Below, in pieces: positions 1-64,000 of a stretch of DNA of 64,000 bases. The number at the start of each line of letters is the position of its first letter. Position 1 is the stretch's first letter. The notes under the pieces were generated by a model, which made no database searches, was not told the DNA's origin, and worked only from the letters and a program-made list of their open reading frames with translations. Source of the DNA: Gaertneriomyces semiglobifer (lineage: Eukaryota; Chytridiomycota; Chytridiomycetes; Spizellomycetales; Spizellomycetaceae); assembly GCA_025558075.1 (NCBI GenBank), contig JAHLKF010000040.1, positions 23,236 to 87,235 on the forward strand, given 5' to 3'. The position numbers were made by a program, and so were the translations under genes.

Positions 1-1088
1 ACGGTAAAATACCTCTTGACGTGTGTGATTCGCATTGGTTGATAAAGTGATCATGGGCGTTAAGGTCCCGCTTAAAGAGATGGTGGAATCAATGGACACG
101 GACTATCAGTGAAATGGAGAGAAAGTTGGTCCCAAAACTTATGAGTAAATTACGGGATTGTGACAATCTTGGTGCATTTATCTACACGCAAAACTACAAA
201 TGTGAACGTGGCATAAGCGGCAGCACTCAAGACGAAGCAACTTCTAGGGAAATGACGGAGAGAGGAAGATGGTAAGTTACGGATAGGGGATGTGTCCAAG
301 GCCGCCATGGTCACAGACTCTATGTATGAGGAGGCAATGCAACATAGAGTGTGTGGCCATCGCGGTTATCAACTTTCTTTTCAGAACTAATGACGCTAAT
401 GCACACTTGTTCTTTCCGCCGGTACTATCTTCATGATCTGACGGTGGGATTTACAGTGCTTTTGTGCAATGAAAGGGGGCGAGCACCAGTCTTTTCTTCC
501 GATTGATGCAAGTCGATGTCCATGCCTTACCTGAACGGGTGTGTTCGTCCCTTAATATTTTTGGCAAAGCACGCAGCACAGGTGATGGAATTGTGTTCTT
601 CAGAGAGGGCCAGCGGTGGTCTGGTCATCGAGTACGCAGGATTGCAAATACGACTCATTTCGACAGCAACCATGAGAATACCAATTCTGTGGAAGTGAAT
701 GTTCTGAAGTGTGCACACTATAACTCATTTACGGTAGTCATTGGAAAGTTACTGTTTGTCACCGCGACCGACTTTCGGAAATCCGCTGCTCTCAGCATTT
801 CGATAGGACACGGCCTGAACCCTAGAGCACCTAATAAGCACATAACATTGATTTAAGTCTGAGCTATAGCCAGCCGGGCGAAAGCCCACTGATCACAGAA
901 TAAACAAACAACTGGAGGTAAACGGATTGTCGTACTCGATATATTTACAAAACAAAAACCACCAACACATATGTATAACTCCAAAACTCCAAAAAAAAAA
1001 ACCGTCGGGGGTGGGGATGTCAGAAACAAATCAGCGTCGGCGGCAGGTATTCACCCCAGGTTCTCCCAAATTCCGTTTCTCACTTCCT
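1..1088. other. No supported gene
   Basis: Short open frames occur on both strands, for example 503-856, but they lack recognisable motifs, overlap one another in several frames and have no convincing splice partners. A purine-rich A run and a G-rich patch sit near 985-1015. I see nothing else to annotate. Confidence 0.5.
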
Positions 1089-1397
1089 TTAGTGCATGCT
1101 TGCCCACACGCCAAACTCGGCAGGGTACTTGTGTGGTCTCTTGACGTTTAGCAGTCCTGCCGATTTGTCAGCGGAGAAGAACGTGGACGCAATGGTGTCG
1201 AACAGTGAGTTGCGACGAGGGAGAGCGTCCGGTGTAGGCGGGGATGTGGAGGATACGGATGAGGATAGGGATGATAGGGAGGTGTAGGATGACGGGGAGT
1301 TTTGGAGAGACATGTCGCTCTGAGAGCGACTGTTGCCGCTGTTGTTGGTGTTGTTGCGGCGTGGGATTTCAAGAGGTGCAGTCGGCTGTGGGTACAT
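1089..1397 (-). CDS. Small Ser-rich protein, possible last exon
   Basis: The frame from the first in-frame ATG (1397) runs to TAA at 1089, about 102 residues. It is Ser/Pro/Thr-rich and disordered in its first two thirds, with an Arg-Arg-Asn-Ser-Leu-Phe motif that resembles a basophilic-kinase or 14-3-3 type phosphosite. A more ordered tail ends in PAEFGVWASMH. Composition is unlike the random frames around it, so I think it is coding. No family is recognised. Upstream exons are possible because the frame stays open past the ATG. Confidence 0.4.
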   Translation of the reverse strand: MYPQPTAPLEIPRRNNTNNSGNSRSQSDMSLQNSPSSYTSLSSLSSSVSSTSPPTPDALPRRNSLFDTIASTFFSADKSAGLLNVKRPHKYPAEFGVWASMH

Positions 1398-2165
1398 TGT
1401 TGGTATATAAAAAGCAGCTGGCAAAATGATACTGTAGTTGTGTGCTATGGGAAGTGAGAGCGTCCCTCGGCGGCGTGCTGTTCCCTTTATATGAGATCAA
1501 AACAGTAGTTCCGCCCATAACTCCCCGTCCCGTTGTGCGACGCGCTTTAAGCATGTTGTGTTATGCGCAACAGCGACTCATGGAACGCACAGAACCCGTC
1601 ATGCCGCAGTCATGATGAATACGTGCGCAGTCATGCTAGTGCTAGGCACAGTCATCGTGTACACTTGCATCTTATCAGCCGCGTGGGTTGCATTCAATGG
1701 AATAACTAATCGAATATAATATACACAATATGGATGCATTGAATAATGGTTAGGGATGACCCGTGGGTCAGGAAACGTCATGAGCTCATGTGACCCCAAA
1801 TCAAGAAATAATTGCCATATCGGGAAGATCTCCATGAATCGATTACGGCGTTAAACTGTACACCCGTGAAACCAGGTTTCTGTCGTCTTTGGATCCCAAG
1901 AGCAGAGCAGAGGCTATTCCACGTTTGTGATCCGCGCACTCAAATATTGTCCGCCAAGCCTCTAAGGCTCTAACGTTTATTTAACGACGGTGGACGGCTC
2001 CGAGGCCGAGTTGAATAACAGTTGACAGCCCAACAATGTGATCTCCGTGGCTCTGTCACAAACTGACTTGGTGAAACCCGTCAATTTAAATGACGACGGG
2101 GAGGCTCTAATATGGAAGTCCTGAATGGAGAATAGCAGTCGCATCCAAGAGGAATAAACGAGACC
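1398..2165. other. No supported gene
   Basis: Only short frames without motifs. AT-rich stretches near 1710-1740 (tataatatacacaatat) could be promoter-like, but nothing ties them to a gene. Confidence 0.45.
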
Positions 2166-2270
2166 ATGCATCGCATCAGTGCCAAACACCGGGCCCGCAT
2201 ATCGTTTGTCGTCACGATGCACATTACCAAATAGCAGAAGAGGTGCGGCGATTTTGGCTGCCGAAAACAG

Positions 2271-2561
2271 GCAGCGACGGCGACGGACAACGAGTACACT
2301 GAATCGGAAGCGTCTGGAGCCGGTCCACAATCCGACAACGAAGAGTCTTCCTCCGACAAAGTGACAGAAGCTGATCTAGCCACCTTTCTCCGGACGGGGA
2401 AAAAGCTTCAAACAAGCAACAAGCGTCTCCACAAGCAAAATATCGAACTTCGCCGCCAAAATGAGGCACTCAAGCGTGAAAACGACCAACTGCGGCAAGA
2501 AAGTGCGGAGTCGCGCAAGCGGCTCAAAGGGAAGTTCACGGAATTGTTGGAACTAGTGTAG
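2271..2561 (+). CDS. Small acidic/coiled-coil protein, terminal exon
   Basis: From an AG acceptor at 2269-2270 an open frame runs to TAG at 2559-2561. It starts with an acidic Ser/Glu/Asp segment (TDNEYTESEASG and on) and ends in about 50 residues of heptad-patterned coiled coil (LQTSNKRLHKQNIELRRQNE and on), ending KFTELLELV. It resembles a leucine-zipper-type dimerisation segment, but the basic DNA-contact region of a bZIP is not evident. The 5' exon is not resolved: an ATG at 2166 with a weak donor near 2208-2211 is one option. Function unknown. Confidence 0.45.
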   Translation, partial: AATATDNEYTESEASGAGPQSDNEESSSDKVTEADLATFLRTGKKLQTSNKRLHKQNIELRRQNEALKRENDQLRQESAESRKRLKGKFTELLELV

Positions 2562-2598
2562 TAACTTCTGTATTCATCGCAAGTCAAAAAGTTACGTC

Positions 2599-2757
2599 TT
2601 ACGTCGCCTCTATCAGCCCCCTTATCTCTTCCTCGGTCTTTCCCATCATGTCAATGTTCTCTCCGAGGTTCTTGAAGCAACCCCTGTTTTGAACGGTGAA
2701 GCCTTCAACAAAACCTTTGTGGTATGCAATGCCTGTCTTTGTAGTGGTTTGAGACAT
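2599..2757 (-). CDS. Possible small protein, unknown
   Basis: A minus-strand frame starting at ATG 2757 encodes about 52 residues ending EEEIRGLIEAT. It has a plausible amino-acid mix and lies tail-to-tail with the coiled-coil frame ending at 2561. An upstream in-frame ATG at 2820 would add a Ser-rich leader. There is no recognisable domain, so it may be a chance frame or a final exon. Confidence 0.25.
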   Translation of the reverse strand: MSQTTTKTGIAYHKGFVEGFTVQNRGCFKNLGENIDMMGKTEEEIRGLIEAT

Positions 2758-3034
2758 GCTGTTCACTCTTTGGTCGGTTGTGGAAGAGGAATGGGTAGAT
2801 ATAGAGGAATGAAAGCTCATGTGTGTTTGAGATGATCGAGTTGGACAGGAAGCCCTTGATAGAAGACGAAGAAGATGAGGTCTGATGAATAATGTGCACT
2901 TGGAGGGCCCTTTGATTGGGCTTGTTGAAAGTCTTCAGACCGGCGGTGCTTGTCAGACGTCCTCGGCTGTTATCTTGATGTGGTAGATCGAGTGTCCTTT
3001 TTTGTAGTAGATTTTCCTAATCGTGTCGATTGCA

Positions 3035-3272
3035 ATGCCCATGGATTTTGCTAAAGCGCGCAAACTTGGAGCAGTGTACACATATTGTCCGAAGGAGTGT
3101 ATCAATCAGAAACTACAAGGTTGTCAGCTGGTATTTGATGAGGATGAAAAGGTGCTAGATTATATCTATACCCTTGGTGGCAAGCAGAAGGTACACGTCT
3201 CGAACTATGCGAGCTTCTCCTTCGGAAGAACTGGTCCTAGTAGCGGTCTCCTCACAAGATACCGGTCTAGGG
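3035..3272 (+). other. Coding-like stretch upstream of tRNA-Lys
   Basis: The frame opening at ATG 3035 gives a sensible protein-like stretch (MDFAKARKLGAVYTYCPKEC and on) with several Cys, but it runs straight into the tRNA gene without a stop or clear donor. It could be a gene remnant or an exon whose donor I cannot place. Confidence 0.25.
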
Positions 3273-3344
3273 GCCCGATTAGCTCAGTGGTAGAGCGTGA
3301 GGCTTTTAACCTTAAGGTCGTGGGTTCGACACCCACATCGGGCG
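3273..3344 (+). tRNA. tRNA-Lys(UUU)
   Basis: Full cloverleaf by eye: 7-bp acceptor stem GCCCGAT/ATCGGGC, D arm GCTC...GAGC, anticodon stem TGAGG/CCTTA with loop CTTTTAA (anticodon TTT), 5-bp T stem GTGGG/CCCAC with loop TTCGACA, discriminator G. No intron and no encoded CCA. A and B boxes are intact and a T-rich Pol III stop follows. The sequence differs from the copy at 23580-23651 by one base in the D loop. Confidence 0.95.
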
Positions 3345-3468
3345 TTTCTTGTTTTACCATTTCCGTCGAGTCCCTTGTCTATCAATAACCGCGCATTTAA
3401 AGTTCCCGAAGTGATGACCCCCGTTCAAATTCATATCGCCGACAGAGATCCGATAACCTTTCTCGACT

Positions 3469-5235
3469 ATGCGCCCTGATTCAATGCTGCCTTCAAATTG
3501 TGTGAGCGTGAAGAAGCTCCTGGAGTCGCAACCGTCATTGCCGGAACCTTGCACAACGCGTAAACATGAAGGCAATGACACTCAGAAACGTCCGGTCAAT
3601 CGTTGGTCACTCGCCATTTGTCTCATCTATTTTCTATTCTTCTACCCGGGCTTGGACATGGATACTGGGATATCTCTCGAACGCAAGTGCCCTTTCTCCC
3701 CACCCACCCTCGCCTCGCCCCTTTGGACCGAAACCCGTGCAAGATTGACGGATCGCTTGGCCGGCCTACCCGGATGGGGTGAAAATGAATATGTCATTGC
3801 GCTTCCAACGGGGACACGTGCGGGGAGGGTTGGTAGTGATATGGAGGCTCCTTGGAGAGTTGCTGGGGATGCAGGATACATTGGTGAATGGTGGGTGAGC
3901 GATAGCATTGTGCTGCTCACTCCCAAGAATGACACTGAAGGAGGCGAGATCGGGTTCCATGTGAGCTTGTTTTTACCGAATCAAACTCAGCGTGAGTTGG
4001 TTTTCTCGGGATTTCCGGATCTGGAAAAGTTGCGGGAAGATTATGGACTGGCTCATGTTCAGTATCTGGGACCACACCTGGTAGAGCTCTTGGCAGGGCG
4101 CAAGGTGCTTGTGACGACCTACTCTTTGGAAGAGGTTGCACAGACACTTGGTGAGCTTAAAGATAAGATAGACCTCGTATCAAGCGATGACCTTACCGAG
4201 CGCATCATCGCCTCGCGCTTCACCAAAACGGCGGGTGAGATGACCTACCTCGCGTTTGCTTCCAAGGTAGCGGCATGGGTTCAGGCCAAGATGGAAGCTC
4301 ACATAACCGGGTCGCGTCGCATCCAGGAAGAACCCATAAAGAACGCGTTTGAGTACCTCAGCACAGTATGTTACGCGCAGTCGCAAGCATACAACCCTAT
4401 CGTGGCGGCAGGGCGACACGCAAGCGTTTTACATTACCGAACGGGAGAAGCTCCCATTTCGGAAGCCTACAAAGAGCACAGATACCCCAACTTTGTGTTG
4501 ATTGATGCGGCAGGGCAGGTGGCCAATTATGCGAGCGACATGACCCGGACGTACGCTATCCGTGATACTTGGAGGCTTTTCCGGTCCAGCCGGTCGCGAC
4601 CCATGAAAATCGTTCATAAGATTGTTTCTGACGCGCAGGCCGCCGGAGTTGACTATTTCGACAACGCAAAGTTATGGGCAGACGTGGAGATGGTGACCAT
4701 CAAACGTTTAGTCCATGGACTCGTTCATCACGGGTTTTTCGTCGAGGGTGTTACTTGCGACGATGTGTTACGTGAAGAAGCGTGGAGGGTCTTTATGCCA
4801 CATGGCGTTGGACATAGTGTTGGTACGTCTGCCCCAAACACGAGGCGACTTTCATAAACTGAAGTAATAACTCATCCCTTTTAAATAGGCCTGGACGTGC
4901 ATGACCCGATTCCCTCAAAGTTCCAATCCTCTTCACCTCTCACCACACGCCCGCACCTCTATAACATGTTACATACCACCTCTTCTGCATCCCAGCTGTC
5001 CATCAATTTCACCATCACCCCCGGAGTCGTCATGACCATTGAACCTGGGGTCTACTTCATCCCTTCACTATGGTCCCTTGTCCGCTCACTCCCCGAGTAC
5101 GAGACCGTCCGAGACATGATCAATTGGGACATTGTGGAACAGAAGGAATGGGTGAATGTGGGTGGCGTGAGGATTGAGGATGTCGTTGCCGTGGACGTCG
5201 AAGGTAGGAAGCGGGTGTTGACGAGGGAACATTGA
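3469..5235 (+). CDS. Xaa-Pro dipeptidase-like M24 metallopeptidase
   Basis: Two exons, 3469-4822 and 4889-5235, with a 66-nt GTACGT...TAG intron that restores the motif HSVGLDVHDP; 566 residues from the first ATG. The pita-bread metal site is complete: D346 (LIDAAG), D357 (SDMTRT), His in PHGVGH (H445/H449), E503 (MTIEPGVYF) and E548 (GGVRIEDV). This is the layout of prolidase/aminopeptidase P enzymes, which cleave X-Pro bonds with two divalent metals. An aminopeptidase-P-type N domain precedes it. The N terminus contains a hydrophobic stretch near residues 45-62 (LAICLIYFLFF) just before an in-frame Met63. Either the protein is membrane-anchored or translation starts at Met63. Prolidase is favoured over aminopeptidase P by the PHGVGH...GLDVHD pattern. 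It starts about 125 bp after the tRNA. Confidence 0.85.
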
Positions 5236-6917
5236 TGGCGACTGGCGCTATTCCCTGCTAGAGCTCGTATGGAGTGCTTACGGCTTACTTGTTAGTTACC
5301 TCATGAAACACTATTTGTACTTAAAAGATACCATCTCATGGCGTAATGTATTCATGTAAACCCGCGACTGGCCGATTGTGAAGGACATTATATGATTAAA
5401 GAGTCGCACTTTCCTTTTCTGTCTTTTTGCCGTCGGAAACCAATGTGAAGCGACCATTGGTGAGGGGTCTCCTTTAAGTTTTGCAGAGCATTAGGTGTCA
5501 GATCGCGAAATGGTTTGACGTTTAAATGGAACGCTACTGCTTCCAACAACGCGTTCGCTACCGTTCCTGTAGATGTACTCAATGATGAGAGGTGATTTCG
5601 TTGTTTGTGCATTCCAGCAGTTTCAGCCACGTCTTTATTCAACACAGAGCACGTAACATTGATGTAATGGTGAACACCTGAATAGACAGGTGGGACGGCA
5701 ACATTTGACTCCCACGAATTAGGGGAGTTTGTCGGTGGGAAAATTGAAAAAGAAGCGTCAGATGGGTGATTAGATGGTTTCTGAGATGCGAAAGGAAGTG
5801 GCGTGGTTGAATGAAAGGTTCGGGAGGATTTGCTACTGAAGGGAAAGTACTCTCATTTAACTCACGCACGAAACCGCCGAAGACTGGGAATTGCCTGGAG
5901 TTATTTGTGCCGCCGTTGCGTTGCTGGATGGAGCTTCGTGGACCTAGCGGCGTGTGACTACTCGAAGCTGATTGCGCGCGAGCGCTGTCTAGGGATTGTT
6001 CTGAAGATTCAGGATATTGGCACAGGCATTAGTAAAACCGTAGCTGCATGCGACTGCGAGGGCGGTAGCGCTGAGTGTACAGTTCTTCCCGCCGTGCCCA
6101 GCATCACCTAGAAAATGCAGATCGAGTGGCCAAATACAGAGTTTTGATTTGGGAAACTGGTGGGATGCCGGAGCAGGGAAACCACAATTGGCTCTTGTTT
6201 GCACACCTCTGAAAGCGTCGTCTCAAGAGCATATACCCGCGGTTCTCCTGTAAATAGACCCAGCGCATCTGTGGATTCCACATATTGATATCATGTATCG
6301 CGCAAGAGAGTGGATATTGGATAAAGTCTCACTTATTTCAAGGATGCGATTAAAGTGGCGGTCAATGTTTAGACACAGATCTTTGAAGGCTTTCACAGGC
6401 TTCCCCTTTGTCGCATGGCGGAATAGTTTGGTACAGAAATGCATCCGTCAAAAAATTCTTGTCAATGAGCTACAAGGTAAAACGTCTCTCTTCAACTATG
6501 TCATTGCTTTCCTTCGGCCACTGCCTTGCATTTTATTGCACGGCCATCTCTGGGAATGTTCGTCTTACTCTTGACCATCGCTTTGTTGTAAACGTCGACG
6601 ATGCGCATAATTGCAATCTGAGCGTACAGGACCATGCTGTGTATTGCGAACCCAACGGTATCGTTATTGCGTCTAAATGGTATTCTCTCCTCACATGAAC
6701 TGTTACTGCAAGCGTGCACCGCACACCCAAGTCACTACAATCGGTTAGATGTTTGACCGTGCCATGCCTATCCCAGGCTTCTGCTTAAGCCCCTGCCTCA
6801 GAGTACATAGGACATTGTGGTGCGGGGTGTTTGCAAAAGCCCAAGACTGCATGCCAGGTGCCACATTGAAGCAGCCTCAAATCTCAAATATCCCATTAGC
6901 TTATCACCAAGCCGACC
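5236..6917. other. Long gap without a supported gene
   Basis: Many overlapping frames of 60-95 codons exist on both strands, none with a motif, consistent splice sites or distinct composition. Nothing else stands out. Confidence 0.45.
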
Positions 6918-8006
6918 TCACTCGTCTTCGACATTTACTTGTGCGCCATGTTGGAAGAGAAGCTCAACAATGTCATCGTAGCCTTTCTGGCACGCCAACG
7001 TCAGCGGAGACGAAGAATCGCAGCGATTGGGATCGGCCCCATTGTTCAGGAGAAGTTCAACAACTTGTTTGTGACCAGTACGACACGGGTTTCGGAGACA
7101 ATCATCAGGCTGAGCATGCAAGTCAGCGCCATGGCGTAAAAGCAGTCGCACAATGTTTAATCTGCCACGTTCACAAGCACTAGCAAGAGCAGCCTCACTA
7201 TTCGCGTGTATATCTGCGCCTTTCGCAAGAAGGTACTCCACCAAATCTCTATTTCCACTAGCCGAAGCCAGACGCAAAGCTGTATCACTCGGAAGCTGAA
7301 TATCTGCCCCAGACTGGAGGAGAAGCTCGACAATGTCTTTTCGGCCATAACGACACGCGGAAGCCAGGGCGTCGTTGCTTTCAGCACGGACATTTGCTCC
7401 AGACTGAGTGAGGATTTTAACAATGTTTTTATGGCCCATGTCACACGCTAAGGTGAGGGCATGATCTTCGTCTGCATGAAGATTTGCACCGGCCTTGAGG
7501 AGGAGTTTGACTAATCCAGTGTGTCCATGGAGGGATGCAAGCCGCAAGGGTACATCATCGTAAGCGTGAACATCCGCACCGGCATTCACGAGAACGGAAA
7601 CAACTTCTTTATGTCCATTTGCCGAGGCGAGAAGCAGGGGGGCATCCGTAGCGCTTCGGATATTCGGCCACCGGGAATGAAACAAGTCATCCATCGGGAT
7701 GGTATATCGCGTATTTGGTGGATAAGCGCGCGTATGAACATCTACCCCTTTTCGTATCAGAAACTCAACGACTGCCGAAAGACCCCGTGCTGAAGCTTCC
7801 ACCAGACAATCCTCAAGACAACCCGAGTAACCTCGGTAAAAGCATGTGTCCCGGAAGGTCTCCAACCATTTGCGAGCTTTCAGGGATTCGCTTACGTTCA
7901 CTGAGGGGTGTACACAGAGCAAATTCAGAGCCGTCCGCTTGTCGCACCACACGTAAATATCAGGCCAGATATCCGAGAACTTCCAGGGAATGTCGGTGAT
8001 GGGCAT
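6918..8006 (-). CDS. Ankyrin-repeat protein with F-box-like N terminus
   Basis: Uninterrupted 362-codon frame ending TGA at 6918. The first ~50 residues (ITDIPWKFSDIW, then a WLETF stretch) look like a degenerate F-box. From about residue 60 to the end there are eight or nine ankyrin repeats, recognisable by recurring ALASACERGRLNIVRLLLRHGADL-type units with the hallmark A-x-x-x-G-x-x-x-(I/V)-V-x-x-L-L-x-x-G-A-D pattern. Ankyrin arrays mediate protein binding. If the F-box is real, the protein would be an SCF substrate adaptor. That is inference, since the F-box call is weak. No intron is needed. Upstream exons cannot be excluded, but MPITDIP makes a natural start. Confidence 0.85.
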   Translation of the reverse strand: MPITDIPWKFSDIWPDIYVWCDKRTALNLLCVHPSVNVSESLKARKWLETFRDTCFYRGYSGCLEDCLVEASARGLSAVVEFLIRKGVDVHTRAYPPNTRYTIPMDDLFHSRWPNIRSATDAPLLLASANGHKEVVSVLVNAGADVHAYDDVPLRLASLHGHTGLVKLLLKAGANLHADEDHALTLACDMGHKNIVKILTQSGANVRAESNDALASACRYGRKDIVELLLQSGADIQLPSDTALRLASASGNRDLVEYLLAKGADIHANSEAALASACERGRLNIVRLLLRHGADLHAQPDDCLRNPCRTGHKQVVELLLNNGADPNRCDSSSPLTLACQKGYDDIVELLFQHGAQVNVEDE

Positions 8007-8633
8007 TCGGAATTCGGCAATGACGGCCTGGAGTAGTAGTGGAAAGCGGAATGCTGGACTGCGGAGAGTGCACGCTGCATGGTGTCAGGCTTTCTTGGGT
8101 CCCCCTTCGAGTTATGAGGGCATGAACTGACGTTTTGCTCGTTTAATGTGCGCGCGCTGGTCGCAGGTGCTTATGTAAGTGTGTGCAGTCGATAAGCGAG
8201 CGCGCTGGATATATGGGCACAAACGGTAGATCAATTTCAAGAGAAACGCGCAGAGAAAATGGACCGCAGTACATGGTACAACGTGCGGTAGTGGGTGGCA
8301 ATATCTGAATTTGAAGGTCTTGCAATTTTCCTGGGCCCGATGCCCACCGTTGTTGATGAGAAAATATCCTTCATCGTCCGTCGGACGACGCTTCCAGCCA
8401 TTCAATACCATAATCCTCTAGAATCGCTGAGACAGTACCAACAATCATGTGCAAGAAAGAGCACCAATGCCTTGCCATTTTGTACTTGTATAAGTGGAAC
8501 TCTTACAAAATTATACCCGGGAACTACTGGTTTACCAGCCAAGGAAACAGATTGTGATGAGAAAAGTTGAAATGAGTATAGTAAAATGTAATACCTATAA
8601 GCGACACTATAACAAACAACAAAAATGACTATT
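8007..8633. other. No supported gene
   Basis: Only short frames without motifs lie between the ankyrin gene and the transposon remnants. Confidence 0.45.
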
Positions 8634-8695
8634 TCAAAAGAGCTCATGATATACTGCATTGCACATATGAGTGCCTGATGTAAAAGGACATAAGC

Positions 8696-8962
8696 TTAGA
8701 ATTGAAAATTTGAAGAGGCAGTTACACATGAAATAGCGACGTACAACTGGCCGTGAGAGAAAACAGGTTCCGGAAGATAGACGCCAACATGATTGAGCGT
8801 CTGGTCTTGACTTTTGTTGATGGTCATTGCAAAAGCAACTCGGATAGGGAATTGGCGTCGACGTAGTGAAAAAGGCCAGTTGGTTCCAGTTGGGGTCATT
8901 TGAATACGGGGAATCAAAGCGATTGACCGATGTTTGTGCAGTAATGATCTGAGCTTCCACAA
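8696..8962 (-). pseudogene. Helitron-type PIF1 helicase C-terminal remnant, copy 1
   Basis: The minus strand encodes a WPFSLRRRQFPIRVAFAMTI block followed by NKSQDQTL, VGVYLPEPVF and YVAISC. This matches the C-terminal motor motifs of PIF1-like helicases carried by Helitron transposons, where the canonical strings are NKSQGQT and the arginine of the (V/I)S-R-V motif. Two key residues are changed (Gly to Asp, Arg to Cys) and the Rep, Walker A and Walker B parts are absent, so this is a decayed 3' fragment. A second, directly repeated copy lies about 0.4 kb away. Confidence 0.8.
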
Positions 8963-9043
8963 ACCTTCGGTCCACTTTTGCTAACAGTAACCGAGTCCAG
9001 GAAGCTCAGATCAGTACTGCACAGTCCAATAGCTTGAGTCCAG

Positions 9044-9319
9044 TTACGTAGTGGTATTACAGGAATCCCAGTTTTTAGCAACAGTTTGTGTGGAGCAACG
9101 TTGCCAAAGTTCAGAGCATTTATAAACTCTGTGGGTACAAGGTTGCCGCATCCATTGTTTCGTCAGTTGAATCCGAGAGGACACGAGCTCCGGAAGGTAA
9201 ATACCGACGTGGTTTAATGTTTGACCTTGACTTTTGTTGATGGTCATGGCAAGTACCACTCTGATGGGAAATTGGCGTCGACGTAGAGAGAAAGGCCACT
9301 CGGTCCGGGTACGAGACAA
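9044..9319 (-). pseudogene. Helitron-type PIF1 helicase C-terminal remnant, copy 2
   Basis: Same motor block as copy 1 (WPFSLRRRQFPIRVVLAMTI, then an intact NKSQGQTLNHVGIYLPEL). The downstream part diverges immediately into unrelated sequence. DNA similarity to copy 1 is clear across about 100 bp containing ggcgtcgacgta. It is probably a second truncated insertion or a local duplication of the first. No Helitron terminus (3' hairpin plus CTRR) could be assigned. Confidence 0.75.
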
Positions 9320-10195
9320 TTTGAAAGGCAGTCCGGCCGATATTTTATCCGGTGATGATTTGAGCTTCCAGAATTCGGGATTGCACTTTTGTCAATCGCA
9401 AACGTGTTCCGTTACGGAGTGTTGCTGCAGTGGTCGCTCCGTACGTGGTTAGCAATGCATGCCACGCAAGTGCCTATGCCCATGCGCAACACCTTGAATG
9501 CACGAGAGTAGATCTAGAGCAGCCCCGGCGCAAAGGATTGTTCTCCGGGAAGCCCTAGGTAATTCTCTACTTTAATCAGCGTGTCTAGGCTTCAGCATGG
9601 ACTGGCAAACAGTTACAACGCTGGTGGAGGTTTGGTAGCGTGGGAAAATCACGTCCTTGACAAATGAACAACATTTGCCAATTATTACATGTACATGCAG
9701 TCACCTTTCAAGTCGGCGATTCACACGTAGACGGCAATTAACGACAAGGCTCAGATCGAAACCGTTGTGCAGAGACAGCAACCTTGAAGACAGCTGGGAC
9801 TCGGTAAGCGATGAGCGTAACCATTTGTTAGTCCACGTCACATTATGAAGGAAAGGCTACACATGTGTGGCAGAAACCCCTTTTCTCATTGTTAAACCCC
9901 CTCACACATCTGTTTTTCCAACCAACTGCGCACGTTGAGAAGATATACTAATGATTCCACAATTCTACCCCACCACCGTGCCAGTAGATCGGTGAACCTG
10001 CTAGGCCCTCTTCGGCACAATTCACAGACACTGCCACGTTCTTGTGGTTTGTCAATGGCGGTGCCTGTGTCTCAAGTGGGTCCTCCCGGTACCGAGGCCG
10101 ACGACCCACCACGGTCGGTGGTTGGCACAGATAAGCGCTCGCCTCTCTTCCTCCTGGCAACACCGTTCGTCAAGATCTACAGTACACTGGCGAAG
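9320..10195. other. Gap upstream of hypothetical gene
   Basis: No feature before the hypothetical coding region. The frame of the downstream gene is open back to 9935, but that part looks non-native in composition. Confidence 0.4.
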
Positions 10196-11242
10196 ATGAA
10201 GTTCAGCAAAATATTCAGGTTCGGGAAAAAGGATAAAGCTGCAAAGAAGAAAGGTGTTGAGAAGGGAGAAATCGAGAAGCGGTGCAAAGATGTGGATGGG
10301 GTGAAGAGGAAGGATGATAGCCGGGCGGATGTACGAACGGATACCGCGGGATTCGAGTGGAAATCAGCCCGGACACGCAAGGCCAGCACTATTGCCCCCA
10401 TTCGCGTCGCCCACACCCACAGCAAGCATGACGGTCACCCGTCCGCTACTGCGTACGTTCTTGACGACTACTCGTCCATCTGCGGCAACCAGGAAGCACC
10501 TACCCAAGTCCATACTTACAATGATACTAAACTCCGTCGAAAGTCGCATGTACAAAGAACTCGAACGCCGGCCATTACGATTCCTACAAGGAACGGGAAT
10601 GCGCCCAATCCACGTGTGTCTGAGGATTGCCCTACTGGAATGATTCTTAGCGAGTTATGCTCGGCAGACTCTGTGTATAGCATGTTGCATCCGGTGCCGG
10701 ATCATCGTGCCAGGTGTGCCTTTGGAGGGCACGACTTGGGCATGGACGCTGGGAAGCGAAAGAGTTATTTAACTGGGCGAGTCAGTGAGGATTTAAATGA
10801 GAGGAAGGCCCGCGAATCACAAGAGCATCTTGCGGCCGAAGCGCGAGGAATTTTGAACGAGATCTTGAAGGTTGCAGCAGATCTAATGGAGGCGCAGGGA
10901 GACCTACATCTTCATAATGATGCCAACAGTCACTATCAACGAGAAGGCTCCAAGAGGCATAGCCGACTAAGCGATCTGACAATGTACGATGAAGGCGACC
11001 TGAGCATAGTTCGAAATCACCACTATTATTATGCGTTGGCGCGTTATAACATCATGAAAAACGAGTTGTCGCGAGTCGAGATGCGCCGACAGCAAGTACT
11101 GAGCATCGTTGGAGGAATAGAAAACGACATGGCCACGGAGTGGGGTATGCGTATGGGTGCCTTTGTGGAATTGTATTATGACGTGCTAGATGGCATGGGT
11201 TTGGAAAATATCTTGAAATGGTGCTGTGCCTCGGAGGCTTGA
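10196..11242 (+). CDS. Hypothetical basic/helical protein
   Basis: I place the start at ATG 10196 (MKFSKIFRFGKKDKAAKKK), giving about 348 residues to TGA 11242. The frame is open 5' of this to 9935, but the Lys-rich MKF start reads like a true N terminus. The N-terminal half is basic and disordered (many Thr/Ser/Arg). The C-terminal half is helical, with long amphipathic stretches (QEHLAAEARGILNEILKVAA; YALARYNIMKNELSRVEMRR) and ends GLENILKWCCASEA. The two Cys and basic N terminus suggest a membrane- or cortex-associated protein. That is inference, and I recognise no family. A dispersed repeat begins 9 bp after the stop. Confidence 0.6.
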   Translation: MKFSKIFRFGKKDKAAKKKGVEKGEIEKRCKDVDGVKRKDDSRADVRTDTAGFEWKSARTRKASTIAPIRVAHTHSKHDGHPSATAYVLDDYSSICGNQEAPTQVHTYNDTKLRRKSHVQRTRTPAITIPTRNGNAPNPRVSEDCPTGMILSELCSADSVYSMLHPVPDHRARCAFGGHDLGMDAGKRKSYLTGRVSEDLNERKARESQEHLAAEARGILNEILKVAADLMEAQGDLHLHNDANSHYQREGSKRHSRLSDLTMYDEGDLSIVRNHHYYYALARYNIMKNELSRVEMRRQQVLSIVGGIENDMATEWGMRMGAFVELYYDVLDGMGLENILKWCCASEA

Positions 11243-11250
11243 CATCGGGG

Positions 11251-11438
11251 ACGTCTGCGCATGTATCCGGTACAAACAACACAGCTTACTTATCCTTCCT
11301 TGCTGTGCACGTTAAAATTAAACATTAACCCATTAAATATAGATGGATCTGGATCCCACATTCCAAAGTGGAATGTCGCAGTGTTGAAGGCTTACATAAT
11401 CGCAGCGGAGTTTTGGATGCGCGTGAATTCCAACATCC
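11251..11438. repeat. Dispersed repeat, copy A (~190 bp)
   Basis: Diverged direct copy of 13559-13757. Shared blocks in order include acgtctgcgcatgta, tatccttcctt, gctgtgcacgt, acccattaaatata, ggatcccacattc, ggcttacataa, cgcagcggagttttgg and gcgcgtgaatt. It has no coding potential of its own and could be a SINE/MITE-like element or one end of a duplicated segment. The two copies flank the seven-helix gene at 12008-13149. Confidence 0.75.
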
Positions 11439-11583
11439 AATGTCAATCAATGAACTGGAATTCTGTGCAGTGTCCTTCGACAATTGAAAAAGCCTAGGTA
11501 TTGCTTTGACGCATAAGCGCACAGCAATGACATTGTTCAGAAGACAACTGGTGTGCCCCTCACGTACTAGAAACTGAATACCT

Positions 11584-11650
11584 CCTGTGTTGCCGACTAA
11601 CCGCCCAGAAGCAAAAAGATCCTGTGTTGACGGCTAATCGCCCAGAAGCA
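11584..11650. repeat. Short tandem pair, 37-bp period
   Basis: A ~30-bp unit reading cctgtgttg...cgcccagaagca occurs twice, starting at 11584 and 11621, with two or three substitutions. No function inferred. Confidence 0.6.
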
Positions 11651-12007
11651 TATTATTGTTGAAGAGCAGAATGCGATCGTTTAGGAAAATAAAAGGAGAG
11701 AGCTCCTTGATGAGCTCGAGAAATACATTTGAAAAAGCGATTTTGCGTTAGCATCAAGAGTATGGACGTTACCCAGTGCATCGCGGATATAGATGTGGTC
11801 ACTCACTTTGATGTAAGCAGTAGTCTTAACATTAAGTATCTCCAGTGGCCGGGCGAAAGTCTTACGATTTTTATCCTTTAAGGCCATCAAAAATGCCACG
11901 GTTGCAGCGACCATCGCCGGTACAAAGGCGGCGGTTTTGCAGCAGGTGACCACTGTTACTATTCCAGATGTCATCAAAACCGTGACACGTAAGGCTTCAG
12001 CGTTTGC

Positions 12008-13149
12008 ATGCCACCGCATACCCTCATTCTCACTTGGCGATATTGTGACTGTAATACAGATTCATACGGTGGACCTGGTATTTTACTGGGAACGACCTGG
12101 CCAATCGTTGTGGCTACCTTGCCTATCGTTGTTTGGCGACTGATTACCAACGGTTCAATTCGGTCGTGGTTCCTCTTCATTGCTGTACTGTTCAACCTTG
12201 CGGACTGCGCCAATGTCACCTGGGCCAGGTCAACACCAAGAGCCGAACTCGATGTTAACACGCATTTCAAAATGGCTATCGCTTTCAGTCAGTTGAAAAT
12301 GGCATTCCTTGCCAGTGCCGGGGCATGGAGGTTCGGTCAAGTGTACGTAAAAAGGTCTACCAAATATGGGGTGATTTGGAGTATCACTGTCTACTCGGAA
12401 AGATTCCTAGTACACTAAATTGCTACGTTGGCTTGTCTATTGCAGCAGCTAACATTTTCCAATTGGCAGATGATGTGGGCTACGGCCGAAGTCATCATGG
12501 GCTGCCTTTCGGTCAATAAACATGGGTAGGCCATCCAGTGCATTAACCGAATGCAAGATGGTTGTTTCTCATCAATGTATGTTTCTCTATTATAGCCGCG
12601 TTACACAGACGTACTGGGCAATGTGTGTAGGAATACCAACTGTTTATATTATTGCTGGAGCCATGACTTTTACCCGAACTGTAAGTGAGCACCGTCATTT
12701 CTGCGGCAAGTCTTGAGTGCTCAACTCTTGCTTCGGTGAAATTACAGCTTGCAAAGTTGGAAAACGACTTCAAGAGTATCTGCAAGCCGTCGAGGCACTC
12801 ATCTGCTGACAGAAACATGTTTACTTACTTGCGGATATCCAATAATATTGCTATGGTAGCAACAACAGTCTGTGCCATCTCTGTTTTGATCGTGCCTCAA
12901 GTTTGGGATTGTGAGTGACCTCGTAGATTCTGCACAAGTTTGGGATTGTGAGTGACCTCGTAGATTCTGCATTGGCATAGTTCATGTAAAGGTGCTGACT
13001 TTGATCTGTTGCCCTTAGCCATAACCAACCTGTACGTCCTGCCGGCCACATTACTCCTCTCGACCACTTGGAATTTTGCCGAAAGTATGTTCGAGGTGTT
13101 TACAATCGTCCAAAAGATTGCACCTCGTACCCCTGTTGGTAGTGCTTGA
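12008..13149 (+). CDS. Seven-helix membrane protein, unknown family
   Basis: Five exons joined by consensus introns: about 12008-12340, 12448-12525, 12596-12680, 12748-12910 and 13019-13149 (TGA). Each exon carries hydrophobic helices: three in exon 1 (IVVATLPIVVW; WFLFIAVLFNLA; MAFLASAGAW) and one in each later exon (MMWATAEVIMGCL; VYIIAGAMTF; IAMVATTVCAISVLIV; VLPATLLLSTTWNF), seven in total. The long cytoplasmic segment is short and basic. The architecture is receptor-like, but I recognise no GPCR class signature. The exact 5' end and the exon 1/2 junction are uncertain. Just after exon 4 the 5' splice site lies in a 37-bp tandem duplication (12901-12974). Confidence 0.6.
12901..12974 (+). 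repeat. 37-bp tandem duplication of a splice donor
   Basis: The block gtttgggattgtgagtgacc plus the following 17 bases occurs twice in tandem. Each copy contains the same exon end and GTGAGT donor. Use of the second donor would put TGA in frame right after the first exon end, so only the first (exon end 12910) yields an open product. Confidence 0.85.
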
Positions 13150-13558
13150 ACAGAAGGAGACTGAAGCAGTAGTTCGCTCAACGGAAACAGGCACTCGAAC
13201 TCTTGACACGGAACTATTGAATGAGTGGGGGGCATATATACCTAGTGGTGAATAGTGCAGGAGGAGCCTAAATAAGAACATATATTCAGTCATTCATCCC
13301 TTGTACCCCATCTCTGAGAAGCAAGTATACCAGCCCACTAATCCCTGGCAGGTTGGCATTTCCCACTAGATGTTTGGCTGCGATCACTGGGAATCCGCTC
13401 GAGCCTTACTCAGCCTCCAGATCCAGTTTCGGTTTCAAATCTCCAATTCCAGTTTCACAGATCCATGAGATGCACTTCTCTCGCATCCCCACGGCCCCTT
13501 TTACGTTGTACTTCCTCTTCATCGATGAGAACGTCACACTCTGACGCCTGCCCTTCCA

Positions 13559-13757
13559 ACGTCTGCGCATGTATACAGTACAAACAATGTACATTATCCT
13601 TCCTTCCAAAGTGGAATGGTTGTGGTTGCTGTGCACGTCAAAATTGAGTATGATATTCACCCATTAAATATAAATGGATCCCACATTCGCGGTAATGTCG
13701 CGGTGCTGGCGGCTTACATAACCGCAGCGGAGTTTTGGTGCGCGTGAATTAACATCC
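13559..13757. repeat. Dispersed repeat, copy B (~200 bp)
   Basis: Direct diverged copy of 11251-11438, same orientation. Relative to copy A it has a ~20-bp insertion that includes ccaaagtggaatgg, a block that sits at a different point in A, suggesting internal rearrangement. The surrounding interval 13150-14128 otherwise holds no supported gene. Confidence 0.75.
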
Positions 13758-14128
13758 CCATCCTCATCACATGAACCACGGTAGGTGGTACCGTACGGTC
13801 ACTCAGGTATTTTACCTAGGATCGGATCAATAGGCAATTGAGAAAGTAACAGGGCCATTCTCGGGGTTCATGGAGCTGAAGTGGCTGATGGATAGGTGAC
13901 ACATACTGACAATGGACCCGCTTGATCTACGGAAAATCACCAATAGGGAAATCCCCGACATTGGATAAATTTGGAAAAGCAAGTCGAAAATACCCTGCGT
14001 CAGTCGGCACGGTGGCCCAAAAGCGGGATACAATAAATTCAGGCTAGTGAGGTCGAGAGTCAGCGCTAAAGTACCAAGTAATTTTTATATCATACCTATA
14101 TACCTTGTATTAGAGGAACCCGAAAAAA

Positions 14129-16807
14129 ATGCAGTACCATGACCTACGAGTTGCGATAGTGGTAATGATCATGTGGCTTGAGTTGCTCTTGTAGGCATCG
14201 TCCAGCTTCGAGTATGGTACTAATTTCCTTTCGACTCGTCGTACTTAGGATGATAACCCGGTTGTGCGTAAAATCTTGGTACGCCAACTGAAGAAGCATC
14301 ATGATATTACTGTCCGAGACGAGGATGTATACGATAATGGATTCGCATTGGTCAATGCGTTATCGACCAAGCGGTATGATTTAATATTGTTGGATATACG
14401 TGAGTAGAGCGAAAGTCTTGCGGATTGATGAACACAATGAGCCAACGGTTTCACACTTTGTCTGTTAGAGATGCCGGTCATGGGCGGCATGGAGGCCGCA
14501 TCCCGCATTCGGGAAGCTACGTGCAAGAACCGTCTCTCCACTCCTCCACAGGCACGGATGCCATCAATTGATGCTATTGCCGAGCTCCCAGCCTCATTTC
14601 CACGACATATAGAAACTACGACTTCTAGAGACGACTTGCATGTACCATCCACTACTGCGCGGGCCGCATCCCCGAATCCACCGGGCGGCAGACGAGCTAG
14701 GAGTGCTACTGTATCAGGGCCTCCGAAAGTACCAGGCTGGTTAGGCGGGTTGGCAGGTAGTAAGAGTGGTGAGAGGGGTGACTCGAGCGGGGGCCACTTG
14801 CCAAAAACGGAAGAGCTAGTTGGCAGACCAGAAGCACGCGAAAAGGAATTAGCGGGCAAACGGATATTGCAGGGAAACAGATGGGTCCCATTAGTGGCCA
14901 TTACGGATAATTATGGGACCAAGGCACAGAGAGATGTGTACCTTGCTGCTGGGTGAGTTTTATCATCTTCCCCTCCATTTCTCCGAGAAATCAGTGTTCC
15001 TCTAATCTAGATGTTGTTGAGATGGTTTATAGATATGATGAAGTTTTGTCCAAGCCATTTTCCAGTGAGCATTTTCGTAACGTGCTCGCGCAGTTCTTCT
15101 CGCACACTACCACGGGGAACTCCAGGACTGTACCACGCACTTTGAGAGATATGGATAAAAGTCGGAGTTATGACCTATTGAAGCGAGATATAGAACGAGA
15201 CAGGGATGGAGGAGAGAAGGTTGAAGTACAAGAAGACGGGAAAGTGGTGATGGTTCTGAAGCGATCGAACGAAAGGTGCGTCCGATGTTCCCAAAACAAT
15301 TTGTCGCTCTGTGCTTGATAGCTTGGGACTGATGTCCATTGTTGTTGTTGATTAGCACACGCATCATTGCTGGTACGAAATCCCACCTGCTTTCGTCCCT
15401 CCTACATCCCACCTACGGCGTCGAATATCGAAACACCTTTCTTCTTACATTCCGGCATTTCATGTCTCCTACCGATCTGTTTGCGTTTCTCGCATCGGGA
15501 TTCGACGCGGCAACGCGAGCGGTAAAGAAACGGACACTCGACATCATGAAAGCGTGGTTAGCGTATTACTGGGTAGATTTCCGATGGGACGAGGGGCTGT
15601 TAGATGAAATTGAACGGTTTCTGGAGGATCTAAGCCGCCGGAAACGACGAGGAGACTTGGGTTCCGAATGGGATGCGGATGCCGAAGAACTTCGCCATGT
15701 TATGGCGCAACAGCGGATCATGTTTCATAACCGAAGCGCTTCTGAGGAAGCACTTGACCTGAAATTCGCCAGTAATTTGGAGATTTTCCTTCCACCCGTT
15801 CTAATCAACACCCTTTCGTGCGAAGAGGTCGCACAGCAGCTGGCGTTGTTCAATTCAGGCTTGTTCCGGGATATTCATCCGGTCGAGTTTTTGAATCATA
15901 TTTGGGGGAAAAAGAGCCCGCAATTGGAACGGTTCATCAAGAGATTCGATCTAGAAAGCTATTGGGTGGCGGGCCAGATTCTAGCAGAGAAGGACTTGGG
16001 GAGGAGGACTAAGATGCTGAAGCGATGGATTATGATTGCTAAAGTAAGTACTGGCCTTCCTTGAGGTCTCGGGGGGCATTAACAGTTGCACACCTCTAAC
16101 CTCTACCACGTGTTGTAGGAATGTTTGCATTGCAAAAACTACTTTAGTGTTTTCGCCATTATGTCCGGGTTCAACCTTTCTCCCGTTCAACGGCTGAAAC
16201 AGACGTGGAATGTAGGTTTTTAGCGCTCTGCATGTCCTTGTTTGCTAGTCGCTCCCAGACTCACATTTTCATCATCCTATGAATTTGTTTTTGATAGGCT
16301 TTATCCGCCAACGCTAAAAAAGCCCACGTTGAACTTGAGCAATTCACCAACGTCAGTCGAAATTTCAAAGCGTACCGCGACATGGTGGCGAACAGTAAAC
16401 CACCCATGGTACCATTTTTACGTAAGTAATATAACACCGAAGCAAAATGTGCATCGGCCATTAGAAAACGCACGCCACCACATCTATTACTCACTGTTTT
16501 CACCGTCTGTATTTTTACTTATTTTTGACATTTTTTAGCCGTATTCATTAAGGACCTCACTTTCCTTCACGACGGGAACCCCTCTACCCTCAAACTTCCC
16601 TGCGGCACGTCCCTCATCAACTTTGACAAGCTCCGTTCAATGGCGCAACTCGTCAACGGCATTACGGAGCTGGCGAGCGTCGAGTATACGTGGTTTAATT
16701 TCATCCCTGAGGTACAGGATTTTCTGACGAGTACGCAGCCTGTGACTATGGCGAAATTGAAGGAGGCGAGTTTGGCGGTTGAGCCAAAGGAGGTTCAGAC
16801 ATCATAA
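14129..16807 (+). CDS. Receiver-domain / Ras guanine-nucleotide exchange factor fusion
   Basis: Eight exons (14129-14161, 14249-14399, 14469-14952, 15033-15275, 15356-16043, 16119-16211, 16298-16421, 16539-16807) give 694 residues with all frames joining. Residues 6-245 form a response-regulator receiver: acidic pair D12/D13 (VAIVDDNP), phospho-acceptor D60 (LILLDIQMPVMGG), Thr207 (VAITDN) and Lys230 (LSKPF). A ~115-residue Ser/Pro/Gly-rich insert lies between the D60 helix and the Thr strand. From about 290 a RasGEF_N domain follows ([28 protein letters not shown]), then a CDC25-type RasGEF domain from about 450 ([56 protein letters not shown]). Exon 4 alone encodes both the end of the receiver and the start of RasGEF_N, so the fusion is not a gene-model artefact. 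Predicted role: phosphorelay-controlled GDP/GTP exchange on a Ras GTPase. The control is inference. Confidence 0.9.
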
Positions 16808-17115
16808 ACAACGTTATCGAGGCATGCGAAAAACAAAAACAAAAGGAGGTGGACTTTATTTTAAGTACGTCCATAGAGTTGATGTGGGGTTTTTGTTTAT
16901 TTCACTTTCTTTTTTGGGTTTGTGCGGCACAAAGCTTTGTGTTTTTCTTCACGCATTATCATGGAATCAATAGATTACTGGCTTTCATTTTTTTTAAAAA
17001 TCTGTTTCATCACTATGGTACAGTAATAACATTTCTAGTGGGATATACAGGTGGCAATTTGCAGACTCACACATTGGGGGTCGGATGGTATGGACACTTT
17101 CCCATACGGGTAATA
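16808..17115. other. Convergent intergenic spacer
   Basis: About 310 bp between the 3' ends of the RasGEF fusion and GCN2. AT-rich with T runs (ttttttttaaaaatc near 16990) that may serve 3'-end formation for either gene. No gene seen. Confidence 0.5.
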
Positions 17116-20100
17116 TCACCCAAACTTGACTACCCCGACACCCCCATCAACAGCACTCCACAACCACACACTCTCCGCCTCTCCCCGTTTCTTCAGACAC
17201 CATCGTCTCACCTCCCCTAAATAATCCCTCTCACTCCTCCCCACGTCCTTCATACCCTCCACCACCCGTCGCCACGTCTCTTCATTTGCCATGTCGCTCC
17301 CATACACCAAATGGTTCAACACCGACGTCGGCAGGTCGACGGCGAATATCGGGGCAGAGGTGAGAGACTTGATGTACGCCACGATATGGTGAGCAGCGCG
17401 TTCTTTTTCCGCAAGGACTTTGGCGGACTGTCGGGTTTTGAGGGGCTTGGATTTCGGAGGCGGGATATGATGAATTTGTTTCGCGGGGATCATATAAGCG
17501 TTGGGAAACGTGTGGTTTGCGGGATGTGCCATTGTGGCGTTCATTAATGGTTTGATATGTTTCTCGTTATACCCACCTCCACCACCCCCACCACCTCCAC
17601 TCCCGCCACCACCACCACCACCCCCGCCGGTCTCCGAATCGCTGAAGAGGGTGTTGTTTCCGCAACTGGAGAGTGCACCTGCGATTTCGGCCTGAACAGC
17701 AGTGACGACTTCTGCTTTCCCAACTTCGACTTCGGATCTTAACACGAGGTTACGGACTTTGACGACCCCGTCGCGTTTGATGACTACCAAGATAATGTAC
17801 CCCGTCGCAACGAGGTTCTCCACACGCAAGATCACGTCTTGTGGGGATTCTACGTTCTCATACAGAATATCGGCGCTGAGTCCCGCGTTCCATAAATCGC
17901 TGGCGACGGACAGGCGTTCGGCTACCCCCGATTCCGAATGTGCAAACGAAACAACAAGCACATCCGCACGACGGATAGGGGGTACGTGTGCCACATCCGT
18001 TATATGATGGGATGCGTGTTTGAGTGGAAGAGACGTCGAGGTCATCAAACTCCCCACAGCTTTGGATAACGCGAAATTAAACCCTGCTCCACTCACTTTC
18101 TTCCCACCCCTTCCAAAGGGATACCTAAAATACTCTAAAAGATGATCATACCGTCCGCCTGCCGCAATAACATCAATCCCTTTACGACCCACCCCGCCCA
18201 ATTGGAACATGATCCCCCCGCGGTAATAGGATACGTTATAGGCTAGTAAGGGTGTGAACACGATTTTCACCCGTTTGTCGGGGATGACTTTTCCCAACAG
18301 TTTGCGTAGGGTTTGGAGATCGGACACGGCTTCACGGGTGTGGGATACATCCATGTCGCTGAATCGGGACATGACGTCCTCGAAATCACCTGTGAGCGTG
18401 TAAAAGCGTTCCAGGATGGGAATGCTTTCGGTTGGACACCCGTTTTTGAGAAGGTGGGTCCGAGTTTGTTGCCATGTTAGCGGTTTTTCGAGTTGTTCGA
18501 GGATGTGCAAGAGACGCTTGCGAAGGGTGTCCGAGACGGGGATGCGGGCGTGGTCGAGAATCGAGGTGAGGATGGTGCTGTGGTTCAATCGGATTTCGAG
18601 GGGGGTGACCGAGAATTTTCCGGCGGGAAGGGCTGTGGTGAGTTCATATGCGACCCGAATGACTGTGAACACGCATGAATTCGTCACAAAAACAAAAAAG
18701 TAATTCCAACAAGAACGATTTCGCCCGATAACGAAAGAGATCAACCCAAAACAAGAAAGAAAGAGAGAGAGAAAATCACATAGGTTAGCACATTCCGTAT
18801 CCAATCATGCGGATCCCAAAATTGACAGGTAGCAGCAACCAAGCAGCCACCAAACATTTACCTTCAGCCTCCACTCCCACGCCCTTCCACCCACCCTCCA
18901 CCACCACATCAAAATCACACTCCTGCACACACCTCGGATGTCCACCCGCCGGATTAATCCTCCACACATTCCCAACCTCATACCGCTTCACAACGCCACT
19001 CACCCCCTCTCTAGCAACCAACCTCGCCCACCCCACTGTCAAATCATACGGCAACCTGACCGCGCCTCCATCCGTCACCACCTCCACACACTTCTTGAGA
19101 CCGCCAAACATCACGTCTGTCGCGGCGGATTCGGTTTTGGGAAGGAAAGTGAGGCCCCGGATCTCGACCGCCCCGTGGCGTTTGAAGATCGACAGGAGAC
19201 GCGGGAGGAGCGTGCGGCAGATGAGGGATTCGTAGGGGGAGATTATTTGGGATGAGGAGTACTCGTAGGTGTAGTCCTTGTGTTTGTCGACGGGCGTTTG
19301 GAGGAGGGTGTGGACGAGACGTGAGTAGTAGGTGGAGCTGGAAGGGTTGGTGGGGGCAAGGAGGTTGGTGAGAGCTGTTGTAACATATTCCTCTTCCTGA
19401 AATAGAAGAGATACGCGTAAGTGATAACGTAGAGATCACGGAAATCGCTGTGGGTAGATGAATCGTAGGATGATGGGTGAACCTAAAACGATCCTTCCCC
19501 CACTTCCACTAGAACATCGCCCATGACTGCTCAGCACTTAGCACTTACAACCCAAGGACGCGTCATAGCTAACCATTGCACCAATTACCTGGAAACCTCC
19601 AAACCACGTCCAACAAGGCAAACCCAAAAACTACCTCCCACCCAAAACGCCCAATTCCTCAACTTTCCCATAACCAATATCAAAAACTCACCATTTTCGC
19701 CGGCACAAGTCCACTCGCCAACAACTCTTTACTCGTCGGTCGCTCCTTAGGTTCATGTGCCAACAACCATTTCAAAATCTTTTCCTGTGCTTCATACCGC
19801 TTCCGATCGAAATCACTCGGAAACACGACACTCGGGGTCCGGAGGTCTCGTAATACGATCGCACGGTGCATGCCGGTCGTAAACGGGTAAATCATTTCAA
19901 AAAACCTATACATATCACCAAAAAAACAAAAAAGGGGGAAAAACAAAGACAGTGAGAAAACTTTTAACGCGAAAACAAACAAGGACTTGAGAGAGAGAAA
20001 ATACGTACAGGATACCCAGACTGTACATATCCACTTTGGAATTATACTTTCCGCCTTTGACCACCTCTGGAGCCACATACACAGGAGTTCCCACCTCTTC

Positions 20101-23100
20101 CGTGAAACTCGCTTCCATATCCCCCACACTCGACATCCCTTCTCCCCCACCGCTCAAACCAGCATGACCACCACCAGTAGTAGTAGTTGCAATGTTCACC
20201 CCACCGTCATCCCCACCAGCCCCACCCGCCATCTCCTCATTCCGACTCATCGCCAACCCAAAATCGCCGATTTTGACATTGGCGTTTTTATCAAGAAAGA
20301 CGTTACTGGGTTTCAGGTCGCGATGGATCATGCCTTGGGAATGAATATGTGCGAGTCCTTCAAGAACCTGTCGGAAGAGACGCCACGATTCGTCTTCGTC
20401 CAGACCTTCAGAAATGACGTCGCGTAGGGTTTTGCGTTCGCAGTATTCCATTTGGATGTAGAGGATGCGGAAGCGTCTTTGTGGGTGTCGGTGGTCGGTT
20501 GTAGTTGAGAGGCGGTGGTGGGAGTCGGTGGGAGAGGAGAGGGTTGCTGTTGTTGTGGTGGTGGTTTTTTTGGGTGTGGAGGAAGGAGAGGAGGGGTTGG
20601 AGTGTGCGAATGTGATGGAGATGTTGGAGAGACTGTGGTTGGTGTGTTGTTTAGAAAGAGAGGCGCTGGCGAGCCAGTCACTGGAGAAGGTATCGAGGTC
20701 AGATTCCGAATGAAGGTTTCCAAAGTCCTCATCTTCATCATCATCTTCATCATCATCTTCATCATCATCATCGTCGTCGCTATCGGCTTCCTCGGAATCA
20801 CTACTGCCACTCTCGGTAGACGCATCCCCCTCAGACAAAGACTCTGACTCATCAGCCGAGGATCGCATATGAGAAGACGACCCAAACGCTCCATCAGATT
20901 CAGAAACCTCCTCATCGCTTCCACCTCCCACTCCACCATCGCCATCCTCCCACCACGCCTGATAGTATCTCACCACATACTGATGATGCAACCTACTCAA
21001 CGTCGTGACTTCCCGCATGATCCGCTTACTCCCCTCTCCTTCCTTCACGTCCCACCGAATCTTTTTGATGGCATACTCGCGTCCATCCACGCGATGTCGC
21101 GCCTTGACAACCTCCCCAAACCCACCGCGTCCGATGAACTCGAGCTCGATGAAATCCTGATGGTATCGCGAGTGCGAGGGATACGTGTTCGTCATGGACA
21201 GGGGAGACGGTTTCTTGGGTGTCGAAGGGGGTAACCGTGGGATTGCCGGAGAATGCGACGCGGATTTCAAGACCTGAAACGCAACAGGGAGCGGGTTCAT
21301 CCCGCCTCCCAACCCACCACCTCCATGGGACGGAGAAATGGGATGCGTCAGGAACGGGTGTTGGAGGAGCTCCAAGGCCGCAAGACGCTCCTTCGGATCT
21401 CGACGTAACATTTTTCCCACCATATCACGAAACGCGCTGGGCATGTCGCTTGCGGTGATGGTGTCGAATAAGGAGTGGGGATTGGCATAGGTGTAGATAT
21501 CGCGGCCGTACACCATTTCGAGGGCGGTACGGCCGAGGTTGAAGATATCGGCTTTGCGGCCGTACACACCGGGACGTTGCAAGAGTTCCGGGGCGGTCCA
21601 TCCGGGTGGGACCGGTTCTTCTTCTGGTAACGAAGGATGTAGCGGGCGAGTTTTATGCAGATCAAGGAGTTTTCGTGCATAGAGGGGGTCAGCGAGTTTG
21701 ATCTCTTCATCGGGATTGGAAGCGAGGAAAAACAAAATGTTTCGCGCGGTAATGTTTTTGTGAATGTGGTTTTGGGAGTGTAGGTATGCAACGGCTTTGA
21801 GGAGCTGGGTGATATAAGTTCGGGCAACGGCCAGTTTGACGCCACCACTGCGATGGATCAGGTCGGCAAGACTTCCTCCACGGCAGTGGTCAAGGAGGAT
21901 CTCGAGTTCCCAGAATTGCTGCTCGGTGCGAGAGATGCGCGTGTCGTACACGGTCACCATGTTGGGATGTCGAATTGTAGTGAGCTTCTGAATTTCAGAG
22001 TAAATGTCGAGCAGTTTCTTCTTGCCGTCGCCGGAAAGGTAGTATGAGTTTGAGATGAGGATTTGCTTGAGAATAAGGTAGTCATCGGGTGTTGCGGTTT
22101 TCGCAAAATCATCAATGCGGACAACGAAAAGGGAACTCAAGATGCCTATAAAGGATACGCCTTTTGAGCTCGACGCCACATACGATGATTGAAACCAAGT
22201 TGACCCACCCTTGTGAATTCTAGGGCCTTTGACCACTTTTTCCAGCGATACCTGCTTCTCCTCTCTTTTCACCAACTGCGGCTTCTCCTCATCCTCATCC
22301 GCAAACGCTGCGTCGCTCTCGCCTTTCGCTTCCTTTTTCCACCGTGCTCGTTCTTCCTTGACTGCTCGACGTTTGCGTTCTAGCTCTTCCTGGACCAAGC
22401 GCTCCATTTCGTCTTTTTCTTCCATCCACTGTGTTTGTTCGACTTGTCGTTCTTGTTCCTCGTCCTGTTGCTTTTGGCGTAAAAGTTCCTCGGCCTCGGC
22501 CGTGCGTCGGTCCCGCATTTGGTCAAAGAAGGAAAGAGGTTTCTTGGGAGAAATCGGAGAGAGAGTGTTGTGCGTCATGATGTAATCTTGGATGAAATTC
22601 GCAATATCATATATCTGCAAAGCAAAGGGATCAGCTGGCGTATCTATATGCTTTGGCTGTCTTCCGTTATGTGCGTCCAGATCCACACACACACATGCCA
22701 CGCACAGATACACACACACACAAAACACACACGGACAGATACACACACACAAAACACACACGGACAGATACACACAACACATACACACAACATATACACA
22801 AGCAACTGACCATTTCACTCCCAACCAAAGTTTTAGCATACTGTCCCACTTCCCGATTCAAATCCTCCACTTGACGGTCACTCACACCCCTCACGCCATG
22901 AACCTCCAGTTTAGGCACCTCCTCCGGATACTTTTTCCCAAAGCGCACGCGTAACTCGACCTTGACCCTCTCCCTGTTAACCTCGCCATGGGGCACGAGG
23001 TTCAGACAATACTCAAAGGCGGGCGCGACCTTCCAAGCGCTCTGGACAGGGACAATACGTTGCGTGAAATCGTCCATGTAGATGGCTTTGAGTGCTTGGA

Positions 23101-23272
23101 CTTCGTTGCACGCTATCGGATTGATGGCCGTGTCGTTCGGTGTTGGAGATGCGTGAGGTGGTTGCGACAAGGATGCGGTCATCTCTGTTGTTGAAGGGGC
23201 GTTCGTAGTAGTGATAGAAGTCGTAGTAGTAGTGGTGGAAGGCAATGCCTTCTTTTTGTTCTTGCGGGTCAT
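17116..23272 (-). CDS. GCN2: eIF2-alpha kinase Gcn2
   Basis: Five exons on the minus strand (23272-22811, 22614-20009, 19905-19692, 19396-18862, 18662-17116) give 1787 residues. Order: RWD domain that binds Gcn1 (about 55-150), charged coiled coil, pseudokinase (about 320-600; HKN in place of HRD and ADP in place of DFG), eIF2-alpha kinase (about 637-1090; GRGGFGEV, HRDLKPSN, DFG, late APE), HisRS-like domain that senses uncharged tRNA (about 1095-1500), and a C-terminal ribosome/dimerisation domain. The kinase insert is very acidic and Ser-rich (about 725-825) and a Gly-rich tract lies near residue 1640. This is the amino-acid-starvation sensor that phosphorylates eIF2-alpha. Length is close to the family norm (~1660). 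The 196-nt first intron is full of CA repeats. The gene diverges from UFD4 and converges on the RasGEF fusion. Confidence 0.95.
22680..22800 (-). repeat. CA-rich microsatellite inside GCN2 intron 1
   Basis: Imperfect (CA)n/(TG)n with a repeated ~30-bp cacacggacagata unit. It lies wholly inside the 22615-22810 intron. It generates long Cys/Val-rich spurious frames. Confidence 0.85.
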
Positions 23273-23579
23273 GGTGGGTTTTTTGATTCCAACATGGGTG
23301 AGATATTTTTTTTTTTCCGTTTGCGCCTGTTACGGCGACCAATTCATTTGTCCTGCGCTACAATGCTCTGCTCTATCTCTCTTCTCCAAGCAATTTCCTC
23401 TCCTCGCTCTGTTCCGTCTGTCCGCTAAATAAAACCTTTCACACAGTCCACTTCACCAAAGCACCAGTTTTTAAATTCCCAGTTCGCAAACTTCGCAAAA
23501 CGCACCGGGCGCGAAACCCGCCTGGCCAAACACCAAAGGCTTATTGATATCAACCTGGTGGAGAACCAACAAAAGGAAA

Positions 23580-23651
23580 CGCCCGATGTGGGTGTCGAAC
23601 CCACGACCTTAAGGTTAAAAGCCTCACGCTCTGCCACTGAGCTAATCGGGC
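23580..23651 (-). tRNA. tRNA-Lys(UUU), second copy
   Basis: Reverse complement folds exactly like the copy at 3273-3344: acceptor GCCCGAT/ATCGGGC, anticodon loop CTTTTAA, T loop TTCGACA, discriminator G. The only difference is C for T in the D loop (GGCA vs GGTA). Intron-less. It sits in the GCN2/UFD4 divergent spacer. Confidence 0.95.
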
Positions 23652-24130
23652 CTTCGCTGAACGCTCTGCTGTCCTCTGCATGTGTATTGTGCTCATTCAC
23701 GTTTAATCTGCTTTGAACCCTTGCTCTGTTGCCGCCAAGCCTCTTGATAACCTCGTCGTGATCTTGAATTGAATTCAGACTTTTCATACTTGGAACTAGC
23801 ACAGCACCGTTCGCAATATCTGCGATTTGCGTATGGTTGTATATGTATGGATACGGGCGGGTGGTGGGCCTGGGGGTTTGTGAATTTATTAATGAATCGA
23901 CCCACTATTAATTATGGATCGACACTTTTGCTTTCCATTGCTACGAATAATAACATTTGCATTTGAGGCAGCACAACAAGCAAGCCATCCTTTTGACATT
24001 CCACTAATATCATAACTCATAGTAATCATAATCAATAATCAAGCAATGAGAGTAGTACGTAGGGTGGGGGGAAGTGATATTAGTAGTGCGTACTATGCAT
24101 ATGATGATAGTTAGTACCTAGTTACTAACA

Positions 24131-24189
24131 CACCAACCAACCAACCAACCAACCAACCAACCAACCAACCAACCAACCAACCAACCAAA
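24131..24189. repeat. (CCAA)n microsatellite
   Basis: About 14 perfect tandem CCAA units, immediately followed by ccaaaccaatctc. Confidence 0.95.
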
Positions 24190-24326
24190 CCAATCTCATA
24201 ATATTAACCAATCCACTAATACTAGCAATCCAATTAAATAGTAATAGCAACATTAAACATTTTAAAAGAAGAGATCAGCAGCGAATCAATTAACAGACAG
24301 ACGGACGGACATTGGCCCCACACATG

Positions 24327-24332
<6 letters not shown>

Positions 24333-24370
<38 letters not shown>
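24333..24370. repeat. (CA)n microsatellite
   Basis: About 19 uninterrupted CA dinucleotides in the UFD4 upstream region. Confidence 0.95.
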
Positions 24371-24372
<2 letters not shown>

Positions 24373-24619
24373 CACAGGAAGGACATCGACAGAGGCTTGA
24401 TCTTGAACTTGACTTGAAATTGACAGGGCGCCCGTACTTTGCATTTGACAGATACTTACACACACAGAGTGAAGGAAGATACACACACTACATATACATA
24501 CACACAAGCAACGCATAGTCCACAATCGAATGTCGCAGGGAATGGTTTAATCTATATTTCGCTTTTTGCTTTTTTGCTTGTTGCTCAAACCCCCCCACCC
24601 CACTTTGGTATTGAAATAA

Positions 24620-27600
24620 ATGGACTCGCCCACTCCATTGGACACCACCACCACCAGCAGCAAGGGTACTACCACTACTACAACCACCAACAGAAACAGC
24701 AGCAGCAGCAAGGATACTACAACATCTACAACAACCACAACAACAACAACAACCAACACTACTACAAACACTACGAGTGAGATTTCGATCGGTGCGGGCA
24801 AAAAGAGAAAGAGGTCGCTCCAACAGGACCTGCATTCCACTGACAACAACAACAACAACACTACTGTTGCCGCTTCTCCGAGAAGAAGGTACGTTTTCAT
24901 TAGATACCGCACACAGAACTACATTGTGTATATATATACATATACATTCGTGTGCTTATCGCCTATTCCCCCCAACTCATTGACTCTTAATAGATCGCGG
25001 CGGCTGTTGAATCAATCACCCTCAACATCAACATCCAATTCAATCACTGCTACACTTCCTACTACTACTGCTACCTCTACAACAACAAGGAAACGGCGTC
25101 GTCGTCGCGGCCAATCTCCCCTTTCATCATCTTCTTCCTCCGCTTCTCCACCACTACCATCCGCTTCCCAACCGCCCCTCAAACGACCGCGTCGTAGTAC
25201 CACTGCTCCATCTACCGGTACCGTGATACCCACACCCATACACTACGACATCAACAACACTACTGTTGGTGAAGGCATGCCGAAATCAGATCGAAACACG
25301 GCGTTGAGCGATCTGTTGGATGCACCTGCTGGTCGCACGCGGCGCAAGATGCGTGATAACAAGACGAGACCGGGATCGCAAGGCGCTAGTACTACCACTG
25401 TTCGTGTCAAACCCACAGGGGAGATGGGTGATCTCGATCGTAATAATACTGGTGGTGATGCATCTGCGAGTGCGAGTGCTGGTGCGAGGAGAAAGGGAAA
25501 GCGAAAACTCCGACAGGGTATGGATACGCAATCTGAATGGAATGCTGAGGGAGGGGTTGCGGACGATGAGGGTAAAGACGCGGTGGTTAAGGGTGAGAGC
25601 GGTGAGGGCGGTGGGTCAACGGGTGATAGGGCGCCACCACCGTCTGGTGGGAATGAAGATGAAGAGCACCAACAGCGTGTGCGGGTGATGGATCATGATG
25701 AAGCTAACGAAGAGGATTCGGACGATGTCCTTGGTGACGAACTCCTTGCATACGACGTTCACCAACGCGATATCGACGATGATGATGATGATGATGAACA
25801 TGACGAAAACGAGGATGACGAGGAAGAGGATGATATCGACGCCATGTCTCATCCCCTCCACGACCTCTTCTCCATGCGATCCCGTATGGCCCAACTCCTC
25901 GGTCTCCACACCACCAGCACCAGTAACAACAGTAACAACACCGGTCATCAACAGACGGGCAAGTATGCGGAGATGTTACAGACCTTGCAAGCCGGACGGG
26001 TGCATGATAAAGTCATGGCGTTGCAGGAGTTGAGCGAGGTGCTAGTCATGGCGAGTGAGGATATGTTTGTGGGTGGGCGGTTGAGAGGGTGGGATACGGA
26101 TCGGTATTGTAAGGTGTTGGTGGGGATGGTGCAAAAGGGGGTGACGAGTGAATCTATGATGCATGGTGGTATGAATACTAGTAGTGGGGGTGGGGGGTTG
26201 ATGAGTGTTCCGGAGGATATGAGGAGTTTGCCGAGAGAGATTTTGATCGAGTTGGGGTTTGATATCGGAATGGAAGAAGAACCGAGTGTTCATAGTGGGG
26301 TAGTGTCAGATGAAAAGGCAGAAGACGCAGAAACTGTCACTCCCGATATGTTGTTGTTAGCCTTACGGTGTTTGACTAATCTTCTTGACGCCCATCCACT
26401 CTCCCTAAGCGCCATGTTAAGCCACGGCCTTGTTCCTGCGCTACTCGGGTTATTGACACGCATGGAGACGTTGGGATTCTTGGATGTTGTTGAAGGTGTG
26501 GTGGGGTTGTTGTTTCGAACGAGTCAGGAGGCGCCGGGGACGGTGTTGAGGGAGGGGGGTGTGACGGGTGTTCTGGGGGTGGTGGAGTTTCTGGGAGGGG
26601 AGACGGCGAGGAGGGGGGTGAGTGTTGTTGTGGAGGGGTTGGGGGAGTTGGGGAGGGTTGTGCGGTATGGGAGTAGTACGAGTTCGTTGCAACAGTCAAT
26701 GCGATCTCTACAACAAAATCGGGCGCTACAACAAATGGGGTCTCATCAACCAACGCAGCAAACGACGGGTGGGAGTACGAATCGCACTCAAAATCGTGAA
26801 GATGATGATGATGAGCGCGATGTGGAACCTGTAAATGATGGTGATGATGGAAATGCAATCATCAAAGTCACAGACCGCACATCCGCCATCGCGACAGTGA
26901 CCCGTGTCATGCCGGTTCTGGAACGGTTGATGGCGTATGGGGATACCAAGCTTGTGAAGGAGTGTGTGAGAGGGGTGGAGAGGGTTTTGGAGTGGGTTAT
27001 CAGACCGATACTTTTAAATGGTGGACCCTTAAGTGGGTTGGGACGACAACGAAATGGAAATATGAGTGCTTCTTCTGCTAATGGTGGGAGAGGGATGAAG
27101 CGTCAGAGTGAGCGAAATCGGGAGAGCCAACCCAATCGTGATGGTACAACGAATGATGGGGTAACGAACGATGGTGTGTCAAACGATGATGCACAAAATG
27201 ATGATGATAGTATATCCCAAGACGTCAAACTGTTGATCGACCGTCTTATAACGCCTCAAATCGTCGATCGGATGATGGACGTGTGTGTGGATAGTGGTAC
27301 TGATCGGGGGGTCGTTTTGGGTGTGTTGAGGTGTTTGTGGTATATGAGTTTTTCGGATGGGTTGGCGGCTGGGATGATCAAGAGTCATCATATCACTGAT
27401 CATGTCAGTGATCATCATCATCATGACAGTAGTGATCGTCGTGACAGTCGTACGAATCAGAGTGGGAGTGGCAGTGGTGATAGTGGGCAAAATGAGAGTG
27501 GTGAGAAGCGTGTTTTTGGTTTAGAACGCGTTGTGCAAGTCTTAGTCGGAGGTGTCACCCGCACCGAGCGAGATCGAGGTGATCGACAGGAGAGTACTAT

Positions 27601-30600
27601 TGTGAGAGGTGGACCGCCGCGGTTTGAGAGGGATGCGGAAGTCAAGATGTGGGTTGTGAGGGTGTGTTGCGGGGTTGTGCCTGGGTGTGGGTGGGGGTTG
27701 GTGTCTTCAAAAACGAGTGGTGGGATGTCAAAGAGTGAGATATCAACATGTTCAAAGAGTGGTGAGAAGGGTGCGAGTGGTGAGAGTTGTGAGAGTTGTG
27801 AAAGTGGTGCAACGACCGTGAGTGATGGAGGTGTGGCGTCGAGCCCCAACGAACCATTGAACCCCACCGATTGTTTGACTTTGAGTGATCGTCGCCGTGT
27901 CAAACTCATGGGATGGGCATTACGCCGGTTCGTCAAGCGGTGTTTAAGTGTCTGGGTCGATTGTGTTGAGACGTTGGATGAACACTCCATATCCACTTCT
28001 TCTGGTTCTTCTTCTTCTTCTGTTCTTGGAAGTGGGGGGATGGGTGTTTATGGTTTTAGTGGATTGAGTGGTGGTTTTAACGGTGGTGTGAGTGGGGTGG
28101 GAGTGAGTAAACGTCTGGGTGTGGAGTGTGTGGTGAAGGCTGTTTGGTGGGCGGTTTGTGGAAGGGATGTGTTTGAGGGTGTGATGGGTGGCGGGAAATC
28201 GCAATCAAAATCGCAATCAAAATCGCAATCAAAATCACAACAACAACAACAACAACACCAAGAACAACCACAACAACAACAAGCACAACCACAACAACGA
28301 GAACAAGAACAGCAGCGAGAACCACTCGTAGAGAGGTGTGATGGAAGGTGTGATGGTACCGATATGGAGCCCATGGATCTTGTTACGGGTGTACCCCGGT
28401 TCGCCAAGTTTCTATGCACCTTATTGACCAGTGGAGACGTGCGAGACACCAGTAGTAACAATGACCACGACATTGTCGAAACTGTCATTGGTAATCTTGG
28501 TGGGACTGAGAGTGTGTCACGCAAAGTTGATGGGAGTCAGAAGCGGGAGGAAAGCGGTACGATGAAAGTGAGAGTTACGACAAAAGAGGCGCCTAGGTTG
28601 TGGATGAACGCTGTGGGTGTGTGTGTGTTGGGTGGGGTTGTGGATGTTGTCCGACGAAACACCAAACTGTCTGATACATCTGACAAACCACATGGGGACA
28701 TCACGAATGGTGATGGGGAACGGTTGGTGAATGCGTGGCGACGGGAGGGGGTTTTCGAACGTGTGAGAGCGTGTTTGAAAGCCTGGGGGTATGACGATAG
28801 TGATAAGAATGATACCACTACGACAACGACTGTACAGAGTTCCGATGGGAAGGCGTCTGGTGTCACCCTTGATCATGAGGGTGAGGGTGGCAAGCAAACG
28901 GATGGGTCAGAGGGGGAACCGCGAAACGATGAGTTCCGACGTCGAGTCAAGGAATTGATGTGTTCCTTGAAGACTCTGCGGAATCGGCAGACTGTATTGG
29001 GTGACGACGGTACGGGTGGGGCCTCGAGAAATGGAGCAGTGCAAGGGGGATTGGGAATGGGAGTTGAAGGTGTGGTGACGTTGTTTGAGAGTGTGAAGGA
29101 TTTGGCGAAACGGGTTGGAGTGGATGTGGAAGAGATGGAGCGGGAGGTGGAGGCGGAGTTTGCGTCAAATTCCAGTAAAGCGAACGAGATGATTGCTGGT
29201 CTAGCGGGGAGTAGTCAGGGTGTGGAAGGTGATAACACCCCCACCGGCGAGACCACCACATCCTCTGATGGCCAAGACAAGGAACTGGTAGGAGAAGGGG
29301 ATGGTGAGATGGTCAGTGTGATGGATTTACTTCAAGGTATCCGATCTGTGCTGTCCGTCCTCAAACCGACGGCGGGGGCTGGTGCTGGAAGTAGTAACAG
29401 TGGCGTTTCGGCGACGGCTGGGATGGGTGGAGAGGGGGTGACGAGTTTGGTGTTTGTGGATGGACGGATGTATGATGTTGAGACGGTGTTGGGGTATTTG
29501 AGGACCGAGGGATTGCGCGTGTTGGAGATTGGGGGGACGAAGCAGGGGGGTGAGGTGGTGGGCGTTGTGGATCGGATGCGGGAAGTTGTCAAATCGTCTG
29601 TTAGCAGTGGTGAAAGTCGTAGTACTAGTGAGGATGAAACTGATGAGCAGGGATATTTTGAAGTGTGTGTGAATGTCATGCGACAGCTTGCGGGTGTGGT
29701 CAAGTGTTGTACGGCGTATGAGGTTGGAGAGGCTGGGTTGGTGAAGGTTTTGGAAGCGTGGTTTAGGGAAGAACAGGATGGGATTGATGCTGCTGCTGTG
29801 ATTTCGACAGAGAAGGGTGGGGAAGAGGAACAGCAAAAACAGCAGCGTCTTTCGCAGTCTCAGTCTGAGGTGTTGAGTGTGCGACGCAAACGGGAATTGA
29901 GAGTGCGTGCGTTTATGGCTGTATTCATGGGTGTAGTCGCACCCGTTCTTGCTGGGTCCACTGACAATAACACTACCGGTACTGGCAACAGCACGGCAAT
30001 GGAGGTTGGTGATGGTAGTGCTGCTTCTGGACCAATGATGGCGAAGGATGTGTTTGTGTTGGGCGGGTTAGACGGTCTTTTACGTCTTTTGCACGAGTGT
30101 TTGGAGCGCAGCGAAGGGTTTGGTGTTTGGACGACGTTTCCGGCCGGGTATCATGGGGGGTACGCTTATACTGGTGGTGCCAGTGGTAGTGGGATGGAAC
30201 GAAACGGGTTAGGACGACAGATGCGTGTGCGGTTGAATCCAGTGATTGCTGAACCGGAAAAGACGGGAGAGAGTGGCCGGAAACAGGTTGTTGAGGCGTT
30301 GAGTGGGATGCGGGATGTGGTTGTGATGGTGCATGCTGTGGCGGGGTGGGGGGTTGTTGGGGAGTGGGTTCGGAGTCGTGTGAGTGGTGGGACGGGGGGT
30401 GCGAGTATGGGGTTTGGAGTAATGGATGTGAGTGATGAGGAAGAGGAAGATGATGAGGAGGAGATTGAGGACGATGGGGATGAGGATGAGATGCGTGAGG
30501 GTGACGGTGAGGAGGAACATGAAGGGGAGGGTGTCTTGCTGGATGATGAAGATGAAGATAATGATGAGGGAGAGGAGGTTCGGGATTTGGTAGAGTGTGC

Positions 30601-32663
30601 GGAGGGGAGTGGTGCCAGTGACAGCGTTACGAGCAGTGAGAGTGCCGGTGGGGAGAAGCAGGATGTGAATGCGACTGAGGCTTCTGCATCTACGGGGATC
30701 AGCACGACACCTGCGACGGCTGCGTCTTCTTCTTCGACGACGACGACTGCTCCCGTGAAATCGTATGCGGAAGCCGTCCAGACCCCACCCAAGTTCCGGG
30801 TGCGGTTCACTGTTGCGGGCGGGGAAGTTGGGCCTGACGAAACTGTGTTTGGCGCTGCGTGGCGAAGTGAACTTGAACGTATGAGGAGCGAGGGCAAGCG
30901 GGGAGATGTCAATGCGTGGAAGGGAGTGAGTGTAGATGTTGATCTTGTGTGGGATGACGAAGGGGATGGTAAAGGTAGTACAGCAGACGAGGCACCAATC
31001 GAAGAAGGGTTATATAGAACTGATATGCCAACTGAAATTGAAAGGGGGGCGGAGGTTGGGAGTGTGTTATTTGTGTTGAGGGTCCTTTGGGATATGGGCC
31101 GCCGGTGGCCCACGTTATATGAAGACGACGAGGAATTTGAGGATGTAGATTTGAGTTCTCGAGGTGTCTATACGCTTCCTCCGCCGCGGTTTGTCAGTTC
31201 GCGGTTGGAGACCAAGGTGATGCGACAGTTGGACCAGGTGTTGGTTGTTGCGTCGGGGGTGGCGCCCGAGTGGTGGAAGGTGCTTCTTAAAGAGTTTGGG
31301 TTTTTGTTTACGTTTGAAGCGCGGAGGGTGTGGATGCAGAGCACTGGGTTTGGGTTTGCGAGGGGTGTGCAGACGTGGTTGGCCCGGCATTCTCGAAGAA
31401 GCGGTGGAAGTGGTGGTGGTGGTGGTGGTGCTGGTGGGGGTGGGTCTCATGGACAAGAAGGGAGTGTGGGAAGAGTGCAGCGGCAGAAAGTGAGGATTGC
31501 GAGGGGACGAGTTGTGGAGAGTGCGATGAAGGTGATGGAGCTGTACGCCCACGGACGTGCGGTTCTGGAGGTGGAGTTCTTCGATGAAGTAGGGACGGGG
31601 TTGGGACCTACTCTGGAGTTTTATGATTTGGTTGCGAGAGAGGTTATGAAACCGGACGGGTGTGTGGTGGGCGGTGTCAAGTGTCGGCTGTGGAGAGAGG
31701 CCGAGTTTATGTTCCCTAGACCGGCGGTGGACGGGGAAAAGGAGATGAACAAGTGTGTGGAGGTGATGCGGATGTTGGGAAGTTTGGTGGCCCGGGCTGT
31801 GGTGGATGGACGAACCGTTGAGATGCCCCTACACGAAGTGTTTTTGGAGATGGTCATTTGGAAACAGCGGTATGATGTGGAAAGTGTGACTTGGAAGCGG
31901 GCGTTGATGAGACGGTTGAAAAGGGTAGATAGGGTGCTCTGGAGCAGTTTGAAGCGACTGTTGAGTATGAAGCGAGAAGAGGTGGAGGGGTTAGCGTTAG
32001 AGTTCGTGTTGCCAGGGTACGACTTGCCTTTGGGAGAGGGTATGGTTACTGGGCGTAACGTGGAGGAGTATGTGTGGAAAGTGGTGGATGCGACCGTGGG
32101 GAGTGGGGTGGAGTATGCTGTTGGCGCGTTCCGAGAAGGGTTTGAAAGAGTGGTTAGTACGAGTGTTTTGAGAGGCTTTGAAGGCTCGGAGGTCCAAATG
32201 GTGTGTGGAGGTGGAGGAGAAGAGGATTGGAGTCTGGAAAGTAAGTACCTTTTTCTTTGTGGGAGCATTCTGTTTAAAAGTTATTTATGGAGCGATGTTC
32301 ATTGATGTTGGTTTCCGTTTTCTAGCCTTACGAGACGCTCTGAAAACCGATCACGGCTACAACCCCAACTCGCCATCCATCCTGTACCTCCTCACCGTGC
32401 TTTCTTCCTACACACCGCTCGAACGGCGCGAGTTTTTGAGTTTCTTAACTGGTAGCACGAGATTACCGATAGGCGGGTGGAAAACTTTGACCCCATCCTT
32501 CACGGTTGTCAAGAAAGTGGTGGATGATCCGGACAGGGTGTTGCCCAGCGTCATGACTTGTGTCAATTATTTGAAGTTGCCAGAGTATAAGGATGTGGAA
32601 ACTTTGAGGGATCGGTTGGGGGTGGCTTGCAGAGAAGGAAGAGGGTGTTTCCATTTGAGTTAA
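24620..32663 (+). CDS. UFD4: HECT E3 ubiquitin ligase, Ufd4/TRIP12 type
   Basis: Three exons: 24620-24888, 24994-32240 and 32326-32663, 2617 residues. The N terminus is Thr/Asn/Ser-rich and basic (KRRRRRGQSP). An acidic run (IDDDDDDDEHDE) is followed by the Ufd4/TRIP12-type armadillo region (from about residue 400: LHDLFSMRSRMAQLLG; KVMALQELSEVLVMASED). Long low-complexity linkers include a Gln-rich segment (SKSQQQQQQHQEQPQQQQ) and acidic blocks. The C-terminal HECT domain contains ELYAHGRAVLEVEFFDEVGT and GLGPTLEFY, with catalytic Cys2584 in PSVMTCVNYLKLPEY, 34 residues from the end as usual. Ufd4 extends ubiquitin chains on ubiquitin-fusion and N-degron substrates. At 2.6k residues it is longer than yeast Ufd4 (~1480) and TRIP12 (~2000), mostly through linkers. 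The 105-nt first intron is stop-free and in frame, so the ATG frame reads through it. Confidence 0.93.
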
Positions 32664-33547
32664 TCTGGGAAAACTCTGCGGAACGGTTGTTTTGTTGTAG
32701 TTGGAATAGGAAGGGGGATATATATATGATTTGAAAGTGGTGAAGAAGAGGGAAGTATATATGATTGAAGGGGGTTTGGGGTTTCTTTTGTTTTGTTTTG
32801 ATGTTGTGGTGGGAGATACCGTTGTTTTATTGTGTTTTATATGTATATGCTTTTCTGGTTGTTGTCGATCTTGTATAAGGAGTTGTGAGGAATAATATAT
32901 ATTGGTTACTTACTGGTGAATAGCGTGTATGGCTGGCTGTTAGAGTGTGGGTTGGGTTCTTTGTGCTTGATGCTTTGTGTTGTGAGGGAACTGGACAGTG
33001 GTGGTAATGCGGAAACGCCGTTGGTGTGTGTAGGTGTGAGAAAAAGGTGAGAAAAGAAGGTGTTTGGCTCACTACTCGAACGGACCAAAGGACCAAACAC
33101 GAACAATGTAACGTCGAGAAATGGTTGTTTTCCTGGTGTACAGAAGGTGCTGGAAAAATAGGAGAATTCGAAAGAGGTTAAAGGTTTGGGGTTGCTTTTG
33201 AGGACGACAGTGGGCGGGGCATGAGTCTTGTAGAGGTCGGGGGGTGATGACACGAGGGAGATATCTGCGAAAAAATGGGTACGAATATGAACTTTGTTTG
33301 TTCTAGATGCGGTGTGCATGTTCATTTCAAAGTTTGGGATTTTCTGGCATAATTTTGTTTATCATTGTTGTTGGTTTATGGGGCAGCGAGACGGGCTCCT
33401 CGGCTTTGTTGTCAATTAAAAAGTCGAACGGTAAACGTATGTCACGTCACATCCCGCAAACAACACGGTAGTGTCGGTAACAGCAAAACAGGTATATTGC
33501 AAAACAGGTATTTTCAAATGTACAACAGCACCAAAGTAACAAAACCT
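32664..33547. other. Convergent spacer, no gene
   Basis: About 880 bp between UFD4 and the class C receptor. It is GT-rich after the UFD4 stop, with tatatata patches at 32720-32760 that may be polyadenylation-related. Short frames carry no motif. Confidence 0.5.
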
Positions 33548-36500
33548 CTACGGTCCCATCACCGGGTCACCCGGTGCTTCCTCTTGAGTTCTTCCACCGG
33601 ACGGCATCATGCTACTACGCAGGATATTCACCCTGTTATCATTATTACCAGAGATCGTTTTCCGACGGAACCCTTTCTTCCCATGGTCAACGCCGCCGGA
33701 GCCGACGTTAAGTATGTCCGCCCACTTTACACATTCTTCTTTTGAACCAGCTTGGCAGATGAACATTTGTTTCCCGATGCGAAGTTCAAAGCAGTCCGTG
33801 TACTCTTTTGAGTCTTCTAGGACTCGTCCGCTGACCTCGGCTTGCTCTGCATAGAGCCCACTCTACGGAAGGGGTAAGGTGTTAACATGTGTGAGATGCG
33901 GACACGATGTACCGAGATTTTTGAATTTACCTCTTTCCCATCCTCGCGCAATAATACGGCCCCAATTGGTTCCTTCACAAATGACAAGATGCACTTTTTC
34001 CACACTTTAACCCATTTGGCCTGATCCTCTACTGGCAGCGTGGTGCTTGTCATCTTGAGAGTAACGTAAACAAGAACCCCAGGTCAGAGTGATGCCAAAT
34101 CATACGAATCGGTAGAATGCTAAAATTGGCAAACATACCACTTCATTGGAGACATCTTGTCTTTTCGAACCAGGCTTTACTGAAGTACGTAGCATGTCTG
34201 CCCCGAAATTGGCCTCGCCGCTGTTGCCATGCAGAGATTTCCACACGATAAATAGCGGCCGACCGATCAGAACCGCCCAAGAAATCAACTGGATATCGAC
34301 ATTAATTAATTTTTCTCTGGCCATGGATAATACGACAAGCAACTTACGATCGAGATAATACATGCGAGGGTCGTGATCAGGAATTTGAACATGTACGTGA
34401 TGTTCGGAATTCCGTATACCACGGCAATGACAATTGCACTGAAAATGGCAATATTGTACACTATATTGAACAATAAAATGAGGGCAGCTTAGTACATATC
34501 CTTATATCTGTCTTGCGATTCGAAGCCTGCACTTTACCTGCAAGTCCAATGAACCGGCTTTCATTGTGCGATGTAGTAATGTTCCTCGTGCGGTACGCCA
34601 CAATCGTGTTCAATAACATCAACGATCCCGTGTAGGCTAGTATGGCACTGAACACACCGCCGTCTCGATCAGAGACGCACTGGTATGAGTAGACGAGATC
34701 CGTATCAATGCGTTTGGGGTGCGGAAGTTCCACCGTTGTCCAGATAACCAATAATATCTATAAGAGAGTTTGAGTTATAGATAATTGGTTGAATGGCAGG
34801 ACTGTGGCTTACGATAGTGATAAACACTGCTCCCAGTGTCCAAAGCAAAATGCGCTTGTCGGTGAGCGGCATGACTTGAAGTTTGTTGTTCCCAAATATT
34901 TTCTGCGTTGAAGGGAGAACATGTAAACCAAGGGTTTTGCACGTGCGAACCAGTAAAAGGGTTGTTCATACCATCAAGCGCCATGTTTTTGTGAAAAGAG
35001 CACCCTAAAAGGCAACGTCAGAACTCCTTGTACGAAAAACAGGTAATCAGGCCTTACCATTGCGAGGGAATAGCCGATGGAAATAAACCAAGCTTGAATC
35101 ACGCATCTCGCGACAGTGGGCCTCCCAACGTATGCGTAAGCACCGGCACATATGAGTATAAGGCCGACAACAATCAGCGAACTGAAGAACGGGCTAATCG
35201 CGCGAATGCTTGACTCGTCACGGTAAATGTAAAGCCCGGCCAAAGAAGCGCCGAGAATGCAGATAAGCAGCGCGAGCAAGATCATGATGACTATTCCAAC
35301 ACCGCTTGACGGCTGCACTGTGCTCTCAACGATTGCTGCATAATTGAAAACGTCAGCCATCAGCATGACTAAACTCGCGATGGAAAAGAACCTACGAATG
35401 CTGCAATCGCGTCCAGTAGCTGCATCGTCCACCCAATCCTGCAAAACAAACAATGAGAGACGGTTGCAGATTGCCGTGTGTGAATACCCTGTACCTCGTC
35501 GCAAACGCACGTGTCATGGGCAACACACGTGCCGTGGTCGCAGCCCCGATCACAAGTAAACGCGGGGGGAACACTTCCGAGACCAGTACTAAACCAAATG
35601 GCTTCAGTGGGCAACACTTGCTCCATCTCAAACTTAAAGTCGTCCAGTGGAATGATCTTCTTAACTTCAACCGTATTTCTGGTCAGCGAGCGTCGGCTGA
35701 GGCTTCCAGTGGAACTTCCGAATTGGAAATTCCGAATCGCCCAAGGGACGTGAAAATCGCCGTTGTTGTCGAAAGAAACTTGGCCACTGGCGCCAAAAAA
35801 ATCAATATTTAGCATCGCATCACGCAGCAGCTCCCCACTGAATCCTGTGGGCGATGGATTCTCGTAAAACACTTTGTGTAATGCGCGGGCAACTACGTAT
35901 GCAGCATCCAAGGTCCTACATCAAAGAGCGTTTCAGTTGTGTGCGTGTACAAAACCCATAGCCCAAATATTTCTGCACCTGGACAAGTCGCCGTAGAGCG
36001 TGTTCTGCTCGTTAGGGTCATCCTCATGGGCCTCCGGAACATGCTCAGGAAATGGGTTGTCAGGTATGTAGGTTGCAGGGTCCTTGGTGTTCCAAAGATC
36101 GACGACTTTCTGGCGAAGCACTTTATCGCCTATGGTATCACCTGGCACAAGGGTGAAACTGCCATTGAAAGGCGCTGAAAGCTCATCATCTAGATCGTTC
36201 AACACATATTCTCCGGCAGCTCCTTCGAAAAGCCAGGTGTAACCAGGCCCTACAATTCCAGCGCGAGCAGCTGCTGCAGCTAGCGTTACGCCGTCCGCGT
36301 TGAGAACGTTCGAGATGATCACTTTAGCGCCGGCCTTTTTGATGCTGGCGAGACGAGTTTCGAATTCATCGACTGATCCGCCTGCCTTGAGGGTAAGTGT
36401 TGAGGATATTTTCATCCCCATCTTGTCGGCCACGGAAAACACTTCATCGCTCATTGCGTAATTATCAAGCATTATGATGGCCTGAACGTTGGACGCTCAA

Positions 36501-37590
36501 CGTATGTTGACGCATGCGAACCACGAATAGCATTACTTACCACCGACTCCCAGCCCATCTGTTTGGCAAATGCCATCAAGCTCAACGCTTCGTAATAAGA
36601 AGGTGCCACAACCCTCACAAAGTAAGGGAATACTGCCTTTTTTCCTGAGTGAGTTGATAGCACTACACGAAGAGAGAAAAACGCCTAACCTTGTTAGACA
36701 ATGCAGGATGGCTCGCATCGAAGCCAATGATCGGCGCTTCATAGGTTTCTGCCACAAGGGCGACCGGCTGTCGAGTAAATCACGCTGATCAGCCACTATC
36801 ACAGCAAGCAACCATATGACACGTGGGAAAGTGGGAAATACGTGCCTGCGCAACACTGGAGCATGATGGACCAATAATACTCAGCGCTTTATCCACGGAG
36901 AGTAATTGCAATGCTGTTCTCACTCCGTCGGATGGCCTGCAGTTAGACCCAACGCTGACCATTTTAAGCGTTGTCTTTAAACAAGCGTTAGTCACTAGCT
37001 GATGTAATAAAGCGACCGACTTGCAGCTTACATCGGGCAGAAGGTCGGGGTCATCGTTGATGAGTTCGACCGCTAAGGTAACAACGATTTCAACCACCGC
37101 GCCAGGCTCCCATTCTCTATCGAAAGATCCTCCGATTGTTATTTCAGAGGGGTATACATCCAAGGTGTGGGTAATGTTATATATGCTATCGGTGATTTTG
37201 GCCGTTATGATATGGCGACCGGGCCTACTGAGCACGATGCCATTTAGGACAAGCGTACTTGTTCCGCCATCCAGTTCCCCTTCCCATGTGGAAGCGATCG
37301 AATCCGAGCCAACAGCCGCACGATCGGTCACGGCGTCAGTGTTGGCAAGACTAGACGACAATTCAACCGTGGCAGTAGATCCAGGCGGTCCCAGTATGGT
37401 GAAGGAAAGGCCGTCCCCCGTTTTTGCAGACGTGGGTATCGCGTCGCCCCATTCTATTAGCGCTTGCCCGTCTGCAAAGCAGGCACCCCGCTCAGCTCAA
37501 ACACTCTGGAATTTGACCTATTGAAGCAAACCACTTACACGTAACAGCGAAACAACTCAACCACAGGATACTGGGCCACAAAAAACGCAT
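33548..37590 (-). CDS. Class C (GABA-B/metabotropic-like) GPCR with EGF-like and PH-like domains
   Basis: Sixteen exons, 1027 residues: 37590-37539, 37471-37032, 36974-36846, 36767-36690, 36636-36541, 36481-35979, 35915-35495, 35438-35396, 35335-35058, 35004-34972, 34902-34813, 34757-34538, 34460-34348, 34288-34139, 34053-33931, 33862-33548. Order: signal peptide (MRFLWPSILWLSCFAVT); Ig-like extracellular stretch (20-135); Venus-flytrap ligand-binding domain (137-530; IIGPSCSS, HPALSNKAVFPYFVRVV, MGWESVAIIMLDNYA); EGF-like module (553-583; CDHGTCVAHDTCVCDE...GRDC); seven helices (598-880) with the class C TM3 pattern and the ECL2 Cys (YSYQCVSD); cytoplasmic PH-like domain (893-990; WKKCILSFVKEPIGAVLLRE, CFELRIGKQMFICQAGSKEE, WADIL); basic tail. 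Ligand unknown. Exons 3/4 join best through a GC-AG intron (CAG|GCACGT), the least certain junction. Confidence 0.9.
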
Positions 37591-38804
37591 TGGTATAACG
37601 AACAAGAGAAATTCTCTGAAATTTCTGGAAAAGGGTACACAGAGTAATCGCTCTGCCGGTCTATGAGCGTTTTGAAGTACATTGGTGGTTTTTATATGGC
37701 CTGCAGCCGGTGGCGGGCCAGCCAGTGGGACCTACGATTGACGCATGGGCGATCCATCCCACAGTATGCATTGATATGCCCTGAGGATGTGCAAAGTGGT
37801 ATTGATTTCGTCGTTGGGTGGCATAGCGGCACATTGATATGTAGTGGACCTTAAGGTTGCGTTGAGGGTCCTGTGGGGTTCGTTGTGGCAATGGGCCATG
37901 TAAAGCGACCCCTCGACCAATCAGCATTTGTGAAGGCTCGAGGAGTCCACTGAGCCCCGAGCGGTTTGTGAGATAACACCACCACACCACAGTTCTGGGC
38001 GTGCAGGCCTAGTATTCATGAAGGAGTAAAACAATGCCTGAATCACGTCGCGAGTTTCTTTGTGCATTGCATTCGACGGTGGAGCTTTCCAGACCGAGCG
38101 AGTTACCAACCAAAGGCATGGTATTTACCTTCACGTTGTCTTGAATTGTTTTCTTTCTTCCTCCATCGGAGGAGACTGCAAAGTGGCCATTATGGTCGTC
38201 CAGTTCGTTGAAACCATTTCTTCAGATTCTTCTTCACGACCGCCCTTCATCGCCTTTACCGTCCATGTAATACCATGGCAACAGTGATTACGTACGAAAT
38301 CGGTACACTTTGCAACCGATAAGGCTGTGATGCCAACAGAACTTGCTTGCTTTCCGGTTCAAGAACAACTACACAATGACCCCACAGCAGACACATTGAC
38401 CGTTAATACCTTTGCAAACCTGGAGAAGAACTTTCAAGACTCAATCAAAGTCGAACAAGCAGTGTTCATTGTTTGCTACTATAGATACCGTTGTGGACGG
38501 CTGATTGTTGAACTTGTTGTTTAATCATCATATAGCCGATCAACCGGCCGATGACCCATGTTATTACTGCAGCTATCCATGCTGTTGACAAAGAGGTTAA
38601 CAGAAGCGTATTAATATTAGTGCGATCTTCCTGTGAAACATGGATTGACTTTCGCGTAAATCATTAGCCATGTCCACGGCGCGTACCACCGTCGCGTGAG
38701 TGAACTGAACTGCAGCTGGCAAGGCCTGGTGTAAAAGATCAGCAAGTGGTTGCATGCAGACGGGGATTCCGGCGCTGCTTCCTCATCAGCGAACTGTAGC
38801 AGCC
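37591..38804. other. Divergent spacer, no gene
   Basis: About 1.2 kb between the divergent class C receptor and acyl-CoA carboxylase start codons. Short frames only; both promoters must lie here. No motif is assigned. Confidence 0.5.
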
Positions 38805-41800
38805 ATGTCAGCGTCATCGCATCGCCGTCTTGACGTGATCAAGAGCCATTTGCAAGGTGAAGATCTGCGTCCTATACGTATCCAGTTGCTTGCTTGACCG
38901 GTTCCCTCGTTTCCTCTTAAATTTTCCAGGCAAGGTTCCCAAGCTGTTAATTGCCAATCGCGGGGAAATTGCTGTACGCATTGCCCGGGCGGCCGCTGAT
39001 CTTGTTCCGCCCATCCAGACGGTCGCAGTCTATTCTGAAGACGATGCGACGTCCTTGCACATCAAGAAATGCGATGAAGCACGACCATTAAAAGGCGTTG
39101 GCGCGTCAGCGTATTTAGACATTGAACAAATCATCCAAGTTGCCAAAGGGTGCGGTGCGGACTTTGTTCATCCCGGCTACGGATTTTTAAGCGAAAATGC
39201 TGCATTTGCAAAGAGGTGTGAGGAAGAGTCAATCGGCTTTGTCGGTCCATCGCCTGAAATGCTACGCTTGTATGGTGACAGTAAGTAGCATCTTCTGCGG
39301 GTCGGAAGCGGTTACCTTGACCTACTAACTGTGGCCGCACAGAGCTCTCAGCAAAAAAGTTGGCCAAAAAAGTCAATGTTCCCACCGTTCCTGGAACAAC
39401 TGGCCCTACATCCTTTGGAGATACAGTTTCTTTCTTCAATTCCTTGCCACCGTCTTCTGCTGTGATCATCAAGTCCATAGTCGGTGGAGGAGGACGCGGA
39501 ATGCGGGTAGTGAGATCTTCTGCCGAGATATCCGACGCCTACACTCGATGTCGGTCAGAAGCGAAAGCGAGTTTTGGCAATGACGATGTTTACGTCGAGA
39601 TGCTGGTCAACAGAGCTCGTCATATCGAAGTGCAGATCATTGGTGACGGAGAAGAAGTGGTGCATCTATGGGAAAGAGAATGCTCGCTGCAGAGGCGAAA
39701 CCAGAAAGTCATTGAGATTGCCCCCTGCCCTAATCTTGATGTCGCCTTACGACATCGAATCATTCAGGCTGCGATTGCGATGGCCAAAGCTGGCAAATAT
39801 AAGAGCCTGGGAACGTTCGAGTTTCTCGTTCCACTGGGATCCAACTCAACCTTTTACTTTATCGAAACCAATCCAAGGATTCAGGTCGAACATACCGTCA
39901 CCGAAGAAGTCACCGGCTTCGACCTTGTCGAGGCGCAACTACGTATCGCTCTGGGTTCAACTCTAAACACTCTGGGTCTTTCACAAGCCAACATTCCTGA
40001 ACCCACAACTTATGCCATCCAGCTTCGTGTAAATACTGAGACCATCTTGGCTACTGGAGAGGCCGTGCCATCTTTTGGAACCATCACACATTTTGACATC
40101 CCGAGTGGTCGAGGCATCCGTGTGGAAACCGCCGGATACTCAGGATTTACCCTCAATCCTTCCTTTGATTCACTCCTTGCCAAACTCATTACATTTAATT
40201 CACGATCTTATACAGAAGCTGTTAACCGCGCACGGCGTGTCCTGAGTGAGTTTCGCATTGGCGGTGTCCAAACGAATGTCGGCTTCCTGGGCTTGTTATT
40301 GGGCTTACCCGAGGTTCAAGAAGGCAGAGCCTGGACAAGTTTTATTCAAGATTCTGGACTTCAAGCTTTAGAGTCAGGCAAAGGAGGCGTACGTCGATAT
40401 TTCGACACTGAACCGACTGTCACTATGGCAGTGAAAAATGATGATTTGACAGGACCTCAAGGTTCCATTGCGATTACGACCGCCGTTGCTGGAAATATCG
40501 TGTCCGTGGATGTGAAAGACGGCGCTGAAATCAAGGCCGGACAGCAAGTAGCAGTAGTTTCGGCTATGAAAATGGAGCACGTGGTCACCGCGTCCACCCA
40601 GGGGAAGTTCGCAATTGTTGTCAAGAAAGTGGGAGATATCGTACATTCTGGAGCACCTCTCATGTGAGCAGACGGGTACTTGCACACATGGAAGACGCTA
40701 TACGTTACTGACTTCCTAATAAGGTTCTTTTATCCATCAAAGGACGGCGAGGTCGAGGCCACAAGGGCGGACGAAATCGACCTGAACAGCGTCCGCTCCG
40801 ACCTTCAGCAGCTCTTAGATGTGCATCAGCGGACATCTGATGGCGCGCGACCCTTGGCTATTGCCAAACGCCATAAACAAGGGCATCGAACCGCGTGGGA
40901 AAATGTATCCGACTTGGTTGATGACGGTACTTGGATTGAGTTTGGCAGCCTGGCGCTTGCGGCACAACGCAGCCGACGGACTGACGAAGAGCTCCTGAGG
41001 ATGACCCCTAGAGACGGGATCATAACCGGTTTGGGATCGATCAACGGACACCTGTTCAAGGATGTGGATAAGACGCGGGCCGCTGTATTAGCGTACGATT
41101 ATACAGTTTTGGCTGGAACCCAAGGGTTTTACAATCATCGCAAAAAAGATCGTATTTTCAGATTAGCGCAGGAATGGCGTGTTCCAATCGTTATCTTTTG
41201 CGAAGGCGGCGGCGGACGACCGGGGGACACCGACGTGGTAAGCTCTTGACGATAGTTAAGTTGATTTCGCTTTCCTTCTGCTGACATCCAAACCCCATTT
41301 AGACAACGCAAGTTGCGGGTCTGGATGTTGTCACATTTTGGGACTTTGGAAAGCTGTCTGGACTGGTGCCTCTTGTCGGGATTGCCAACGGACGTTGCTT
41401 TGCAGGCAACGCAGCGTTACTTGGCTGTTGCGACGTTATCATTGCTACCGAGAATTCGAACATTGGTATGGGTGGGCCGGCCATGATCGAGGGTGGAGGA
41501 TTAGGTGTGTTTAAACCGGAAGACGTTGGGCCGTCAGATGTGCAGACTCGGAATGGAGTCATCGATGTGCTGGTCAAGAACGAGATGGAAGCCGTGCAAG
41601 TTGCCAAAAAGTATCTCGCGTACTTTCAAGGTGCAGTTCCTACATGGGCTGCCCAGGATCAAAAGATACTCCGACACCTGGTGCCTGAAAATCGACTTCG
41701 GACCTATGATATTCGTCGTGTTATTGAAGCGTTGGCGGACGAAAACAGTGTCCTGGAGTTACGCAAAGATTTTGGTATCGGGATGATCACATGTTTTGTG

Positions 41801-42485
41801 CGAATCACCGGCCAGCCTTTCGGGCTCATAGCCAATAATCCACTTCATCTGGGTGGTGCCATTGATACGCCTGCTGCGGAAAAGGCGGCGCGATTCTTAC
41901 AACTGTGTGACGCCTTTGATATCCCGGTGATCAGCCTGTGCGACACGCCTGGATTCATGGTTGGACCGGATGCGGAGAAGAACGCGCAAGTGCGGAAGTT
42001 TGCGAGATTGTTTGTGGTCGGGGGTAGTTTAAGCGTACCGTTGTTCGCAGGTAGGAAGACCTGAATCGCTCATTCCTTTCCTACATCTGGTAGCTTACCT
42101 GACGTGAATTTTGCTAGTTGTGCTGAGAAAGGGGTACGGTCTGGGTGCTCAGTCGATGGCAGGTGGGTCCTTCCAGGCACCGTTTTTCACAATCTCCTGG
42201 CCAACGGGAGAGTTCGGGGGCATGGGCCCCGAGGGTGCCGTCAGGCTCGCTTTCAAGAACGAATTGAACGCTGTCGAAGATCCCGTTGAAAGAGAAAAGC
42301 TGTTTCAGAGCATGGTCAATGATGTTTATACGCGTGGGAAAGCAATAGAGATGGCGAGGTGCCTGGAAATTGATCAGGTTATTGATCCCGCAGAAACGAG
42401 GAAGTGGATCATGGCGGGTTGGAAGATGTGTCTTAAATCTGAGAGGAAACCGGGGAAGAAGCGGTCAATGATAGACACTTGGTAG
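38805..42485 (+). CDS. Single-chain biotin-dependent acyl-CoA carboxylase
   Basis: Six exons (38805-38856, 38930-39280, 39343-40663, 40724-41237, 41303-42050, 42118-42485) give 1117 residues. Biotin carboxylase occupies about 18-470 (KLLIANRGEIAVRIARAA; VHPGYGFLSENA; GGGGRGMRVV; ETNPRIQVEHTVTEE). The biotinyl domain has AMKMEH with biotin-Lys544. A fused carboxyltransferase runs from about 590 to the end (N half: LAGTQGFYNHRKKDR; C half: DTPGFMVG, GEFGGMGPEGAV). Reaction: ATP-dependent carboxylation of biotin, then transfer to an acyl-CoA. The protein lacks the long central region of eukaryotic acetyl-CoA carboxylase (~2200 residues). Domain order resembles bacterial single-chain long-chain acyl-CoA carboxylases, so bacterial ancestry is possible. 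Substrate (acetyl-, propionyl- or longer acyl-CoA) cannot be read from sequence. No targeting signal is obvious: the start is MSASSHRRLDVIKSHLQ. Confidence 0.92.
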
Positions 42486-42532
42486 CAGACTATGTAGGCC
42501 ATAGTAACGAATAGGTGTGGACTGAAATGCAA

Positions 42533-42960
42533 CTAGATTTTCAACCGAGGCTCCACCTCAATGAGGACAATGTTCGGAAGTGACTCGGTGTTCTGAGTGG
42601 TAGAATTGTCCATGTCCTTGTACGCATGTTGTCGAGGACATACTCGCCGCTGTCCCACAAATTCTCGACCATTGACAGCAGTATATCTAAAATCGGCAAT
42701 TAGCCGCGGCCAAAAACGACGATGACGACCAGCATAGCAAGCATCATCCACAAAATCCGCCTGATGGCTGCCTCCAAGACCGTTGGTGGCGCGAGAGACT
42801 GTATTCGGGTGTACGTAGCGGCGTGTTGGGTGTGCCGCTCTTTTCCACGCATATGCCCAAATGATGCCCACATCATCCGCCCCTTTGCCCTTTCAGATCC
42901 AACCAGCTTTTGGAAGTGGTGGTACATAGATATGACCATGCACAGCGTTGCACACACTGC
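42533..42960 (-). pseudogene. Membrane-protein-like fragment, unresolved
   Basis: Minus-strand frames look coding: a helix CATLCMVISMYHHFQKL after an ATTGCAG acceptor (about 42957), a basic loop, a second helix ILWMMLAMLVVIVVFG, then a possible exon ending LPNIVLIEVEPRLKI at 42533. I cannot connect a 5' exon in frame. It may be the 3' end of a degraded seven-helix gene. Confidence 0.3.
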
Positions 42961-43742
42961 AATATATCTAGACCACGCCAAAGGCTAGCCGTAACAGTCG
43001 AGTTCGCGTGTCAAACCTGCAAAGTGTCACCAGACGACGGCGCAGGGCATGCCGACGACGAGGAGTTCATGGAACGGCCAACCGCCGACAATGATCGTGT
43101 CTCAATTATCATATGATCCTATGAGCGGGAGAAAATGGAAGGATGAGTTGCCTCCGTCGAGTGTCAGACAACTGTCACGGTGTCGCCTCCCCGCAGCTGT
43201 TTAGAGACATAGCAATCGTCTTTTTCCTACGGACACGAAAGGGCTCGATGGAGGTGTATATGAAAGGTGTATATGAAGGGTGTATATGAAGGGGTGCAAC
43301 ATCGGCTCAGTATGATAACGGCTAAGCTTAAGCACACCTTGTCCTTCTTCCGGCGCTTAGCCAGGTTGGCTGAGCCGGTTCGACTTTTTTTTCCCGTCAG
43401 TCAGTCAGGAAATAGTTTGATGACTGAACTGTGAGACTACAAGACCTTTGTAATTGACGTGGGCTGTCAAATGATTTGGTTATAAAAGCATGGTTGGGTT
43501 GGTCGAGGCCTCCCGATTTTTGGGTGAGCCGACTGACAGTCACTGTTTCTAACAGTAAGTCTGCACCGTTACTTACGCAAACCTCTTTGTTCTTGGTCTC
43601 ACCTCTTTTGCTCTCAGATTCCGCTGCACCAAGATGAATTTCGGATTCAAGATTTTGAGCGCTGCCTTTTATGGCAGCAGTCGGTTCTGGCATCTCAGCC
43701 AGCGTTGACCAAGACGGAGCGTGGCGCGCAAACTTTGTCACT

Positions 43743-43794
43743 GACAGTTGAATATGTATTTCACTGACCACACATATTCAACTGTCAGTGACAA
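43743..43794. repeat. Hairpin 1, inverted repeat with 22-bp arms
   Basis: Left arm begins tgacagttgaatatgt and the right arm is its reverse complement acatattcaactgtca, both flanked by further pairing bases (tgtcac/gtgaca). The loop is about 13 nt. One of four such structures in 6 kb. Confidence 0.85.
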
Positions 43795-44221
43795 TATTGG
43801 ACGAAAGTGCAATGCAATCGCGCTTCTCTCTATACCTGGCCAATGGCACACACCTGTTGTGCAAAGGCAATGCCACGACAATTGTCACCTACGCGGGTTC
43901 GCCCAACCCGCTCTTCGTCTTCGAGCGGCTTTCCGTAGCACACAAGTACGGAACAATTACATTTAACAATGGCGATGCCAATTGTGTGCTTTCCCTGGTG
44001 TTGCCACCGCGCCAAACATCGAAGCCAATTGGCAACGCGGCTCACGCCCGAAAGGCGCTCTCAGCAACCTCGATGCTGACTATGATGGCCAACATGTGGG
44101 GAGACGCCACTGGCAAAGCACAACCTATTATCGATTCGACTGCTGGCCTGCCGTCAAGGTGGCCAGAAGCTACCCGGCGGTACCTTTTGCCCGTGAGTAT
44201 CTCAACGTTGAATTCAATTAT

Positions 44222-44282
44222 CTCTGCCGATTCGAGGGTCCACTCGCAGAAAATTGCAGCGAGTGGACCCTCGAATCGGCAA
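44222..44282. repeat. Hairpin 2, perfect inverted repeat with 23-bp arms
   Basis: Arms tgccgattcgagggtccact(cgc) and (gcg)agtggaccctcgaatcggca pair perfectly around an 11-nt loop. Confidence 0.9.
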
Positions 44283-45025
44283 TGCCAGTCGGACCACGCC
44301 GGTGGCGAACCAGGTAAGGTGCCATTGTGCTTTGAGATGCCTCAAGTTCCCGGTTTAACCAACGTATCACTCTCAGCCTCGCCAAAACCCGACTGGCAGT
44401 GGATCTGACGTTGTCGTCCCAATTGCATCTTCGACCGAACATGTCGGGGTCAAACAGATCCTGAACCATCTTATTCTTGACATAGGCGAGGTCCACGGGA
44501 TTGATTAGAGGCCTCAGAGCCGGACTCGGACGATACTTCGACAACGCAGTCAGTGAATAAGTGTTCCCTTGTTGTCGCTGAAGGACATGGCCGTTTGGTC
44601 GTTATACCGAAAATAAGCGTGAGGTTATATACGATTTATTGCTAGACTCCGTTATGTACTGAAGATTGTGGCTCGAATATGCAGCCCTTTTATACATCTC
44701 CAAGTCACCGTCATCGCCGCCTGCCGATTCTCCATCTCATTGGTATCTTTAGCACCTTTATAGTCATACTGACCATGGCGCTGGGTGTTCTCCTGATGTC
44801 TACCTTCTTTGAAACTCTGCCCGAGTCGCTGTCTTTGTACAGTACTAGCTGTCTATCCATCATTTTGGTCATACCGTCGTGGTGTCTTTCTTGATCAACC
44901 TTTTTGTTGCAAGTCTCTACAAACGCGGGCGTGTTCTCCGCTCCTTACGTAAGGTAAAACCCTAACCCTTGGACGGGATTGGCCCTGAACACGCTCAGGG
45001 AGAACCTTCCCCCACGTTGCGGTTC

Positions 45026-45180
45026 CGGTCCTCTGAGCCATTGGAGGGCGCGGTCAGGTGCCTAAAACCACTGTAAGACTGAACGCCGGTGGGAGTCGGG
45101 CGGGAGTGCATGGCGTCTTGGTTCCCATGGGAATGCATGGATCAAAGATGAAAAGGGTGTCGGCGACGTAGGCGCGGCGG
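45026..45180 (-). repeat. Inverted duplication, left copy
   Basis: About 155 bp that is roughly 90 percent identical, in inverted orientation, to 48541-48700. Shared blocks include gagccattggagggcgcggt, ctgtaagactgaacgc, gcatggatcaaagatg and aaaagggtgtcggcgacg. A short CCCTAACCC tract (44958-44968) lies just left of it. Confidence 0.85.
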
Positions 45181-45448
45181 CTACCCATGCACTGACCAAA
45201 TTGCAAACTTTGTGTTTCTGTGGTTGTGCGAGCCATTGTTCCGAGCCTTGGCATTTGTTTCAAGGTACGTTTGCACATCTCGCTTATGCACACTTCGACG
45301 AATTGCTGTGGCATTTCATTTCTATTCAAGCCATGTGCGCTCTCCGGGGACCGGCTACCCTCGTGCGGGTGACAAGTTGCTCCGTGTGAATATGTATTCA
45401 CTGACTACGCATTAGAGTTAGGATTTTGTTATTGTATTCAATGGTCTT

Positions 45449-46811
45449 TTAATATGAGCAGATGGGCGTGAATATCCTGAGCAATAACCTAACACAGTAT
45501 ATACGGGTCCAATTTCGTTTATGCTGCCCTTGATATTTTGGTGCCTCCCTGCTGTTGCAAAAGGCGAACTTTGTGTAAAAGGAATGCAACATTCCTTTCT
45601 CCTTGAAAGGACGTATGTGTTTGACATTGGTCGTCTGTATTTCGTCCCGTTCCTCGGGTGTGAATATGGATGCGATGTTGGGGTCTGCATCCAAATAACA
45701 GAAACTATAGATGGTATCGCATGTGCTCTCGCGTGAGCAGAATAATAATTTCTAAATTTCGCTACCCGCTAATTTACCCGCATCGGATTCTTTCCAACAA
45801 TGACCTCGCTTCGGGCGAAGGTATCTCGAATCTTTGGTCAAGGGACTCATCTCCATTGGGAGTGAATGCAGTTGTGGAGATGAGGTCCGGAGATCAATGA
45901 GGACCTCGCTAGACAATATCCATGTATGAGCCACGTCTGGGACACTGGTGCACGTCAAAATGGTGACCGTACATGTGGTATCAAACTGCTTGCCTATTTC
46001 GATCAGACATTCCCTCCATGAGCCCGTGGTCGTGGTGTCAGTTAGTCGTGGAATGAAACTCCATATCTGCGACTTCAAAGCTGACCTCCAGTCGTCGCCC
46101 TGATGAGTATCCGTAAGTATCACGCTTTTCCTGTGGTCCCGAATCTGCTCTGACAAAATTGTACCTTGGGTTGTGTCCCCTTGTTAGCTTTCCGAACCCG
46201 CTTTGTATTCTCTGTGAGAGCTCCGTCGGTGACACAGTGCGGATGATTAGCTGGACAGCTAATCATCCGCACTGTGTCAATCGGCCTCTGCCAACTACTT
46301 CAGGTGGTTGTGACGCTGAACAAAGGCCGTTAGAAGAGTGTTCGAAGATTTGAATGACAACGGGCTTCAACCATTTTCCACTTAATCTCAACCGCCTCCC
46401 ATTTTTGTCCCCAAGGGCCGGATGGACTCACCTAACATACTGAAAATCCATTCCCGCATTGAACATGACATCCTCGACGTACCGACCGGGCTTCAATTGC
46501 CATTTCTTGTCATTGGACATGCTGTTGAATGCAGCTGAAAAGATGGCGCGATGTTCGTCGTTGAATTCGGTGTCATCGATGTTGTCTTTGTGGGGTTCGG
46601 AGGTAGGACTGCGTCTTCAATGGTATCATTGACTGCGGCCATAACAGACCGTGTGCCTTTAGAAATAACGTCTTGTGCCGTACCGATGATGGCATGGCCT
46701 TCGGGCTGAGCGGCGGCACGGGATCCCGCACTAGCCACCTCCCTGAGCCCTTCCGACAAAGGCGCCACGATGGGGTGAATGGTCTTGATAGAGATCGAAT
46801 TGCCTTTTGGT
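45449..46811 (-). pseudogene. Broken gene of a fungal family of unknown function
   Basis: Minus-strand coding blocks: 46811-46600 (PKGNSISIKTIHPIVAPLSE and on) and 46610-46432 in a shifted frame (IFSAAFNSMSNDKKWQLKPG, RYVEDVMFNAGMDFQY), then a donor GTGAGT. Further 3', 45735-45500 encodes YSFCYLDADPNIASIFTPEE followed by RDEIQTTN. The W-x-L-x-x-GRYVEDV...DxDPN...FTPEE-x-x-EI succession resembles, from memory and unverified, a recurrent family in early-diverging fungi. A frameshift at a GGGG run (about 46597) and ~690 bp of unrelated sequence with a perfect hairpin between the two blocks suggest a broken gene. Confidence 0.4.
46232..46279. repeat. Hairpin 3, perfect inverted repeat with 22-bp arms
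   Basis: Arms gacacagtgcggatgattag(ct) and (ag)ctaatcatccgcactgtgtc pair perfectly around a 4-nt loop ggac. It lies between two coding blocks of the broken minus-strand gene. Confidence 0.92.
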
Positions 46812-47707
46812 CTGAAGGAAAGCAAAGAAAATAAAACCGGGTGATTAGAAACATAGCAAAGTCCATGATATGGCGCAAACGCCGGAACCAAGAGCTGCAA
46901 AGGCTATAGTTGAGTAACCACCCAGACTAGACGCTCCCAGCCGGACCAAGTAATCTGACCTCAGACCCTTGGCCGGACAGGTTCCTCGACCCCAATTTCC
47001 TGCCAGGACATGTGCCTCCTACCCGTAAGGCCATGCCACGAAGTAGGTCGCTCCGATAGGATAACCATCCTCCGCATATAACAAAAGCAGCTATCTCAAT
47101 GAAGGAAGGCTTAAAAGCAATCATCCATCGCGGGAATGCTAGATCTCGTTAACTTCCAGGATTCTACATGATGGAATTGTCCAAATACGTCCATTCTAGC
47201 TTGTGTTCCAATTGTTTGTGTTAAGGGAGCCATCGCGTTGAGGTCTGCTAGCATCACGGTGTAGCGGATACCTATTAAATCGAGAAGCCCCTGCCGGAGG
47301 ACAAAATCTCAGAATGTGCGAAAGCATACTGCACATGCTACCTTTTTCATCGGGAAAGTGTCCGAACGCGTCCGACCGGTGGCCCGTCAGCTCACGCAAA
47401 CGCTAAACCTACATGCGGTCGTTCGTCTTGGAATAAACGTTCCTCTTTCAACCATGGTCAGCATCATCGCACCGGCCGTGCCTAAAGAAATGGAACAGTT
47501 TCGCCAAACAGTACATGGGACGACTTTAAAGCCCACATTTACGGTATCTTGGACGCCTATCTGCCGGACTCAGAATAGACGGAAGAGGAGCAGAGGAAAT
47601 GCAAGGCACTTAAACGGGAACTTCGGGTATGTGCTTGGACCGCAGGCAACTTGACCTCAAGCCACCTTTTGGCCGACAAACGCATGTGCGTTGGTCAGCT
47701 GGTGGTG

Positions 47708-48119
47708 TCTTTGCTACGTCCGAGATGCTTTGCATAGGGTGTTGTCATGACACTCTTGGCAGTTATCTAATGGCCGGGTAGCTGTCCAAACTGGAGGAGC
47801 TAGGGCAGCCAATCCAGTTGGAGTTTGTGAAGGCGGAGGCTCAAGGATCACGTTTTTTGCTACTTCCGAGATGCTTTGCATAGGGCGATATCATGACGCT
47901 CTTGGCAGTTATCCAATGGCCGGGTAGCTGTCCAAACTGGAGGAGCTAGGGCAGCCAATCCAGTTGGAGTTTGTGAAGGCGGAGGCTCAAGGATCACGTT
48001 TTTTGCTACTTCCGAGATGCTTTGCATAGGGCGATATCATGACGCTCTTGGCAGTTATCCAATGGCCGGGTAGCTGTCCAGACTGGAGGAGCTAAGGCAG
48101 CCTATTCAGTTGGAGTTTG
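47708..48119. repeat. Tandem repeat, 146-bp unit, ~2.8 copies
   Basis: The string cgagatgctttgcataggg recurs at 47721, 47867 and 48013, i.e. a 146-bp period. Units share gctcttggcagttat, ggccgggtagctgtcca and ggaggagct. The last unit is truncated and runs into the frame of the next entry. Confidence 0.92.
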
Positions 48120-48658
48120 CAAAAACGTTGATCAGCTTGCGGTCCTTTGTTGATTCGCTGCTTTTCTTTGTGCATACATTGATCGCATTTTTGATGTTGA
48201 ATACATGGCGGACGATCCCGTTGGTGCGAGTATTAATTAGTCCAGGACCGTTCTGGTACAAGAAAATTGCTAAACAGGATCGTCCAAACAGTAAATGGTC
48301 CACTCGAGGATTCGGCGGAAAAGCTACTCAAGGCAGTGCATGCTGAACCGCACAAGGAAAAGAAACGCCGTCCAAAATTCAAGGACCAACTTCCCGAAAC
48401 GAAGTTAAAGAAAGGGTCGACGCCTTCTTGGGCTCCCACATCTGGCCCAGCGGCTTCATTAGTGCCTTCTCGGGCTCCCGTACCAGCAACCTCTTCAACG
48501 CCTTCTCGGGGCTCCTATATCTGACCCAGCGGCTTCCATAGCGCCTTCTCAGGCTCCGTCGCCGACACCCTTTTCATCTTTGATCCATGTATTCTCATTA
48601 GAGCCACGAGGCCATGCACTCCCGCCCTACTCCCACCAGCGTTCAGTCTTACAGTTTT
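48110..48658 (+). pseudogene. Membrane protein with Pro/Ala/Ser-rich tail, two frameshifts
   Basis: Three consecutive blocks in different frames read as one protein: a hydrophobic part (SFVDSLLFFVHTLIAFLML, PFWYKK), a charged part (PLEDSAEKLLKAVHAEPHKE) and a repetitive tail (PTSGPAASLVPSRAPVP), with two frame changes, at AAAA (about 48263) and GGGG (about 48508). The tail repeat is DNA-level tandem (gcccagcggcttc twice). Either a decayed gene or base-calling indels in homopolymers. No family recognised. The 3' part lies in the inverted duplication. Confidence 0.4.
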
Positions 48659-48700
48659 AGGCAGCTGACCGCGCCCTCCAATGGCTCAGAGGACCGGTAT
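48541..48700 (+). repeat. Inverted duplication, right copy
   Basis: Reverse-complement partner of 45026-45180. The two copies bracket about 3.4 kb that holds the broken gene, hairpin 3 and the 146-bp tandem array. Confidence 0.85.
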
Positions 48701-48930
48701 TGCAAAGCGGGGGATGTTTCTCTCGTTGTCGCCCGAAGCTCGTCTGAGAAGGTTGCCGCTTTGAAGTGAATTGATGAGATCCCAAAAGAGATTCGAAGCG
48801 ACCATTAAACTTAACGCATGGTTGCTTCTAGCCTTAATAGACTCTGTACATTCAATGAAACACCAGCAACAATAGAAATCCGGACGGAAAAACCAAACCA
48901 AATAAACTAAAAATTGATCAAGTTGGAAAG

Positions 48931-49200
48931 TTGGCCGGGTAAAAGTCTGCCTATTTTTCATTTGTGTCAACGCTTCGTCGTCATGGTGGGCGAGCTTATG
49001 ACAGAAATACTTCAAATCTAACTGTCAGTGGCGGATGAAGGATTTTCGAAGTCGGGACTTGGTGGGCCGAATCATGCTCTTGTACGTCGGAGTGTCCAGA
49101 GTTGGCCGGGTAAAATCTGCCATACGTTCCGTATGGGTCAAGGTTACGTCGTCATTGTTGCCGAGCTTATCACAGAAATACTTCGAATCTGACTGGCCTC
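48931..49200. repeat. Diverged direct repeat, ~171-bp offset
   Basis: The block ttggccgggtaaaa...ctgcc followed by acgtcgtcat...gagcttat..acagaaatacttc appears at 48931 and again at 49102. On the minus strand both read as related KYFC(H/D)KL...FTRPT peptides, so they may be duplicated coding debris. Confidence 0.7.
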
Positions 49201-49284
49201 CAATCTCGTCAATGAAATATAAGAGATCCTTGCAGCAAAGCGGTAGTGTGACTCTACCTATCTGCAACATCAGATAAAGGCCAT

Positions 49285-49341
49285 CGCTGTCACAGTGCAG
49301 GCCAATTTGTGTATTATATAAATTGGCCTGCACTGTGACAA
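49285..49341. repeat. Hairpin 4, perfect inverted repeat with 20-bp arms
   Basis: Arms gtcacagtgcaggccaattt and aaattggcctgcactgtgac pair perfectly around an 11-nt AT-rich loop. The arm start resembles hairpin 3 (acacagtgc) and hairpin 1 (gtcactgac). Confidence 0.92.
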
Positions 49342-49344
49342 TGC

Positions 49345-50552
49345 CTTAATGGTTAGCCATGTTACTCAACGGTTGCGCCTTAGGTAGGCGTGGCGGCTAG
49401 CGGAGGGGCCGGTGAGGACTGTGAGCCCATATATATATAGGAGTTTCTAGTGCGCTCGCATTATGGATGGCAGTCGTATGCCATTAGCCGCCTAAATCAA
49501 GGTACAAAGCGCACTTACACCATGAACCCGTGTCTAGGGTTTGCGGATTGGTAAGTCGGCAGATCACCGTCAACGCCGTATAGCATGGCGCTACCTCTAC
49601 AAATCTGCTGCACCTGTCAAATTCGAAACAAGGAGCTTGATGCCTTGTTCGCCAGGCAGACGCGGTTGTGCTCCGATTCTGCAAGGTGGGTCTCGGGACA
49701 CCATATTCCGGCCAGCGGGGGAATTCGTGTTTTGATTGAGCTGCAAAGTGACATCCGAGATTACTGAGAAAGAGTATATCGGCTTGTTTACCGATGACAT
49801 AGAGGTGCTTCGCCATGTCATTGCGGCCGAGGTGGAACCAGACGGTATTGATATATTTGCATGATAATCCTATTTGCACAAACCAATCTGACTTCTCCAC
49901 GCAATAGTCGTCCCGAAAATAATGCTATCCAGACCTCCCGGTCGGACCGTGGACTTGGTAAGAACAACACCAGAACCAGAAGATGTAGAGATTTTAGTAC
50001 AGTCAAATGTAGGCTTTCTGGGCCGTGGAGGTTGCTGGTTGATAAGATTCCAGACACCCACATGCAAGTTGCTAATCTTAGACTCTCATCCTTTCGAATT
50101 TGAATTGAACTTGGGTCGGCATTTTAACTTTGAATCCAGTTATTCAATTTCACGCAATCCGCGGGTCTCGAAGTGATTTAATTTTTAATTTCCCGGGTTT
50201 ACATTTACTCGGAACTTTCTTCTCACACCCAGATGAATATGCTGGTTTTGAAATGGGGAGGCAACCAGCCTCATCGTATTTAACATGCCTCTTTCATCAA
50301 TCACTTAAGGTTCTTTCTCAACTTGGTTCGGTTAATAATCCAAAATTAGTGACGAGTGCATGATTTTCGGTTGCTTGTCAATCACAAAGGCTGTACAAAA
50401 GCACCCAGGTTTATCTAACAAAACATTCAAGACATGCCGAATACTACTTATATAAGGCGCAATGTGGGATGCCTCAGAGGGTGATTTGACTCTCCAACTA
50501 TCACCTTCATTGGTGGTCCATCAAAGCATTTATTGCACAGAAAACCCTTGTA
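49345..50552. other. No supported gene
   Basis: Short coding-like frames on both strands near 49500-50100 (for example minus SFSVISDVTLQLNQNTNSPA) cannot be joined. The 300 bp before 50553 would hold the promoter of the next gene. Confidence 0.4.
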
Positions 50553-51932
50553 ATGTCTCATCCTTATGCGATTCACAATCTTCCCAAAGACTCAAATGGT
50601 AAGCCTTGATGGCAGTTAGCACTGCGTTTTGATGATTTGATGTACTTATACGACGTAAACAGGTGCGCCAATGGCCATGGGTTCCTTGGCAAAGGTTCTC
50701 AACATTATGGTGCTCATCGCCTCAACGATTAGCGGCATCTGCTCGTACTACATCATACGTCAATGGTGGCTCATCAGACATAAAGCATCCTTTAACTTCA
50801 GGTAAACAAATGCCCTCAACGCGCGTGGTAGTTAATGAGGTTTGCTCATTTTGTCTGGCGGTGTGTAGAATCCTGGTATACACCATCATAGGGGAGGTTG
50901 TATTCCAAACCGCTTGTGCCATGGGATGTGTTCTGCGACTATCCAAAACGCGTATCAGAGAGGATGCCTTTGAGTGCCAAGGCTTAGGCTTCCTTGTTTT
51001 GTATGCTGTCGCTGTGTAAGTTTCACTCGAAGGGCCTAATCAGTGTGTTGCGAATTTCTCATTGATAAGCCTTCTGCTTCTAGCATGACCCAATGGATTT
51101 CCTGTGTAGCTCTCAACTCTTACTTTGCAGTTGTCCGGCAAGTGCGCCTGAGTCCTCGCCAGGAGCTTTATTGCCACATCTGGTGCTGGGGCAGTCCGCT
51201 TATTTACATGACGATCCCGTTTTGGGGTATTGAAGGCACCCCGAAATACGGCTTTCGTAATGAAGCATGGTGTGCCATCCGTTCGGGAACACCAGTGGGA
51301 TTCTTCCTCATGTGCATGGGCCTATTCTTGTTCCCGGCTGTTGTCATGGGTTTCAGTTATGGATCCATCATTATGATGATTCGAAGAAATACAGCGCAAT
51401 TGAAGGCGGCTACTCAAGCGCAAAACACTCCAGGACTTGTTTCGGTGTACTGCCCCGAGACGGCGGACCAGTCGGCTTCTCCGCGACAAATGATAAACAA
51501 CATAACAAGTGGGCAGATGCGGGTGATGTGGACTATGATTGCCTATCTTCTTGCATGTAAGTTTCAGGGTGTCTTCCGGGATTTCACTCTCTTCGCATTC
51601 TGTTTTCTCAGTATTAAATATCTGCGTTTCCTAACTCAGATTTAATAACCTGGATTCCGGCGTTGATTGATTTTGCGATGGAACTCAGAGGCCACGATTA
51701 TATTACTCCGCCATGGCTTGAATTATTCGCGACTGGCATCACCCATACGACTGGGACCATCAACTACATTGTCTATTCACGAACGCATAACTCATCCGCC
51801 TACAAGGACAACGAATCCACGGGAGCATCATCTCAAGGAACGAAAGGAGGACTCGGTGCAAGTGGGCAGAGAAAAAAGACAGTGAAAAGTGCGTCCATGT
51901 CAGGTAGCCAGCTGTCATTGGATATGACCTAG
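50553..51932 (+). CDS. cAMP-receptor-like seven-helix GPCR
   Basis: Five exons (50553-50598, 50663-50801, 50869-51015, 51084-51556, 51640-51932) give 365 residues. Helices: VLNIMVLIASTISGICSYYI; VVFQTACAMGCVL; LGFLVLYAVAVMTQWISCVA; LYCHIWCWGSPLIYMTIPFW; PVGFFLMCMGLFLFPAVVMG; MRVMWTMIAYLLAYLITWI; and a final helix leading to INYIVYSRTHN. The short N terminus, Trp/Cys-rich fourth segment, extracellular YGFRNEAWCAIRSG loop and Ser/Thr/Lys-rich tail (KKTVKSASMSGSQ, possible phosphosites) fit the cAR / class E-like group known from Dictyostelium and fungi. Ligand unknown. All splice sites are GTAA-type donors with consensus AG acceptors. Start chosen at the ATG opening exon 1. Confidence 0.82.
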
Positions 51933-54197
51933 CACTGGAGCTTTTCATATGGGGTATACCTATCCTGGCCGTGTACATTTATATTCGGTAGTGGCAAGGA
52001 ACGTCATATTGGTCTTTCTGGAAGCAGCCAACATTGATCGGACTACACACTGTTGCTGTGAAGTAATTTAATCGTTCACCTTTTGTAAAAAGTAATATCT
52101 GGCCAGCAATATTAAGTTCTGATACAGACGGTTTGCATGTCATCCTTCATTTTTGGATGCAAGCGATGCAAAGGGCCAGGTTGACCATTGTCAAAGTTGT
52201 CTCGATCGCGCCGTATCACCTCATCTCTCGCTCTGATGGCTCCAATGATAGCGTCACGGAGGACCTCGTAAGACACTTTCGCCATGAACCGCCAGCCACC
52301 CATCTTAATTGTATTTTCAACAGTGTGTGAAAGAAACTATGGTGCGACATCTTCCTAATTTTCCGGTAGAGCACATGTCGAGTCTACCAGTGCAGCCTTA
52401 TATACAGACGCGTGAATTGGACAGTAACGCGTTGTTCCCACGCCATGATGGAAACAGAGTCCCAGGCATCCGCTGCCCCCTCACCAAAAGGCAGGATGGC
52501 CTGTTACGCAGATTGAGAAACCTCCAAAAGGTGAGTAGAAGGCAATCTGTCATATGTGTTACGAAGCTGTTATTACTGCGTTATGGAGGGGAACTGCTGC
52601 TCGCAGTTGGGAATGGAGTACTCGCAGGCTTTACCGCCGTAGCCTCCACCCCTGGCATGGTACCAAGACGTGCTGCACATGTCCGACCGTGGAGCACTCG
52701 GGATGAGGCTATCCGGTCCAAAGACTTTCCACACAGGTTTTCCTGTTACTCTATCCAATCCATTTCCCTGTAAGCTTTTTGCGTTGTGGATAACCCTGCC
52801 CTTTTCTGTATCTATCTATATTTGTTACAGTCACGTCGTCGGTGTAAGAAGCGAGGAAGGCAGAGAGCGAAAAGGTTGATGTTGCTGCCTTGTGAATTTT
52901 CATCTGCGCACAGATGCCTATTGTTGGTCTAAATCTGCTGGAGAATCTGGTGAAGTACGTCCCTAACCTTTTCTCATGAGTTCTCATGAGTGTTTTTCTC
53001 CACAGAGATCCACTTTGTGCATGTATGAAAGCACGATATACTCAGAAATGTTTGCCCAGGCGCGCTATGAGAGATTTCCGCGCGATCTGGCCGAGGAGGC
53101 CAAAAGGACATCAGATCAGATGTACCCAAGCGCATTTGAAGCCGAGATGTGCCATCAGACGTTGTTCAATGACATTCCTCAGCACATTCCGGCACATTCC
53201 GGCACACTGACGTTCCTCTCTTTTTCACAGAGTCCTCATTCCTCTGCGTGCAAGCCTCGCCTTGAGGCGAGATCAGCCGTCAGGATTGAATAAGCATTCG
53301 TATCGCTGATCAGCGCAACCTTCAGCAACAAAGTCGTCATCTAGAGACAGTCATACGGCCCTTTTGCTGCACATCCCCATTTCAATGTCTCATCAGTGAC
53401 AGGGACCAAAAGTAGACAAAAAGACCTGGTCTCTGAAACTTCGAGCGCTGTGATTTCATCTCGTTCGAGCGCAAGGCAGCTTTCGTGATTGAGATCATTC
53501 CTGCTCCTATAAAGTTGACCCACACATCAATCCAGCAGCATCAGGCCTTTCCGGAACGTACAGATCAATCTGCAGCGGAAAAGCGGCGTCTGTATCAACA
53601 CAGTAGATTAAGGTCGCCGACGTCGCCTTCGTTGTCACTGACCTCGGCCTGTGTGTCTACCGGAGGGAGGGCACGGGCTTCCTGAATGAAACGGGGCACC
53701 CGTCGCTGTTCTGCTGGTACATAGGTATGCGCAGATGGACCATGCAAACAAGTGGCGCCTCCCATCGGCCTGCGCGTTACGTCGGAGCCGGTATGCTGAG
53801 CACCGGGTGCCTGTTATCGGGTCGGATGGGCTCCAATAATTTGCTTGCCACTCCAGTCGTTTATGTACATTGGTGGAGACCACTATCCCCTTCTTACCTT
53901 TGGCGACGGTTGGCTTCCAGTCTAACGATGCCTTATTCACTGCCAACCACGCGTAAAAACGGACCTTTTCAGACCCCACGGTTTTGTTCCTGACCCCGTT
54001 GTTTATCACTGAATCCATTCCCTTAAGGTTTCGGCCAGTTTCTCCAACACGACGAACATTATATCTCCATTTTCAATTTTCCATCCGCTCTTATTCATCA
54101 GCGCACCATTCACCGAAGAAGAGCGAATGGAAATTGACAATGAATACGCCAGCAAAGCACCACTACTGGCACCGTCTCCACCGTTTTAGCCCAGCAA
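51933..54197. other. Unresolved coding-like fragments
   Basis: Candidate pieces: minus 52303-52112 (VSYEVLRDAIIGAIRARDEV); plus 52913-53290, two exons joined by a GTGAAG...CACAG intron (MPIVGLNLLENL then STIYSEMFAQARYERFPRDL); minus 53635-54018 (basic, GKKGIVVSTNVHKRLEWQAN). None has a recognised domain or complete model. Tandem gcacattccg units lie at 53175-53200. Confidence 0.35.
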
Positions 54198-55690
54198 TCA
54201 CAGCATGCATAACACAACAGGTGGCACGTTGTCGAAGCGAGCACAACTTGCTATTTCGGTTGGCCGGCGCATTGCCACTGCCTGCGCGTACGATCTTGGG
54301 ACAGCGGGTTGGGGTTGGGCAGGTGCAGCTGGTTGTCCGATCCAGGGCCCAGTCTGGAAGAAGGCACTGTGCTTCCCAAAGCTTGTGCCTGGCCTAGTAT
54401 TGTTGCTGCACCACTCAGCAGCAACAGCATGGCTGGACCAGTGCCATGTGATCCTATAATGGGTAGGTTTAGTTTGAGTTGGAACCCGGCATGACCGAAC
54501 ATACAAAGTGCTGACTAACCTTGGCGGCCTGTTCTGACGACTCTGCACGCTGTATGCCACCACGTCGCCGCTCAAGGCGTGCGCCGTAGCTATTAGCCTG
54601 GATGTTGCATAGATGAGAAAATGTCATCTGGATCGTAGAAAAAGCATGCCAGAAGTACCTTGCGGCCACCACAACAGGAGCTGGATGGTTTCGCCAATCT
54701 ACAGCCGGCATCTTTGCCCTTAGGAGTGTGGTGATCGCTGCGCTCATACGATCGGGGTCGAGAACGCACAGTGTTTCGTGCGAACAGTCACATCCTTGTC
54801 GCACTTCGTATTCGGCCGGGTTGGCCACGATGTCAGCCGTGACCACATTCCACATAGGATCACTCTCCCCTGGAAGCTCCTCGTACGCCTTCAACTCCCT
54901 CGCGCTGTTCATAGTTAAGGGCGTTACTGCTCGTCGACGATTGGGATGGAGCGGAAGTGAGTACTTTCATTCACTGTTGCAGTGCGCTTCTTTTGCCCAT
55001 GAACTGCTGCAGCTGGGGCTTGTACCCTCGACTGCGCTGGGTGGGTTCTTGGACATGTATATATATATATATATACGCCGTGAAGGGGTTTCCGCGTAGC
55101 AATGGGGGCCCTGCTGGTATTGGTATCTCTCAGGGCAGGTATGTTGCACATTTGCCACACTTTCTGTGTTTCCGATGCCTTCGTCCCGAAGGGGTGACAT
55201 AGTCGGCTCAGCAAATCCGCCCAATCTGCGTATACATCCAGAGTGCTGTTGGCGAAGCATTGCAGCTTTCCGCTTCTTCGAATTGGTCGTGCTAATTGAT
55301 TTGGCGGCATCTGTATCTTCAAAATACGCCCGGAATGCGCAATACTCGGTATCCTCGGCCTTCAGTTTTGTGATAAGCCCTTGTACGTGCTTTACCTGGG
55401 ACTGAGCTGGTAGGTGGTTCCTCAGCAAGCCCAAGTCTCCATAAAATCGCCGCTTCATCAACTCAGCATTGTGAGATGCCTGGGGATTCTGCTCAATGGA
55501 CATGGTCATGAAATCCGTGGCGTTCCATAGCTTGTATTTGGTGCTTCGCCAATACTCTACCAAGATAGGTTAGTTTAAAGCAGACACAAGGCAATAAATA
55601 GTTCAAGTACGAACCGGGCAAATAACCCTGGGATTCGAGTGCTCCTGATAGAGGTGTGGCTGCTCGCATGGTTGTGGTGGATACAAACAT
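54198..55690 (-). CDS. Lineage-specific protein of unknown function, multi-exon
   Basis: Best reading: start MFVSTTTMRAATPLSGALES at 55690, splice (CCCG|GT...AG) to YWRSTKYKLWNATDFMTMSI, a helical region (RRFYGDLGLLRNHLPAQSQV; LITKLKAEDTEYCAFRAYFE), then an unresolved junction around 55000-55280. Further exons at 54912 (ELKAYEELPGESDPMWNVV), splicing to LIATAHALSGDVVAYSVQSR and ending near 54198. Two alternative frames both look coding between 55120 and 55280, so a missed intron or frameshift is likely there. An (AT)9 tract at 55057-55075 lies in the unresolved part. No domain recognised; it may be two genes. Confidence 0.4.
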
Positions 55691-56120
55691 GTAGATCAAA
55701 ACTGCTGTCGACTTGCGCGCTTTTATATGGGTGCTGAATTGGCTGACTAAGCAGGTGCAGTGGCCCAGACTTCGTCTCGTACTAGCCCTGCCAGCTTCTT
55801 GATGTCCCCCACGTTTGTTCAGTACTTTGCCACTGGCAGCCATCCCCTTGACAGGCTTCGGTCGCTCGAACGGTTAAGATTGTGGGCTTCTCTGATTTAA
55901 GTGCAATGCTTCTCAGGTAGTCCGTGGGGTGGTGTGAATCGAACACCTTGGTGATGGCGATGAGATGAGGATGACCCCCTTTTCGCTGCGACAGCTTACT
56001 GATCGAAAATGACGAGATGACCGGAGACTGTACATGTACATGCAATGAGAGAGGTTCGAAGGATTTAAGCCTCTCGCCGTTCCCGTTCGCGAACGAGAGT
56101 TTCCAAGACATTGAATTGAA
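55691..56120. other. Spacer, no supported gene
   Basis: Lies between the divergent start codons at 55690 (minus) and 56121 (plus). Short frames only. Confidence 0.4.
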
Positions 56121-56504
56121 ATGTCGTCGTGGGAAAGTACGTTTCCGTCGCGATCTTCCATAACATCACCAGCCAATGACCGCGCACCGTACTACGAAGG
56201 CCCCGAAGAGTCCGGTGAAAGTCTGGGGAGAAAGCGCCATGGTCATAAACGCAGGCGCATCGAACCACCCTTGACAGGTCCCCTGGCGCAGCGTCTGGTC
56301 TTTGACGGCACACACACCTTTCCCTGCCGTCTCGTCCCCAGCAACGAAGCCCAGTCTTTCGAAAACGGAGACTTTTCCATCGGGAATGTCCCCGCCTATG
56401 CGGAGAATTCCGCCTTCCTCTGCGGTCCATCAATGGAAGGCAAGTGGGTCGGTCCCTTGTGTACTGGCGGCTGTCTCGAGCGTCTTTTCATTCAATCGTC
56501 CTAG
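56121..56504 (+). CDS. Small basic hypothetical protein
   Basis: Single 127-codon frame, ATG to TAG. A Ser-rich start is followed by an acidic patch (YYEGPEESGESLG), a strong basic cluster that looks like a nuclear localisation signal (RKRHGHKRRRIEPP), then an ordered C-terminal half (LAQRLVFDGTHTFPCRLVPS; FSIGNVPAYAENSAFLCGPS). No family recognised. The opposite-strand frame over the same region lacks such structure. Confidence 0.45.
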   Translation: MSSWESTFPSRSSITSPANDRAPYYEGPEESGESLGRKRHGHKRRRIEPPLTGPLAQRLVFDGTHTFPCRLVPSNEAQSFENGDFSIGNVPAYAENSAFLCGPSMEGKWVGPLCTGGCLERLFIQSS

Positions 56505-57041
56505 TTTGGGCTCTCTGAATGTTTTTCCGACAAACAGGGATGATTGTATACCGACATGCATAGATTTTGAAAAGTGATTCCCGACGCCTCATGCAACAAC
56601 ACAGATTGATAAATAGAGAAAGACAGACAAAGTGATACTTGTATAGATGGAAACAGCAATGTAGTCTTCTATTTTGAAAAACTATTGCAACAGCGACAAA
56701 TCGCTTTTGTAGGTACAGCGGGCTACGGTAGCATAAGAGTTAGCCGGCACAGGCATCATTTTGCTCCAATATGTAGTTGACTGCGTCTCAGTCCTTTTTG
56801 ATTTAGGGTTGTAGCCTCATATGTATGCGAAAGCTGTCAAAACCCAGCCTCAGCGAAGAATTGGAAAGGCCGGATACCTTTTCATGTCAGTCATTTGGCA
56901 GCTCTTTGACATGCAAACCCTTGCTTGCTTCTCTTCTTTAGCTTTTCCTTTCACTTCCTTCTTATTATTCAAAGAGTTCTTGCCACACGGGCTTCTCACA
57001 CGCACACGACCAGGCTTTTCTTCTTCCTCTTCCTCCAAACT

Positions 57042-57330
57042 ATGACATCGACGATGGCGTCCTCCATTGCCATCGTCGATAACAACATATGCCCAATTTG
57101 CCTCACACTCCTAACAAAACCGTTGATTTGTAGCGGCAGGTTCACACGCCCGAGAAGGCATAAAGGAACCAGTTCAGATCGAACAACTCATAGACATTCT
57201 TTTGTCCCGCCTGCGGTAACGCTTTTTGCACTTCGTGCATACCTGTGTGTACTCATACCTCTGTTTCATCTGTGAACGACTCGCATACGTTCCTTTCACT
57301 TCCACCTCAGGCATGGATCGAGAATACGTA
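57042..57330 (+). pseudogene. RING/IBR-like zinc-finger remnant
   Basis: ATG 57042 opens MTSTMASSIAIV followed by ICPICLTLLTKPLIC, the first Cys pair of a RING finger. After a possible GTTCAC donor, another frame near 57193-57255 encodes FCPACGNAFCTSCIPVCTH, resembling the second half of an IBR or RING. No complete zinc-ligand series can be assembled, so this is either a small ubiquitin-ligase gene with unresolved introns or a remnant. Confidence 0.3.
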
Positions 57331-57848
57331 TGAGGCTGCACAATCCCCGCATGGCGGGTGAGCCTGCATGTGCATCTATGGAAGTGTCCACCGAGGCTGA
57401 GAGATTACGCGTGTGAACGTGAAGGAAGTATGACCGTGAGTGATTTCCACCCCACAATTCCTTCCAGGCGTTCCCAACACATGTACATGTACAGTCAGTC
57501 GCTATGAGCTTCTCTGATGTCATCACTTACCTTCTTAGGGACAATGTTGGTTGAGGCGTTTAAAACCAGAAGACGGAGGTGCCGGCCAGGTCCCAAAGAA
57601 AGGTCGTTGATTTTCCCTACTCTCATACACTGCAGAAAACAACTGAATCTATCATGCCTTTGCATCAGAGGAAGAAGGATGTCCCGAAGGAGCACCAAAG
57701 GAGCAGGTATGCATATGAGATAGATCTAGGCAGCGGCCGCAGGTCGGAGCTAGACCTACATACCCTTCCATGAAACGAGAATGCTCGACGATACCCATCC
57801 ACCGCAGATCGATTCTTACATCTCACTCCCGGTAGGCCTGGAGATTGG
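57331..57848. other. Spacer, no supported gene
   Basis: No motif-bearing frame. Promoter of the decarboxylase-like gene presumably lies here. Confidence 0.4.
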
Positions 57849-59147
57849 ATGCCCACAGACCACCGCATCCATCGCGAATGGCTCAACGGGGTCATTGACC
57901 GTGTCGAAAAGAATCCCAAGGGTCTTCACCCGGTCATACAAGAGTTCAAAGATCTGATCGAAAACAACACTAGATTATACCTGCTCTTCAACGGCATGTT
58001 CGAAGAAATTCCGCGCAAGCAGCCATACATAAACGATCCGAGCGGACAACACAAGCAAGTGCGAGACTATGAACATATGCTCCGGGTGCTCAACCACATC
58101 TTGACCACGGCGCCCCATTGGAACGACAAGTCGCAGAACGTTGGGATGGTTGGGACGCCTATTGTCGCAGTCCTGGATTGGCCCATGGGGACGCCGAGCG
58201 GCTACGCGGCGTTCCTGGACCCCGAAGTGAACAAGATGCTCAAGAAGGTATTGAACGAATGGGGTCGATACCTGACCACGCCCGAATCTGCCGTTGTGCT
58301 GGGCGAGGACCAGGCAGGGTGGTTCAGCGAGCACGGCAAGCATGATCTGGAGATTACAGCAAACCTGGGCGAGGAGAACGCCTCAGCCCGCAAGGAGTTT
58401 CAAGACCTGTTCATCTGCGACCCGTCCGCAAAGTACTACGGGTACAAGTCGTGGGACGACTTCTTTACCCGCAGATTCCGTGACGACGCGCGGCCGGTCG
58501 GCTCGCCCGACGACGACGACGTCGTCGTCAACGCCTGCGAATCGCGACCGTACAATGTTGCCAAAAACGTGCGTGCCCGCGACCGCTTCTGGAATAAGGG
58601 CCAGCAGTACTCGGTCCGGGATATGCTAGCCCACGACGCGCTGGCCGACCTCTTCATCGGTGGAACAGTATATCAGGCCTTCCTCAGCGCCCTGAGCTAC
58701 CATCGCTGGCATGCACCCGTCTCGGGCACCATCAAAAAAGCCTACGTCGTTGAAGGCACCTACTACTCAGAGCCTCTCTTCGAGGGCGATGGTGACCCAA
58801 GCAACGGTGATCGCAGCCAAATCGACATCCGCCAAGAGACCGTCAGTCAGGGGTACCTAACTGCGACCGCCACCCGCGCACTGATTTTCATTGAATGCGA
58901 TAACCCAAGCATTGGATTGATGGCCTTCCTTGGCATTGGAATGGTGGAGGTCAGCACTTGCGAGATTACGGTGAAGGAAGGGCAAAAAGTGACAAAGGGC
59001 GACCAGATCGGCATGTTCCACTTTGGAGGGTCGACCCACTGCTTAATGTTCCGCGAAGGCGTCAACGTGGAAGGGTTCCCAGATGTAAACACTGAGCACA
59101 ATCATCCCGTTCGTGCCGAATTGTGCCGCCTTGTCAAAAAGAAGTAA
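57849..59147 (+). CDS. PsiD-like / phosphatidylserine decarboxylase family protein
   Basis: Single exon, 432 residues. The N-terminal ~200 residues (WLNGVIDRVEKN; HPVIQEFKDLIENNTRLYLL; YYGYKSWDDFFTRRFRDDAR) match the helical extension of fungal PsiD-type decarboxylases. The C-terminal part is the phosphatidylserine decarboxylase fold: SYHRWHAPVSGTIKKAYVVE, LIFIECDN, GMVEVSTCEITVKEGQKV and the autocleavage motif GGST with Ser395, the predicted site that becomes the pyruvoyl cofactor. PsiD (~440 residues) decarboxylates tryptophan to tryptamine; classical enzymes use phosphatidylserine. The extended N terminus and absence of a membrane or mitochondrial leader favour a soluble amino-acid decarboxylase, but the substrate is inference. 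The gene is intronless and GC-richer than its intron-rich neighbours, which would suit relatively recent acquisition or retroposition. Confidence 0.85.
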   Translation: MPTDHRIHREWLNGVIDRVEKNPKGLHPVIQEFKDLIENNTRLYLLFNGMFEEIPRKQPYINDPSGQHKQVRDYEHMLRVLNHILTTAPHWNDKSQNVGMVGTPIVAVLDWPMGTPSGYAAFLDPEVNKMLKKVLNEWGRYLTTPESAVVLGEDQAGWFSEHGKHDLEITANLGEENASARKEFQDLFICDPSAKYYGYKSWDDFFTRRFRDDARPVGSPDDDDVVVNACESRPYNVAKNVRARDRFWNKGQQYSVRDMLAHDALADLFIGGTVYQAFLSALSYHRWHAPVSGTIKKAYVVEGTYYSEPLFEGDGDPSNGDRSQIDIRQETVSQGYLTATATRALIFIECDNPSIGLMAFLGIGMVEVSTCEITVKEGQKVTKGDQIGMFHFGGSTHCLMFREGVNVEGFPDVNTEHNHPVRAELCRLVKKK

Positions 59148-59808
59148 AACCCGAATACCCCTTCGCATGGTCTGCAGCATCTGTACATAGTTGATTCCGC
59201 GCTATAAATGCTATTTCGAATATCCGGCATCGCCAGTGGATCCAAATACATCATGATATGACACGCCTACACTTCCTTATTGAAAGGTGGATACGGCTCA
59301 CGCGTCACTACAGACCCTACACGGCTGATACGTCATGGGGAGCTGAGAGGTGTTTAGAAACACCACAAGCATTCCAAAGGGATAAAAGGAAATGTGATGG
59401 CATTAACTACACCATTACCCCTACCGTATACCCAGCGGAGGGTTGGCAATGCTGGTCATACTTAAGTGCGCGAAATGGGCGCGCGATCGTGAGTGAATTG
59501 TAGCTTGTAAGTTTAAGAAAATATACGGGTCAAGCGAAAACCTCAGTTGTTAAAGTGAACTTCGCCGACAAAAAGCATGCTATGGGGACCAGTACGTCTT
59601 CCCCTTACATACACACGGTTATTTAAGAGACATGAGACGCCCCAATGTCTGTGCACTGAACATGGACATCGCAGCTACGTTTGCTCTCCAACATCTTGAC
59701 CCAAGCACTTCACAGGTGCACGCATAGAGGGGCGCGGTGCCCAGCTACCACTCACTCTCCAATCACTCCTATGAGGCACGGGCAACGCATCCAAACATTG
59801 GGCATGCA
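59148..59808. other. Convergent spacer, no supported gene
   Basis: About 660 bp between two gene ends (PsiD-like plus, secreted protein minus). Short motif-free frames. Confidence 0.45.
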
Positions 59809-60494
59809 TCAAGCCAAACTGAAGGCAGCAGCTACCGCGCCGACGAGCAAGGCACCAATGACCGATGAAGCGTCGACCACCTTGGACCCTTTGCTGATGA
59901 GTGGGACATTACCTCCAGAAACAAGGGCGCCGTCGGCATTCAGATAGGGTGCTCTGAGCGGCTCATCGTTGATACGAGAAATGCTGTGTCGGAATAATAC
60001 CAAGACATTGTTATAGGCATTATTTTTGCAGGCGTCTCCAAACTCGTCATAGCGCTCACGGATAGCTATAGAAAGACGCACACATGCCGCAAAATGAGCA
60101 ACAGGTTTGGCGGACTACACAATGGCCGTCAGAACACTCACATGAAATCTGTTCGCACGGCAAGGACTCCACAGTAGGATAGGTCGCGCGTATTTCACAC
60201 AGGCAGGAAGCGAGAGACTTGAACAAATCATCAAGCTCGGCAGAAGGATATGGAAGGAGGTGCGGCAGGCCTGGCACGTTTTTCGAGAAACCATTTTCAA
60301 ATCCTATGTTGCATTGAGTATACAGTCGAGGAATCGCATCACAGTCTACAAGCGATCAATAAGTACTTGTACAGACGAATAACTTTTGGCTGCTGGTTCT
60401 TATGAACCCTCTCACCTTGGCTAGTGTTCGAAGTTTGAGCCACCACAGATGATAGAGCAGTGAGCCCAACAAGAAACTTGACGACAAACATCAT
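59809..60494 (-). CDS. Small secreted, GPI-anchor-like Cys protein
   Basis: Three exons (60494-60416, 60345-60142, 60065-59809) give 179 residues. Signal peptide MMFVVKFLVGLTALSSVVAQ, then a mature part with Cys-containing segments (DCDAIPRLYTQCNIGF; LASCLCEIRATYP; SLPCEQISC; FGDACKNNAYNN). The C terminus is a small-residue region (KVVDASSVIG) followed by a hydrophobic tail ALLVGAVAAAFSLA ending at the stop, the layout of a GPI-attachment signal. Probably a cell-surface protein; the family is not recognised. Introns are GT-AG and frames close. Confidence 0.75.
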
Positions 60495-60659
60495 GGCGGA
60501 AATGGATAGAGGGCTGGCTGGCGGCTCACGAAGACGACGAGTAGGGAAAATGCACGAACAACCGTCCCGTCCGCCGCCAGGTACATTTCCTTTTAATGAT
60601 TTATGCACTTAGGATGCATTATTATCGTGCAAAATCACCTGTTGCGTTTAGCGGACAGA

Positions 60660-61058
60660 CGCGTCCATCTGCTTGATTGAGCAAACTGGCCGAACGTTCT
60701 GTGTGCACAACAGCCTTGATTGAGCAAACTGGCGGAACCTTCTGTATGCACAACAACCTTGATTGAGCAAATTGGACAAATCGGACGAAAGCTCTGCAAG
60801 CTTGGACACCACAACCTGCGTTATCAACCTTGATTGGGCAAACCGGCCGAACGTTCTGTATGCACAACAACCTCGATTGAGCAAATTGGACAAAGCGGAC
60901 GAAAGCTCTGCAAGCTTGGACACCACAACCTGCGTTATCAACCTTGATTGAGCAAACCGGCCGAACGTTCTGTATGCACAACAACCTCGATTGAGCAAAT
61001 TGGACAAATCGGACGAAAGCTCTGCAAGCTTGGACACCACAAGCTCCGTTATCAACCA
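60660..61058. repeat. 114-bp satellite with ~46-bp subrepeats
   Basis: Blocks aaaccggccgaacgttctgt (60841 and 60955) and gcaagcttggacaccacaa recur with a 114-bp period. A shorter gattgagcaaactggc..gaac unit repeats at about 46 bp at the left end. Because 114 is divisible by three, the minus strand stays open for about 150 codons with a 38-residue period, but the peptide (CGVQACRAFVRFVQFAQSRL) has no start, splice or homology support. Confidence 0.9.
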
Positions 61059-61247
61059 TGATTGGATTGAGCAAATTGCAGACCCAGACGCCCTGCCCGT
61101 CCGCCGGAATGAAAGAAAACGTTTTACTCCTTGGCCACTATATGAGTAGCCGTCGATGGGAACTTGTGGCCTCCTCCTTCCCAGCTACCTTGGAACATCT
61201 GAACATAGCTTTGCCTACACATCTTACCTGCACATCGATCACACGCC

Positions 61248-62006
61248 ATGTACCTCATCAAGCTGTTGTCCTTGTTCGCGCTGATTACCGCTGCAGCTGC
61301 CGCACAAACCAAAGTCATTGCTTCGGACAACCGGGTTCAAATCGACAGTCGTTGCAGTCCTGACGGAATGATCTGGCAGCTCTGGCAAAAGTGCAGGGAT
61401 TCTTCATGCTTCGTACGTTACCTGTTCTTTTGCGTTGACCTAGCGTTTTGACGTGATTCAGTACGACAGGACGCTGATGTCTGGTGTGGTGACTACAGAC
61501 TGACAGTGGACAGCGTGTATAATGGGTGGGACTATCGCAACTCTTTTATCGGAACGCTCCAGCACACCTACATGAACAATGATGTCAAGCAGTCCAAAAC
61601 CACAACGGAGAAGAAGTGTACCTTTGATTGTGGAGTGAAGACCTGCTATGATAAAGAAACCACTGTCACAACCATTCCGAGAATAATGAGGATCGAACAC
61701 TGGACCCAACCCCACATTATCAGCGGCTGGATGCAGGTGCAATTCTTTGCCCCCAAGCGCGAGAATTCTATCTGCAGTACGATTTTGGACATTATATTTG
61801 GCGCTCTGTCCGCTATAGACAGCGGCGTTACTGGCATGCTTCAACCTTTTGTCAAAGGGAGTTGTGTTTCCAACCTTCAAGCTGAGGAGTGGGAACTGGA
61901 AGCGAACCGTTTAGACGAAGCATACATGGCCAACTACACACGGGTTGTCGAGTTGCATGAACTTGAAGAGATGAACCGCGCCAAGATTCAGCCCAAATGT
62001 GTTTAG
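61248..62006 (+). CDS. Secreted Cys-containing protein, unknown family
   Basis: Two exons, 61248-61412 and 61470-62006, joined GTACGT...CGACAG; 233 residues. Signal peptide MYLIKLLSLFALITAAAAAQ. The mature chain carries about ten Cys (SRCSPDGMIWQLWQKCRDSSC; VWCGDY; KKCTFDCGVKTCYDKE; SICS; GSCVS; PKCV), consistent with disulphides. Middle region IEHWTQPHIISGWMQVQFFA looks beta-rich; the C-terminal helix is acidic (ELEANRLDEAYMANY). No hydrophobic tail, so likely fully secreted. Subtelomeric, next to a satellite array. No homology recognised. Confidence 0.72.
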
Positions 62007-63753
62007 ACGCCTGAGGTGGAATCAAGCGAATGAAATGGATGTACATCTAAATCTTCGAAGCTGTAATTGAGAAACAAATTGAATCTATTAAACTATCAGC
62101 CTAGCCCGTCTACACAGTAGTGGTAGACTTCATCCCACTTTGCGCGAGACAGGCCGCTGCGATTTTCCTCGTTGATGGATTTGACTTCGTGTTCGTTAAG
62201 CACCTCGAAGCACATCAGACACAGCAGATTGAGGTATTCGCGTATTCAGTGTAGTAACACCCAAGGCCTTGATGGCCTCAATCATCTCCGTCTGCTGCTC
62301 AATCATACTCTCCAGAAGGAGGTCGTTGTCTTCGAATGAGAAATGCTCTTCCGGATACGCGGGTCGAACCGCGATGCTGGCTCCACCATCGACGGCCAGC
62401 CGACCACCGGCACTTTTTCAATTCCACGTTTTCAGTCAATAACGGTGTCATGCCACAAGGTGTCCCGGCGTCTACACGCCGGAACCAATAACGGACCGCA
62501 TCCTGTCTGCGGGCTCCCCGCCTGCATTCATAGTGGGCATGGTTGGTACCATTTCATCTGTTTCCCGTCGGAAAAAAAGCAGAATCGATCCCCCCTGCAT
62601 ACTGTTTTATCAGTTTCCCGCCGGATGGTGGCAGGATGGATCCCGGGATAATGGTCCATGACTTTTCATCACTGGTGTGGGATGTGGGTTCGAGGATGCA
62701 ACATTGTGAACCTGATGGATCATGTTCTAGGATTGCTTCTCACCACGCTAATCCTGCAGTGCAAGGTGCATCCAAGAAGCTTGCCAAGTACAAGGAGCCA
62801 ATTCCAAAAGCCCAGAGTACGAGACGAAACGCCAGGTTTACTAACGTTTACTAAGTAAATCCGGTTTTTTTGTTGATGCGCGCTCAAACGTCCTCCGATT
62901 GAGGCCATACTGAAATGACGTGCCTTTGGACACATCCCAAACGCGCCCTGAACAGTAGAGAGGGGTGGGGGAGGACACTTATATGGCGAGTCCAAGCGGC
63001 AGTCGTCGTACGCCAACATGAACCAGTCGCACTCGTTTGGGGCCAGATGATAGCATTGCCCTTCGTCTGCGCGAGCTCTGAGATTTGCCAGCTATTGCGC
63101 AGTGTGTCTACCTGGATGTTTCCATCATCATAGTCGTCCCTCGTGATCGTCAGCAGCGTTCAGGTTCACATGGCTACCACAGCCTTCGTCATGCTCTTGC
63201 AAGTGCTGGAGCTGGCGACCATATGAAGACAACAAGCATTGGCACATGGTCTGCAATGTCGAGACCCGGATGGCCTAAGCATATACTGCTCTGTTCTGTT
63301 CTCTTCTGTTCTGTTCGGCAAATGCGGATTGCTCTTCTCTCCATCGCTGCCAGGAGACAGGTTATTAGTGATGAGATTTATACCTAGGGGCGCGCGCCTT
63401 GCTTGTTCTGTGAACGGCTCTGTCCGCACCAACACAGTCTTATCCCTCCATCTCTTCCGCTGCCAGTATTGGATGCAGGCCGAAAGGCCTCAGGTTTTGA
63501 TCGCCAGCGCAAATACGGTGATGCCTCAGAAGCCCAACGCTTTGCTTGGAAGGACGGCAATGATTTTGGAATTTAAGCTGAGCTCGCACGATGCCACATT
63601 CCGAGCCCCTTTGGCGAATATCTACCTGGATCGCATTGTTTTGTTTAAGTGGATTTACCTGCTGATTATTCAAATGAATGATGTTACAGGATGTGGCACA
63701 CTTCGTAGGTGCAAATGGTAAAACTTACTATATGCACACGACCTGGATGATGA
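62007..63753. other. Subtelomeric spacer without a supported gene
   Basis: Frames up to 160 codons exist (for example 63239-63721 plus) but have no motif, signal peptide or consistent splice sites. A tctgttc-type short repeat (ctgttctgttctcttctgttctgtt) sits near 63290. I see no RecQ-type telomere-linked helicase. Confidence 0.45.
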
Positions 63754-63990
63754 GGGTTAGGGTTAGGGTTAGGGTTAGGGTTAGGGTTAGGGTTAGGGTT
63801 AGGGTTAGGGTTAGGGTTAGGGTTAGGGTTAGGTTAGGGTTAGGGTTAGGGTTAGGGTTAGGGTTAGGGTTAGGGTTAGGGTTAGGGTTAGGGTTAGGGT
63901 TAGGGTTAGGGTTAGGGTTAGGGTTAGGGTTAGGGTTAGGGTTAGGGTTAGGGTTAGGGTTAGGGTTAGGGTTAGGGTTAGGGTTAAGGG
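63754..63990 (+). repeat. Telomere, (TTAGGG)n
   Basis: About 39 tandem TTAGGG units running toward the right end, as expected for the G-rich strand of a chromosome terminus. One 5-nt TTAGG variant occurs near 63832. The last bases (ttaagggtaatctctct) depart from the repeat and are probably read-end noise or adapter. Confidence 0.97.
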
Positions 63991-64000
63991 TAATCTCTCT

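Follow-up and report, generated by a model that had tools for sequence, protein, structure and literature searches.

A chytrid gene predicted to join a response regulator receiver to a Ras-family guanine nucleotide exchange factor

Where two-component relays connect to Ras GTPases at all, they usually do so via several steps. In yeast, the receivers of Ssk1 and Skn7 end relays of the Sln1-Ypd1 type and that of Rim15 is joined to a kinase, so that the outputs are MAPKKK binding, DNA binding or protein kinase activity, not guanine nucleotide exchange. A locus in the chytrid Gaertneriomyces semiglobifer raises the question of whether a relay could act on a Ras-type GTPase more directly. It lies in a stretch of 64,000 nucleotides (assembly GCA_025558075.1, contig JAHLKF010000040.1), hereafter the window, for which a first-pass annotation had proposed a single product with a receiver domain ahead of RasGEF_N and CDC25-type RasGEF domains. 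Is this one gene, and could exchange activity be the output of its receiver?

The proposed gene model holds: eight exons join in frame to give 694 residues and a stop, and all seven introns, of 69-117 nt, are of the GT-AG type. The features of the gene and its product are as follows.

14129..16807, + strand: whole gene, 8 exons, 694 aa, in-frame join with GT-AG introns of 69-117 nt; 92% identical over the full length to P0001
14129-14161, 14249-14399, 14469-14952, 15033-15275, 15356-16043, 16119-16211, 16298-16421 and 16539-16807, + strand: exons
14141..14518, + strand: receiver part 1, residues 5-78, split by two introns; Pfam Response_reg E 2e-17, receiver profile 88.7 bits
14249-14254, + strand: acidic D12/D13, in receiver part 1
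14393-14395, + strand: phospho-acceptor D60, in receiver part 1
14519..14860, + strand: insert within the receiver, residues 79-192, flanked by two receiver matches
14861..15099, + strand: receiver part 2, residues 193-245, split by one intron; receiver profile 30.4 bits, same part matched by Pfam in P0004
14903-14905 and 15052-15054, + strand: T207 and K230, in receiver part 2, both invariant in seven of seven fused proteins
15100..15362, + strand: linker, residues 246-306, split by one intron; residues 246-300 identical at 53/55 in the sister species
15363..15620, + strand: RasGEF_N (REM), residues 307-392; Pfam PF00618, E 5.9e-12, 46.2 bits
15825..16636, + strand: catalytic RasGEF (CDC25), residues 461-638, four exons; Pfam PF00617, E 1.5e-56, 191.6 bits, profile positions 1-181 of 181

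Response_reg (residues 8-78, E 2e-17), RasGEF_N and RasGEF all score above the curated Pfam cut-offs and stand in the order first proposed, and their E-values rule out chance similarity. RasGEF_N and a full-length RasGEF are both present, as in CDC25-type GEFs. Among the NCBIfam matches listed, the only ones were those of the receiver to bacterial models, far below their cut-offs. The exon at 15033-15275 does encode the end of the receiver, as the first-pass annotation had it, together with linker (residues 223-304), but not the start of RasGEF_N, as the Pfam match begins a few residues further on, at 307.

Tail to tail with this gene, on the minus strand of the window (17116-18804 and 19915-22857), a frame with histidyl-tRNA-synthetase-like and anticodon-binding-like domains adjoins a protein kinase frame, which together we take to be, probably, the eIF2-alpha kinase Gcn2. 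A long glycine run lies within the histidyl-tRNA-synthetase-like frame, at about 17570-17640 on the minus strand.

Absence of the fusion from close relatives had been set beforehand as an observation that would speak against it; instead, it is carried by six proteins in the database, which belong to four named taxa of chytrids. They came from a search with the RasGEF part, in which 74 of 7807 candidates reached E <= 0.001, six of these also having a receiver. The closest protein found was P0001 from Gaertneriomyces sp. JEL0708, with 92% identity along the entire protein; the receiver and RasGEF combination was also found in P0002 and P0004 from Rhizophlyctis rosea, P0003 and P0069 from Geranomyces variabilis and P0067 from Geranomyces michiganensis. 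Gaertneriomyces and Geranomyces represent two families of Spizellomycetales and Rhizophlyctis belongs to Rhizophlyctidales, placing the fusion in two chytrid orders. Five of the six are named hypothetical protein in the database and one Rap guanine nucleotide exchange factor 6. When rescanned with Pfam all six had RasGEF, and five each had Response_reg and RasGEF_N above the cut-off, the exceptions being the receiver of P0067 (29.1 bits, cut-off 30.2) and the RasGEF_N of P0069 (20.0 bits, cut-off 28.3). In the gene models of P0004, P0067 and P0069 the N-terminus is short or altered, with the first receiver residues missing or changed.

The best five RasGEF relatives without a receiver are of an RBD-RasGEF_N-RasGEF type known from chytrid and blastocladian proteins (P0005, P0068, P0070, P0071 and others), in which a Raf-like Ras-binding domain (PF02196) takes the place of the receiver; this assignment was precomputed for the RBD proteins, and P0005 and P0068 were rescanned with Pfam. 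An alignment-based search scored 8000 candidates, mostly bacterial receivers, and the best 120 of its 189 matches include P0001 and are without P0002, P0003, P0004, P0067 and P0069, all of which were in its query, making it uninformative on absence elsewhere. Within the genome no second receiver-RasGEF gene was seen on comparing the places of the 25 RasGEF and 31 Response_reg exon matches; this test is weak, since the receiver in the window also escaped that exon-by-exon search.

The receiver itself is split. The Pfam Response_reg match in the protein covers only profile positions 1-67 of 111, and a custom receiver profile, not fully independent in that it was built from matches to this very receiver among 170 proteins, matched both parts (88.7 bits and, for the second at residues 193-245, 30.4 bits). 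Independent support is given by P0004, in which Pfam itself finds the second part (profile positions 62-108, 32.1 bits). Since receiver matches lie on both sides, residues 79-192 are read as an insert of ~114 residues, which by its position would sit between alpha-3 and beta-4. The first description of the receiver had left this insert unmentioned, although it had the catalytic positions right, with D12/D13, D60, T207 and K230 all found in the translated protein where they had been placed. As both receiver parts and all five catalytic positions are there, a degenerate receiver was ruled out.

Across the seven fused proteins (the six relatives and that of the window) D60, T207 and K230 are always present and D12/D13 are present in four, the other three having gaps there. 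Y or F is common in receivers at the position three before the lysine; all seven have V or I (V227 in the window), so the classical receiver switch may differ. The insert holds one conserved basic Ser/Thr block, at residues 137-144, in which R137, R139 and S144 are invariant in the seven. The pattern RxRxx[ST] occurs in the inserts of 7/7, with a chance of 9-25% per shuffled insert and only three lineages compared, and the stricter PKA pattern RRx[ST] in 2/7, the protein of the window not being one of them; as a putative kinase site, its conservation is suggestive only.

Could the apparent fusion be an artefact of the gene model, with two adjacent genes, one for a receiver and one for a RasGEF, read as one? 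The model was drawn from sequence alone, which leaves room for such an error, but the exons are phase-consistent and run through the linker, and the conservation of that linker speaks against two genes. The protein of the window and that of the sister species, Gaertneriomyces sp. JEL0708, share 73/74 residues in the first part of the receiver and 51/53 in the second; the counts are 87/112 for the insert, 53/55 for the linker, 92/100 for residues 301-400 and 228/240 for residues 455-694. The linker is poorly conserved between genera (9/51 against P0002 and 3/26 against P0003), so that it appears to be held like a domain over the sister-species distance and not beyond. One-gene status is better supported by a linker that changed so little while the insert diverged, and by six gene models elsewhere that show this fusion too, than by the exon at 15033-15275; the trees of the two halves, which are compatible with a single origin, point the same way. 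The two-gene artefact was dropped on the strength of linker conservation and the recurrence of the fusion, and we regard it as hardly credible. As far as can be judged from sequence, it is confirmed that 14129..16807 is a single gene predicted to encode a receiver with its five catalytic positions and a complete RasGEF_N/RasGEF.

In a RasGEF tree of 33 rows the six fused rows used form one clade (98/97.7), and in a quick tree of 45 rows all seven fall together (SH-aLRT 97); both were rooted on SH3-type rows. The fused and RBD families group at 63/40 in the 33-row tree, leaving the sister group of the fused clade unsettled. In a receiver tree of 29 rows, six fused rows are joined by two stand-alone receivers from this genome, on contigs C6 and C21 (98/97), and the fused rows alone group at 90/87. 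The C21 receiver has extra residues at the place of the insert, as does that of C6 in shorter form. Several independent fusions are unsupported, the fused proteins being a single clade in the trees of both halves, with only 90/87 for the receiver clade alone. The trees fit, for the few genomes available, a simplest history in which an insert-bearing stand-alone receiver would have fused once to a RasGEF before Spizellomycetales and Rhizophlyctidales split.

These related stand-alone receivers lie at about 590.6 kb of C6 (L034) and at about 42.6-43.4 kb of C21, on the minus strand (L036), and no RasGEF match was found in the 5.0 and 4.5 kb examined for them, respectively. The frame on C6 has a Ser-rich tail at its end and no output domain recognisable by eye. 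A RasGEF of the same genome (L035, C1, about 870 kb) clusters with the RBD-RasGEF family in both RasGEF trees, so the fused and RBD kinds probably coexist in the genome.

Candidate partners for a relay are encoded in the same genome. The genome (20.86 Mb in 66 contigs) was searched by exon-by-exon profile matching, which misses split domains. It gave 31 Response_reg, 27 HATPase_c and 25 RasGEF exon matches; 17 of the 27 HATPase_c matches, read by eye, have a Response_reg match on their own strand no more than about 2 kb away, and kinase domains adjoining a receiver in this way are probably hybrid kinases. A single HPt match came up at E <= 0.1, on the minus strand at C23:42492-42743; its presumed phosphohistidine lies in LGHFLKGSSA, and as the same search missed the window's own receiver it may not be the only HPt of the genome. 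Five places have 53-67% identity over at least 109 residues to a human HRAS query and are candidates for Ras or Rap/Rsr1 GTPases (C17:224269, C14:239982, C11:211818, C15:423973 and C54:8399). Hybrid kinases, HPt and Ras-type GTPases being encoded, a circuit from relay to Ras is possible, which does not imply that they are connected.

Four receiver-domain frames of this genome (G000), on C21, C45, C24 and C35 (L014, L015, L016 and L017), are alike, those of L014-L016 being 266 aa long and that of L017 differing from them and containing a stop. The frame beside the L014 receiver looks by eye like adenovirus-type fibre shaft repeats, which suggests an endogenous Polinton-like element carrying a response-regulator receiver.

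We consider it probable (approximately 60%) that the protein is a true response regulator whose output is a Ras-family exchange factor, the activity of which would be set by a His-Asp relay. Hybrid kinases would pass phosphate through the one detected HPt protein to D60 in a multistep relay, and phosphorylation of D60 would determine how active the exchange domain is towards a GTPase of the Ras subfamily. The direction may be either. In Ssk1 the unphosphorylated form is the active one; we lean somewhat towards the reverse, in which an unphosphorylated receiver would restrain the GEF and phosphorylation would release it, by analogy with Dictyostelium RegA, described in the available sections of PMC11988041 as activated by phosphotransfer through RdeA. 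A kinase of the AGC family (PKA or Sch9 type) might feed back via the basic Ser/Thr site of the insert, which is a guess. The fuller scenario, i.e., a one-time junction of a stand-alone receiver and a RasGEF in the ancestor of Spizellomycetales and Rhizophlyctidales, exchange switched by hybrid kinases directly via D60, and a second input at the AGC-kinase-like site, is put forward tentatively, at rather less than even odds.

The receiver might instead place the GEF and leave catalysis ungated, with phosphorylation, or the lack of it, altering dimerisation or docking (close to the membrane or to hybrid kinases, for instance) and GTPase activation thereby kept local. RasGEF proteins often depend on recruitment, and a long insert and linker that are poorly conserved between genera are more in keeping with a flexible tether than with a tight allosteric contact. 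However, Pfam found no membrane or docking domain in the fused protein at E up to 0.1 and the linker is almost unchanged in the sister pair, and we judge this reading unlikely. More doubtful still is a receiver that works independently of phosphorylation, as a binding module or a phosphate sink of the relay, with the GEF controlled otherwise, e.g., at the Ser/Thr site of the insert. The unusual V227 at the switch position and the presence of an insert of such length inside the receiver would suit it, but both orders have retained the catalytic positions (D12/D13 as far as the models extend) while receiver identity outside the sister pair fell to 37-53%, which argues for kept phospho-chemistry.

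Compatible with a relay-gated GEF, though bearing on its substrate, is a GTPase of the Rap/Rsr1 type, with polarity-like functions, in place of Ras. The catalytic CDC25 domain can be aligned with those of Epac2 (PDB 3cf6) and yeast Cdc25 (7nzz; seen with P0001 as query), which are gated by cAMP-binding domains or other partners and are not known to have a receiver. The best solved relative is Epac2 (RapGEF4; E 4e-33, 117.9 bits), ahead of Cdc25 (E 8.4e-31, 110.3 bits) by a small gap. One branch of the 33-row tree (95/89) sets the fused, the RBD and two RapGEF2 rows from metazoans apart from the SH3-type RasGEFs of fungi and other rows. The branch leading to the RapGEF2 rows is, however, very long (1.76), with their place within that group unsettled, and another Rap exchange factor, Epac1 of frog, lies outside when 45 rows are used. 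A Rap-type substrate is a serious candidate, if not quite an even bet.

Among known systems RegA is nearest in wiring, and the RomR/RomX pair of Myxococcus is nearest in pairing a receiver protein with GEF activity; the architecture differs in both. To our knowledge RegA has no insert of this kind, and RomR/RomX is without a CDC25 domain. As described in the available sections of the sources, RegA is a single protein in which a signalling enzyme, its direct output, follows a receiver (PMC11988041, PMC4758236), and histidine kinases feed it via a single HPt, RdeA (PMC11988041), as in the wiring proposed here. Its output, in contrast, is hydrolysis of cAMP by a phosphodiesterase, not nucleotide exchange (PMC11988041, PMC4758236). 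The first-pass annotation's point that the output is other than a MAPK cascade is therefore less singular than implied, since receivers fused to signalling enzymes exist, RegA being one (PMC11988041). RomR/RomX likewise puts a receiver-domain protein in a GEF complex for a Ras-like GTPase, MglA, but is bacterial and consists of two proteins (available sections of PMC7332107, PMC6785124).

That annotation had also known of no described protein with this domain order, and we found none in a search of 5.39 million open-access papers, a coverage outside which most subscription papers and bioRxiv preprints lie. Response regulators as a kind are known; in the same literature, a RasGEF as their output was not found described. 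In the available text of PMC5285503, on the hybrid kinases of early fungi, the terms 'response regulator' and 'Ras' are absent.

One gene would here join two signalling systems that are usually regarded as separate, the bacterial-type two-component system and the Ras-type GTPase. If the proposed reading is true, the output of the response regulator would be the Ras-family exchange factor itself, a one-step link that could be tested with few purified proteins and would provide a natural blueprint for GTPase switches gated by a phosphorelay. It would also show what the environmental kinases of zoosporic fungi control.
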